A stretch of 64,000 bases of DNA, taken from the NCBI GenBank assembly GCA_015501595.1, contig JADNRX010000229.1, forward strand, positions 1 to 64,000, in the 5' to 3' direction. Source of the DNA: Hymenopellis radicata (lineage: Eukaryota; Basidiomycota; Agaricomycetes; Agaricales; Physalacriaceae). The notes beneath the pieces were generated by a model that was given only the letters and a program-made list of their open reading frames with translations, searched no databases and had not been told where the DNA came from. The translations under genes and the position numbers were made by a program. This document shows, piece after piece, positions 1-64,000 of the stretch (positions are counted from its first letter, which is position 1; each line of letters starts with the position of its first letter).

Positions 1-31
1 ACGTAGTTCGACAGTTCTAACAGTTCTTACA
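1..31 (-). repeat. Start of 3' LTR (truncated by window)
   Basis: On the minus strand the sequence from 31 begins TGTAAGAACTG and matches the first 31 bases of the 5' LTR (20379-20349) without a mismatch. The remaining ~284 bp would lie left of the window. Confidence 0.92.
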
Positions 32-2080
32 ATGCCCTCCCATGCGAGTAGGGTTCATCTGACAAGCGCGATTCCAATCCGACATCCTTTGTACCCCGCG
101 ACTCGTTCGATGATCCTTGATCAACGATGTCCTGCAAGAAGCCTCCAACACGCGAAGCGACGCCCTCGAGTTCATGAAGCAGCCCAAGAGCAACCTCCGC
201 TTGCTTGGTCTTCCTCAAGCGGCGGGCTTTGGCCTTAGTAACAGGTGTCCTCATCGTGGCCGAGTCTGGTTGCAACGAGGACGATGACGAGGGACGCAAC
301 TCCGTGAAGGGTCCTGGTACTATGGGCTCAGTGAACTGCTCCCGCTGCCTCATACGTTCCGCCTCGACCAAGTCCTCGGCCCACCCCGTTTCCGAGATCC
401 ATTGGCTGTCCCCGTACTGGTGTGTCGCTCCCTTACGAGGCAGCTTGTAGGGCGGCACGCCTCCCGGGGCTGGGCCCGGCGTGACATACAACCAATATGA
501 GTATGGGAGCAGGTGAAGCCCTCCAGCATCATACTCGTAGAAGCGCCAAGCAGGAGCGGGGAACCCGTACGTCTTGGGGTGAGCTAGGTATCCAGTCGGC
601 AGGGTGAAGTCGCCGGCGTACGTCGGATAAATGATACGTTGATGCTCCCAGTCGTAGTACGTTTCATCTCTGGGGTTAGCGATCCAGCGAGGGTCTAACG
701 CTTTCCCCTTGATGAAACAATATGGGTAATCTTCGTCTGGGCGAGAGATATCTCGGGTCATGTAGAAGACGTCGCAAGGGCCTACGAAGCGGGGAGGAAC
801 GGGGGGAAGGACGCAAGGAACGTGAGGGTCGCCCATGTCTAGAACTTTGAACGGCGTGGGGGAGTGCTGTTCCTGCCGCGACAGGAAGTAGTTGTTCCAC
901 GACTCCTGTCCTCTAACCTCTGCGAACGCGATGACACTTTCCTCATCGGGAACGAAACCTCTGGTGTCGAAGTAGGCCCTTTCTCGACTGGAATTACGAT
1001 CACGGCCGTAGAGCTGGACGAAGGAGGGGTCCGTTGAGATTCCTGACGGGGTAACGCTCTCTAGAAGATGTCCGCCATGATTCTGGAAGACCTCCTCGTA
1101 AGGACAGCCAGAAGAGTGGCGAAATCCCGCGATAGTGAGCTCGAGGGGACGGTAACGCTTCTGCGACCGCGGCAGTAGTTGCACTTCGGAGTCCGACAAG
1201 CTACTAACGAAGAAGATGGGTACTCGACCCACCAGGGAGAACCACAGGAGGTCTGAGGCGGACATCCCTTCACTGAACACGCCCATGAGGGAATCATCGG
1301 CAGGGGGAAAGGTTCCAGGGACAACGAAGGAGGATCCTCCTCGACGCGCCACGCACTCTGCTTCCACGTAACGGCACCATGCTTTCTTCATGCGGATGCC
1401 TCGTTGCACCTGCGAGAAGCGGCAGAGCAAGACGTTGAACTCGGCATGCTCAGCGAGCTGGCTAATGTCGATGGTCTGGGGGAAGGCTGGTTTGTTAAGC
1501 CAGAGCGGAGAATCTTCCGCTCTGACCGTACCAAAGTCCGAGATCCGCAGAAACGCCGCAGCATTCTCGTCCATGAGGGCGTTAATCAACGAATCATCGA
1601 TGCGCATGGTAGCCTCGATTCCTGTACCTCGGACTCGCAGATGCCCCAAGCAGTCTACCCACACACAGCTAGATTCTCCTTCTTGGGGGCCTGATTCCGC
1701 AAAGCCCCACCAAGGAAAGCGCGATGAGAAATTCTGCGGATTCTCGAGGGGGTCAAAGATGCCGGTATGACCATCCACGCGTATCGTCTCGAGAGACGCC
1801 TGGAGGGGATCGAAGGTGGGGTCGCGTTTACCCGGAACTACGGGCATAGCTGCGAGTTGGGCGACCAGACCTCGCATACGCGGGCCTGATCCGCAGAGTC
1901 GTCCCACAAGAACTCCACAAAGCGCCCATGGTAGCGACCTTTGCACGGGATGGCGTGTTTGAAACCTTCTCCCAAGACTGGCACATGAGCGGCGTATCCA
2001 GCCTTAGCAGCGACTAGCGAAAGGTGGCGGAAGGATATGTCTGGGAAAAGCACAGCGTCTTCGTTATCGGAGGTGGACAT
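27..2080 (-). CDS. Accessory ORF downstream of pol, unknown function, one frame change
   Basis: About 20 bp after the pol stop, an ORF starts with MSTSDNEDAV (2080) and runs in the pol frame to 1838. A 639-codon ORF in the -1 frame (first Met at 1946) overlaps it and continues to 27. The natural-looking protein crosses from the first to the second frame near 1840-1860, so this copy probably carries a frameshift. I see no obvious slippery heptamer in the overlap. The product is soluble-looking, rich in Trp, Pro and aromatic residues, without membrane segments or a signal peptide, so it does not look like an envelope protein. Its stop codon TAA is formed by bases 3-5 of the LTR. I do not recognise the family. 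Confidence 0.6.
35..41 (-). other. Polypurine tract
   Basis: The minus strand reads GGGAGGGCAT immediately before the LTR start TGTAAG. This is the position where plus-strand DNA synthesis is primed in LTR elements. It is short, and the three following bases are not purine-only, so the assignment rests mainly on position. Confidence 0.55.
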
Positions 2081-2098
2081 GATGGTGAAAGCAAGAGA

Positions 2099-5000
2099 TC
2101 ACAAGTTTCGAGATCGATCGTAGGCGCGACGAACGTCAGGCGAATTGCGTAAGTTCTGTTCTTGCTCCCACGTGTCGTCTTCCGGCCCGTAACCCTTCCA
2201 CCTAACCAGATACTGTCTTCGACTTCCCGTCTTCTTCGACGAGTGACGATGGCCAAGAATGGCTTCCACTTCATATTCTTCAAAAGCTCGAAGATTCCGG
2301 GTCGGAGCCATAACTTCCCTCTCGCCTAGGTACTCGGGTGACGGTTTGTATCGTTTCAAGTGCGCTAGGTTAATCACCGAATGCATCTGGTAATCGTCTG
2401 GGAGTCGTAGCCGGTAGACTTGTGGGTTAATTCGTTCCATAACCTCAAAGGGACCAATGCCTCTTTGCACTAGCTTCTTTCCTGTTCCTTCAGCTTCGAC
2501 TAATTGCAGCGAATGGGGGTTGACCAGTACCAGATCTCCCTCGTTGATGGATTTCACTACTCTGCGGCCCTTATTGTAGGCCACCGTCTGTCTCTCCTGT
2601 GCTAAGGCTAGAGCGTCTCTGGCTAGGCTTCTGTGCAGCTCTCGATTCCCAATATATTCCTCTCCCATACTACTGTTGATGTCATAGTCGCGTACGCGCT
2701 TGGGATCCCAGGAGTATGGAATCGTAGAAATCGCTGGCTTGTATCCAAACAACAACTCGTCTGGACGTTCGCGGGTGGAACTATGAGTGGATGAATTATA
2801 GGAAAATTTTAATTCGCCAATCCAACGCGCCCAATCTTTCCGGTCACCCTTAACATATGCTCGGAGCATGGCCTCGATACGTGCATTTAGGATCTCAGTC
2901 TGACCGTCTGTTTGCGGATGATGCGCCGTGGAGACGGCTAGCTTCGTGCCATAGAAAGCGCATACCGATTTCCAAAATGCGCTGGTCCAGCGCTTGTCGC
3001 GGTCCGAGATGATTTTGGTTGGTAACCCGAAAACATCTACGACGTGTTCCTTGAACAGACGGGCGAATCCCTCGGAGCTAAGGTCGTTGTGTGTAGGGAT
3101 CATCATCGCGAACTTGGTAAGTTTATCCACAATAACGAGGACGGCAGTGAATTTCTCCTTCCCCGAAGCTGGTAGACCTGTGATCAGATCTAAGGAGACG
3201 GTATCGAATGGTCGAGCGGGAATGGGTGCGGATCGTAGACCTCCTTCTCTCCCCGATCTGTCCACCTTCGTCTTCTGACAGACGTCGCAGGTCTCGACGA
3301 AAAGCCGTGCATCCTTAGCCATGGTAGGCCAGAAGAATACTTCTCGCAAACGAGATAGCAGACTACGGGCGCCGCCGTGAGCGCCTTCCATGGAAGAGTT
3401 ATGTATCCAGTTCAATACCCACGAGATCATGCTCTGAGGCACGCACAGGCGCAAATTCCAATCGGCGTCTGCAAAATACAACAACCCGCTTTCAGCGCGA
3501 CGATAATGGGATGGAGAAAGAGGCTGGTCCGCTGTGGGAGCTGCACGCGCGTAGGCATCCCGAAATGATCGATCTTCCGTGTACCCATCGGCGAACTTCT
3601 GGACGACTTCAGCGTCAACCGAAATAAGAAGTTTGGAGTGTCGGTCTTCCGTTATCTCTTCCTCGATAGCCCGGTCGACTGCTTCAGGTATGCCCCACTC
3701 TTCCAGATCGAATTCTTCTGGTGACACCTCTTTCTTTGCAGCAGACGATTCTGGTAGTTCCGACTGCGTCGCCGCGGGTTTCGATTCCAACTTAGGTGAG
3801 TGGGGAGCTGAAGGAGCTGACGGTCCCGACGCTTTCTTGCCAGCCCGGGTCTGGACGGCTTCCGCTTGCTTTGGGAATGGGGCGACTATGTCTTCCCACC
3901 ACCAGACTTCGAACACGGCTTTCTTAGCCGCAGATTTGCGGTCCTCAAGCCTCTGAGCTTTCGCTTCGGTCTCGGGATCGGGCTGTATAGGGTCTGACGG
4001 GTCTAAGGAAGGGGAGTGGTGCTCCGGAATGCGGGGAAGACGAGATAACGGATCGACGTTGGAGTGGACTCGGCCGGGACGGTGGATGATTTTCAGACCG
4101 GGGAAGGCTGCGTACACTGCCCCCCAGGCTGCCAACCTCTTATTGGTATTCTCGTAGACTCGGGCCCACTGTAGAGCGGCGTGGTCGGTAATGAGTATCA
4201 CCTGTTCCCCTTCGATAAAAGGTTGGAACTTAACCAACGCTTCTTTTGCAGCGAGCGCTTCCCTTTCCGTCGCGCTATAATTACGTTCCGCGGCCTTGAA
4301 GGTACGGCTCCAGTACGCAATAACCCGCTCCACATATACCCATGTGTCTTCGAACTCATCTGCCCAGGTCAACTCCTCTCCAGTCTCGTCCACGTCCTTA
4401 GAGACTTTCGTTACCAACCGCGGGATGGGTAAGTCGTGGTCAAAAGATCGCTTCAATCTATCGTAAGTTGGCGTCTCTCGCAGGTCCCGAATTTGTATCT
4501 TCTGAACTTGTTGCAGACTCGCGCCTAGGGCTATATCGGACGCGTCGGTATACAAGCGGTACGGCTGACCGGCTAGAGGGTGTCCCAAAACCGGGGCTAG
4601 GGATAAGGCGTCTTTTGCTTGATTGAACGCAATCTCATGCTCAGCTTCCCATCGGAATTTAGCGCCTTTTTGAAGCAGTCGGAACAGGGGAGCCGCTATG
4701 AAGGAGTAGAAGGGTATGTATGCTGAAAAATAAACCACCATTCCTAGGAACTTCTGCAGATCCGGTACGGATTTGGGTCGCTGTAGCTCTAAGATAGCCG
4801 CTACCTTCTCTTTATGGGTCGAGAAACCTAGGCGGGAAACTTTATGACCCAAGAGTAGAATGGACGAGTATCCGACAAAGCACTTCGTCGGTGCGAGCGT
4901 GATTCCCGACTCCTCAATCGCTACTAACACCTGGTCCAGATGCACCAGATGCTCCTCCCAAGTCCTGGAGTAGACGACGATATCATCGATGTACACCAGG

Positions 5001-8000
5001 GTAAATAGCCACAGGTAGGGCGATAACACTCCCTGCATAACTCGTTGAAAGATGGATGGTCCATTTCTCAGTCCGAAGGGCATCCTTCGAAATTGATACA
5101 AGCCCATGTGACTTCGGAACGCGGTCTTCTCTCTATCTCCTTCTGCCATCTCAAGCTGTGTAAATCCAGCGAGTGCGTCGAAAGATGAGAGAACCTGCGC
5201 TCCTGATAGGGCTTGAAGAATATCAGACTGTCGAGGTATCGGAAACTCGTCTGGGATAGTCATCGCATTAAGCTCCCGATAGTCGACAGCGAGTCGGGGT
5301 TTCCCGTTTCGAAATACGACTACGCATGGAAATCCCCAAGGGCTAACCGATTTCTCGATAACGCCCTTTTCAAACCAGTCGTTGACTTGTTTTTCGATCA
5401 CTTCTCGTTTCAACGGGGAGGCTGCGTACATCGGTTTCGACACTGGCCGCGAACCTTCCTTCAGAGGAATTGGAACTTCCATGCTCACTTTGCCTAGACG
5501 ACCGCTTACGCCAAAAGCGCCTTCTCGCTTCTTGAGTAAGGCGAGGAGCCTTGGTCGGATATGGTCCGGTATGTCGGGTCCCAGGTTGACCAGTTTTGCA
5601 ACTTCCTCTTCCGAAGCCTCTTCAGGGAGCGCAGTCAATTTAGGTCCCCAGGACTCATCCTCAAATTCTTCCACGGCCGCTGGGACGAAAGGACTTGGCT
5701 CTGCTTGTATTTTTTCTTTTTCTTGTCTTAACTTCTCCTCCTCAACTCTGATGCGCTCTCGGTTCAAGCGATAGGCGTGACCTCCATCTTCGGTATCAGG
5801 TATGTCTTCCATACTTGTTCGTCGCGGACGCTGAGACGCCATTCCTACAGCTGGAGTATCGTTCGAGGTATTCAACGGGGGCGCCACTGCAGCTGTAACA
5901 ACAGCAGCGGGCGCCAACACCGGAGTCTTCTCCTCGTGATTAGTCTCCTTTGCTATCGGAACGGCTCCTACGGCTGGAGTATCGACGGGAGTGTTTAACG
6001 GGGGCGCCGCAGCAGCCGTATTTACAGCAGCGGGCGCCGACACCGGAATTTCCTCCTTCTGATTTGTCTCCTTTGCCTTCTGTGGGGCTCTCCGTCGCGG
6101 GATGGATTTTCTCGCTGACGCTTCTTGAGACCGGTTGTACGACGTGGCGTCATCTTTATCCGGAATCTCTTCCATCGTTACCGAGCTGCTGGCTGATTGC
6201 GAAGACGTGTCGTCGTCTGTACTCTCCTCGAATTCGGCATCAGAGTCAACTTCCTCTTCTTCACTACATGACGCCTCCTTTTCTCCTCGATCTTTCTCTA
6301 ACATCGTGTCAATCCACACCCTCATCGTCTCGGCTCTGGCAGAGTATGCCTGGTGTTTGTCACTTCCTACTTCTGGCGCATCGAGGTCTAGCTCTGGATT
6401 AAGCAAATGTCCCACCAATTCGCCTGCGCGAATCATGATTGGGCGAGTGCCCGGATTTGCCATAGGCAGATATGGGTTGTCGGCTCTTATCCAACTCGTG
6501 GCTATGGCCGCTACCTCGGAATCTTCGTTGGCTATTAGTACTTTGTCCACAATCCATTCGTCCCTCTCCCCCCAGTCAGCGATGACTTCTAGGTATTGCA
6601 CATAACCTGGTTTAATCACCAGGTCGCGCGCCGCATACACAGGTGGGGGAGTTGCTAGTACTTGCGGCCTCTTCTTCGCGCGTGCGCGTCTCGTTAATTT
6701 GCGCCGTACGAAGGAGGCGACATTCGCGAAGGATTGGCGAATCGAGAATCCCAAGTCAACTGCTAGAGAGGAAGAGGCTTCAATGCGATAGCCTTGGCGG
6801 GGAAGGGTCACGAAACAATGGCCCGAGGCGCGACGTTCCACTCCTAACTCGTAGGAGGTCTGGAAGTCCTCGCTTAGCAGTAGTGGAGTCATCATTCCCC
6901 TGACCACATAGGCCTCGACTTCGAAGCTAACCGTCTTGCCGTCCGTAGTCTCAACGAGGTAAGCGAAGGTCGTATATCCCAGTATTTTGGCGTCTCCCGT
7001 GAGCTGATATAAACGAATGCGCATACCCTGTTTCAGGGGAGGGAGATCTGATCGCGAATTGAAGAACTCTTCCGACATTAACGTGATGTCGGCTCCCGAG
7101 TCTAATTTCCCTTTCACTGAAGCAGAATCCATGGAATTGATGTACCCCTTGATATGCAGTGCAGTGATGCCCGTAGCTCCTCGCCCTTCAGGTTGCGTTC
7201 GGCCTCGCGGAATTGATTCGACCCCCACAGGTGGGTTCTGATCCGCCTCCTTCTTGTCCTGAGTGGCGCTCGTTGATAGCTTCCGGCGCGCTCGACGATT
7301 AGGCGAGGGAGACGTCTCCTTTTGTTTACCTGTGGATTTCGTTCTAGCCTCAAAGGCTTCCCGACGACGGGTGTTACGATTCGGAGAGGAAGAAGCAGCT
7401 CTGTGGGAGGGCATCGTAGAGGAAGGGGTAGTACTCGCCTGTTCAGTAGTTTCTGGCAAAGAAACTTTCGCCTTACAAGAGGGACAGTAAGCGCAAACAC
7501 ACTTCGATTGAGTCTCAGTACACATAGCCTCATACGCCATCCTATCGCTGGTAATATCTGACTCCGTAACATCTGATACGATCTCGTTGGCCGTGTACAG
7601 CCGGTGCCATCTATCGAAGTGGGGGCATTGGTGAGCATAATGGAAGCGACTTCCACACACGAAACAGTTTCGTCCTTCCTCGGGAGGGCGAGCGCCTTTG
7701 ACCTCGTCCGCACAGGGGAAGGTTTGTCCTTTATACTTTCCCCCTTTCGGCCAGTCATTTTCGGGAACAGTCGCCGTCCGAATACGACTGGTTTTCTGCG
7801 AACGATCCAAGGCCGCTACTAAAGCCTCTGCTATAGCGTCGATGGAAATTCCTGGAGCTAGGGACAGACTTGAGGAAGATGCTCTCTCCTCCTCTGCTTG
7901 AGCTTCCCTGGCGACTCGAGGAACGGAGTCTCGTTCAGGCTCATCGCGTTTCCAGTGCGCTATCAAGGCCTTCGCGTGTCTCGAGGCTAGGTTGGTGAGT

Positions 8001-8124
8001 TGCCTTAGCGTCTGCGCGTAGTTAGAGCTTAACAACGTCTCCCATTCAGGGGGTTGAGTACGCAGGACTCGGTCCACTACCGCCGGTCCATCCTCTTCGA
8101 CGAATAGGAAGCTGTGATGCTTGG
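2099..8124 (-). CDS. pol: Gag C-terminus and Pol polyprotein of chromovirus
   Basis: Roughly 2000 residues, open throughout. Counting from the ATG at 8128: remainder of gag; CCHC zinc knuckle CFVCGSRFHYAHQC near 155; aspartic protease DSGAD near 342; reverse transcriptase with LAVDYRELN and catalytic YIDD near 1044; RNase H starting YTDASD near 1192; integrase with an HHCC zinc finger ending CDVCQ near 1612 and the D,D,E core (DLITG, ISDRDKRW, TDGQTEILNARIE) between about 1646 and 1746; C-terminal chromodomain with YLVRWKGYG and DDTWE near 1950-2007. All catalytic residues I can check are present. The ATG at 8128-8126 partly belongs to the inserted element; the retroelement's own frame enters from gag, so this is the 3' part of a single gag-pol frame rather than a separate gene. 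Confidence 0.95.
8122..8124. repeat. Target-site duplication (left), TGG
   Basis: TGG flanks the insertion here and at 16971-16973. Discounting the insertion plus one copy brings the gag frame on the right into phase with the frame on the left, which supports a 3-bp duplication. Confidence 0.7.
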
Positions 8125-8125
8125 C

Positions 8126-8147
8126 CATCAGGAAAAGCCTACATTGC
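8126..8147. repeat. Left terminal inverted repeat, 22 bp
   Basis: Begins CATCAGGAAAAGCC and is the exact reverse complement of 16949-16970. Confidence 0.9.
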
Positions 8148-9779
8148 CCATTTAGTACTATTTATGACATTTTATGAATAATCGGGCACTGGCGAGTAAT
8201 TTAGAACATTTTAGACCATGTTTATGAAGGAGATAGCAGTAGAATACCAGAGGAGAAATGAATATTGAATTATTAGACAACGACCATAGAACCTTATACA
8301 TACATTGGTTATAACTTGATGCGAGTCAGAGACCTCATACTTAAGTGCAACTCGCGATCCAACTCATACTCTACTCATGATCCACCGCTGACTCAATTCG
8401 CGTTAGCGTGCGAGTCAGGCGAGTTCACGAGTAAAGTTGTGGGTAACCGCCTTCAAATCCATTCATGCTCGGCGAGCATCCCCGGGCAATGGCACGGGGA
8501 CACTCAGCCGTGCATGAGGACGGACTGAGGGTGGCATTGGTGGTGGGAGTGAGAGTAGTGGTCATAATGGTGGTGGTGAGAGTGAAAGTGGGAGTGGGAG
8601 ATGTGGTCACAGTAGTGGTCCGTGGCTGATGTTGCCGTCGTCGTCATTTGCCGCATCCTCGGCACATCCTCATCCTCCTCGTAGTCGTCTTGTCGTTGTT
8701 GTCATCGCCGTCGCGTGGTCGTCGTCACGGCATCGTCGTCGCGTCATCTTCCAGAGGTCCTCGTTGATGTCGTCCGCTCCTGCTGCTGTGTCGATGACAG
8801 CAGCAGTAAGCCCAGGGGCCAGCACACAGCTAAAGCCCCGGATATTTCCACCCCAGCCTGACGGCCGTCAGAGAAGCAGTGGCAACGGCCGTCACCACTG
8901 GGTAGTGGTAGTGGTGGGTGGAGGAGACAGAAGCGACTTGGTCAAACGCTTACGCGTTTGCTTCGGATCTCGGCCCGTCACCGATCCACGTGCGTGTTCA
9001 TTTTTTTCTTCCAAGTCCGTCTCGTCCTTCTTTGCCTCTTCCCATATGCTGCCTCTTCCCATATGCTCCATACCTATACCACAGGCCCGAGCACCGGCTC
9101 ACCAGCAGCCTGGACGACAACATTTCAACACCGGCAAGCAATACCAACACCGGCAAGCAATCACGGACGCGAGGAATCAAGGGAAACGACTCCGACGACC
9201 ACGGCGGTCCCAGCCAACGAGGACACACCGACAACGGCAGCGGCGCCAGCCAGCAGGCACGACGACATCATCTCACGAGGATGAAGAAGGCGACAATGAC
9301 AGCCGGCGAGGACAACGCCAATCATTGCTCAACGGACGATGACGGCCAGCACCACAACAACGACAATGGCAGTCGGGTTGGGAAGGGAACGGGAGTGGGT
9401 ATCCGGAGAGGAGGCAGACGGGGTGGGCGGGCGCAGTGCCTGGAGCCGCTCAACATCTTTACCAACGGCGACGACACCGACCAACGAGTTGAACATGCTG
9501 CCGACAATTGTAAGCCGACTCTCGCGACTCTGTGAGTCTCTCTGACGGCTATTGATAGGTGAGGCGGGTGGGTATGGTAGAGGCGACCGGCGTCGCGCTG
9601 GCCAGCGACCACAAGGAAAAGGTGCGTTTAACTTGCAAATATTTCTGTTGCCTCTCTGATGATTCACTCTGCTCATAGCTTCCTATTTACCGAACACAAA
9701 CGCCCGAGATTTCGTTACAAGAGACGCCCTCGGCACTGGAGAAACAGATCGGAAGACCATCACACAGACCTACGGCGAC
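8148..9779. other. Left flank of the outer element, no supported gene
   Basis: AT-rich subterminal sequence with ATTTAGAAC/TTTAGACC/ATTAGAC motifs (8150-8280). Then a stretch repeating GAGTCAG/CGAGT-like motifs (8320-8430), low-complexity GGTGGT/GTGGGA tracts (8530-8620) and GTCGTC-rich sequence (8630-8770). Open frames here are low-complexity and overlap on both strands. I see no recognisable transposase. Confidence 0.6.
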
Positions 9780-9945
9780 GCGCATGCGTAGTCTCGAACC
9801 AGCCGCTCGACGCCGGTTTTTTGAGGGGATGAGGACACCGGCGCAGCGTCTGGAAGATTTCGGTCCACATTTGGCAGGTCGGATTTTTTCCCACGATTTA
9901 ATGGGACTTCAACGAATTTTTGAGGACCTCCAGATTCAAACTCTT
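9780..9945. repeat. Left inverted end of DUF6589/RecQ unit, with stem-loop
   Basis: Matches 15972-16122 in reverse; 65-bp core at 9846-9910. A stem-loop is formed by CCAGCCGCT (9799-9807) and AGCGTCTGG (9845-9853) with one mismatch and GC-rich extensions. Confidence 0.8.
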
Positions 9946-10098
9946 CCAGCACATTCACTGATGTTACCAGTCTATAGAATAGTTAAATTAAAATGAAATG
10001 ACGTTTTTATTTCATCGAAATACTCAAAAGCGGTGCTATAATGGCTTGATCGGTGCTGCTGACAAGTAGCATCTCCTATTCTTTCTTATCCTCGAACA

Positions 10099-13000
10099 AT
10101 GGCGTATGGACACAAGCGGGCTCGCAGCGAAGAGGCAGAATACACTCCTGCACCATCTGTGAAGCGCTTCAAAGGCACAAGACAGAGGGGGGTGCAACCA
10201 GCTGAACCCCTACCATCCAGCAGTGCTCCCGGATCCCCATCCTTCATCAGCCGCGAGAATACCCCCGTACCGACCGCACTATTTCCCGTAGACCCCGTCA
10301 CACCACCTAGAGACAATGCTGCGCTCCCCCCACTTCCATCATCCGCTGCCCAAATCATGGTCTCACCCAAAAAGCGAAGAGGTCGACCAAGCCATCGCGG
10401 GAAGCGCAATCCTGCTGGGTCTCGCAGTGTCCTTCCAAATCCTTCATGGGCCAGTGAAGCACAACGACAGAGTGCTGCACAAATGGCTGATGACATGACC
10501 GAAGCCCTAGACCACGTAGAGGATCACCTCCTGATGAAGGCAGCAGAAGTGGCAGCAAGAAAGGCTAGTGAGCAAGCAGCGGCGACTGCAGAGCAAGCCA
10601 AGGAGGCTCGGAGGGTCTTTCAGCTCATAACAGAGGGTAAAGAGAAGGGTGGTTTCGGGTTCGAGTCAATGACCCAGTTCATGCAATCGCTCTTTCAGCG
10701 CGAAGGATCTGATTCGCAGTTCGAGGCAAACTTGACACGCTTCTGCCGCGACCATGGAGACGAGTTAGCACGGAAAGTCGAGAGTCGCAGCCCAGGAGTC
10801 CTGAATGACTTCGTTTCCGACAAAATGGCGGCAGTACTGGCCGAAGAAGGACGCCTAATCCAGGAGCATCTTGCACGCAAGTCAACGACATCTGTTACAG
10901 ACTTGCTGTCAACGTTCTCAGTTACGAAGTTGGCCGGCCTCTTACCAACATTGGCACCGACACTCTGGCGCGTGCTTGAGACCGTTACAGGTCCAGAGCC
11001 CATATCGACGAACAAGACGAAAAAGACAGGAAGGGAACGTGGGCTGGTGAGAGTTCGCGTCAACACGCGTTTGATGCCATCAATTTACCCCGCATTCAAT
11101 TTAGGTCTTTGCCACCATCTGTGCAATGATATCAATCCTCCGCTCGCAACGGTCCAACAATTTTCAGACTGTTATTGGGCTGTTCCTACTTGGATCCGGT
11201 GCCGCCAAACGCCAAATCGAGGTTCTGTCACATGCGGGACTGTCAACGTCGTACAGTGCCATCCTTGAGCACGTCAAAACATTATCGCAGGAGGGAATAC
11301 TACACTTTCGCCAAGTCGTTCGCGACTGCATGTGTTCCATTGTCTGGGACAATCTCAATATCGCCTTCCGCGTTGAATCTCAGCGGCTCGACAACACCAA
11401 TCGTTTCGACAATGGTACCACTGCTACTCTTATCCCCCTACACGATCCATTCACCGGCGGTAAAGTACCCCACGGTACCCTGACCGCGGACATGAAACCT
11501 CCTCGCGAAACCACCAAGCCCCCACTGAACTGGACGGTTGAGCAGACCTTGATCTCACCCGAGGATGCAGTCAAACTAGACGAGTGCAGTTTGTGGCAGT
11601 TGAAAAAGATCGCGTTGGATGTTATAGCTGGCCTGGGGCATCTGAAGAAGGGCTTTCGAGAGTGTCCTGAGGTAATCAAAATCGCTCTCCACACTACTGA
11701 GCAGTATCCTCTTCCCGCTATGCACGAAGACGAGTCAAGCATTGATGGTACTATTCGAGTGTATCTTGCCATTTTGAAGAATCTTGGGATCACGAACGAG
11801 GAGATACGCGCCCACGGTCTTATGTTTACGGACGGCGACCTGCTTACTGACTCATTAGTCGACAAGGTTAGTTCCAGAGCGACTTTCTATTGAACTTCTC
11901 ACTTGACATGTAATAGATTGAATCTGCGCGACGTAATTCACCGGAAGAGATTGAAGGACTCAAGATGGTGATCCGCCGCTTTGGACTCTTCCACGCCAAG
12001 ATGGCGGGTTGCCGTATGGTCGTGAATGAGCACTGGAACAAGGTTGGCGCGCCAGCGGGTCTATGGTGGGAAAATACACGCCTGTTAAACCGCAAGCCCA
12101 TGGTAGGCGGGTGGCAGAAACAGAAGGCAACCAGATGGAAGCCGTCACATGAGCTACTGGAGATCTCTCTTGCAGCGCATATCAAGGATGCATTTCGTAT
12201 TCACTGCGGGAGCGATGATCTCGATGAGTGGGCAAAGAATGCTACGGAGGAAGAATTTGACCGTGTTTCTCAGGAGTCATTCAATAACCTCTTCACGACA
12301 GAAGCGTACGACCGCGTTCACGACAGCGTCGACTCGGAGCGGGACATCATCTTCGAAAACAGCATTCTTCAAAATCGTGATATGCTGTGGTATAGCCTTC
12401 TCGTATCCTCCATCAAGAGTGGCGACATTGGGCGTGTTATCCTGGTATTACGGATGTGGATGGTCATGATGAGAACGCCCAAGACCATGCCGAAGTATGC
12501 TGATGCTATCTTTGAAACCTTGGCACGCGTTGATTCATACCATCCCAAGTTGAAGTGAGTCTATTGATCCAGAGTCTTGTTTTGTACTACGTACTGATAC
12601 ATTCTAGGGCCTACTTTCTTCATAACTGGCTTGTAAATTTAACTGGACGTCCTGGCCGATTCAAAGAAGTCGATCTGTTACAAGAACATCAGAACTTCTG
12701 GGCGAAGGTACTACTTGTTGTCACGTGTGCGTTCAACGCAAGGCTGATACATAGTACCCCATAGATCATTTATAACGCTAAAGGGGTCAATCGCAGTTGG
12801 GATTGGCTTGCTATGATTACCGTCTGCATCTTTTCTCTGCGGGATGCCATGCGCACAGTTGAGAAGGCATACAAAATCCCTTCGTACGGCGAGAGTCACA
12901 CCGTTCCCAGTATGACAAAGGAAGTTGAACTCCTTGCCACTGCATTGGCTACTGAACGCATTCAGGAGTACACCCAAAACCGCCTGCAGAACGACAATGT

Positions 13001-13277
13001 CAACGAGTCGCGGGATCTCATCTACGAAGGATCGAAGTATGCAAACACCCGAACGGCATTCCAGAAATTCACTCCAGAGACTCGCCATGCACAGAATCTA
13101 GGAGTCGTTGGTCCAACAGGATTAGCTGCTGAGGAGCGAGATATAGAGTCGGAGGATGAGGAGGAAGATGAGTATGAGGTGGACGAAGAAGATCTAGCGA
13201 TGGATGAAGATGAGGCAGCTGCATATGAGCATGCAGAGGAACTCATGGCTATTGTAAACGAAATGTCCGTAGATTAA
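10099..13277 (+). CDS. DUF6589-domain protein with AT-hook, possible transposase
   Basis: Five exons: 10099-11046, 11105-11866, 11917-12554, 12608-12707 and 12765-13277. All introns are GT-AG and the model is open for 986 residues. The N-terminal third is disordered and basic, with an AT-hook-like KKRRGRPSHRGKR at residues 91-103, and then a coiled, Ala-rich stretch. The body resembles the fungal DUF6589 family as I remember it, including IVWDNLN near residue 397, an FDNGTTATLIPL block, and MFTDGDLLTDS near 556. The tail is strongly acidic. No biochemical role is established that I know of. The spaced WDN and DGD motifs could be part of an RNase H-like DDE nuclease, but that is my inference. 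The convergent RecQ-bromodomain gene ends 12 bp away, which suggests the two act together. Confidence 0.85.
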
Positions 13278-13289
13278 GCGTATATGCTT
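13278..13289. other. 12-bp convergent intergenic gap
   Basis: The TAA of the DUF6589 gene ends at 13277 and the TAG of the RecQ-bromodomain gene begins at 13290. The two 3' UTRs must therefore overlap, giving antisense transcript ends. Confidence 0.85.
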
Positions 13290-15826
13290 CTATGTTAAGG
13301 GGTTTGTAAATGCAAACAGTTTTCTATCTACTATATCCTGTAGAAAGTCCGCATCCTCGTATATCTGTGATGTGTCTTGATTGAAGCGACGTGCATTATC
13401 GAAGAGCAGTGACCAGGCGTTCCGGAACTCCTCCACCGATGTGTACCCCTTTGTAACACCGGCATGCATCTGTTTCTTGATGTGCGCCATTGAGATGGGC
13501 TGTGCGATGATCTCGTAGTAACTTGGGTATTGCTGGATACAAGCTGTTAGTCTGAGAATTTGTTTCAACCACCAGAACGTACATTCTTCTTCGGAAGGGT
13601 CATGAACATGTGGCACCGCTTGATCACCTTCTCTTGTCGATTGGCGCCACGGCCTCTCGTAACCGTACGTGTCTGGGATTCGACCGCCTGGTAGCACTCC
13701 TCAAACAGCACGACCAGCTTCTCGTGCCGTTCTTGACGCGCAAGAGCATTCAACTCCTCAAATGCGCGTTCACGTGCTGCCGCCTCCCTCTCGAGAGCTT
13801 GCGGGTCTGGGTAGCGCTCACATAAGATTGAGAGTAAGCCGACAATCTGCCGCCCATAGCGATAATCATTAGCGCGACCCCATGCCCATGAGATGTTGTT
13901 AACATCGAACATTCGAACATCAGTGATGGCGCGCGCGCGTGACGCAATCTTCTCAATGATATCGGTGCTCAGAAGATGCTTCCCGGTAATAGATCGTTGG
14001 TTGGGGAAATCTGAAAGAATGATGACAGAACGCCAATTTTGGAGCGAGAAGACAGCAGCGTCATACAGTTCGGGTGTAGGCTTCGGAGGGCGTCCTGGGC
14101 GAAACGTAGTGGCTGCTGCAAACGATACAGTCTCAACCGGAAACTGCGTGGGCTGGCAGTTGTCGCAGCATCGCGCACCCGGTGGTGTATTTATTCCTAG
14201 TGACACTTAAACAAATATTAGTGGAGGTAATCATTCCTGAGAAAACGAGACTCACATTTGTTCTTGTTCATAAAGAATTCGTTCCAGGGTACCCGCCGAC
14301 AGCCGTTTGTCGCGATGAAGGCTGACAAGAACTTTCTGTCTCTTGTCTCAATAAAGTTCAGAGCACGACGCTTGCGGCCACGACCGCCTCGCACTGGCAC
14401 TGGTACCCGCGAAACTACGGGATCGTCTTCGGTATTGTCGTCGTCATCCTCAATTGCTGCCTCTCGGTCTAGATGTTGGAAGTCGGAACGTGGTACCAGT
14501 TGTTCGTCATCGTCTTCTTCATCATTGGCAGCGCCGCCCTGGTCAGATTCATCGCCACCGTCGGCCTCGTATTGAAGAACATGTTGATTGTACTTCGCCT
14601 TTGTGATGTACAGAATAGCTTCACCGAGCTTGCGGAAGTCACGAGTGCACCGGCCAATCTTCTGGACAAGGGATAGAAATGTCCGCGGCTCGTCCCAGAG
14701 AATGACACGCTGAACATGTTTAAAATCCATACCCTGTATATCTGGTGTCAGAACGGGCCAAGCCACTTAGAAGACACATACCATTCCCAGCGCATCTGTC
14801 GATGGAATAGCACGAGATTCCCCAGATTTGATCTGCTCTTGGATAACGGTCTTGTGGTGTTCGTCGACATAACGGTGATAAAACTCGATTCTATCAGCAG
14901 ACAGCCACTCGGGTGCGTGCTTCCGAAGAAAGTCCTGCATCTCCTCCGCCACCTTGCGGCTGTTTACATAGATCAGAGTCTGAGGGAAGTCGTCCGGCGA
15001 CACGCCGTCTCTAGGAAAGAGCGTGATGAGGTCCGCATACGAGTTGCTCGGAAACTGAAGTAGGCGAACAGATAACGCCACGTTCAGCTTCTCGTTGGAC
15101 ACCGATATTACTCGGCAGTCAGTGAGGCGAAGCTTGTACTGAATGTCGTTCATGACTTCTGGTGGTAAAGTCGCGGAGGCTATGAGGACAGGTACACCAC
15201 TAGGCATGCGACGCAGAAGGGTGACGAGCTGGCTATACTCGGGACGGAAGTCGTCGGTTCCCCACTCGGTGATGGAATGTGCTTCGTCGATGGAGACCTG
15301 AATGACATTGTTCTGAAAGGTGGGGGAGTTGAGGACGATTTCTTTCCAGCGACGATCATCCGCCATCTCCGGACCCAATAGTCCGACGCGATACTTGTTA
15401 TTCGCGAAATCCTGCTCTCACGTCAACAATAAATCTATCCTGTACATCGATGTCACATACCTTCAACTTCCTGTCCATATCCTCCGTGTTCGACGTGAAC
15501 GACACAGCCGGAATCCCGCGCTCATTCAATTCCTTCTCCTGGCTCACCATTAACGCTGTCAATGGGCTGAGGACCACAACCATCTTGTCTGATCCTGGAT
15601 CTCCTTCCCTGGTACCCGCAAGATGATAGAACAGCGCGTACCAGAGCGCCAGAGTCTTCCCGCCGCCGGTAGGGATGTCCAGGATAGTGGAGTGGCCAAG
15701 AACGATGTTCTGCCCAGCCTGCTCTTGGAAATCGCGCAGTGAGGGCACTCCAAATGTCGCACACATCAACTCGCGAGTCACAGCGGCCCTCTCTGGGTCG
15801 ATTTCGGTGACTGGCGCGAATGGCAT
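13290..15826 (-). CDS. RecQ-like DNA helicase fused to a C-terminal bromodomain
   Basis: Five exons on the minus strand: 15826-15461, 15411-14782, 14733-14256, 14205-13583 and 13532-13290. Together they give 779 residues with no stop. Helicase motifs are intact: Walker A IPTGGGKT (51-58), DEAH box IDEAH (163-167), SATLPP (201-206), TDALGMGMD (327-335) and motif VI QKIGRCTRD (356-364). After an acidic linker come CRRVPW (~476) and CCDNC (~505), the usual RecQ zinc site. From about 650 to 765 the sequence has bromodomain features: FEECYQAV, LPKKNQYPSYYEIIAQPI, and NARRFNQDTSQIYEDA with the acetyl-lysine-binding Asn. The layout resembles the SNF2/BRG1 type. Helicase and bromodomain residues share exons in one frame, so the fusion depends only on the phase-1 intron at 14206-14255, whose acceptor TTTAAG I chose because the next AG creates a stop. 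Confidence 0.85.
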
Positions 15827-15971
15827 CGTCGTGTCTGCCTAGGGGCCGCGGGAAGATTGTCGGGGCTCTACAACGCGCGGAAATTCGAAATTTGGGAAAA
15901 GGAAAACGTAATTTAATTTTAAAAGAGTGTCGGCAAGTAATGGTGTGTACGCTATAGCGATACAAGGAGTT

Positions 15972-16122
15972 TGAATTTGGATGGTAGTGGTAAAACGACG
16001 AAGTCCCATTAAATCGTGGGAAAAAATCCGACCTGCCAAATGTGGGCCGAAATCTTCCAGTCGCTTCGCCAACGATCCGATCGGCTTGGTGAAGCGACTG
16101 GCATCGAGTCTAGCGCATGCGC
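15972..16122. repeat. Right inverted end of DUF6589/RecQ unit, with stem-loop
   Basis: Reverse complement of the left end; core 16000-16064. The stem-loop 16057-16101 pairs CCAGTCGCTTCGCCA with TGGTGAAGCGACTGG at 14 of 15 positions around a 15-nt loop. The loop differs from the left end while the stem is kept, which suggests selection for structure. Confidence 0.8.
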
Positions 16123-16948
16123 AGGTTCAAGGCGTCGTCTCACAGTGAATTGATAGTGCGTGAAAATGTTCTTGTTTTGCTAGACTTTGTTCACCCTTGT
16201 GTAGACCGCGTCAAGTCGCTCATTTCACCCACTGAGCCCGTCACTCCACGCATTCTCTACATCGGTATCATTACCCTCAGTGGCTCTGTCTTTGCACGCA
16301 TGCGGGTACGTTTTGTTTACTTGTTGCCCTTGCCGAAGACTGACTGCATTGCCCAGGCTCCGCCTTTGCAGGCGCGTCGCTGACTTTGGTTGTGATCGTG
16401 AGTTTCCGCCCGATCTCTCCTTGTCGACTTGTTTCGATTTGTAGATACCCGCCTTCGACGCCGTCTCTTGGTGTCCAACCCTCTGGTTAGTCGTTTCTGG
16501 TTTATACCCTTAACGAGGTTGTTCACACACTTTTCAGACTTTTCCTCTTGTGGCGGTAAGTGCCCTTGACTCGATGCTGGCATATCTCACATAGTATTGG
16601 GGTATATAGTGTTATCTCTTCAGTTCTTGTACTCTCTTGATGTATCTATAGCTTGCTTCCAGAATCAATCTGTCGTGCTCATAATACTATTGATATCTGT
16701 TTCGTGCTTATATTGTGTGATAATATTTGTCTAATTCAAGTCTAATTCAAGTCTAATTCAAGTCTAATTCAAGTCTAAGCATCAACTAATTGATGCATAA
16801 CTATCATATAACTTGTGTCTAATTTCTGGCTAAAACAGTCTAATGTGGCAAGGGGGAAGGCCATAAGTGTATATATTATGAATAAGTGCTGAGATTGAGT
16901 ATTTTAGCGCTATTTAGACAATATCTACGACTAGTTAGAGATAATATA
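16123..16948. other. Right flank of the outer element, no supported gene
   Basis: No recognisable coding sequence. The last ~230 bp are AT-rich and contain GTCTAAT motifs. Short frames present (for example at 16117-16383) show no family features. Confidence 0.55.
16729..16779. repeat. Subterminal 11-bp tandem repeat
   Basis: Four exact copies of GTCTAATTCAA begin at 16729, 16740, 16751 and 16762, followed by GTCTAAG. Single copies of the same core occur at 16816, 16838 and, reversed, near 16913 and 8270. Such clusters near transposon ends are typical transposase-binding sites. Confidence 0.8.
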
Positions 16949-16970
16949 GCAATGTAGGCTTTTCCTGATG
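16949..16970. repeat. Right terminal inverted repeat, 22 bp
   Basis: Exact reverse complement of 8126-8147; followed directly by the second TGG of the target duplication. Confidence 0.9.
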
Positions 16971-16973
16971 TGG

Positions 16974-19866
16974 TCCGTCGGTGTATGAAGTCGACCGGGT
17001 TCTCTGCGCGATGACCGGGTTGCCTGAACCTCATCTCCTCCCATTCTTGCATACGCCCTGCTATCCACGTCTTGGTGAGGAAGAATTCCCGAATAGCCGT
17101 GATCATTCGGAACCAGTCGGCTCTCAACCACTGTTGATCTGGAAGAGGCAGTCCTGCCCACCAGTTTTGAGCGCGGGCCGTCCAATAATGAGGAGCCATG
17201 TTAGCGATACCCTTTCGCATTTTGCTACTCATCCAGGCCAGTTGCTGCATAGCGGCCAGGTAATCCACCGCTGTCGTGTCACCACCATCCCAAGGAGGAA
17301 TGATTGAGGGAGGCAGTTTGTGATTAAGCTGCCACTCGATATCCTCGTCGTCTCCATTCCACCCACTCCTTCCGCCCGCGCCACCTCCTCCGCCACCACC
17401 TCCACCGCCGCCACCTCCACCGCCGCCACCACCGCCACCACCTCCTCCGTTTCCTACTGGACGAGGATCAGGTGGACCTCTTCCGTCAGGTCGAGGAACC
17501 CCAGAGGGTCCAGGCGCTGCTGGAAAAGGCTGGGAAGGCTGCGGCGGCGGAGGGACTGGAGGGAAAACACCTCCAGCGCCTTGCACTCCGCTCTTCCAAT
17601 ACCCTTGACCAGAAGGATCCATCCCTTGCATCCCGATGCCTATGTACCCGGGCCCCGCTCGCATTCCTGCGGGGAGCTCACTCTCACGGGTCTGAAGAGC
17701 GATAGCGGCGGCTGCTGCGTCTTGGTATGTCTCTTCCGGAACAGACAGGTAACCACCTCTGGATCTAGTGTTCAGATCTTGGAATCTACCAACGCCAGGG
17801 AGCGATGAAAGCGGATGGGGGTCCATGCTCGTGGCTGTCCTAGGCCTGGAAGTCAGGGGTACTGGTGGTACTGAAGGAGGAGCTACGCGAGCGGGTATCG
17901 ATTGAGGTTGGGAGCTCGGAGTTACAAGGTTACTGGGCCAGTTTACAGATGCTTTCCCTTTAGCTTCACGCACGGAAATAGAGCTCATTAATTCATGTAC
18001 CCTGCTTGTTGCATCTTCAATCATACTGTATTGCTCCTCCTCAGCACCGGGAAGTCCATATGCTGAAGGGTTCGAACCACGGTAGTAACCTTCTATCCGA
18101 TTGACATTGACCTGATCTAAACGAAGAACTAGACGCTCCGCCTCACGCGGGTCGATTTGCCGAGCTAACTCGAAATATTCCGGCCTCTGCAAGTATTTCC
18201 CCACTTCGGTGGCGCCACTACCTGAACCTTCGTGCGTGCGAATCTCTGAGATCGTGGAAGCGAGTTCGGGAAAACGGACCCGTTCGTCGGTGATCCAGAT
18301 TCCTCGAAGAGCGAGTAGGTAACGCTCCAGTCGCAGCTGACCATTGCGCAGCCGCTCCTTCCAAACACCTATAGTAATAAGTAGCCGAGGAGCGCTCTGA
18401 CAGATTTCCATGGCTCTAATGAGCTTCCAACCTGGATCCAGCTGAAATCCGGGTTTCTCAACCCAAAGAAAGGCATGGAATGCGTCGAGACACTGGGTCA
18501 GCGCGAGCGCGACGTGCGCATATAGTTCCAGGAACTCGGTAGCTAAACCCCACCCGGGAATCGCGTGCGGATCGGCCGCGTTAGAGATGCGTCGCAAGTC
18601 CTCTCGAGTGACGAGGGCGCCTAGTACCTCCTCGATGCCTTCTGGCAAGTTCCTCCAGAAGTTCCCTGTATGGGGGTAGGAAATCCGAATGATGAGCTCT
18701 CTTATCCAGAGGCTCTCTTCCTTATTCCTCCCCGGCAGTACACCATCTACTCCCCCGAACGAAGTCAGTGGGTCTTCCTCAGGATGGTGCGAATCCCATG
18801 CAGCGTGGAATCTTGCTACCGACGTAGTGAGAGCTTCGTCGCGTGGACTTACATCTTTACCATGGCCTACGAGGAGGAAGCTGTCGCCACTGCCGTACTT
18901 AGACTGGCGGGCGACGCGCAACCCCGTCGTGACACTCTCGTAAGTTCGTCTGGCATCGTAATGCGATCTCGAGACTGACGAGGTGTGCCCGGTTGAAGAT
19001 TGAGGGTCCGAGACAGAGGCTTCCGTCGGCGAGGGAGAGGGAGATAATAGCGATAACGGTGACCGAGGAGAGGGGGAGCTCGCAGCTGCGCGACGCCTCG
19101 ATCCTGCATCACCCTCCTCCACGGATTTGGGAGATATGACCCAAGGAGTCCAAGCTGGAATGTCCGCTGGCACGAAGATGGAAGCAGGCGGTGTGCGCGC
19201 AGGCACAGGGTCTTCCCAGAAGGCAGGCGACGGTTTGGGAAGTACTGGGGGAGCTGGTTTGGGAATTACGGAGGGAGCTGGTTTGGGAAGCACGGTGGGA
19301 GCTGGTTTGGGAAGCACGGTGGGAGCTGGTGCAGCGGGTCCGGGGTCGCTTGAATGAGACGACGACGGGACCTTCGTGCGGTTACGTCCTCGGGATCGCG
19401 GTTTGCCTCTACTCGCTGATTCCGTAGTCTGGGGAGGATCCTGCGGTGAGGAATCGGCCGTTGTCGAGGTCTGGGTCGGGGTGGAGGAAGACCCCGAAGA
19501 ACCGGTCTTGGCCGTTGTGTTGACAGGCTGGTTGGCGGCCAGCGGCGAGGATACCTTGGGCTGATTCGTGCTTAGCCCGCCGCCCTTATTCTTCCTAGAC
19601 TTCGCAGAGAGGTCCGAGGAGCCGTCCTTTCCAGCTGGAGGGTTGTTCGCGAGGACTGGGGCCTTGGAAGACCTAGCTCTGTTGGTGGGAGTGGTAGGAG
19701 AGCTACCTGACGCGAGCGGAGCGTCTTTCGACGCGGCGTTCTTGGGAGTCGTCTCGGTTGGTTGCTTGGAACCTTTAGTGGACGATGACGCCGGTGCTGG
19801 GGTTTCCAGAGCAGCTGCAATCGAGTTGTTTGTCGTCCTACCACCCGTTTTGCTTCCGAAGGACAT
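16974..19866 (-). pseudogene. gag: Gag (5' part) of the chromovirus, cut by insertion
   Basis: Starts at MSFGSKTGG, 180 bp downstream of the primer-binding site, and runs about 964 residues to the insertion point. The first third is disordered and rich in Ser, Thr and Pro, with several tandem VLPKPAP units (19240-19340). A poly-Gly run coded by GGT/GGC repeats sits at 17370-17450. The capsid-like end includes WEEMRFRQPGHRAENPVDF, a pattern of Gypsy gag proteins in Agaricomycetes. Past 16974 the frame reads into the inserted element and ends at 16876. The missing gag end is at 8124 and below. Because the frame lacks any other lesion, the insertion is probably young. Confidence 0.88.
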
Positions 19867-20045
19867 GAGAATGAGAGGGGGCTGCGACGTTGATGGGGAG
19901 TGTGGGTGAGCGACGCGGAGGAAAGACGCGAGAAATGTCCGACCGCTGAGTCAGCGGAATAACGCGTTATGACGTTCGTGTTGGAGTCGTTAAATCGCGT
20001 CTCGTCGTGAAGCAGGTCAGCGCCTGCGTGTCGTACTACTCGAGC
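19867..20045 (-). other. Retrotransposon leader
   Basis: Non-coding sequence between the primer-binding site and the gag start; expected to hold packaging signals, none of which I can identify by eye. Confidence 0.5.
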
Positions 20046-20063
20046 CCCTCGCGGTGGGCTCCA
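20046..20063 (-). other. Primer-binding site matching tRNA-Lys(CUU)
   Basis: The minus strand begins TGGAGCCCACCGCGAGGG one base after the LTR. This is the exact complement of the last 15 bases of the tRNA-Lys(CUU) genes in this window (42367, 45278, 58498) plus CCA, 18 of 18 positions. The match stops at position 19. Confidence 0.92.
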
Positions 20064-20064
20064 T

Positions 20065-20379
20065 TGTGATAACTCGGGATATCGGTTAAGGAGCTCGAGT
20101 AGATAGAGGGAATAGTATGCTATGCTCTGTAACTCTGAGCGCGTAAGAGAGCGTGTCACCCTCGCTAGGGTCTCGTCCTGAGAGGTGGAAGCAGTTAAGG
20201 ATACTCAGCCCGAGAGAGTAAGCCTTAACGCGACTACATACGGGACCGCACGGCGTGTCCGTGGAACTTAGTACTTCGTGATCAAAGTCTAAAGCAAGTA
20301 AGTCTGATTTCATAAGCAACGGTAAACCTAACCCTACGAACATGTACTACGTAGTTCGACAGTTCTAACAGTTCTTACA
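20065..20379 (-). repeat. 5' LTR, 315 bp
   Basis: On the minus strand it starts TGTAAGAACTG at 20379 and ends ATCACA at 20065, with TG...CA termini and the primer-binding site one base later. The first 31 bases recur at 31-1. Confidence 0.85.
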
Positions 20380-20911
20380 GCAACTGCCACCGCTGCTCCC
20401 GCCTGCCCATATAAGGAAATTGGACCCTGAATGAAGAGCAACATCTGTGAAGAGTATGTGTAATGGGTAAACTAACGCCCCATGAAGACTAGGTCGTAAT
20501 AGTACAGTAAACCGCCCTGAGCATCACCATCATCATCAATCACGCCGTCTTCCACTCGGACTCTTATTGTATCACTAGTGTCACTTTCTCATCCCTCCAT
20601 GTGCCCACTGTATTACCAGCCTCTTTCCCCTTCTTAGACTTCGAAACCTGTAGCACTAGAACCATTTCGTCTTCGTCTTCTTCATATTTATACAACTCAC
20701 TTGTAGCTCCAGTTCGTTCTCCCCCTTTATTATTGACGACCTCATTGTATCAACTAGCTGGTAGATCCTAGATTATTTAAGTATTTCTGCATTCTGCATC
20801 TGCGTGTTCAAGTTTGAGAATGATGCATTTTCTGGGTTCGATGTATCCAATCCCTTTCTCCTCTTGCTTTCGACTATGACTGCCGTTCACTTACGCCTCG
20901 TTCCAACTAGG
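20380..20911. other. Intergenic, no gene seen
   Basis: AT-rich sequence between the LTR element and the next TIR element. No open frame with coding character. Confidence 0.6.
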
Positions 20912-20971
20912 TGACCGCTTTTTCTTAAGATTTGCTCGGTGGCGACCGAGATAAGATAAGATTCTTAAGAT
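20912..20971. repeat. Left TIR of 4.4-kb element
   Basis: Inverted match to 25292-25350; includes the palindromic CTCGGTGGCGACCGAG. Confidence 0.8.
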
Positions 20972-21108
20972 AGAGACCCCCCACACTTCACATAGATCTT
21001 ATCTTAAGCTTATAATTAAGCCCTATCTAATACATACAGCTGAAGGTAATGTAACTACAAACAAGCTAGATAAACCATAATCACAGTTATAAGATAAGTC
21101 TGAGAATA

Positions 21109-21725
21109 CACCGCCAAACGGCCAGACACTTGAGGCAAGTGTTGGCCCTGTTGTCGAAAATCCAGTGGCACTGTCAGCTATTTTCTACAGCCCGTTTCCT
21201 CACTGTAGCCAAGAGTCGCGTTTGTTGTGAGCAAGTGAAAGGATTTGGGGCGAAATTCACCAATATTATCGCCGGGGTTCGAACCAAAAGCTTACATGAT
21301 TGCGAAATCGCTGCATAACAGTTGAGCCACAAGCCCTTTGAAAGACACATGTTGTCATCAATCATAGTGACACTGGGTTCACACCAAGCTGAAACTAAAC
21401 AGAGAAACCTTTCTCCGGTGTTCTGCAAACACAACATTATGATTCAGAGCTCAGAATGATTTTGTTTTTCTGATGATACAATGTGCATAACTACTTGAGG
21501 CTCACCAACTCGAGCAGAAGCACGCAATTCAGGAGAGGCCCCGGTAAAACCGGTGATTGGCGGACCGAGGACAGTGGATTTCTACTGACTCCATCACTTG
21601 CTTTCCAATTCGGAAACGGCCATTGGAAAACTTGTGTAACATTCATAAAAATTCCACAGACTGGTCCACAGGGAACCGAGAAACCATCATTTCACTTGCC
21701 TCAAGTGTCTGGCCGTTTGGCGGTG
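21109..21725. mobile_element. 617-bp TIR element with TA duplication (mariner-type MITE)
   Basis: Perfect 33-bp inverted repeats (21109-21141 and 21693-21725) starting CACCGCCAAACGGCCAG, flanked by TA at 21107-21108 and 21726-21727. Internal frames are short and unlike a transposase. It sits inside the 4.4-kb element. TA duplication and long TIRs fit the Tc1/mariner superfamily. Confidence 0.85.
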
Positions 21726-22265
21726 TAAGATAAGCATGAGCTGAGATGTACAAATGAGATAAGACTGATATAAGCTCAAGGATAAGACAAGAATAAGATG
21801 GCCAAGATGTGAAAACATGTAAGACTTTAAATTAAAATGCTGCACTCCACATCGTATCCAGCAACACCCTCCAACACCCTCAACACGCCTCGAAACCGAC
21901 TTACCAGCACATTGAAGTCGTCTAAGGACACAGTCAGTTTTGAAGAAAACAGATGACATTTGGAAGTCCCACCAGATAATAACGATGTGCTCAAGAACCT
22001 CCAGACGGTGCGTCTCGGGTTACATCCTCCAAAATAGAGAGGATTCTCCAAGTCGGCCCTAAAATCTGGATGTCGCGCCGCATGTTCCGCCGAACGGTTC
22101 CAAGTCGCATTCCGCTGCCGAAAAAGCCAAGTCGGGTGAGTACGCCGACGTTTTCAGAGACGTCTGTCCAAGGGCAAGATACGAGGGAAGCCTAGCATTG
22201 TCGTTGACCGTGCGATGAAGAAACCCTGGAGACAATTCCAGTAGAAATAAGGAAGATTAGAAAGT

Positions 22266-22850
22266 ACGTACCTTGTTGAGTTGGAAGCGTCGGCGACTCC
22301 ATCCACCCCCCAAAGAAATCAACAATTGCCTCGTTGAAGGCATGATGACGATGGCGCAGGGGCTGCTACCTGTCGAGGCGAGCTATCCAAATGCCTCGCC
22401 GTGGTCCTGGATGCGCTGGTGCTCCGTCCAAGAGGCTTACGTGTTCCAAAGAAGTCATCGTCGCGCCTGTCGTAAGCCATGGTCGCAAGTCCACGGTCCA
22501 TCCAAGAGGGCGGAAAGGCGCATGTAGTCGTCAGTGATCCAGGGATGTCGTCGCGGGTGATGATGACGGAGGGTGGAATGCAGCGAGAGAAGCCTACACA
22601 CCGTAAGTTTGAGTGACAAAAGATGAAAAAAAACGTACCATCTTAGGCTGGTTGCGTCCGAGACGCCATCCAACCCCAAATAATCTAACCTTTGCCTCGT
22701 TGCTTGCACGAACGCGACGACGCAGGGGCCCATCCAACCTTTTGAAGCCCGCTGTCGTCCTTCGAGAAGCGTTGCGGCTCCCTCGGGAGGGTTACGCGTT
22801 TGTGCTGCTCGTCGAGAGAGCAGAACGCGAAAAAGTCGTCCTGGCGTCGG
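22266..22850. repeat. Diverged two-unit tandem duplication
   Basis: Two related units about 367 bp apart. Unit 1 starts ACGTACC at 22266 and unit 2 at 22633. Shared blocks in order include GCCATCCA/ACTCCATCCA, TTGCCTCGTTG, GACGATGGCGCAGGGGC versus GACGACGCAGGGGC, and a late GTTACGCGTTTGTG/CTTACGTGTTCC. No gene is evident. Confidence 0.6.
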
Positions 22851-23067
22851 GGATACAATCGACTGGGATGGGATGGCGTACAGCGTCGAAAGTGGAGGGA
22901 AGGATGCAACGGCGCATCGTGGTGGTGGAAAACAAGATGGAAAACTGTCCCTGATGCCGGCGTCGGCAGGGTGAGCGATGCCGATTCTGCTCCATTGTGT
23001 AAATCGTTCGCTTAGTCAGCACCTTATGACCTCTGCGATCGCAAGCTCACGCAGAGCTCAACGTCCA

Positions 23068-23113
23068 ATTGTGTACCCGACGGACGATCCGACCGGTCCG
23101 TCGGGTACACAAT
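23068..23113. repeat. Perfect 18-bp inverted repeat (hairpin)
   Basis: ATTGTGTACCCGACGGAC (23068-23085) and its exact reverse complement (23096-23113) are separated by 10 nt. Could be a cruciform, a terminal remnant of a small element, or a terminator-like hairpin; no neighbouring gene explains it. Confidence 0.85.
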
Positions 23114-24423
23114 GTCGCTGAATCGTCGCTGGGGAAGGTCGCTTGGCAAATATAGCCAAAGCCCTTCCCTCCTTGTCAGCGCCTTCCACCACGACGGTTG
23201 AACGTTGAACATTGAACACGCGTAGCGCACACCTTTACTCGCTTGCGGAACTGCTGGCACTACGACTCGTAGCTTCGCGTGAATTTTACGACCCTCGTCA
23301 AAAACGTCACGACGATGCGGCAGAATGAGGCGTTCCGGAAGAGGTCATCTTCGACGACAAATGTCTGGTACTCCGCGTATGTTACGCGTATACTCTCTTC
23401 TTGTTCCAACCGTTAATTTTTGCATCACTTCAACCTTGACCGATCCATTCCATGGGGGAGCGGTTGTGTCTCCGCCTCTACCACCGGCGGCGCTCACGAC
23501 GGGGGCGTCCACCGTACAGATGGGCATACCAAACCGACGTCGACTGCGCCTGTTACTCGTTCGACGTCCGCGGCTGTCTCTGACGCGCCTAGCACTCGTC
23601 GGAAAAGGACAGTGAATATGATCGAGGACGACTACGAGTCGCAGCCGGCCATAAATGCCACGAGGTGAACGCAGGTATCGGCTACTCTTAAGCCACAAGT
23701 TCCATCCATCTTGTAAGCGCATATTCTTTGCGAGAAGGCCTTGGCTTACCCTCCCAATGTGCTAGAGTAGAGCCTAGTGGTGGTGCGCTCTGAACGTCTC
23801 AGTAAACGCGCAGTCTGCTGCACTCGAATGTCCCTCCAGACTTGATGTCACTCTATATGGATACCAACACGCGGATACAGCTCGGAGCCTTTTGTTGGTG
23901 GTGTTTACGAGTAGTGTGGACGCGATAGGTATGTCTCTTGGTTGTCTTCTCATCGTCGACGAGCTCGCTGACATTTGCTAGAATTTTTTTGGTGTACGTC
24001 GTTGACCGTGACGTGAACGTCTCTTGTCCTTAAATACAAGCTGCGAGGCACTTTGTGCGTCGTCGTGGTTGCTTTTCATATTCGGACAAGCTGCAACGTT
24101 GAATTCGACGTATTTCTAGAATGGAGCGTGGACGGCCGTGTCGTGCGGACGTTGATGAACGGTAGGTAGCACCAGCTCCCAGTGCTTAGGTTGCTCATCT
24201 TGTCTTATAGAACAGACACGTCGGAATGGGAAGTATACCTACCCGACGCACGAAATTCGAAGGCAGCTCGGGATCTGGGATGGGAGCGGAGCGAAGGGGA
24301 CTGCTGCTTCTGTCCAGCCACATCCTGCTCTGCCGGCTCTTTCCCTCTATCTCTCACCAGCCAACGAAGGCACCAAGCCGACGATCCTTGCCCTGCCAGC
24401 AGCGCAATACTGACACGCTCGCG

Positions 24424-24997
24424 CCCGCGCCAGATGTGGTAAACGCGCTCACTGCGATGTGGGCATACAACGCCGTGGCCAGCGCCATAGCCCGTGTGGG
24501 CAAGTTCCACCCCAACGACTCGGCGACGTACTAATTTGAGTCGCTCGCGCGTATTCCCGACCCCGGCTATCTCCCCGCGAACCAGGATATCCTGCGCTCG
24601 CGTGTCAAGACCACTGGCATCATCAAGATGACATTCAAAGTCGGCGACCTGACGTACACGCTCTTTGACGTGGTGGGCAGCGGAGTAAGCGGAAGAACGG
24701 ATATATTGTTTCGAGAATGTGACGGTGCTGGCATTCTTGATTTCGTTGAGCGAGTACGACCAGGCGTTAACCTTGTTTGACTTCATAAGTAATCCGCGAT
24801 AGTTTGTCAACCTCGTGAGTCCGAGTCGCCTTACCCATGCCCGTTCCTGCTAATGTTCTTACAGATGTTCTTCCTCAACAACATTGATCTCTTTCGGCAA
24901 AACTGCCACTGTTGCCTCCGGTGTCTACTTCCCCGATTTCAAAGGTGGCAACAACTTCGACCTGACCTGCAACTTCTTGAGCATGTTTAACAAGACT
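24424..24997 (+). pseudogene. G-protein alpha-subunit fragment, broken
   Basis: Reads as the middle of a G-alpha subunit: DVVNALTAMW, NDSATY then an in-frame TAA (24532), then [27 protein letters not shown] (switch I), LFDVVG in place of the switch II LFDVGGQ, a frame change near 24690, [19 protein letters not shown], an intron still bounded by GTGAGT and TTACAG, FFLNNIDLF (the NKxD region with N in place of K), and VYFPDFKGGNNFDL. The P-loop end and the C-terminus are missing. At least one stop and two frame changes make it non-functional. The retained intron shows it was copied as DNA rather than from mRNA. It lies inside the 20912-25350 element, consistent with capture. Confidence 0.8.
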
Positions 24998-25291
24998 GTT
25001 ATCTGTCATCCAGCACAAAGATAGCGGACGCGACATCTCCAATGGGTTCTTCTCGCAGGACGTGGGATATTGGAGGCACAGTTTGGACGAGGAGGAGGAA
25101 ATCCTCCGTATGGTGCCTTTGAGTAACTATGATGCTGTCGATCGTATCAATAGGGTAGTTCGGGACTATGCTAGGCTATTTATCTGTCTTATACCTAATA
25201 CTACACTGTTGTTCCTCATTTTGGTTCAGGACTTCAATGCCTCAAGAATGAGATAAGATAAGAGAGTAGTAAAATTTAGTGAGGCTGTTGC

Positions 25292-25350
25292 ATCTTAAGA
25301 TTCTTATCTTATCTCGGTTGCGACCGAGCCGTCTTAAGAAAAGGCGGTCA
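25292..25350. repeat. Right TIR of 4.4-kb element
   Basis: Inverted match to 20912-20971. Confidence 0.8.
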
Positions 25351-25717
25351 TGTTTTATCTCGTTCTCTAATTTAAAGCATAAGCGAAACTTCGTGCACTC
25401 GACGAAGTCGAAGAGCGCCACTACACCCTGGACTTGCCGCGGACAATTGGTGAACATTCCAGAACTTTCGATTGCAGCCACTGTGCTTGTTCTGTTCGTA
25501 TTGTTTTCCAACAACAATACTTCTTTACCTGGAAACCATGTTATTGTTCTTATGCTCTTGTATTCCGCTCTCCCAGACGTACAAAAGGGCACCTTCATCC
25601 TTTCCGGCGCTCGTTGTTCTATTCCTTTCTCTTTCTTTCCCAACCACGACTACGAACTTGTTGGAGAACCTTCTATCACCCTCAACAACGTCTTTTCTCT
25701 CTGACTGGTCGTCGTCC

Positions 25718-26528
25718 ATGACTGACGCTACCTATGATCCTATCGAGCTCCCTGGTGGAATTGATGCTCTATTCCCTCTCACGGCAACCGAGGACAATGA
25801 TTCTCTTTCGAGTCAACCCAACGACTTGGAATCAGCCTTCGATCCAGACTGTGATTATTCATGGTACTTGAAGGACGATTCCCGCATCCAAAGCGACAAA
25901 ATCCCTTCACCAAGAGTTATCCTCGTGCTGTTCCCCAGCCGGAGGAGGATTCAAGTGACGGTGACCATGACGATGAGTGGCGTCCTGAGTCGACGACCTA
26001 CAACTTGCGACACAAAAGAGCAAGGACATACAAGTCTATGCCTATACCTCGCAAGAAGCTCACTGAGAAAGAGCGCAAGGAGCGCAGGATCGCTTCCTAT
26101 CGCGCTTATAGGCTGCGAAAACGGAAGGGACTGGAAAGTCTAGAAGAAGACGTAGCCAATCTGCACAAGCAGGTTCGCTTCCTGGCTGAAGCAACCAACA
26201 CTCCGCCGCCTCTGCTTTCGCCTGCGCCGTCCATGCCCGCTCCCCTCAGGCTCCTCGTAAACGCAGACGCATGACAACGGATCCGGACTTCACGCCCGGC
26301 GAGGGAACGATATCTACGACGTTGCTTCAAGGTCACGGCGCTAACCGCTTGCCTCCGGAGCATTATCGCGACTTGCGCGCGCGGAAGAAGCAATATCGAA
26401 GCGAGTTGGAGAGGCATAAGGAAGATTTGGTGGACATAGTGGCGCGCCTCACACGGCTGATGAACTGTAGTCCGCCGCTGATGAAGATGGACACTACGGA
26501 GGATGAATCGCTGCTTGAAGATTATTGA
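25718..26528 (+). pseudogene. bZIP-like transcription factor, spread over three frames
   Basis: Starts MTDATYDPIELPGG at 25718. The reading passes to another frame near 25890-25930 (PQPEEDSSDGDHDDEW) and again near 26230. The middle part holds a bZIP-type basic region and zipper start, KERKERRIASYRAYRLRKRK followed by GLESLEEDVANLHKQVRFL. The last part begins QAPRKRRRMTT, a nuclear-localisation-like cluster, and ends at 26528. No GT-AG introns fit the frame changes neatly, so two single-base indels are the simpler explanation. The basic region lacks the usual N-x7-R spacing in a perfect form, so the bZIP call is moderate. The gene lies just outside the right end of the 4.4-kb element. Confidence 0.55.
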
Positions 26529-26729
26529 TATCTAGAATGAACAAACACGATTGAACATGTATAGCCTATGAACCACCTGTGCTCTTTTCGTCTCACGTCC
26601 TCGTGAGGTAATGAATGCCCACCTCAATTCCGGCGCCTAGATTCCGAGGACAATTTGCGATGCTTTCTCCGTCCGCCCAATGTAGACGAAGTATAAGGTG
26701 GCGGCCAATTCAATGTTCCGTCAGCGTAA

Positions 26730-27122
26730 TCAGATGGTTTCGGGGACGTGTACCAATGACTGATGCACGAAGCATGGCCTTATCCATGTCCACCGCAAGT
26801 AATTCGTAGCACTAGCCCTAAGTAGTAATGCCAGTGTCAAAGTTCGATCTAGCACCGAACGGGCTGCTGCAAGCACCACGTCGACATGAGATTGAAAACG
26901 CCTGATTGCCAACCAAGAGTCGCGAACTGTCGCGTCGCGGATTGACATATTCAAAAAACGAGTCGGCTCGTAGAAATTGGGAAAGAAGGCGATATCGAAA
27001 TCCTTAGTGCTGAACCATGGAAAGAGTTGATACCACTGCAGAAGATCATGACTGGACGAAGGAAAGCGTGGTACAGAAACGTAATCAATGATGGTTCCTG
27101 GTGGGTTCGGAGGCTGTCCCAA
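26730..27122 (-). CDS. Hypothetical protein
   Basis: A 130-codon frame starting MGQPPNPPGT, with normal-looking amino-acid content (FDIAFFPNFYEPTRFLNM, then an Ala/Leu-rich helix). It begins about 325 bp upstream of the P450 start and runs away from it. I do not recognise it and cannot exclude chance or the remnant of a longer gene. Confidence 0.25.
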   Translation of the reverse strand: MGQPPNPPGTIIDYVSVPRFPSSSHDLLQWYQLFPWFSTKDFDIAFFPNFYEPTRFLNMSIRDATVRDSWLAIRRFQSHVDVVLAAARSVLDRTLTLALLLRASATNYLRWTWIRPCFVHQSLVHVPETI

Positions 27123-27446
27123 ACTTGGCTGTCTAAAATGTTGGTGAGTAAAGCGGTTCTCTGGGAGGAACAGCGCGCACTACGCCCCGTGTAGATGCTC
27201 ATGAAGCCACTGGTAGACTGCGCTTCTTGACGCCTTACCTGCAATGTGACGTGTTGGCTACTCGCTCGAGAACCACGTCGCGGCGTGTCACATTGCCCAG
27301 TCAGTTAGCATTTTCTCCACTAAAAAGGCTTCCGTAGGGCCTACTAAGCCAAATCTGTCTAGTCACAAGCTGATACCGAGCCGATTAACAGCCACTGCTC
27401 TCCACCGTATAACTTCTATGCTTAGCCGTCTTTCTTTCGCACCGCC

Positions 27447-29791
27447 ATGATAACCCTCTGGAATATTCTACTCCCAAGCATAGCTGGATGGCTACTCCTT
27501 CGCCTGCTCAAGATAGGTAGCAGAGAATGGCACCTACCGCCAGGTAAGTAAATATCTGAAATGCACCTGGTTGTAACACGTAGTACTAACAGGTCCGCCG
27601 ACACTGCCACTGTTGGGAAATCTCCATAATTTCCCAAATACAGCTGAAATGCCTCTGCGGTAACTGGTGGATTTCATTCGACGAGTTAGATCTAATCCCA
27701 TTGCTCAGGTTTTCCGAATGGGCGCGCCAGTACGGCGGCATCATCTCGGTAAGCTGTCATGGTCAGCAGTACCTTTGTAGAATTGATTGAACTCTTTTCA
27801 GGTCAAGGCTGCGTCCAAACAATAATTGTCGTCTCAAGCCCGACTGCGGTACGCGAAGTAATTGACAGAACTGGCTGGGCTGCCAGTTCTCGCCCTGAGA
27901 GCTACCTCGGACGCGGAGCTTTTGGACGCTACCATCCTTCGTTCTCGCCTGATAGTAAGCACTCCTTCCAAGGGTGTTGTATGTGCTAATCAATGGTGTG
28001 TAGCTGAGGACCTCAGGACAATGCTCACCATGATCACCACTTTCACCTCTAAGTACAAGACGGCAATGCAGCGTATCGTGGTTCTCGAGGGCGCACAGCT
28101 ACTTTTCGAATTTTTGAATAACCCAGTAGTAAGCTCACCTTGATCAACTCTATCGTACTGCTATAGCCTCCGGCAGGATTTCAAGTCATCAATCCGGCGC
28201 TTCACGCACTCTACCATTAAGGTTGGTTCTTACGTTTCCAAGGTTGTCGCCACACTCCTACATACCATGCATAGACCATCGTGTATGGAAAGAGAGCTCC
28301 GCTCTTTGACTGCTTCGATGTCAATCAATACTACAAGGTCTGTTTCGATCAATCGTCTCGATGCATTGTTCAATATGTGGTCGTCCCATAAGAGCGTTGA
28401 TGCTGCGGTCCGCATCGTCTCCCCCGGAGTGTATCCGCCTATCGACCTTCTTCCCATCCTCAAGTATCTACCTGAGTACCTTGCTCCATGGATATCCGAA
28501 TGCCGCAGTGTGCTGAACGAACGGTTGTCGCTGCATCGACGGTTGTTTGAGGAAAGCAAAAGTCGACGTCAGGAGTTGAACGGTGCGAACGCATTAGAGG
28601 CGCATGACGAGGGTATACCTGATCCAGACTTGGAAGGATTATGCTTCATGGATTGGGTGGCGAAGATCCACCCAGATGTGGATCACGATCTTGTTTCGTC
28701 AGCTCTTGTTCAATGCTTTGTTCTTCGGTGGAGTACTGACGGCTTGTATAGAGAAACCGGTATCGCTCTTCTCGACGGTGGATCTGAGACTACTGGGTCA
28801 TTCTTTCAGAACCTCGTGCTCGCCCTAGCATCACACCCGGACTACCAAGAACGTGCATTCGCAGAATTGAATGCCGCTGTTGGGTCAAGATTACCTGACT
28901 ATGATGACATCCATGAGATGCCATTTGTTCGCGCGTTGATAAAAGAGATTACACGGTCACAGCCGATACTTCCTTTGGCTCTATCGCATGCCGCCACGGC
29001 CGATATACATGTGAGTCGTTTCCTCGTTCGCAAGGAACGAACTGACCCTATGTTTCGAAGTACAATGGATATATCATACCCAAAGGGAGTACTATTATTA
29101 TGAGCCCTTGTGCGTCTTACCTTGTTCTCCTTCTTGGTAAACGGTCATGATGTTACAGATGCGATAAATCGTGATCCGTCGATGTACGACAATCCGAACG
29201 ATTTCAATCCTGAGCGCTTTCTACACTCGGAATTCGGGACAATCCCTGGCAAAGATACAACTGATTTCCGGGACAATTTCATGTTCGGTGGCGGCAGAGT
29301 GAGCCCACATTGTTGTTCCTGCCTTCGTTGCACTAAACGCGCATATTAACTTGTACAGCGGATATGCCCGGGCAGTGGATCGCTCTCAAATCAATGGTGA
29401 GCTGCTCAAGATCTGAGCGAAGGTCCCTCTGATGCGCTGATTTAGGAATTGATCACGATGCATCTCATTTGGGCGTTCGAATTCGCCGATGCCTTCGACC
29501 CAGTAAACAGAAGCATATCCCCCGTGGGCTTGGGGAAGAACTTTTCGATAATGTACGTGTCACACGCTTCGCGTCACTAGCTGATCGCTCGACGCTGATT
29601 CATTCACATAGCACCTTGTGGTGGCACCTCATCCATTCCAGTGTACAATAACAGCACGCGCAGGCCGAGTTCAGGATGTCCGAGAGAATTTCTCCACCGC
29701 GTTCTATGAGTTGGAACAGTATCATGTGGATCTCAGCACAGAGGAGAGACAGCATGTCGAGCTCTTGAAGTCAAAGCTATCTGACTACTAG
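27447..29791 (+). CDS. Cytochrome P450, possible single-base frame break
   Basis: Heme-thiolate monooxygenase of the microsomal type. It starts MITLWNILLPSIAGWLLLRL, a membrane anchor, followed by the PPTLPLLGNL hinge. At least ten short introns are needed. Recognisable pieces in order: FSEWARQYGG; TIIVVSSPTAVREVIDRTGW; an LRTML segment; SIRRFTHST; VYGKRAPLFD; PPIDLLPILKYLPE; I-helix ALLDGGSETTGSFFQ (28770-28815); K-helix region FVRALIKEITRS with the ExxR pattern less clear; PKGSTIIM; NPERF; and heme loop FGGGR, intron, RICPGSG, with the Cys ligand intact. Near 27803-27815 the frame after the intron acceptor does not match the homologous reading by one base, so the copy may be a recent pseudogene or a splice site may differ from my model. 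Substrate unknown. Confidence 0.75.
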
Positions 29792-30167
29792 GTAGCGCAA
29801 GCTGAATCTGTAGTTTTGCAACGTTAATTGTCCAAAGAACGATCATAGCCCGAGAATCAGCAGCACTAGTATTATGTCTTCGACAAAGGCGGGTTGTACT
29901 GGCGCATAGTTTGAGTAAACACGTGCGTTTAATATGAAAGAATATCCACCTTTCGAACTCAGGACCACTGTAACGACGGGATCGCTCACGACGATAAGCT
30001 TCGGGCCGGTGGTGAACTGCCGACGAGTGTGTCGCCGAAGGAGACCGTGTCTGTACAGTCGCAGATAGTAAGGAGAAGACAGTCGCAAGGTACTGCCGCT
30101 TCCGTGTAATCGTAAGAGACCCAAAGACGGGCGAGAGGCGGACAGACGCGCCATTCACAAGACCAGA

Positions 30168-30449
30168 TTGTTCTCTGTGTCCCTTTTGTGCAGATCATGC
30201 TCGCAGGACACAAAGCCTACTCGTTCCTGGATTAAGAGCTCGTTTGCTCTCGAATGGTGTTCTGCTCCGTTTCAAATCAAGTACTCTGTCATCGTCCCGC
30301 TCCATAAGCGCGGGTGGAAGTTAGTCGCTGCCGGCTGCGCCTCGCTCGGATACGGTCAAGATGGAAATGAGTTGGCAGCGATGGAGGCAGAAGGGAAGAG
30401 GCAACCCGATCATTCGATCATGTTTGCCCAGTTATTAAAAAAAGCGTAA
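30168..30449 (+). CDS. Hypothetical protein fragment
   Basis: A 93-codon frame. Its second half (KYSVIVPLHKRGWKLVAAGC to QPDHSIMFAQLLKKA) has ordinary coding character and reads like the end of a larger protein. No upstream exon is clear, and I do not recognise a family. Confidence 0.25.
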   Translation: MFSVSLLCRSCSQDTKPTRSWIKSSFALEWCSAPFQIKYSVIVPLHKRGWKLVAAGCASLGYGQDGNELAAMEAEGKRQPDHSIMFAQLLKKA

Positions 30450-30558
30450 CTACATAATGCTCTGTATAATATGCGGTCTACTCTGAATGAGATAATGGTG
30501 TCCACTACTAGTCATAAAGAAGGATTGTGCATGAAAAGTGTGCACAGTACGTGAACGA

Positions 30559-31857
30559 TCAGGTCTTCGCGCGCGCGCGCAAAGAATCAAGGCTTTGCTT
30601 CGGAAACAGTGACATGGGTATCTTTACCGAGGGATGCGGCGCTTCAACTCCGCCTCGCTCGTCGTCTGTAACCTCTCGAATAGCCTCCTCCAAATCGGTG
30701 TTAGTGGTATGTCCTGTACGTGTGCCATGGCTCGACGCGCTGGCGAAGCGTAAAGACTCAGCGATAGAGTGCATGGTGCTCCGCATGTTAGGTAGCGTAG
30801 GAGGGATGGACACATTGTTTGGGCGCGATTGCTTGGCCATGACACGTCCGATGATGAGAGTTGGCGCGATGCCCTGTATGTATGAATTAGGGCGGTCGAC
30901 GAATGCATAGATAAGTGCTCACAGTGATACTATATGATATCACCATAGGGTATTCGTACCTCGTCCTGACTATTACATCAGGAGAGTAAAACTCGTATGT
31001 GTGTACAACGAGGAGAGCGATGTAGATGGCTGCATACATGGCAGCCGATTCCACAAGAACCTCGATAATGCCGCGGTACGTCCTGAGGCTTGCGCCTAGT
31101 AAGTCACTGAATCTCATACTGCGAAAGAGGAGGAGGAAGGTGCACAGGCTGTTTGTCGCCATGGTCATCGAATAATAGAGCAACCCCCAAAAGCCTGGCA
31201 CAGGAACGTCTGAGACAATGAGGCGTAAAGTGAGGAAACTGGCACTAACTATGCAGAAGGTGTGAAGAGGAGAAAGTGTTCAATGAAAGGACTCACTTAA
31301 TTCAGTAATAAGACAGAGACTAGGTGCAGCAACAATCTTCCAATCGCCCCGTACAACACCCAGCAGCGCCAAATCTGTTCATCGAGGTCAGCGGTCAAGC
31401 AACACGGAAGCGAATGTACACACCAAGATCAAGTCCGCGAGAAAGACATTAAGAATGCGAATTATATTACTTGCAAGTTTCTCGCCACGACTTGCATTGA
31501 AGTTGTACTCCGCCTCCAACGACGTCCCATTCGTAATGAAGAGCTTGTCGAGGAACGTCCAGTTCAAACCCACAATGATGGTGTTGGCACACCATAAGAA
31601 AGTGACGATGCCGGCAAAGGTAGCTCGTTTGCGTTTGGGATACTCACTCTGAACTAATACATATAGACGATGTTAGAACAGACGAAAGAGACGCCGTCAA
31701 GGAAGAGATAATCACCTGTATAGTATAAGGCAACCAAAAACACGAAGGTGTGGATGCCATGGCAGAAAACGAGGAGAATTGAAGAATGTAGGAAGGCCGA
31801 GTTCATAGACTGAACATCTGCTACGCTGTACCCATCGTCCTCGAATGTCGTCGACAT
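30559..31857 (-). CDS. Fungal seven-transmembrane receptor-like protein, one frame break
   Basis: Multi-exon minus-strand gene. Exons in order: MSTTFEDDGYSVADVQSMNS with a first helix (31857 down); a segment ending SEYPKRKRAT and GIVTFLWCANTIIVGLNW (~31640-31560); NIIRILNVFLADLILV; IWRCWVLYG; a long exon with VPVPGFWGLLYYSMTMATNS, RGIIEVLVESAAMYAAIYIA and YEYPMVISYSI (31240-30930); and GIAPTLIIGRVMAKQSRPNN to the stop at 30559. The pattern of IWRCWVLYG, VESAAMY and GIAPTLIIGRV is that of a large Agaricomycete 7TM family of unknown ligand. In the fourth exon the frame between IWRCWVLYG and DWKIVAAPSLCLITEL is one base short (near 31345), which would truncate the protein unless it is a sequence error. 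The C-tail is cytoplasmic and Ser-rich. Confidence 0.7.
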
Positions 31858-34007
31858 GATGGGTTTGATTCAACCCCACAGGCAGGCGTCTGCGTGTTTA
31901 TAGTGCAGTTCTTGATGGAGTAAGCCTTCGAAGCAGTGCAACGATGACGGGTCGTTCCTCTAGTGACTTAGCCCACGTTCATCTTTGCCAACGAATGTTG
32001 CTCACTTTTCGGTACATGATGCCCGCAGGATCTGAATGCACTGAAAACGAACGCTTGGATTGCCGCATTGCTTGAAACATGATACACAGAATCGATCACC
32101 CTGGTACAACCATGAGATCGGGAGAAGGTCACAGCTCAAACGCACTTACGAGACGCAAGCTGAAGCACCGCAAGCTTGATTGATTGACATAGTAACACCT
32201 CTCATTCTCTTCCTATTACCTCTTCAGCCTCTTCACGAGAAGTTGTGTTTGCGGTAATTTGGGGTGTTGGCGTCATTGAATGACTCGGAATAACGAACAG
32301 AGGTTCAATGACTGTAAAATAGTAAACACCACTCCGGTAGAAAAACGCTCGAGGCGCACCTCGGCTAAACTACACCAGTTGCACGGCGACATCAGTGTTC
32401 TCTGGGAGTCATTCAATAATCAATTCGTACACGCGTAGCTGAGATATTTCAGCGTCGACAACATGAATTAGGAATGAAACGAGATGAACATACACAAAAG
32501 AATCACATCTTCATTAATCATTCCTGAAACCGGAACGCTGGACGTCCTGATCTCCGTCCCGCGTCCTAGCCACAGCCCACCTGCTAGCCATCATGCATCA
32601 AGGATGATAACGTGTGCGAATGCGCTCGAGCCAGGGCTCTGCCATCCCCGCCGAGCCCAGACTGCTGCTAGTACAGGCATAACAGAAAGCGGACCTTCTA
32701 TCAGTCCCAGGGCCTGGATAGCCGTGCGCAGGAGACTCATCAAGTTTGCGACTCCAGTTGGCGACGACTGCTAGGGGTGGATTGAAGGAAGCCCACGAGT
32801 AGGCAGCATGGCCTTCCCAAGAAGACGTTGGAAGACAGAATCCGCTCGCGCCATATTTGCACGTTGTCTTAGAAAGCTGGCTTTGTGAAGTCGTGTCGAG
32901 TGCGATGATGATCATAAACGGGTAAGCCCGCGCCGGTCTAGTCTCGTAAAAGAGAGAAAACGAGAATACGTCTAGCGCCGGTGGTGTACTAAAACTGTAG
33001 TAGTCCAGCCACGAAAATACTGTAACGATGGATGTCTGCAGACTGCCTTTTGTAGAGGTTTCGGTCGTCCAGAGAGGCCGTGGCCAGCAAGATGTGGAGC
33101 AATACACAAGAAGAGTGACGAGGACACGCTATTCGTCTACGAATCTGCTTGAGCCGACATATAGAGGGATACTAAGGCATACGTACCTAGGCTCTAGTCC
33201 TTGAGTGTTGACAAGCTATCACTCATTTGTGCAAGCATTTTCGTTCCATTCTCGCGCGCGCGGGGCAGGAAAAGGGGCGTCAAACGCGCCCGTTTTCAGT
33301 TGTTAGACGCCTGGGTGGAGCACCTTGTATACACGATTGGTCCGATGTCGCCATCCATGGAGGGCATGATGGAAGTGAAAGGAACGAGCCGGAAGGAAGG
33401 AAAGTTCCGCGAACCTCAAATCGGGAAGTCGGACCGGTCGCGAGGACACCCCTTGGTTCCCTCCTTGTTGCTTGACACTTGTATCTTGCTTGTGTCACAG
33501 TTCACTCTACGTGTCCAGTGCGACGCACTCTTAATTTAAACCTATCCTATCTTCTGCAGTCCGTCGACCTCCTCTTTACCGAACTTGGACTGTTGACGTT
33601 CTGAGGCAACGCACCTCTGCTCTCATTCGGCCCCCACCTGTTCTTGGGACACGTTGCTTGTTTAATTCTCGTTCGACCTTCTATAATGATATCTAAACCC
33701 GTCGCTTGATTCTTATCTCATTGAAATGGCTCCCAACTTCCACAACTTTCTCCCCAGTTCCTTAACAACTCGAATGAGCGCCCACAACAGCATGGTATAC
33801 TCCCTTGAAACCATCTACCTTTTCTTGTGTCTAGAACCCAATATCTTCGCACACTCCCAGGCTTCTAGCGCCCATTTGGCACCTCAATCATCCAACTGCT
33901 GATGAGCCTTTAAATCTTGATTGATTGTATCCAACGTCAGAAACGAGTCGAATTCACTAAAGAGCGCGCGCTAGCGTTTACGCTGTGTACTTTCTTTCTT
34001 TCTGGCC
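31858..34007. other. Intergenic, mostly no gene
   Basis: Promoter side of two divergent membrane-protein genes. One 169-codon minus frame (32598-33107) contains a hydrophobic start (TSIVTVFSWLDYYSF) but no family I recognise. The rest shows no coding signal. Confidence 0.4.
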
Positions 34008-35540
34008 ATGAGCAGCACCAACAGTACGGCTGGTCTTGACCTGATTACCGGATATCTGGAATGCATCGCCGAGAGCGACCGCGATCCGGATGTCCAAGGG
34101 TACGCTGTGCGTTTATCCAGTAAGTCTTGCATGTTCTTCGAAGATAAGCATCGACCAATCAATTTCAACCAGCCTTCATTGCTAACGTGTGCTTGGGTAC
34201 GTCGTATCATCCTCAATCCCCGCAGGACTGCTCCTAACTGTCTACAGCCATACTAGTGACATGGTCCGCCGAAGACGTGCAGGAATCTGTCTACGTTATC
34301 CTCATCCAGGTTTACACCATCATGCTTGCCACTTTTATTAGCCTGTGGCGGCAGAAACTGTCCATCGCAGACGCGCACTTTGCTTTAAGCCTCACGATCT
34401 CCCCGCTCGCGATCTACTTTATATACAGCACCACGCGCTGGATGTTCAACAAGAGCTCCAACCTCTACTCTCGCCTCGGAAAGTCCCGCAGGATGATAGC
34501 CTTCCTCACCATCTTGATGGTCGTCCAATGGATCGTGCTCGACGCCATTATATACGCTGCCCCAGATCACGTCTTCAAGGGCCAGCGATGTACGTCGGCC
34601 TCCTTAGCCGGGTGGCTTTTCTACAGGATCTTCAAGACGGCGGTGTCCTTGGACTTCAGTTTCTTCTTCATCCCGATCTTCCCGTTCATGTACATCGTGT
34701 ACTCCATTCGCCACATTATGGATATCGTACGGGAGCACAAGCGACACCAGAAGAAGGTGACGAAGTGGAGATTCTTCCGGTTTGTGCAGGTGCCTTGGGC
34801 GTTCATGCGGTCGTGGACGCTGTCGAATTGGTGAGAGTTTCATAACTCCTGGTTTGAGGAAATGAAGACTGAACTTGATGCACTAGGATCGTTGTAACGT
34901 ACTCTCACCGTTGGATGATTTTCCTGTTGGTTCTCATCGCCTATCTAACATGGGCGGGCGGAGTTGGAGTCTGGATCCCGGACTTCACTGCGTATTGGAA
35001 CAACGTACTTGTAACCCTGCGTGAAGACGACGGAAGCACCGCACTTCCGCCAAATAACGCGCATGACGACTTTGATCCGTTTAGTTTCGGTCAGGTATGT
35101 TTGCCTTGCGCCTTCAATTGTACCTACCTCTCTGACGCACGTAGCTTCTCGCAGCAACAGTAGCCCTTCAACCGCTCTTCGAAGTATGCAAGCTAACGGT
35201 CCGCCGGCGACGAGATCTGTGGCGCACGATCGTGTATTACCCGAAATCGCTGTTCAACGGGATTGTCTTCCTCATCACCGGGCACCGTAATCCATGGAAG
35301 CAGATTCTCAAGGAGCGCGAGGAGCGGCGCACACCATTCGACAACGACGCACTTCCTCTGCATTATGACAAGGAGTATGGTTCAGTGGGCCCAGCTCGGG
35401 GACTGTCCACGTTTTCAACATGTACCCAACCAGGTCTAATCCGGATCTCAAACCGAGTTAAAGCAGTGAGCTGCTTCAGCAGTACCGCGGGATTGTCTGT
35501 TGGATTGTTTGGCGGGTTGTTCAAAAGTCATGGTCCTTAA
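34008..35540 (+). CDS. Multi-pass membrane protein of Agaricomycetes, unknown function
   Basis: Exon 1 MSSTNSTAGLDLITGYLECI...DPDVQGYAVRLS ends at a GTAAGT donor. A small exon gives AFIANVCLG. The main exon from ~34253 reads ILVTWSAEDVQESVYVILIQ and ends LSNW at 34830. The next exon (~34890-35094) opens IVVTYSHRWMIFLLVLIAYL, and the last begins LLAATVALQPLFEVC (35145). I count six or seven transmembrane helices and a cytoplasmic charged tail (REHKRHQKKVTK; ILKEREERRTPFDNDALPL). The DPDVxGxxVRxS opening followed by helices is a pattern I associate with lineage-specific membrane proteins in mushrooms. The frame is open under this model. Role unknown. Confidence 0.65.
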
Positions 35541-35548
35541 GCTGATGT

Positions 35549-35982
35549 TTGTCGCCCGCCATTCGTAATATTCGTATACGTTCTTTCGAGCCACACTCCT
35601 TTGTAATATTATCACAATGTATGTCATTTGGTCCGCACACCGTTTGCTACAGCCTACACTATACGAGAGAAATCCATTCCGTGCTCATCCGTGCCGTGAA
35701 CTTAACAACGGAGAGATCGCGCGCGGGAAGGTGCAGCTCTTACATGAAAAGGGTAGAACTATGTCGTCAGGATCTCTGGTCAAACTCTTCGGAAAGAGTC
35801 ATAAAATGCAGTTACTTTACAATCCACTGTAGTTTTTGCTGCATGATGAGGCGGAAGTTTTTGAGATAAATGCAATGCGGTACGGCTACGACAATGAAAA
35901 TAAATACAAGCTGTCCATCCGCAAGTAAAGCCCAGAGCAAAAGAAACCCGCGGTACATAAATATAAGTGAGAAGCATGATGA
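35549..35982. other. Intergenic, no supported gene
   Basis: Short frames only; none shows family features. Confidence 0.5.
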
Positions 35983-36592
35983 CTAGTAGTGCTTTTCCTT
36001 CTCGTGGTGCTTCTCCTTCTCGTCATCGCAGTCCTCCTTCTCGTCGTGTTTATGCTTCTCCTCCTTCTCCTTCCCGTGGTGCTTCTCCTCTCCTTCTCGT
36101 CATCACAGTCCTCCTTCTCGTCCTTATCATGGCGCTTGTACCTCTTGTCGTCCTTGTCCTTCTCTTTCTCGTCGTGCTTGTTCTTCTCCTTCTCGTGGTG
36201 CGTCTCCTTCTCCTTCTCGTCATCGCAGTCCTCCTTCTCGTCGTGCTTGTGGTTTCGGTCGTGCTTGTCCTTCCGGTCGTGCTTATCATCCCAAGTCTGA
36301 ATACGCCGGCGTTAGCGGAAACACGTTAAGCGCAAGGTTATATGCGTACCACCCAAGTCTCCTTGTCCTTGTGTTTAAAGTCCTTATCCTTACGATCCCT
36401 CTCATCGCAATCCTTGTCTTTGTCATCCTTATCCTTGAACTCCTTCTCTTTGAATTCCTTCTCCTTGAACTCCTTGTCATCCCATCTGGCCACCGCGCGC
36501 ACTTTCATGCCTTGGTCAAGTGGCGCCCGTACGGCCGGGGCTGCGAGAGTGATCGCGGAGAGAGCTAAGACGGAGAGGACGTTGACCAACAT
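35983..36592 (-). pseudogene. Secreted Lys/Asp/His-rich protein, copy 1, frameshifted
   Basis: Starts MLVNVLSVLALSAITLAAP, a signal peptide with likely cleavage before AP, then a mature chain of KEFKEKEFKDKDDKDKDCDE type. An intron (GTACGC to TATTCAG) precedes the second exon TWDDKHDRKDKHDR... with repeated HDEKE, CDDEKE and HHEKEK units. The reading ends in HHEKEKHY and a TAG at 35985-35983 only if one base is missing near 36085-36100; in the uncorrected frame the end becomes Arg/Thr-rich. Paralog of the plus-strand gene at 51161-51696. Low-complexity charged secreted proteins could bind metals or cell-wall polymers, but no function is established. Confidence 0.65.
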
Positions 36593-36650
36593 ATTGACTG
36601 AGAGCGGATGACAAGTGGGAACGATGTCGAAAACACCGACAGCTCAGTGC

Positions 36651-36657
36651 TTAAATA
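36651..36657 (-). promoter_or_regulatory. TATA-like box of copy 1
   Basis: The minus strand reads CATATTTAAGCACTGAGCTG about 60 bp upstream of the ATG; the same element with the same spacing stands before the paralog at 51161. Confidence 0.6.
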
Positions 36658-36659
36658 TG

Positions 36660-36910
36660 AGAGTAACGGCAGTCAGCGATGAACAGAGGTTGGGCCGCAA
36701 ACATGCACGTAGGACCGACTGAGGCGTCGAGAACACATGAACATGAACTTGCTTGGCTGCTCTCGTCGAGCCAAGGCTACGTGTTCAGTTCGCTAGTAGG
36801 CAAAGTGTGCGGGCGTGGTAGAAAACACGGCGCCGTCACGTTTGGCCATGAACACCCGGTCACGTCGACTCCAGGATGAGACATTCCAACTAAGCCTTCA
36901 CTGACGTTGT
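36660..36910 (-). promoter_or_regulatory. Upstream region shared with the 51161 paralog
   Basis: The minus strand contains in order AATGTCTCATCCTGG, GTGACCGGG, GAACACGTAGCCTTGGCT, GCAGCCAAGC, ATGTTCATGTG, GACGCCTCAGTCGGTC and CTGCCGTTACTC. The same blocks in the same order precede the copy at 51161. Confidence 0.65.
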
Positions 36911-37191
36911 GGATATAGTCAGCCGTCGACAAGGTCTTGCACCTATGGCTCACTTGAGCAAGAGAGGTCGAAGCTGCCGGAAGTGATAGAACGGACTGAG
37001 GAGGTTGCACAGAGAGCGAGCTTGGCACCGAGAGACACGGGCATACCCAAGCAAATCCTGGCATGATTAGAGACGAAAGGTCGATAGGTCTAGGATGGCG
37101 TGCTATGATATCCACAACGGGTTAAGCATCGCACGCGCTCATGCATAGACGCCCTAGCTAAGCCTTTGTCAATAACACGGTCATAATAACT

Positions 37192-37614
37192 TCATCTGCA
37201 TGCGCCCGTCAATCTCCATCTCGCGGTAGTTATGGATTGGTGTAGAATATACGACGTGACCATGCTTTCGCATGTAGCATCGTCGAGATCGAGATCATCT
37301 TCGACAATAGCATTGGCGAAGACGCCCGAGAACGACTTGGCGCGCTTCAACTCGTTCGAGGGAGCGAACGCGTCGTAGGACTCGGCGAATACGATGGCCT
37401 TCGACTTTGACCACTTCCTAGGTATGGCGCCCCTGAAGCTGGAGCCGCCCGACGAGGCGTTCTTGGGCATGTCCTCCTTCGCCTTCTCCGCAACACGCGG
37501 CGTGGCGGGAGCAATGTGCATGATCCCGACGTCCTTCTTGCGAATGCGGAGCACTACACACGCGTTATGCATAGCCTTGCGGAAGCGGAACGGGGCGGCT
37601 ACGCTGATAGGCAT
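37192..37614 (-). CDS. Hypothetical protein
   Basis: A 140-codon frame (MPISVAAPFRFRKAMHNACV) with Ser/Lys-rich middle and acidic AIVEDDLDLDDATCE. An overlapping upstream frame (37599-37847, PVKIRSSSVRISRTTASFAF) could be a 5' exon. I do not recognise it. Confidence 0.3.
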   Translation of the reverse strand: MPISVAAPFRFRKAMHNACVVLRIRKKDVGIMHIAPATPRVAEKAKEDMPKNASSGGSSFRGAIPRKWSKSKAIVFAESYDAFAPSNELKRAKSFSGVFANAIVEDDLDLDDATCESMVTSYILHQSITTARWRLTGACR

Positions 37615-38060
37615 AGGACCGCGATTTCGGACAGCGACGGCAGAGGTGGAGCCGGCATGGTAGGGCGGATGAACGCGAAACTCGCCGTGGTGCGCGAGAT
37701 CCTGACGCTGGACGAGCGAATCTTTACGGGCAGCTCAGCGGCCTCGAGAATGGGATCATTGGGGTGGCTTTGGGTGAAGATGGGGGGAGGGGAGCGTCGA
37801 TGGGGGGGGCGGGGAAGGTAAGGTGGGGGGGAAGTGGGACAATCCATCGTGCTCTTTGGGTCCTAAGAACGTTGTTGATAACCAACGAGGAAGGGCGCAG
37901 GCCCTGCAGGCTGGAGACTGTCTGCTTGGTGTTGAGCATAATGGAAAACGATAGTTACCGAGTCCCCACTCGCAGGGAGCTGCGGAGCGCGACGGTTTGT
38001 GAGCGTTGTAATGAAACGATCTTTCTCTGAACATGTAACGTTAATTAGACGAGAGCGGAC

Positions 38061-39492
38061 TTGAAAGAAAACATACTACAAACCGTTAAGCAAAAGCGTC
38101 AGGGTTATTCGAAGCCAGTGTACAAAGAAAAGAGAAGTATGAGGAGAAGTGACGGGTGCAGAAATCTTGTGAACGAGTTTGAAGGCTGGAAAGTCGTTCG
38201 CGGTCCTGTAGAGCATATGCTCCACAGTCCACTGACTCTCGCTCTAGCCTTTCCCAATAGCGACAGCGCCACGGCCTCTGTAGGCGACAGAGTTGGATTG
38301 GTAACATCTAGTACGAGTGTGATGTCAGTCAAAGCAGCTGCTAGTTACAGAAAGAGATCTTACTATCAGAAATTGGGATGGAGCTTATGAAGCGAGTCAC
38401 ATTTGGGCCTCCCAAGGCCAAGTCAATGAGTGTCCAGAAGATAATGGGAGATCAAAGTGCACCCGCCGCGCGCTATTAAATTCAAAACCATGATATCGCA
38501 TACCCTATAATATGGGTAATCTCGTATCTGAATAATCATCAATAAGCGCTCGCCCCACCAGAGTAATAAGCATTCACTTACATCCTTTTCAAGCCAAGCC
38601 TACTGTCCGCTCCCAAACCAAGTTCGGTAATAATCGCGCGACGCGGATTATATCCTTTTTCTTACAACGCAGCTCTTCGTCTTCCTCGAAAGCCACGCCG
38701 TTTTTCGAAGACCTATTGGCGGCAATAACACGACGAATCGATCTGAGTCGATCAAATTTGAGAGGAATCCAGTTGGCTATAGGTACAGACCGGCGGAAGG
38801 CGGACGTCCTTGCGGTAGGCGAGGCTCGACCGACCCGACTGGGCTGAAGAAAACATGCATGACATGCATTTGCCGTAGAAATTCTTCTGCGTTGGACATT
38901 GTGGACGCGGTCTTGAACCTACAAAACGCACTTGGTTATAAGGCGTCACAAGTGATTTACACGGTGTGCGAAACACCGGCACCAGGGTATGTCCTAGCAG
39001 TCTGAAGCTGATTGACTCACTGATCATCGACAGTAACCGTTAAATAGAGAGTAGGGGAAAGATAACTTTGCACTGAGTAACGATCCGCCTGCGCGAGAAT
39101 CTGCGCGCGTGGTTAATCCATGCCTACAATCTGTAATAACTAACGTCAGCCTGGAAGATTACGTTCACCCCAAACGCCAGGGAATGCACCTCACCTCACC
39201 CTAACCTTCCGAGCCCTCACCGAGCCCACTGATACATCCTCCGTTCTTTTACGGTGCCCAAAGGAGGAGTCGCTGACGACAAACCCGCCATAGCCGTACG
39301 AAGTTCTCGCTCTTACTATTAGCAATATCGGTGATGTGGGTAAGGGATACGAGCGATGCGCCAGTGCGAAGGTGAAGAGGAAATACAATTTGGGTACATG
39401 TACAGCTAAAAGGTTTGGTGAGCTAAGACGTCCGCAGGAAAATATTGCAGGCACACCATGAATATGGATACAGAACCAATGCATGGGGACGA
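38061..39492. other. Intergenic with one uncertain ORF
   Basis: A 109-codon plus frame at 38061-38390 has no recognisable features. The remainder to the DPH3 stop shows no coding signal. Confidence 0.35.
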
Positions 39493-39872
39493 TTAATGGG
39501 TCTCCGTTGTGGCATCAGAGACGGTAAGCTTTTCCATGGCATCTTCGAACTCATCGCCACTGCTCGTTTCCGAGGATTCTTCCTCTCCATCTTCGTCTTC
39601 ATCCTCTTCCTCCTCCTCCTCGTAGTCTTCATAATCAAGCTACAAATCCCATCAGCTCATAGCATCTTCAAGAACAAGCCCGAACGTACCGGATCATATA
39701 TCACACGGATAATAAGGCTGCAGCTGGGGCACGTCGCAATATCTTCATAGTCCGCCAGCTGCTTTCGAGATATCTCAAAGCGGTCTCCACATGGACAGGG
39801 ATAGTGGTAGACACGCTTATCCGCATCCCATACCATGTCCTCGATCTCGATTTCGTCGTAGTAGGCACCCAT
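39493..39872 (-). CDS. DPH3: Diphthamide biosynthesis protein 3 (CSL zinc finger)
   Basis: Two exons, 39872-39690 and 39639-39493, give 109 residues. The start [20 protein letters not shown] matches the conserved N-terminus of Dph3; an in-frame ATG 18 bp upstream (39890) is less likely. The zinc ligands are in CPCGDRFEI (from residue 26) and [10 protein letters not shown], the CSL-type finger. Exon 2 is an acidic tail ([12 protein letters not shown]) ending TTETH. Dph3 is the small iron/zinc protein that supplies electrons to Dph1-Dph2 in the first step of diphthamide synthesis on elongation factor 2, and it also serves the Elongator pathway. This is the most secure housekeeping gene in the window. 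Confidence 0.93.
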
Positions 39873-39936
39873 GTCGAATAAAAAGAACAAGTTAGCGCAC
39901 GATCATGAAGGTGAAAAGAGAGAGAGCGCCGATTGC

Positions 39937-40185
39937 CTAATGACTCGGCCGACGTCCAAAAGCGGAATGTACCGGATTTTCCTTCCCGCCTCGATCATGT
40001 TCTCCTCCTCCTCGAATGCCAGCCAGGTTCAGATTCCCCATTCGCGCCTCTTTCTCTTTGCCAAATTGTATGCCTCCTGTTGCATTCACGAAGTCTGCCC
40101 CCAGGACCTGTTCACGGCGGAACTCTGCCTCTGAGTCTTCGAGATATGGATTTCGGGGTAGCGGGTCTATGTAGACGCGTTGCAA
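39937..40185 (-). CDS. Hypothetical protein fragment next to DPH3
   Basis: Minus frame containing VYIDPLPRNPYLEDSEAEFR and VLGADFVNATGGIQFGKEKE, with good coding character. The corresponding part of copy B (56143-56230) is disrupted. Its start or partner exon is not clear and I do not recognise the family. It lies head-on to the DPH3 promoter. Confidence 0.35.
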   Translation of the reverse strand: MQRVYIDPLPRNPYLEDSEAEFRREQVLGADFVNATGGIQFGKEKEARMGNLNLAGIRGGGEHDRGGKENPVHSAFGRRPSH

Positions 40186-41306
40186 CCTCAGTAAGAGCCG
40201 CTAGAAAGGGTAAAAAACTGTACTGACATACCACTTTGAAGTTTGACTAAACCGTAACACGGCGAAGATCCAAGGTCAGAAGATTGTCCTTGCATTCTTT
40301 CCATTGACCAACTTGATACCTGCCAGCTCGCCTCTCATCAGAACGGCACGACGTCGCTCCATTCAACACCATATCGGCACGGCTTTCCCCCTTGCGTTTG
40401 TTGCGCGAAAACACGCCGGACCAGTGATCCAATAACACTGCAGTAGCAATCGGTATGTTAATTTAATAACATTCCTTCTCCGTCGTGGTCAGTGATAATA
40501 TGATAGTCACTGAGCGTATCACTGAAGTGAAATTCAGTCTCCTCATCAAGTGCAGTAACGCTTCGTTCGCTGTACTCGTGTGCACTATGCAGTCCATGCT
40601 GTGACGAGAGGCGGTTACAAGGGTTTTGGCGATAAAAATCGAGCGAACACACGTTGACCTGCGCTGTGCCCCGAACAGGCGGTCATGATACTACCGTCTT
40701 CGGAAGGCAGTGCAGTCCCATGAACTACGATTCAACACCGAGCGCCGTCTGGGTCTCGAGTATGGCGCCCGTCTTACCGTTTTTAACGGGTTCGCTCTTC
40801 CGTTCCATTACCGTCAGACCCTCACTCGCACTACAGCTCGTACCTAGGAGCCTCTGGATCCGATCAACCTCATTGGCACAGCACGCCATATCTGGTGTTT
40901 TCCCAGCAGTAACGTCACGAAGCCACGTTCGCCCTACTCGAAGAACATCGAAGGTACTGCGCCGATGTGAACAGTCGCAGTCATAACCTCTTGAGGTAGC
41001 CTCAGAACTATTATTATATTTCGTATTGAATAAAATTTTCCGTCCAGAAAATTGCGCCACACCAACGACACTGTCCGAACTTCGGGGCGCCATTTGCTTA
41101 TAGCACATCGCCTGCGTGTTTCCATTGCATAAAATGGTACCCCCGCCTTATCTGCGCAGTCGCGCGCTTTGACTGGCCGTTTATGGTGGGCCGGATGCCA
41201 TTGTTCGCTGTTTATGGAGTCACGTGACCGAATTCCTACAAACGGGGAACTGGCCTTTGTTATCTCTTAGCTTTATCCACGACCATACCCCTCGCCCTCA
41301 TCCGCC

Positions 41307-42066
41307 ATGGCCCCGGTCAAGTTCACATTTACCTGGAACGAAAAGTCAGGCATGGACAAAGCGCCGTCGAAGCATACTTTGTTCAGCGAAGCACAGAAGA
41401 GGAAAGAGCGTCCGTGGATAGACCTTGATTGGCCTCGTCTTACCCCGGACGATAAACAATATTGGGAGACTGTGGGGCTAGCGTTAAGAGGGCGTTCAAG
41501 GAGGCGAAGACTGCGGCGATGAGGCAAGGGCTGAGGCATGCTACAGTGTATTGGCAAGTTCCAGCGTACACCGACGCGTCTGCTACTCCGCAACAGCTCT
41601 CCGCGTCTTACACTATCTCATCGAACCCAGAGCCTTCCTTGGGGGAATCGCAGCCGCGGCCAGCTCAAGGCAAAGGTGCAAATCACTACCGCGAGAGACC
41701 TATTGTACCTCTACCCCAGAGAAGGGCGCCCCGACCGCGACGTCCCCACCCTGTTTACCTGCGTCGGTGTCCACACCACATCCCGACGTGACAAAGGAAC
41801 CGTCTCCCCACACTCCACAGAAGTCACGTCAGTCGGAACCTCGACGCAAGAAACCTATCTCTCCTCGTGAGCCACAGGCCGCCGCCAGGCCGATTGAAGA
41901 AGAAAACTTTTTCTTGATGGGCTCGAATTTGAACGACGAGGAGGATGAAGGGAAGCCGCTGAAGGAAGAAAGCGAGTACTCGGAAGAGCAGAAGAGCCGG
42001 AGGATGATGCATCTCCTCGCTACATGGGATTCTAACGTTGATCCCGCTCTGATGCTGTTTTCGTGA
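41307..42066 (+). pseudogene. Hypothetical gene, copy A, two frameshifts
   Basis: Starts MAPVKFTFTWNEKSG. The frame breaks near 41477 (after DDKQYWETVG) and again near 41733 (after QRRAPR), where copy B shows one extra base each time. The end FLMGSNLNDEEDEGKPLKEE... to LLATWDSNVDPALMLFS is in the third frame. The protein has an N-terminal ~90-residue conserved part, a Ser/Pro-rich middle with PHTPQKSRQSEPRRKKP (nuclear-localisation-like), and an acidic end. Family unknown. The tRNA-Lys gene follows about 300 bp downstream on the other strand. Confidence 0.65.
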
Positions 42067-42352
42067 AGGTAGTCGGGTTTTGAATTGAGGATTCAGTGAT
42101 GTACGCTGTTTTATGTACCTGTTTATTTCGCATAGGTTTTAGGTGTTTATGTGTCTTGTAAATTACTTCCACTTGGGTTTATGTATGAAGTGTTGTATTA
42201 ATCTGACTCTACTCAATGGTTTTCGAATTGAAGGTGCTTGGTTCTTCAAATAGACATACGTCTGTTAGCTACAGAACGCAGAAAACTGAATTTCACACCC
42301 TCGCGCATGCGGCGTCCGCAATGAATATTTCAAAAACATTCTCTCGAGATTC

Positions 42353-42360
42353 AAAAAAAA
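42353..42360 (-). terminator. Pol III terminator of tRNA-Lys 1
   Basis: Run of eight T on the minus strand, 6 bp after the discriminator base. Confidence 0.85.
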
Positions 42361-42366
42361 TGTATT

Positions 42367-42454
42367 AGCCCACCGCGAGGGTCGAACTCGCAGCCTTCAG
42401 ATGTCCGCACTATCAGTAAGAGTCTGACGCTCTATCCGATTGAGCTAGGCGGGC
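42367..42454 (-). tRNA. tRNA-Lys(CUU), copy 1, with 14-nt intron
   Basis: Acceptor arms GCCCGCC and GGTGGGC pair fully; D-arm GCTCAATCGGATAGAGC; anticodon stem TCAGA/TCTGA with loop CTCTTA holding CTT; T-arm GCGAGTTCGACCCTCGC; discriminator T. A 14-nt intron, CTGATAGTGCGGAC, lies one base 3' of the anticodon, the standard site. Its mature sequence is identical to the two other copies. Its 3' end is the predicted primer of the Ty3/Gypsy element at 1-20379. Confidence 0.95.
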
Positions 42455-42472
42455 GACGTGTGGCGTAGTTTA

Positions 42473-42707
42473 CTGTAGTGTTACGACCCCATGTTCATGG
42501 GGTGTTACGCGTTATGATCGTGAACTAACAGTTTGTTAGTTCACTCAGTGCAATTACCATAAAGGAGCGGCGGCGCGAGCCGCCGCTCCGAATTGCTGTT
42601 TTGAGCCTCCTGACAAATTTGCAGTGTTATGCGTTATGGTGTCCATATTAGTTCAGTTCACGGCCCGATGTTACGCGTTACGTGAACATCGGGTCGTAAC
42701 ACTACAG
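42473..42707. mobile_element. 235-bp MITE with TA duplication, 16 bp from tRNA-Lys 1
   Basis: Termini CTGTAGTGTTACGACCC and its inverse match at all but one of 25 positions; TA flanks at 42471-42472 and 42708-42709. Inside are the perfect palindromes GGAGCGGCGGC-GCGA-GCCGCCGCTCC and GTGAACTAACA-GTT-TGTTAGTTCAC, and three GTTACGCGTTA-like repeats. It inserted just upstream of the tRNA 5' end and is absent beside tRNA copies 2 and 3. Confidence 0.85.
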
Positions 42708-42709
42708 TA

Positions 42710-44516
42710 CTCAACGTCTAAATTTCGGCCTAAGAACCAAGAGATGGTCTCATTGTTTATTGCTTCACCCAATGTCTCACATACTAGTAGTATCTAAAAG
42801 GCTTTGAGTGGACGACACCCATAGTCGTCAACGACTGAAACTATAAGGCATCGTAGTGCTGTTCAACCCGCGTGATTAATGAGCATCGACACTGCATGGG
42901 AAAAGTCCAGCTAGCAGAACCCAGGGCTTTAGAAACATCGGTCCTCCCGACTGTCAACGGAACACTGGCACAACATGAGCGCTGCGGGAAGACTTATCAT
43001 TATGGCAATCAACTCTGCCAGATCATTTCGACGAGCGTTGTCTCAGTCAACCAGTGACTCAAGCACCACATCTAATTCCGAGCAATGACAGTTTTCTGTG
43101 CACAAAGGTAACAAAAGGCGCAGCACGGGAAAACGAGACAGCAACTCGTCTGTCAATGGAAAAACACTGCTCCATTCGGGGCTAAGTAGTAGCCCCGAAT
43201 CATGGCAGGTACTTGAGGTGTTTCGCTGATAATATGCACCAGCTCCTCGATAATGCCGACCAGCACTTGGAAATCGAAAGAATTGGCGCCCAACTTGACG
43301 GCTGCACGTATGCGCGAACAAAAGCGGGCACCAGAGGGCTGAAAAGAAGGATGCTCGGCGTTTTCTCCAGCTCTATCATATCCGAAACGGTGATCGGACC
43401 GCGCATTTTGATAATCGTTTGGGTAAGAGCGCAGACGGTAATTGTCATCGAGCAGCACTCTATCAATTGCAACTATGAAATACTGCAGCTGGCTGTCTCA
43501 CGGGGTGCCAGCGTAGAGAACAGTCACGGGAAGCGGCCACGAGCAAATGAAACTTGTCGCGGTTTTTCGAAGGCGGTAGTACAATAACAAGGAATCATGG
43601 CAACGCTGCGGCACCAACATCTCTAGCCCCGGATCCCAGTATACAATGCCGATGACGGACCGCCCAGCAAAATCGATGTTTGATACCTGAGTGACCAGTA
43701 TGATCCAGCAGTCGATTGAAAGCAGCGCAGAAAGAGAGACCTGCCACCACTGATGGCAACCGTTCGATTCGGTAGCGAAGTTTCTGTACGAACGGCCACG
43801 AACAATCCTACTTTGTTCGCCCGAGAGATCAAGGTCAAGTTCCTAACGGCGGAGGTGGTGGTGGCATTGGTTCATGTTCAAGTTGGTGACGACTGCTCGG
43901 CAGGTGCCGGCATACGCTCGGCTTTCACCGTCGGTCCTTTGTTGCCTCCATCGATGGTACTTATGTGTCGTCGTGTCCATACGCATCTCGTCAAGTCCAG
44001 TCTGGAATTTCGCTTTGCTTCATGTTATCAACCCTCTCAGTCTCTCGCTTCTGCTGTATTCGGGTCGCGGACCAGGAACTACACCGACTGTAGTAACCGT
44101 GCGGTCCACACCATCACTGAACCGTCTGAATCCAGAGCACAGCCGTGCTGATTCTTGCTTTCCGTACCAAAATCTATATGTCGGAACAGGTTTCTGTCGT
44201 AACGAGACTCCATTGGACCCCTATTCGGACCTATCTGTGGCTTCAAGAGGCGCAATCTCAGTGCAACCCGTGACTGGGCAAGTAAACAATGTCATGACGG
44301 CCATATGCATAACTGTAGGATGTACTCGCGACGGCGGGAGTGTCAATACGGTTCCGTTGGTCATGGCTTCAAGGTAAGATTGAGTGCAGTCAGACTATAA
44401 AACCTGCATGCAATTGGTCTGGTACTTCCTCATCTCCTCAGGTCTCTTATTCTACAGTCCCTTACAACTCTTTAATCTTACATCTCTCAAACGCAAACTC
44501 CTGGCCACTAGTCGAA
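42710..44516. other. Duplicated region without clear gene
   Basis: Colinear with roughly 59300-61224 in copy B. Frames such as 43153-43458 and 43200-43472 (minus) have some coding character but no family I know and are not kept intact in copy B. Confidence 0.4.
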
Positions 44517-45020
44517 ATGTGCTGCCTTCGCCAGTACGTTTAGCCGTGAAGTTTCTCGAGGACAACGACGCTCATGTCTCTTTCCAGAGTTCGTAATGTG
44601 TACACCAAGTGTGGTCACGGAGTGACTCTGGTATGTTTTCTTCTCCCGACCGTCTTCGTTCAGTAGCTCATGTTTCCAATTAGCCGGATGAAATGGTACT
44701 AGACCGCCGCATCCTCGCACACTTCTCGCGTTGACATTCTTGGGCTTCAGATCAACTGCGAGAACTCCAAATGTCGCTGGAGTCCCTTCCATCCGGCGAC
44801 GTGCAAGCCACCCAGCTGCCTCACGACTTGCAAGCAGTAGTGGTCATTAACCTTATTGCTCAGACTATAAACTGACATACATGTTACACTCCAGCAAGAC
44901 GTTCCCTCAGCAATACAGTACGTCACATCTTCTTCCCTCCCTGTATTCCTCTCAGCCATAACAGGTCCGCAAATCGATGCGTTCTGCCCCGCTTGCGCTC
45001 GTCAGCAACAGCAGCAGTAG
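44517..45020 (+). pseudogene. Small Cys-rich protein gene, copy A, splice donor lost
   Basis: Six exons by comparison with copy B: 44517-44539, 44588-44630, 44684-44695, 44751-44839, 44895-44917 and 44965-45020, 81 residues. It reads MCCLRQYV, then VRNVYTKCGHGVTL, PDEM (12-nt microexon), INCENSKCRWSPFHPATCKP, PSCLTTCKQY, KTFPQQYSP and QIDAFCPACARQQQQQ. The Cys pairs (KCGH, CENSKC, TCK, CPAC) suggest zinc binding and belong to a family common in mushrooms with no known role. After TACGT the intron should begin GT as in copy B but reads TT, so exon 1 cannot be spliced as in B. The alternative GT two bases earlier puts exon 2 out of frame. Confidence 0.65.
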
Positions 45021-45264
45021 TAGAACCAGACGGCGCCACTGATCATGACTCATGAGCGTGCACTTGACTCGGAGTCCGTTTACTAATTTACCTTACACTT
45101 CATTTAATTCGTTTGTACACTCGGTTTGATTTAGATTACTTAGATTAAATACATGCTGAGTCTTATTGTCTGATTTGACATGATACTACATATTTTCTGC
45201 ATGCGGGCGTAGTACATCCATGCGCCATGAATACAGTATCTCAAAAACATTCCTGTTGGAATTC

Positions 45265-45270
45265 AAAAAA
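45265..45270 (-). terminator. Pol III terminator of tRNA-Lys 2
   Basis: Six T in a row on the minus strand, downstream of the tRNA 3' end. Confidence 0.8.
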
Positions 45271-45277
45271 CTGTGCT

Positions 45278-45365
45278 AGCCCACCGCGAGGGTCGAACTC
45301 GCAGCCTTCAGATGTCCGCACAATCAGTAAGAGTCTGACGCTCTATCCGATTGAGCTAGGCGGGC
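45278..45365 (-). tRNA. tRNA-Lys(CUU), copy 2, with 14-nt intron
   Basis: Same mature sequence as copies 1 and 3; the intron reads CTGATTGTGCGGAC, one base different from copy 1. Its 5' flank (45366-45530) resembles that of copy 3, not that of copy 1, which carries the MITE. Confidence 0.95.
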
Positions 45366-45420
45366 GGTATGTGGCGCAGTTTGCTTGACCTCTAGACAGT
45401 CTCGACGGGCGGCCACTTTT

Positions 45421-46270
45421 CCTCTCTCCTCGCTAGTTGACTTCTTGTAGTTAGATAGGACGACATATACACCTCAACGAAACCAGCAAGAAGTCTAGTG
45501 CTCTCTAAACCGGCTAATTAATTCGTGGGTGAGTCGGAGATGCGGCCCGGTGCACCGGGTGGTGGAACGATGAAACCGTCACATGACCATGACTCACACT
45601 CATTCAAAGCCACCAAGGCCATATTCGCGAGGCGTAAACAAGAAGCAAATTCCATAAATCAAACCTTTTACGATGTCTGTGAGCCGACGTCCCGAGCGAA
45701 GATCCCCACACCTCCGCCACGCAGCCCTCCTTCCACTGGCAAAAGAGGAATCCTCGGCCCCAATTTGGTCTTGGTTTCCGTCACCATGTCTTATTTACAT
45801 GCTTATCTTTAGCTTAGCTTGCTATTCGATTTCCACGGAGGCACCACCAAATCAATGTTACACATGATGCTTTTCTCGGTCTGTCGTTACATTGGAACGC
45901 GGCACTGGGCGCAGGACCACCCACCGAGGCATGATCCAAGTCTGTCTTCTGAATGGCAGGCGTCCGGAATAGATTTTGGTACCCGCCGCTGCTCGAGTAT
46001 AAAAACATGGATGTACGTATGACATCTTGGGGAAACTTGGATGAACTTTGCATCTTGCTGAAAGGCACGAACGTTCTCCTTCTTGGCAGTTCGTCCTCTG
46101 CATTCTTTCGGAGCAAGGATCCACACTGGATCCACGCTCACACAGTCCGTCAGCAGATGTTTTCGAGCGTCACCCTAGACCCCATGTCTCAACCTACACC
46201 GATCCGCCCCTCTCTCCCATTCTTATATCAGCCATGCTTGTCGTGTTGGAGACGTTGTCTGTAATGCTCC
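45421..46270. other. Intergenic, no supported gene
   Basis: Tail of similarity to the 58590-58830 region, then unassigned sequence. Overlapping frames on both strands have no family features. Confidence 0.4.
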
Positions 46271-47756
46271 ATGGCACTGGACGGTCATGACGCCGAACTT
46301 GTCGGATCGTACACCGGCACTTTCTTCTACGGTATGTCCTGTTCCCCAGTGGCGTGCATGCTAACGGAGTTTGAAAGGCGTATACCTGACGGTTGCTTTG
46401 CAGTGCAGCAAGTTGCTGTACGAAAGGCACAAAGCCCATCGTGGACATACCTATTTGACCGTTACGCACACGTCACTCTTTCTTTTGATCAGCGCAGTAA
46501 GTAGTACTTCCTGACTATAAAGTTTGCATCTTCTCATAGTACTTTGACAGCGGTGTATATGCGGCGCTGCACGAGCCATGAATGCTTGGAAGTATGCTAA
46601 CGTTAGTAGGGGCGTGATTGACACGGGAGGCTACTCATCACCAATGAGCCTAGTCGTCAACATTATTTATGTACTGGTCACCCTCATATCAGACGCGTTT
46701 CTGGTGAAGCCTTTCCTCGAATATTATTCTTTACGCGCTCATCGCTTTCACAGGTGTACCGCACTTCGATCGTATGGCATAACAGCCTTAGAATCCTGGC
46801 GATTCCTGTTGCGCTGTCTGTTGCCGATGCCGGTGAGCGCTGGGTCACTTATTATTCGTACGCGTATCTCACATACTGGCTTCTCTTCCTAGCGACCGGC
46901 GTTTGGTGGATATACTGTCTCGCTATCTTTGACGGAAGCCGAGCATTTCCCACTGATATCGTTGTGTCTGTGACCGTATTTCGCGCTTTGACCGCTGTGC
47001 TTAACGTTCTCTGCACCGGTGCGTTTTTTCGCGTCCTACCACACCCTTTCTCATGCATCATTCCTCCACAGGCCTCATTGCGTATCGAGTTTTGGGCATC
47101 AGCAGGAGGATGACTGTTGACAACTCCCTCACGCGCGCTGTTACTCTTGTTGTGGAATCAGGCAAGCGCTTTCATATTACTATCATCGCGTTCACAGTAA
47201 TCAATCGTTGCTCAGCTGCCGTGTCAACGTTCATTTCGCTTTGCCAAATCACGACCCTGACGGCCAAATCGTTTTCGATCTTCATCTTCACGGATATGGC
47301 GCGTAGTTCCTGTCATAACGCACTTTCATTCACTCATCGCCTTTTGTAGTCTGTTCCTGCTATTGTACGTCCCACCTTGCAACCCTTCAGATACTACTGA
47401 TCACAAAATCTTCCCTCACTGACAGGGCATCGTGGTACGTGTCTCATCGCCGCAACCTCGTCCAACAACTGTCTGACGTATGCCTTCAGTTTTCCTGCAT
47501 CATTGTACGAGTTAGTCAAGGGCGGAGTCTCGGCGACAGTTCCAGCAGTGGTATCACGTCCGAGCTTCGATGGAGTTCCCGTAGCCCTCCTCCCGAGCCA
47601 GCCGTCTCTCTTACCAACATCGCCCCACCGGACACGGTCGTGCTTAGGCAGACCAGTCGCGAAAACCTAAACCGCAGTACATCAACGATCATACGCGTCG
47701 CGCCTCCTCCTCCAGTGCCGGCCTTTGGCATAATCACTATGCAAGGTGAAACGTAA
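46271..47756 (+). CDS. Fungal seven-transmembrane receptor-like protein
   Basis: Exons 46271-46331, 46378-46496 and 46551-46703 keep phase: MALDGHDAELVGSYTGTFFY, GVYLTVALQCSKLLYERHKA, THTSLFLLISA, SLVVNIIYVLVTLISDAFL. The fourth starts at 46754 with VYRTSIVWHNSLRILAIPVA. Later parts: GVWWIYCLAIFDGSRAFPTD, a GT-AG intron (46983-47069 region), GLIAYRVLGISRRM and VVESG. The next intron begins GC (GCAAGC, 47160) rather than GT and ends CTCAG before CCGTGTCAACGTTC (ESAAVSTFISLC). The end is FSCIIVRVSQGRSLGD and a Ser/Pro-rich tail to 47756. This is the same broad family as the gene at 30559-31857. The region 47290-47440 is uncertain, so intactness is not proved. Confidence 0.65.
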
Positions 47757-47815
47757 CACACGTTCTTTCTCCTTTCTCTTTCTTTTTCTTTCTATTTATT
47801 GTATATCCTCGTTAT

Positions 47816-48003
47816 ATCCCCAGCCTGCTGGTGCAGCTATGCGTCGCTTGTACGACCCCCGTTACCCTTTTCGTTGGAGTCATTGTCATGATTCATTTCT
47901 TTACTCCATATCCATTATATCCCAGCCTGCTGTGCAGCTATACGTCGCTTGTACGACTACTACGACCCAAGTTACCCTTTTCGTTGTCAATGTCATGATT
48001 TAT
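47816..48003. repeat. Two-copy tandem repeat, ~110 bp unit
   Basis: ATATCCCCAGCCTGCTGGTG...GTTACCCTTTTCGTTGGAGT...TCATGATT recurs as ATATCCCAGCCTGCTGTG...GTTACCCTTTTCGTTG...TCATGATT, with small indels. Confidence 0.75.
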
Positions 48004-48589
48004 TTACGTTTTGGAGTCGACAGAACCGGAAGATTGAATTGCGTAGGCCACTCGATTGGAAATCCTATGACAGCTGGGAAGGAAGATGAAGCACAGTGGC
48101 GTTCTGGGACGCATCTGCACGCATACGAACCTCCTCCCAAAACAGGAATTTTCAGTCCAATTGTTCTGGGCTGCATCTAAATCTCGTCCTCGCGCGATCA
48201 TGTCTGTTTCTCCTTCTCTTGATCCTTCCCCCCGCGGATGGGAGCTCAAAGACATATTGTTCTTGGAGCCAAACGAATATAGTGGGAACACCTGAGACAG
48301 CGTCGCGGAGCCTTTGATCTCTCGCGGAAAGTATTATTCATCACCTTTCAGGAAGGATGGCAGATCAAACTGTGGCGCAAATTCAATGAAGCTAAGTAAA
48401 TCTTACACTTTCATAATCCCATGCGTTCATCAATGTAAGAGCTATATCCTCACGTTTGAAACTGTTGAACATACGGCCTTGCTGGGAAACCAGTGCATAG
48501 TACATCCTTCGATCCGAAAACTCAGGCTGTTCCTTTGTTTTGTACTACCGGGGCGTTGTTAGTGGACATTGTTACAGTGCAGTCAAGCA

Positions 48590-48775
48590 AGATTTTTATT
48601 CTCATACCATTTCGACAGTCAGTGGCGACGAATAGCCTGTGCACGTTGCTCATCCTGTATCGCAAAGTTGTGAGGATTTCCGGCGTTAAGTAGTGCAAGT
48701 TTAACTTGACGTACCATGGTATCATTGAGATCCTCGTTGAATCGGCTGCCTTGTATTCAGTCACCTATATGTGAG
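48590..48775 (+). pseudogene. 7TM receptor remnant
   Basis: Reads SVATNSLCTLLILYRKVVRI, then after a gap TYHGIIEILVESAALYSVTY followed by a stop. Both blocks align with MATNSLCTFLLLFRSMRFSD and TYRGIIEVLVESAAMYAAIY of the gene at 30559-31857. No complete flanking exons are seen, so this is a decayed paralog. Confidence 0.6.
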
Positions 48776-49079
48776 GTTTATGGGAGACTGATGGGAGAAC
48801 GAGCGATAATTGTTTTCAATACGCGACGGCGGCGATTGCCTTATATATTGATTTGACTCGTGTGAAACAACTTGAACAACAACTACCATCATCGCCAACG
48901 ACCATGAGGAATTCCACTGCTCAGTGCTGATATGCAGCCGCCGCCCGGCAATCCTGACATCGACGAGCAAGGCATGTAGGCAGGAGGCAGCCCAGCAAAG
49001 GTGTATGGTACGTGTTCGGTATGTGTTCTGCTGAGATTTGTTCGTCCTCATTTTATTGAGCCGCGTATGTACTACTAGT

Positions 49080-50037
49080 GCAATTCAGGCGTGTCTGCCA
49101 TCGTCCGTTTCCCGACATCTGCGGCCTTTCCATGTCGCGAGTCTGCGCGACGAACCCCTCACGGTGGCCAGGTGCAAACAATGATGATCGGATGAGCAGA
49201 AGAGCAAGAACGGCCGAGGTGCCGTTCGCTCGGCTCGATGTTCCCATCACCGAGACCTTCACAACCAAACACGACCACTACGCCTCTGGCGAACGCCTGT
49301 ACTCACATACATTCTAGGATCTTCATGTTCTACATCTCCCTAGTTCGGTGTCTTGAAGCCCCCATGTCGTCGCATCCCTTGATCCTTTCACCAGCTCTGT
49401 GACCAAGCATCGCGTCGCGTCGCCTGGCTTGTTGGGCCGAGGGTATCGCGTCTGCGCGGCCCCGTGTCGATTTGACTATCGCATTTGGAGGATGTTCTTT
49501 GCCCAGGCTCCGCCACGAGAGTCTAGCAGTGACGCTCTCCTTGCCGAGCCACACGCCTTCGGCGCATCTTTGCCCAGTTCTCATCTTCTCCGGATCCCTC
49601 CTGAACGTCGGGAAGCGGCACTGAGGGAAGGGGAAGATTGCTCTCACCATTCAATGCCTTGACCTGGCCACTGCCATCCCAAAAATCTCCCTCCGAACGC
49701 GTATATTTTCCGCTTTACGACGCAAACGCTGTGTGGAAAATGCTCTCCGTGAACGAGGATTATTATCGCCAGTGTCTGTAGAGCGCGTCCTGACAGCACC
49801 CCAGACCGGGTTGCTGCCTCCTCCGCCCCAGCAGCCTGGGACCGCCGCAACACGATGTTCAAACACAGACGTTCTCAGTTGTCGCTTCGGCGAGTGTTCC
49901 TGGCCCCAGAAGGCATCCAATCAAACAAGATTTATCGCCGTGCAACTCAAATCCATTGCCGGTTCGGACGCGCAGTTCATCGTCCCCGGCGTCGCTTTCA
50001 GGGCGAGCTCTTTCATCTGCGGCAGCCTCTCGAGTTG
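49080..50037. other. Unassigned region
   Basis: Frames on both strands overlap; none is convincing. 49180-49317 reads MSRRARTAEVPFARLDVPIT and could be the tail of the 7TM remnant. Confidence 0.3.
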
Positions 50038-50262
50038 AAAGTATTCACTCGGAAGAGGATGGCAGCTAAATTGGAGAAAATAGGTGACGATGAGAGTAGG
50101 ATGGGGGCGCATGCTGAGGATCATAAGAATGCGGAGGAGGAAGCAGCCGCAGATGAGGTTGATGGCGAAAACAAAGCTGCTGATGGTACGGAGAGGAAGC
50201 CGAGGAAGCTCGTCAAGGATGAACATCGCCGGACGGGTGGCGTGAAATTAAAAATATCTCCA
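50038..50262 (+). pseudogene. Probable ABC-transporter linker fragment
   Basis: VFTRKRMAAKLEKIGDDESR, MGAHAEDHKNAEEEA, then RKPRKLVKDEHRRTGGVKLK resembles the linker before the second membrane domain of basidiomycete ABCC-type transporters (KPRKLVEDE..TGGVKW in my memory of that family). Neither nucleotide-binding domain is present. Downstream sequence to about 50640 is broken by stops. I take this as a remnant. Confidence 0.45.
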
Positions 50263-50917
50263 GACCTCGTAAGACCGTTTTTTAATATTCTTTGTATGCC
50301 TACTGACGCGAGCTTCAGGTCGTACTTCATCTGTCAATCTTTCTGTTCTTGGTATTGTTTGACCATGGCTTACGTATCGTCGAGAAACTTTGGAGATCAA
50401 GGTTCGCCGGTTTACGCTCTGTTATGCGATAGATATTTGACTTGTGGGTGTAGGTCTGGGTGAACGGCAATTGGAAGTGCATCGTGTGGTTTTATTCAAG
50501 TGTGTTGAGGTCTTGAAGCTTGGCCTTGAGGCGCTTGGCAAGTCTTCGGATCTCCGGACCGTCAGATATCTTCGCCCTTATGTCTGGAGCGCAGACGGCT
50601 TTACGTCGACTGCATCGCTGCGTTGTCTTGCAGCGCATTAGCGCGCCGAGCTTCTTAAACCAAAAATATATATCGGCGTGTCGTCTTTAACCATGCTAGG
50701 ACTCGGCGCCCACGTTCGCTCCTCCTCAGTCCGTCCTGTCACCCGCGACAGCTCGTTGCTCGGGTCACCTAATAGCAAGACATTGTCTACGGCTCATTGT
50801 TCGACTCGAATGTCTCATCCTGGGTTCAACGTGACCGGGCGTTCACGCACATGCGCCAAAACGGGACTGATTCGCCCGTACTTCGTAGCTGGCGCCCGAC
50901 CACTTGCCTCGGGAAGT

Positions 50918-51057
50918 GAACACGTCGCCTTGGCTTGACAAGGCTTGATGTTCATGTGGTCTCGACGCCCGAACTGATTTCGTTTAGCGATGTGAACACA
51001 TTGCCTTGGCTGGATGAAAGCAGCCAAGCCTCCATGTTCATGTGTACTGGACGCCTC
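50918..51057 (+). promoter_or_regulatory. Duplicated promoter block of secreted-protein gene copy 2
   Basis: GAACACGTCGCCTTGGCT...ATGTTCATGTGGTCTCGACGCC (50918-50968) is followed by a second version GAACACATTGCCTTGGCT...CATGTTCATGTGTACTGGACGCC (50994-51055). The same block occurs once upstream of the paralog at 36592. Conserved and duplicated, it may be a regulator-binding module. Confidence 0.6.
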
Positions 51058-51084
51058 AGTCGGTCGAGCTGCCGTTACTCTCGG

Positions 51085-51092
51085 TATTTAAG
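51085..51092 (+). promoter_or_regulatory. TATA-like box of copy 2
   Basis: TATTTAAG, 69 bp upstream of the ATG; conserved with CATATTTAAG before copy 1. Confidence 0.6.
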
Positions 51093-51160
51093 CACTGAAC
51101 TGTTAGTCTGTCGACATCCTTCCCACTCCTCCGACAAGTCGACATCCCTTCTTTGCGACC

Positions 51161-51696
51161 ATGTTGGTCAACGTCCTCTCCGTCTTGGCTCTCTCCGCGA
51201 TCACTCTCGCAGCGCCGGCCGTACGGCGGGCGTCACTTGACCAAAGCCTGAAAGTGCGCGTTGTGGCCAGAGACTATGGTTACAAGGACTACAAGGAGAA
51301 GGAGTTCAAGGAGAAGGACGACAAAGACAAGGATTGCGATGAGAAGGACCGCAAGGACAAGGACCACAAGTTCAAGGAGACTTGGGTGGTACGCATATAA
51401 GCTTGCGCTTAACGTGTTTCCGCTAACGCCGGCGTATTCAGACTTGGGATGATAAGCACGATTGGAAGGACAAGCACGACGAGAAGGAGAAGTGCGATGA
51501 TGAGAAGGACGAGCACGACAAGAAAGAGAAGGAGAAGGAGAGGCACGACGAAAAGGAGAAGAACAAGGACAAGCACGATGAGAAGGAGAAGGACAAGCGC
51601 GACGGGAAGGATAAGCACCACTGGAAGGACAAGCACCACGGGAAGGACAAGCACCACGGGAAGGACAAGGACAAGCACGTCGACAATCGCTACTAG
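51161..51696 (+). CDS. Secreted Lys/Asp/His-rich protein, copy 2, intact
   Basis: Two exons, 51161-51388 and 51442-51696, 160 residues. Signal peptide MLVNVLSVLALSAITLAAP, then a chain of KEKEFKEKDDKDKDCDEKDR type. After the intron (GTACGC to TATTCAG): TWDDKHDWKDKHDEKEKCDD, repeated HDEKEK and KDKHHGKDKHHG units, ending HVDNRY. About half of the mature residues are Lys or Asp/Glu, with His clusters near the end and one Cys in each exon's repeat region. His/Asp-rich repeats could bind metal ions; that is inference. The paralog on the opposite strand at 35983-36592 is frameshifted, so this copy is probably the working one. Confidence 0.75.
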
Positions 51697-52409
51697 TCAT
51701 CATCCCTCTAACTTATATATATGTACCACGGGTTTCTTCCTCCTCTGGCATTTTACTTACTTGTATTTATTGGCATTGTTGTAGCGGGACCCACAGCAAT
51801 CAGTATGTCATCCTCCGCATTCATTTCAGTTTCCTCTTCATGCTCACGACCAAATTTAGCGCTCTCTATTGAAAACATCACATAGTAACTGCAGGTTGTT
51901 CATTCAGAGGTTGATGAGAGATGATACAGCCCCTCTTCTGTCCCGAACGAGATGTACCTTGCCATGGGCGATCCCCACAATAATACATTAGACGGGGATG
52001 AGTTTTCTTCAGGCCGATCAACTTGAAGCTGCGGCCGAGCAAGGGCGACGAGGGATTGGTGTTGTTAATTCATTGTCTTTTAAATTCGAGGATTATGGAA
52101 GTAGACATGGAATTTACGCCACAACAATCCTTAGAGGCAGAGGTGATCAACTGAAAAGAGCAGCATAATAACCTTCCAGAGCGCTCGCGCGACATTTGGA
52201 CAAGTCGTAACGATAGTGTACAGTTAATCTACTCTACTCGTTTCGCTAATCAAGAAAGTGTTCAGATCCAAAACACTTACATGCAGGCATCGCGAGATGC
52301 TCCTAGCGCAGCACATAGCTGTACTCAGGTAATTTGATTACGAAAGTAGTCTATTAGCCTTTAGGTGCATCTATGTTCAGTCCATATCATTGGTGCGGCC
52401 AGCTTGCTT
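51697..52409. other. Intergenic, no gene seen
   Basis: 3' regions of two convergent genes (secreted protein and Zn2Cys6 regulator). No coding signal. Confidence 0.5.
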
Positions 52410-54492
52410 CTACTCATGTAGATTCCGCCGGGTTTCCCAATACCAATAAAGCCGAGCGTCCCGCACTTTGATCAATTGATTGTCTATGTGATCATGAGAG
52501 CAAATCTACATGTCCGATAACATAACACTCACTGACAACAGGATAGCGAGCGCTCATTCTCTCCATCACCGCAAGCATGGACCCGAGAATGCGTAGAGGT
52601 TCATCGCGCGCTGAAGGCGGTGCTCCACGCATCGACGAGATTTCTTTAATCAGAATGTGGCATGAACGCGCCCAGATAATCTAATGAAGTTTTGTCAGCA
52701 AGCGAGGGTATGGAGACAAGCTAGACGCGTACCCCGATAATAGAGTCTATAACGGGGAGGTTTGGGACATCCACCATAAAGACGAGCACCTCGAGTGCCC
52801 TCATGCTCGCTGCTAGACGTCCACGAGAACCAGGGTTCTGTGCTACAAAGGGCGCGTGAAGAGAAATCATGGCGGCGTGGACGAGACTCTGAGTGACGAT
52901 ATCTCCAGCTGTGACCGGAGAGGGAGGATTGGCCAAGACGTTCTCGATTACCGTTTGCAAAGCGTTATAAGACGCAAAGAACTGTGAGGCCTGTTGTTGG
53001 CTCATACCTTCTGACTATGAATTAGTACCAGAAGTACACGTAGCTCGTAGACGCGTACCTGGTCTATACGTATATACGATTCGAGAAGCCTGTTCAAAGA
53101 GCACCGAGGCTTTGGCATGCAGCGCCAACGCCGAAGTCCCACTATCATGCTGATTTTCCAGGAAATTCTGTACGGTGCGGCTCGTTCTGAATTCACGCCG
53201 ACGGAAGACCTGTCAAAGATATTAGAAATGGGGTTGACAGAGAACAGCGTAAAGCCCTTACTTGGGCATAGCTTTCGATTTCGAGTGGCCAAGGAAGGTC
53301 GATTCTGGCTTCCGGTGAGGATGACGTGAACTGAAATGGCGACGGCGAACCCTCAACGGCGGCCCAGCAATTGCTCAGAATAAACACTGTCCAGAATCCA
53401 TTGATTCGCTCCCCTTCGTCTACTGCATCCGTCGGCGGGGGCAGTGATGTCACATCTAGAGGCTCGTCCACAGATTGTATCTTGTGCAAGTGTGAGCTCA
53501 ACACGAGGGAAACCGCAATGCTCGCGTGATACTTTCCTTCGAGAAAGCGTGATTGCCGATAAAAGTAATGGGACAGAAGAACTTCGGCCTGTATGGAATG
53601 CATCACTGCCTGCGGATGACCACTTGCCAATCCTTGGGCAGCATCACGAACTGCTAGTGCAAGGAAATTCGGCTCGTACGCGTTTGTGCCAGTGATATCG
53701 GAGAGATGCGACCCCCAGAGGAGAATGGCGTTCATCAGAGCGTCGAGGGGACGGACGCTAGGTTCTGGAGCGGAGAGAGCGCCGTAGAAGCGAGAGATAT
53801 TCAAGAAGAAACCGATCTCGTTGCTGTTTTGCAAAGCGGTCTGTATTCTGAATATACCGGTCAGTTCGTTCAGCAGACATAACCTCCGGAAGACTTACAA
53901 AGTGTAGTCCATCGAAGAGTCAGTAAGTCCCTGCGTTTTGTCAGCTCTGAAGATTTGGAAGCTTGGAATAGATTCCTTACCTCAGAGACACTTTGAGTTG
54001 TATCTACTCACAGGCATGTCAGAAGGGAGCCTCGCTGACCGTCGAAAGTACGTACCCACTTGAAGTTGGAGCGCATACGGCTGAGTAAGAGTAATGCCGC
54101 CTTCAGGATGCCAGGATCCTCCAACTGTTGAATTCGACTTTCGAGCATTGCAATCTGCTCCTCGAGAGCCTGTGTTCTAGTCAATCCGCCTCGTTCTGGA
54201 TATTCGCAGTCTCCGTATGATACGGAAGATGTACACGGCGTGCAGATAGGTTTCTTTCCATCGCATTTCTGCATGACGGGGATTGTCAACTTTGGGCCGG
54301 GCGGTTCCCCAATGAAGGATGGGCTTACAATTTTGCGACGCCTACATAAATGAGTAAGAAAAGGAGCCCAGTATTTGTTGAGCGTACTTACCTGCAATTC
54401 AGACACGCACCTCTGAAACTTGGAGGTTTGTTTGTCGTGGACGACGAGGTACCCTTTCTACTGCCAGACGGAGAAGACGAGGAGGAGGCCAT
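52410..54492 (-). CDS. Zn2Cys6 transcription factor
   Basis: Exons 54492-54392, 54341-54329 (a 13-nt microexon) and 54268-54056 join in phase to give MASSSSSPSGSRK..., then ACLNCRRRKIKCDGKKPICT and PCTSSVSYGDCEY, a full six-cysteine binuclear zinc cluster. A leucine-zipper-like linker follows (RTQALEEQIAMLESRIQQLE). Later exons hold the fungal-specific regulatory domain: FFLNISRFYGAL, DALMNAILLWGSHLS, RQSRFLEGKYHASIAVSLVL, GERINGFWTVFILSNCWAAV (53830-53230), then MSQQQASQFFASYNALQTVI (~53005), HILIKEISSMRGAPPSARDE (~52680) and a last exon ending ETRRNLHE at 52410. The exon around 53900-54010 is uncertain. Nuclear DNA-binding regulator; targets unknown. Confidence 0.85.
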
Positions 54493-55111
54493 ACTGAGAA
54501 GGTAAGGAGTAAGAACAGTGTGTGTCCATCTTAACGCTGCAGCGCCTTATATACTGTGTCCAGCCTCGACAGCTGATAACTGCTCGTTGGCCGGCGCCGG
54601 TGTATGTAGCTTTAGTGTAAGACAACTCGAGAATGACGAGTCATGTCTTTAACGGCGAAGAACGCGCGTAGGGAAATGATATGAGTCGATGCCCACCATC
54701 TCCAGTATTACCGCGACCGTTCCGGGTGGCCCAGAAGAAAACTCCACGTTCAACACCACCATTCTGCGAAGAAGATGGAAGAGGAGCGGATGCGTCGAAG
54801 AAAACGAAGTAATTACAGACTGCAGCTAGATTCAGAGTTCGTCTAGGGTAGTCCTGAGGAGGTCAATCGTCTCCGAAGAGGGCGGGACGACATTCAGTCG
54901 AGTCTGCCGAGGAGGCGCGTATATCTTGGTCCTTCACAAGTTGACTCGTATGTCGGTTATTGGAAGTAAGGCCGAACATCCAGATAATAAAAGTGACAAG
55001 GATGACCCGACATGCTGTGCGCTGGATAGTAAGCAACCGGGTAACCGCCCTGCTCTTCGACGGCTGTGAATGTCGTCCGTGGTGAGAGCCAACAGAGATC
55101 AACACCCGTCC
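54493..55111. other. Intergenic, no supported gene
   Basis: Promoter side of the Zn2Cys6 gene. A weak TATA-like TTATATACTG lies at 54546. No coding signal. Confidence 0.45.
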
Positions 55112-55225
55112 AAAAGCGGAACCTACCGGATTCAGGTTTTTCCTTCCCGCCTCGATCATGTTCGTCCTCCAACGCCAGCGAGGCATCCGAGCTTTCTTTC
55201 TCTCTTCAAACAAGCTTACAGAACC

Positions 55226-56155
55226 TGCCTTCGTCAGGTGGCCTCGCAGGCTCAGCCACTGACTGCGGCATTTCTTCCAGCTTGTTGGGCTGCGCCCCAA
55301 ACCCCCTTCAATTATACCTAAGTATTGATCGTATCTGCTCTTTAACACGGTAACCGTATAAGTATTAGTACAGTTTACGGGTACGGCTTTTATGGTTCTC
55401 ATAACTGTACTGTAAGGGCACTTTGGCATGCTCTTTACGGTACCGCTTTGTTACGGGTGCCTTATAACTTGCCAGGGAGGACTTGTAGCAACCTGACAGT
55501 CGTTGAGGCGGACAGTAGACACCCAGATGCCAGTGCAGTTCTCACGGGTCCAATTGGGAGGTCACGACAGACGACCACCCGTATACGGCTTGTATGGGTG
55601 CTAAAATCCATCCCGTATACCGTACTGTAAGGCCTCCGGACTCTGCACCATGGCCGTAACCGTATACGGTTGGTATACGGTACGGTGCGGAGCTGTCAGC
55701 CTGTACATGTTGGTGCTACACTCAGAGGAAATGGGACAGAAATATTCTGCGGGGCTGTTGAACATTTGACTGGGTAGGTGATAGCTGGAAATGGTGCTTG
55801 CGACATGAACTAACCTTATGATTTGATGCAGGAGAGAAGGACTTTTCATCATCTTGAGCTCAAACTGTATGTCAGCCTGAGCTACTATGTTTTCAATGTC
55901 ACCAAAGCTCTGTGGCGCAGAGGCAGCACAGGCCCATAGCCATGTCCATCTGTGCTCTCCATCGAATGGACACGGTGACCGGGTGAGTAGAAATACGTGT
56001 TGGCGCGGAGATGGCCGGGAAAGTCCCACGACCCGGCAAACGGCACAGGCGAAAAGCCGGTCGCACCGACGGGTCTGCTTAAGTAACATTACTTAGGTAA
56101 TTAAATGTGGCAGTGTAACTACCCGGCCCCGAGCTCTCTTTCTTAGTAGATATTT
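55226..56155. other. Insertion specific to copy B, rich in GTATACGG motifs
   Basis: Copy A passes directly from the sequence matched at 55225 to that matched at 56156. Within the extra ~930 bp, 55335-55690 repeats CCGTATAC/GTATACGG/ACTGTAAGG motifs in both orientations. I could not define terminal repeats, so the type of insertion is open. Confidence 0.55.
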
Positions 56156-57398
56156 GATGCCCCTTGTTGCATCAACCCAACGTACCCCCAGAACTTGTTC
56201 GTGACCGGATCTGTCCACTCGAGATATGATTTCCGACGTAGCCCTCTAGGGTGCGACCTCACTATGGGGCGCACTAGAAGGAAAGGCTCGCAATGATATA
56301 TTACTTTGAAGTGGGACCGATGCGTAACAAGGTCAGAAATTGTTCTCGCATTCTTTCCACTGACCAATTGATATCTGCCAGTGCGCATATCATCGAAGCC
56401 AGGACGCTGTTGTTCTCTTCAGCATTACATCCGCCACTACAAGTTGTCTGCTTTTTGCCTGCACTGCACGCGTAAACCCTCTGTACCAGTACTCCAACCA
56501 GCTGGTCAGAGCAATCGGTATGTTAATAACATCCCTTCTCCGTCGCGGTTAGGACGTGATAAGATGATGGCCGCTACGCGTATCACTAAAGTGGGGCCCA
56601 ATGCCCACTAACGTTTCGTGTGCAGTTCATGCTGTGGCGGTGTTTCGAACGCCGCCACCATGTCGCATTCAATCTCCATCCAGAAATAATCTGTGTCTAG
56701 ACTCTACCTGATCAACCCTCACTTGTTGTCGCCTCAGGGTATTGGCGATAGAAATCGACAATGCACAGAGGTCAACCCGCTGGGCCGTGATGCTTGATGA
56801 TACCTCGTGGGAGGCAGTGCAATCCCATGAACTACGATTCATGACACCGGCGCCGTCTGGGTCTCGAATGATGGGTGCGCTCGTCTTACCGTCTTTGTGT
56901 AACGCGGTCGCTCTTCCGTTGCATTAGTCAAACCCTCACCCGCAATTTAGCTCGTACCTCATCGCCTCTGGATCCGATCAACCTCATTGGCGCAGCACAC
57001 CATATCTGCCGTTTTCTCGAAAGTATTGCGCCGATGTGAACTGTCGAAGTAATACCTCTTGAGGTAACCTCAGAACTATTATTATATTTCGTACTGAATA
57101 AATTTACTCTGTGTAGTACAACAACCGTCCGTCCAGAAAATTGCGCCACACTTAACAGAACTGTCCAAACTTTGGGGCGCCATTTGCATATAACACCTGT
57201 CTGTGTTTGTTGCCATTGCATAAATGGTACCCCCGCCTTATCTGCGCAGTCGCGCGCTTTGACTGGCCGTTTATGGTGGGCCGATGCCATTGTTCGCTGT
57301 TTATGGAGTCACGTGACCAAATTCTGCCAACAAACGGGGCACTGGCCTTTGTTATCTCTTACCTTTATCCACGACCATACCCCTCGCCCTCATCCGCC

Positions 57399-58167
57399 AT
57401 GGCCCCGGTCAAGTTCACATTTACCTGGAACGACAAGTCAGGCTTGGACAAGGCCCCGTCGAAGCATAATTTGTTCAGCGAAGCACAGAAGAGGAAAGAG
57501 CGCCGTGGATAGACCTTGATTGGCCTCGTCTTACCCCGGACGATAAACAATATTGGGAGACTGTGGGGGCTGGCGTTCAGAGGGCGTTCAAGGAGGCGAA
57601 GACTGCGGCGATGAGGCAAGGGCTGAAGCATGCTACAGTGTATTGGAAAGTTCCAGCGTACACCGACGCGTCTGCTACTCCGCAACAGCTCTCCGCATCT
57701 TACACTATCTCATCGAACCCAGAGCCTTCCTTGGCGGAATCGCAGCCGCGGCCAGCTCAAGGAAAAGGTGCCAATCACTACCGCGAGAGACCTATTGTAC
57801 CTGTATCCCAGAGAAGGGCGCCCCGGCTCGCGACGCCCCCACCCTCTTTACCTGCGTCGGTGGCCACACCCCATCCCGACGTGACAAAGGAACCGTCTCC
57901 CCACACTCCACAGAAATCACGTCAGTCGGAACCTCGACGCAAGAAACCTATCTCTCCTCGTGCCCAGTCACAGTCGGCGCCAGGCCGATTGAAGAAGAAA
58001 ACGTTTTCTTAATGGGCTCGAATTTGAACGAGGAGGATGAAGACGGGAGGCCGCTGATGAAGAAGGACGAAAGCAAGGACTCGGAAGAGCAGAAGCGCCT
58101 GAAGATGACGCATCTCCTCGCTACATGGGATCCTAACGTTGATCCCTCTCTGATCCTGTTTTCGTGA
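57399..58167 (+). pseudogene. Hypothetical gene, copy B, two lesions
   Basis: Starts MAPVKFTFTWNDKSG. One base is missing near 57502 (after AQKRKER) relative to copy A. From there it is open through DLDWPRLTPDDKQYWETVGA and the Ser/Pro-rich middle, past both places where copy A breaks. Near 57965 an indel sends it into a short end (KKKTFS), while the conserved end FLMGSNLNEEDEDGRPL...DPNVDPSLILFS lies in the neighbouring frame. The lesions of A and B do not coincide. Confidence 0.65.
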
Positions 58168-58485
58168 AGGTAGTCGGTTTTGAATTGAGGATTCAGTGAT
58201 GTACGCTGTTTTATGTACCTGTTTATTTCGCATAGTCTTTAGGTGTTTATGTGTCTTGTATCTTACTTCCACTTGGGTTTATATACGATGTTGTACTCCG
58301 TCATTACCTCTTCACACCTGTGGTCAAAACCCATCTGCCATCTGGCTCTACTCACAGATTTTCGAATCGCAGGTGCGCGAATAGAGATACGTGCGCGAGC
58401 TACACACGCAGAAAACTGAATTTCACACACTCGCGTGCATGCGGCGTGCGCAATGAATATTTCAAAAACATTCCTGTTGGGATTC

Positions 58486-58490
58486 AAAAA
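58486..58490 (-). terminator. Pol III terminator of tRNA-Lys 3
   Basis: Five T on the minus strand, downstream of the tRNA 3' end. Confidence 0.8.
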
Positions 58491-58497
58491 CTGTACT

Positions 58498-58585
58498 AGC
58501 CCACCGCGAGGGTCGAACTCGCAGCCTTCAGATGTCCGCTCGATCAGTAAGAGTCTGACGCTCTATCCGATTGAGCTAGGCGGGC
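58498..58585 (-). tRNA. tRNA-Lys(CUU), copy 3, with 14-nt intron
   Basis: Mature sequence identical to copies 1 and 2; the intron reads CTGATCGAGCGGAC, differing at two positions from copy 1. Confidence 0.95.
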
Positions 58586-58599
58586 GATATGTGGCGCAG

Positions 58600-61224
58600 T
58601 TTGTGTGATCCCTAGACAAGATCGAGAGGCGGTCACTTTTCTTCTCTCCTGCTCAAGGTAACAGTTGGCATCGTTGGACACACGCGTGGTGCGGAACTCG
58701 GCGGTTGTCCAACAATCGCTAGGACTCTGTCATTCTTCCTTCCGTTTGTCTTTAGTAGATAGGATGACATAAACACTACGACTGAAACTAGTAAGAATTC
58801 TAGTGCTGTGTAAACCGGGTGATTAATTCGTGTTGACACTTGAAAGTTGACATTGCCAACGGAAAGGGAAAACCTGCGAGCAGTCTACGTACCAACGTAG
58901 TCCTTTGGTAATCGCGGGTCTAAACCGGTTGATTAATGTCCAGATTGGGAACAGCTCGCGCCGCCAACATGTTGCCCACCATCTACACATCCTATTCAAT
59001 ATTTTCAGAGCACACTCTTGTTACATTTGTGTTCAATGCATCATGCTCACTTTAGGAGATTTCTTTGCAGCAGTTTTCATCAGTTTTGAACGTTGCAGTG
59101 GAACCTGCCAGATGCACAGCCACCGGCAAGGACAGTCCGTGCTCTCTTGAATGTTCAGCATTGAAATACCGTAGCGAACAATATGACAAGTCAGCGAGTT
59201 TTTACGCGTCATAATACTCAGAATCAGTAAAAGATAGGTACGGCGCGTGTTCCCAATCGGGACTTTACCTAATCGCCGGGTCTAGACTCCTCTAGAGCCA
59301 AGTACTTAGCTTGCCTTCTGTCTGTCCACTGGAGAGACTAGTACCAACGGCTTCAGGATCATTGGCCCCACTCACTGCCTGCCGACTGGCAACGGAACAT
59401 TGACATAACATCAGGCGCCGAACTCGCGGGAAGATTCATCGTTACTATCAGCTCTGCCATATTCGATCCTGTTTTAGTCGACCAGTGACTCAAACACAAC
59501 ATCTAATTCCGAGAAATCATTCATTCCGAATCACAGTTTTCTGTGCCCACAAGTAATAAAGGCGCAGCACGGAGAAACGAGACGGCAACTCGCCTGTCCA
59601 CAGGACAGTAGAATGCAGGGCTTGCGAGGAATGATCGACTGAACGGAACATCCGAAGTAGTGACGAAGTGGCGTTGAAGTGGCGAGAAGATTCATGATCA
59701 TCAACTCTGGCTTCCATCATACTATCTCTATCAAAGCAGATTCACGGTGACTCAACGAGCGCATCTAAGGGCGAAGGAAAAGTCTCGTTCATGTGCTTTC
59801 CCTGCGTAAAGATGAGGACCACGTAGAGCGGCACCGACTCGATAGGACCACCTCGCCCGTCACGATAGTCAAATAAGCCCCAAAGTGGAAGTTCTCCTAG
59901 CATAGATGAATGTCGTAAATGGTATACGAAACACGGTAAAACTGAGAATCGACAACATTTGTATCCACGGCGACAATTGCGCAGAGAGTCGACTGAAAAC
60001 TGACTGCAGATGGCTGAAGCGGTCGAGTCTTGGGGATTAGTCGCCATCGTACAGTCGCCAGTGTTCGGATGGTTTACGAAATGGGTTAAGGAAGCATTGT
60101 ACAGGAGAGAGCGGCGGTTATTGTCATGATGGAGCATGACATCAAAGGCGAACACGGACGACGGTGACTCTCATACTTATCTCCTTAGGAAAACAAGAGT
60201 CGAGAGCGAAACTCCAGCAGCGCGCGCATCCCGTTGAAACGTGTTTCTCAACCTCGTACCAGGATCAAAGGACATGAAGGAACGATATAGAGTATTCGCT
60301 CGCGGCCGGATGTGTTGAATATCGGTCCGCGGCAGTTGAGGTAAGGTTTCGCAATTCGATGGTGGCTATCACGGTTCCAGAAGGACCTACCACACGATTC
60401 AAGACGATCAGTGCGCAGAGGGAAGTGGGATCAGCAGCAGGGCGTTCGGGCGGGTAGTGAGCTTTCGGTAAAGGCTGCAAGACGACTGGAGCCTAGCCAT
60501 CGTATATCCTAGCCATCTTGTACTGCCATAACCATCTTCGCTCATTGAGTCCTTCGTCTGGCCATGAGAATCGAGAATCTTTGAAGATTCTTGATGATGG
60601 TCCAAGAATAGCAGGTGATCGTGGCAAGATCGTGGCGTGTGCACCGAGCTCCGGCTTTTACCGGAAACCCTGCGTTGCGCCTCACCGATATGCCACGTCG
60701 CGTCTGAGGCGCCCAGCTCCTAGACTGCATACTGCTTTGCTTAATTATCAACCCTCGCAGTATGTCTCTTATGATCTATTTACAGTGACCGCGAAGCCAC
60801 GGACCAGTAACTGCACCGTCACAGTGCGCTGTTCACGCCACGATTCTGATGATTATGTGACTAACACTGACGCACGGTCCTAGTGAGTATTCCTTTACAG
60901 GACCAATGTAACAGAGCTTCATGCTTCGTTATCTCCGTTAGACAAGTCTGAGTCGGTGCTTAGGCCACCTTTTTCCTGTGAGGGTAAGGCTAAGTCAAGA
61001 GCTACTATCTCACCTCGACCTGCTGCCGGGTATGTAAGGGGTATCATCACAATATGTATTCCAGCGCGTCGGGAGTGTCATCGCTGGGCTGTGGACATGG
61101 GATGCTTCTGTGGTAAGTAGTCAGACTATAAAGCCTCGAGGTAACTGACAAGATAGACCATCGTCTCCCCAGTTCTTCACTCTACACGTCCTGTACTCTC
61201 TAAACCTCGTTCCACTAGACCCCA
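58600..61224. other. Duplicated region without clear gene (copy B)
   Basis: Matches parts of 42850-44516 and 45400-45530. No frame is conserved intact between the copies. Confidence 0.4.
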
Positions 61225-61763
61225 ATGTGCTGCCTTCGCCAGTACGTGTAGACATTCTCAGCCTCGAGAGCAATACCGATGAACTAACGATCTTGAAAGA
61301 GTTCGCAACCTTTACACCAAATGTGGTCACGGCGAGACCTTGGTACATTGTCTCCTACAAGCCGCCTACTACTTATTTATTGACGTGCATTTACAACTAG
61401 CCGGATGAAATGGTAGGCGCCGCATTCTTGTACTACACGTCTTACTAGGCTGACATTTAAGATCATAAGATTTATTGTGAAAACTCCAAATGTCGCTTCA
61501 GCCCCTTCCACCCGGCAGCATGCAAGCCACCTAACTGCCTTAAGACATGCCAGCAATAGTATGTGTTACCCTTGCTACGCAGGCTATACGTTTATATATT
61601 TGTGCCTGATCTACAGCAAGACGTTCCCCCAGCAATACAGTACGTCGTGTTTTTTTCCATCCTAGTGACTCTCTCAGATATCACAGATCCGCACATTGAT
61701 GCGTTCTGCGCCTACTGCGTCGCTTATCACCAGCAGCAGCAGAACCTGGCAGCTCGCCGCTGA
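61225..61763 (+). CDS. Small Cys-rich protein, copy B, intact by splice model
   Basis: Exons 61225-61247, 61300-61342, 61401-61412, 61470-61558, 61617-61639 and 61687-61763 sum to 267 nt, 88 residues. It reads MCCLRQYV, VRNLYTKCGHGETL, PDEM, IYCENSKCRFSPFHPAACKP, PNCLKTCQQY, KTFPQQYNP, then HIDAFCAYCVAYHQQQQNLA. Every intron is GT-AG and all phases agree with copy A. Exon 3 is only 12 nt and codes PDEM. The eight or more cysteines in CxC/CxxC-like pairs suggest metal binding; there is no signal peptide. Family known to me only as uncharacterised mushroom proteins. Confidence 0.75.
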
Positions 61764-62911
61764 GCTTAGTACTTCGAACCCGAATGTCTCCCCTAAATCG
61801 TTTCTCTCCGAGAACTGTTATAAAGTTTAGATGCACTTAATACTTAATACTTCACAAATACATTACCGATGGTACATGCTTGTTACTTGTTGACAAACGG
61901 ACCTGTCGGCCATGCGCGGCGATTCTTCATCTATAAGTAACTGCTCGAAGTCGGACATATGCACTGGGGATGGTCATTCAGACGTGAGGAAACCACGAAT
62001 CTGCGCCCGCGCTTATGATGTTTCGCATCGCCACATTTGCTCGCTGTTGTCCTTTTAGTGATGTACGGCATACTTGTCGGCTACTACGGGCTCGTCATAC
62101 CATTGAATCATCGCCTCGCTCCCAATACTGGTAGATGGACGATGGAAGCGCGATTGTTCAGTTGACAGAAGGCGATGCTAGGCAACACCAACAAAAATGC
62201 TCAACATATGGCGTAAGAACGTGAACTTTCTGAGTATGTTTGGGTGGCCGGATGGAAGCAAGGTGATGCAGACAAGCACCCTATAAGAGGTAGATCTGAA
62301 TCAAGAGTCGAGGGTTGTTTTCCTTGATTGCGCCTCGCGGCGCGTTCTGTATAACGTTCAGTAAAATACCTCGACACGAAGCAAAGGTTGCTGACCAGCA
62401 CGACGTAAATCGATTTCCGCTGCTCCGGAAAGAGATAGAGGCTAAGTTACATGAGGGGCTGGACCCGCCACAATAATAGTTTTTAGCAGTGGCGGGTGGC
62501 CATATTTCGGCGAGGGAGGCACCGTGACGTCGTAGCATAGAAGACTGAGTTGAATCAATCGGCGAAGGTCTCCTTATTGGAGAACGCTGGTCCCGCTCTA
62601 CAATGGTGACGTTACGGACTACACGACCTAACAACGAAAGTAAGGAGCATAATAAGGTATGTGCAGCTATAGGTAACTCACCTGACTGTGGGCGCTCGTT
62701 AATTGCTTGGCGGGGTCTGGATCCTGTAGCAATGGGAAAGTCGTCTGTGCCTGTCTTCTTCGTAACACGAAAGTCTGCTCTCCCCATGATGTGTATCCCG
62801 TCTCCTCGAACAACTCGATAACTTTGCGATCGTGGCGTTTAGAAGTTCAAACATTGACGATCACTTCCTCAACTTGAATTTCGATTTGATGATGACCTAC
62901 ATGTGCCTGGG
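61764..62911. other. Intergenic, no supported gene
   Basis: A 168-codon minus frame (62281-62787) lacks family features and overlaps other frames. No repeats of note. Confidence 0.4.
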
Positions 62912-63621
62912 CTATATAAAGACGCCTGAGCACGGAACGCGCACGACGAAGACATCAATCTGATCCCCATCCTCCAAGTCGTGCTGGGCAGGAATATGCC
63001 CTTGTTGGATCTTGTCACCATCAAACCGAAATGTAAAGATTTTTGGGCGAATCGGATCCAGGTTCATCCCTGCCCCATATGAAACGAACACGTCCTTGAA
63101 CCGCGCGCCAAATGGCATTACAACGTCTTTTCTGGTCACACCATTATACAGCGTGAGTGTAAGGGTAGCCTTGGTCTCAGCGACTGGCGCGGGAATAGAC
63201 CCTCTGAAAAACCGTCAGCACCCTCGAAGTCAGGTCAAAGATAGATGTCGCACGCCACTTCTTTCTGCGGTATAGCTAGGTTCTCGGAAACGGAGATGTT
63301 GCTCACAAGAGGCAGGACACTCTCCCAAGAATCCGACGGGATCTCAACGTCTTCCCCTTGACATTCCTCCAGCTCGTGAGTACTGAGCAACATACGTGTC
63401 TCGCTTATGTGAGTGAAGTGGCGATGTATGAGTCCAAGGGCTTCCTGAAAAATTCACATCATATATACCTGGATTAGTAGAACGAGGATGAAGCCCACAT
63501 CGTAAGAGACTGCGAGCTGGTTGCGCGGTAACAGTACGCGTCGATTGGCATCACGGTCCGTGATCACCACGAAGCGCGTTTTACGACCTGCATCCGCGGT
63601 TGAAGAACTTGCTTTCGGCAT
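62912..63621 (-). CDS. SUMO-like (Rad60-SLD type) domain protein
   Basis: Start MPKASSSTADAGRKTRFVVI at 63621 (an in-frame ATG at 63666 is possible). Exon 1 ends at 63499 after RVLLPRNQLAVSYD. Exon 2 starts at 63444 with EALGLIHRHFTHISETRMLL and reaches QKEVA near 63260, where a GTGCGA donor keeps phase. The last exon has GSIPAPVAETKATLTLTLYN and ends with the ubiquitin fold IFTFRFDGDKIQQGHIPAQH followed by DLEDGDQIDVF and the stop at 62912. The pattern of FDGxxI, P and LEDGDxIDV is that of SUMO and Rad60-type SUMO-like domains. No C-terminal Gly-Gly is present, so it is not a processed conjugating modifier. Likely nuclear, possibly linked to SUMO-dependent regulation or repair. Confidence 0.7.
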
Positions 63622-63669
63622 CCAAAACTTATGATTGGTTGAAGATAAGCTTAGACAAGGGGGCAAGTC

Positions 63670-64000
63670 AGGAACTGGAAAGGTGCCTCATCAAACGCTA
63701 TGCCGTTATACATAGATTATTGCAGTACCTTAGAAATGCTTGACAGAGAGACAACACGCGTAGAAGGGCGTATAGGCAAAAGTGAGACGGCGGTGGTGGT
63801 GGCGAATGGGTAGTAGTACACCCACGTTGATGGTGGTCCAAACGAACAATTCGTCCATCACGTCACGCGTTTATGCCAAGACCAATAAAAGTTTCAAACT
63901 CCGCGAACACTGCTCTTCCAAAACAAAAAGGTGGTAGTAGTACACTGTCGCATTCCGTGACTGATTACAAGTTTTGGTTGATATGTTACCATCGCAAACG
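63670..64000. other. Intergenic, no gene seen
   Basis: Promoter side of the SUMO-like gene; low coding potential. Confidence 0.5.

What the first reader, a model, noticed from the sequence alone, without database searches (positions are those of the whole stretch)
9780..16122. Compact two-gene mobile unit: DUF6589 protein plus RecQ-bromodomain helicase, convergent, with structured inverted ends
The sequence shows a 6.3-kb unit with inverted ends (63/65 match in the core), a stem-loop at each end, and only two genes, both open across all exons and ending 12 bp apart. It is nested in another mobile element. Two intact long genes inside transposons argue for recent activity. I infer a self-mobilising element in which DUF6589 provides DNA binding (AT-hook) and perhaps strand transfer, and the helicase unwinds DNA or copies it.
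Basis: partly seen in the sequence, partly recalled or inferred. Interest (0 to 1): 0.95.

Follow-up and report, generated by a model that had tools for sequence, protein, structure and literature searches.

The report
Fungal AcademH-type jumping gene with helicase
This is a recently mobile DNA transposon of a mushroom that carries a likely cut-and-paste enzyme and its own DNA-unwinding enzyme; it fits a kind described in 2020, and it shows that the unnamed protein family DUF6589 is most likely the cutting enzyme.

Summary
Window 9789-16112 is a 6,324-bp transposon with exact 9-bp target duplications (GCGCATGCG), inverted ends, a hairpin at each end and two intact convergent genes 12 bp apart. 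Six other copies of the surrounding repeat show the unoccupied site; a copy on contig C700 is identical over the 1,646 bp compared. DUF6589 is predicted to fold as an RNase H-like DDE transposase (nearest solved structures: Hermes, P element) with a conserved D-D-E. The partner is a RecQ-family helicase with a bromodomain. In this genome 23 of 45 DUF6589 clusters have such a helicase within 6 kb, all 23 convergent; across 36 same-contig pairs the two proteins' distances correlate (r 0.81; 0 of 2000 permutations). Inverted ends, helicase and 9-bp duplication match AcademH (Kojima 2020, seen only through citing papers). No Academ transposase was at hand, so membership is likely, not proven. New here: the role of DUF6589, and relics at 19 loci (62-117 bp, only the two ends, 16 junction types), which I tentatively read as aborted gap repair and as a hint to what the helicase does. 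The hairpins are not general in the superfamily and mostly incomplete in the relics.

The parts
9780..9788 (.). left 9-bp target-site duplication GCGCATGCG
   Evidence: single copy at empty sites
9789..9853 (+). left end: TAGTCTCGA terminus and hairpin (arms about 9799-9816 and 9838-9853)
9840..9910 (+). left subterminal inverted repeat (71 nt, 96% to 16000-16070)
10099..13277 (+). DUF6589 gene, predicted DDE transposase, 5 exons (introns 11047-11104, 11867-11916, 12555-12607, 12708-12764), 986 aa; candidate triad codons D398 at 11348, D561 at 11837, E809 at 12684
13290..15826 (-). RecQ-family helicase with C-terminal bromodomain, 5 exons (introns 15460-15412, 14781-14734, 14255-14206, 13582-13533), 779 aa; GGGKT codons from 15667, DEAH from 15288
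16000..16070 (-). right subterminal inverted repeat
16057..16112 (-). right end: TAGACTCGA terminus (at 16112, minus strand) and hairpin with arms 16057-16072 and 16086-16101
16113..16121 (.). right 9-bp target-site duplication GCGCATGCG

Best explanation
A recently mobile cut-and-paste DNA transposon of the AcademH type (Academ superfamily with helicase). The DUF6589 protein is the transposase: an RNase H-fold DDE enzyme with a helical insertion that should bind the ends, excise the element and join it to target cuts 9 bp apart (ends, duplications and empty sites: shown; fold and triad: predicted; chemistry: inferred). The convergent RecQ-bromodomain helicase is part of the element and co-evolves with the transposase (shown by comparison). 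Most likely, by inference, it acts on the gap left at the donor site and promotes repair synthesis from the sister or homologue, so that a copy is restored, with the bromodomain tethering it to acetylated chromatin. When copying fails early, only about 50 bp of each end are rebuilt and joined, often at 1-3 bp of shared sequence, which would give the two-end relics.
Confidence: 0.82

Rival explanations
1. A DDE superfamily of its own, not Academ: a DUF6589 lineage with TAGTC ends and 9-bp duplications that acquired a RecQ helicase independently, as KolobokH did.
For: No Academ sequence could be compared; KolobokH shows that RecQ helicases joined fungal DDE elements more than once (PMC9587614 passage). 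All 20 hits of a divergent query and all 120 listed hits of the first are PF20231 proteins, named ones from mushrooms; no animal protein was seen in these lists, although AcademH is reported from animals too (title of the paper).
Against: Helicase, inverted ends and the 9-bp duplication coincide with AcademH, which is reported from Basidiomycota. The hit lists are capped or limited to close words, so absence of animals means little.
Confidence: 0.13
2. The helicase serves the transposition reaction itself (melting or pairing the hairpin ends, or separating strands during excision), not donor-gap repair.
For: Hairpins at both ends in the window family, in C740 and at the right end of C854.
Against: C704 and C1295 ends lack convincing hairpins, yet DUF6589 loci of such divergence often have the helicase. 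Relics with duplications keep mostly one arm, though they may never have moved as such.
Confidence: 0.3
3. The two-end relics are ordinary MITEs moved in trans, not repair products.
For: 12 of 19 loci have exact duplications of 9 bp or more, 5 more have 8; one junction recurs at 3 loci, one at 2. Larger derivatives on C595, C740 and C851 do look mobilised in trans.
Against: 16 junction types among 19 loci; one amplified master copy would share one junction.
Confidence: 0.4

Closest known systems
AcademH (Academ DNA transposons with helicase; Kojima 2020, Mob DNA 11:15; paper not held, known from citing passages)
   Same: helicase gene, 9 or 10 bp target duplications, reported from Basidiomycota; element with inverted ends and a predicted DDE transposase
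   Different: Academ transposase sequence not compared; whether the bromodomain, the convergent order or the two-end relics are described there is not known to me
AcademX
   Same: sister lineage of AcademH in the same passage
   Different: nuclease instead of helicase, 3 or 4 bp duplications
KolobokH
   Same: fungal DDE element with a RecQ helicase (passage)
   Different: [quoted passage not shown] TTAA duplication (recalled)
hAT (Hermes) and P element transposases
   Same: predicted fold; [quoted passage not shown] the C/DxxH signature is described in a passage)
   Different: hAT usually makes 8-bp duplications; no helicase (recalled); about 10% identity in the structural alignments

Membership tests
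AcademH | helicase encoded by the element | tested here: met
   DEAD and Helicase_C; RecQ, BLM, WRN, RECQL5 among the closest solved sequences; gene lies between the ends
AcademH | 9 or 10 bp target-site duplication | tested here: met
   6 of 6 close-family copies read and C854; empty sites. Not found for C704 and C1295
AcademH | DDE-type transposase between terminal inverted repeats | tested here: met
   by prediction, catalysis not tested
AcademH | transposase homologous to Academ transposases | not testable with these tools
   no Academ reference sequence held; the AcademH paper is not held
KolobokH | TTAA target duplication | tested here: not met
   9-bp duplications of varied sequence; the TTAA rule is recalled
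hAT | 8-bp target duplication (usual) | tested here: not met
   9 bp; usual length from a passage of PMC12730594
Mutator-like (MuDR) | MULE transposase domain | tested here: inconclusive
   the Pfam scan at E 1 lists DUF6589 and a sub-threshold Esterase only; MuDR and IS256 make 4 to 10 bp duplications (passage), so length alone would fit

The most novel reading that the evidence does not exclude
The element carries its own chromatin-reading RecQ helicase to force the host's gap repair to copy it back into the donor site. The 62-117-bp relics, which keep about 50 bp of each end, are failed attempts that stopped at the inner arms of the terminal hairpins, so the genome holds a readable record of failed excision repairs.
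Probability: 0.25. Interest if true: 0.75.

Novelty: new member of a known kind. Interest (0 to 1): 0.5.

Why it matters
DUF6589 is a widespread family of mushroom genes; the named ones in my hit lists are called hypothetical or DUF6589 domain-containing proteins. Naming them transposases would clean up fungal gene annotation and give AcademH-type elements a searchable signature. If the helicase drives donor-site repair, a transposon would be supplying its own recombination helicase, which makes the question of how cut-and-paste elements gain copies directly testable in a mushroom with near-identical copies.

Tried and rejected
Rejected: hairpins as a general requirement. Ends of C704 and C1295 fold no better than random window stretches (z -1.5, -1.9, 0.5, 0.4), the C854 left end likewise (z -0.7), and relics mostly lack inner arms. 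Set aside: KolobokH and hAT by duplication length. No Rfam family at the ends (window 9000-17000). A viral-contig scan gave 60 pattern matches, none confirmed. A 14-bp TIR scan for other families gave one unconvincing row; the looser scan gave C854 and one unconvincing row in L058. A 970-bp element in C993 with TAGAGACC ends and an 8-bp duplication looks unrelated. No direct repeats of 80 bp or more in window 1-30000 that could be LTRs. Divergence of the C700 transposase (87%) was considered; the alignment shows mostly gaps between gene models. An excision footprint at C484 was considered; the extra 13 bp are a tandem duplication beside the target. My first count of relic loci was 20; a flank check showed L078 and L083 to be one locus, so 19.

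Full report
What is there. The window is contig C551 of a 75.5-Mb, 1,405-contig genome; its DUF6589 protein is recorded as Hymenopellis radicata BDZ89DRAFT_1021349 on a contig of 88,805 bases, the length of C551. Aligning copies sets the boundaries: TAGTCTCGA from 9789 and, on the other strand, TAGACTCGA from 16112, with GCGCATGCG on both sides. The two genes run towards each other and end 12 bp apart. A 71-nt inverted repeat overlaps the inner part of each end, and each end can fold into a hairpin, the right one clearly beyond shuffles (z -4.1), the left one less so (z -2.3).

It moved. The six close-family copies for which both ends were read (window, C3, C621, C595, C740, C851) have exact 9-bp duplications, all different. 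The repeat around the window copy occurs elsewhere without the insertion: of the matches, six places hold both flanks side by side, and in all six the flanks meet over a single 9-mer (exact in C484, C583, C773 and C374, one change in C921 and C1295). Contig C700 carries a copy at another place that is identical over the 1,646 bp compared, helicase side and right end. Copies on C3, C595, C740 and C851 have lost the interior but keep the starts of both genes; the last three look alike in structure and have three different duplications, as expected of derivatives moved in trans.

The helicase belongs to the element. It is RecQ-like over the motor domains with a bromodomain like those of polybromo, STH1 and RSC4. 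In this genome 88 DUF6589 matches form 45 clusters and 57 helicase matches form 45 clusters. 23 DUF6589 clusters have a helicase cluster within 6 kb, and all 23 pairs are convergent; the other 22 have none by this search, among them several fragments near contig ends (C581, counted as unpaired, shows a weak convergent helicase match). In the protein database 40 of 83 close helicase hits (P0141-P0223 of 91) lie on a contig of the same length as one of the 120 listed DUF6589 contigs, including one of 4,460 bases (equal length is a proxy for the same contig). Of 37 unambiguous pairs, 36 had both proteins of 550 aa or more; their pairwise distances correlate at r 0.807, none of 2000 permutations reach this, and the highest is 0.369 (shared species history contributes). 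A bromodomain is listed in 46 of the 83 (hand count of the precomputed domains). Amino-acid-changing differences are far rarer than silent ones in both genes (pN 0.16-0.27; pS 0.73-0.84, near saturation; four comparisons with C563 and C68).

What kind it is. A passage of PMC10045372 states that AcademH makes 9 or 10 bp duplications and AcademX 3 or 4 bp, and relates this to the helicase and the nuclease they encode. Passages of PMC10799480 name DEAD and Helicase_C domains for AcademH, KolobokH or Helitron and place AcademH, in low copy, in Basidiomycota, Ascomycota and Mucoromycota. The original AcademH paper is not held. On helicase, inverted ends and duplication length the element fits AcademH; on transposase homology I have no test. 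The term DUF6589 occurs in none of the 5.39 million open-licence papers held, so its role as a transposase is not stated under that name there; other literature was not searched.

Two-end relics. The left 62 bp match 40 scored places (of 53 candidates); 36 of 40 matches stop between positions 38 and 60, and only the window, C3, C621 and C563 reach 62. The right end behaves similarly, and many left and right matches adjoin. I read 26 of these short places. Six pairs share flanks, which leaves 20 loci: 19 with both ends and one (L084) with the right end only. Among the 19, duplications of 9 bp or more are exact at 12 (one, L083, read by eye), 5 have 8 matching bases and 2 (L067, L071) have none. 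The elements are 62-117 bp long. By end positions there are 16 junction types; one recurs at 3 loci (L062 is one base off it) and one at 2. Three junctions have extra bases, two abut exactly, and 14 overlap by 1 bp or more, usually 1-3 (two overlaps of 10 are uncertain because they rest on mismatched alignment). Breakpoints lie mostly in or just before the inner arms of the terminal hairpins (left arm about 50-65, right arm about 41-56). The many types argue against one amplified MITE; the recurring ones suggest that some relics may move.

Mechanism, marked. Shown: ends, duplications, empty sites, helicase family, pairing and co-evolution. Predicted: transposase fold and triad. Inferred: excision and strand transfer by DUF6589, helicase action on donor-gap repair, relics as aborted repair. 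The inference leans on Drosophila, where blm mutants show more aborted repair and shorter repair tracts in a P element excision assay (PMC8951532 passages). That the helicase serves the transposition reaction itself remains open.

Limits. Database hits were scored from the closest candidates only, so host range beyond the listed fungi is untested. The assembly holds duplicate contigs, so copy counts are rough. C704 and C1295 show TAGTC inverted ends without a matching duplication. Hairpins are seen in the window family, in C740 and at the right end of C854, not convincingly in C704 or C1295 or at the left end of C854.

Noticed in passing
window 2099-8161 (-): Open 2,020-aa Ty3/Gypsy-like frame with reverse transcriptase, RNase H, integrase and chromodomain; a 1,024-aa frame at 16876-19950 (-) may be its gag but matched no Pfam family; no direct repeats of 80 bp or more in window 1-30000.
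   Followed up: partly
C993, locus L041 2197-3166: A 970-bp element with TAGAGACCTCAACGAG inverted ends and an apparent 8-bp duplication CTTGTCAC, probably an unrelated MITE.
   Followed up: no
C854:15939-25282 (L039, L040): A divergent 9.3-kb DUF6589-helicase element with TAGTCT ends and duplication GCTGGGAGC; its right end has a subterminal stem GACTTTATAG/CTATAAAGTC unrelated in sequence to the window's.
   Followed up: partly
L064/L065, L068/L072, L073/L074, L075/L079, L078/L083, L081/L082: Pairs of contigs with the same insertion and shared flanks: the assembly probably holds two haplotypes or duplicated contigs, so raw copy counts are too high in that respect.
   Followed up: partly
C704 (L043) and C1295 (L045-L047): Similar ends, TAGTC then a spacer and ATCGCGCC, occur at two other DUF6589 loci without a matching 9-bp duplication; the C1295 stretch is about 16 kb and contains further repeats.
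   Followed up: partly
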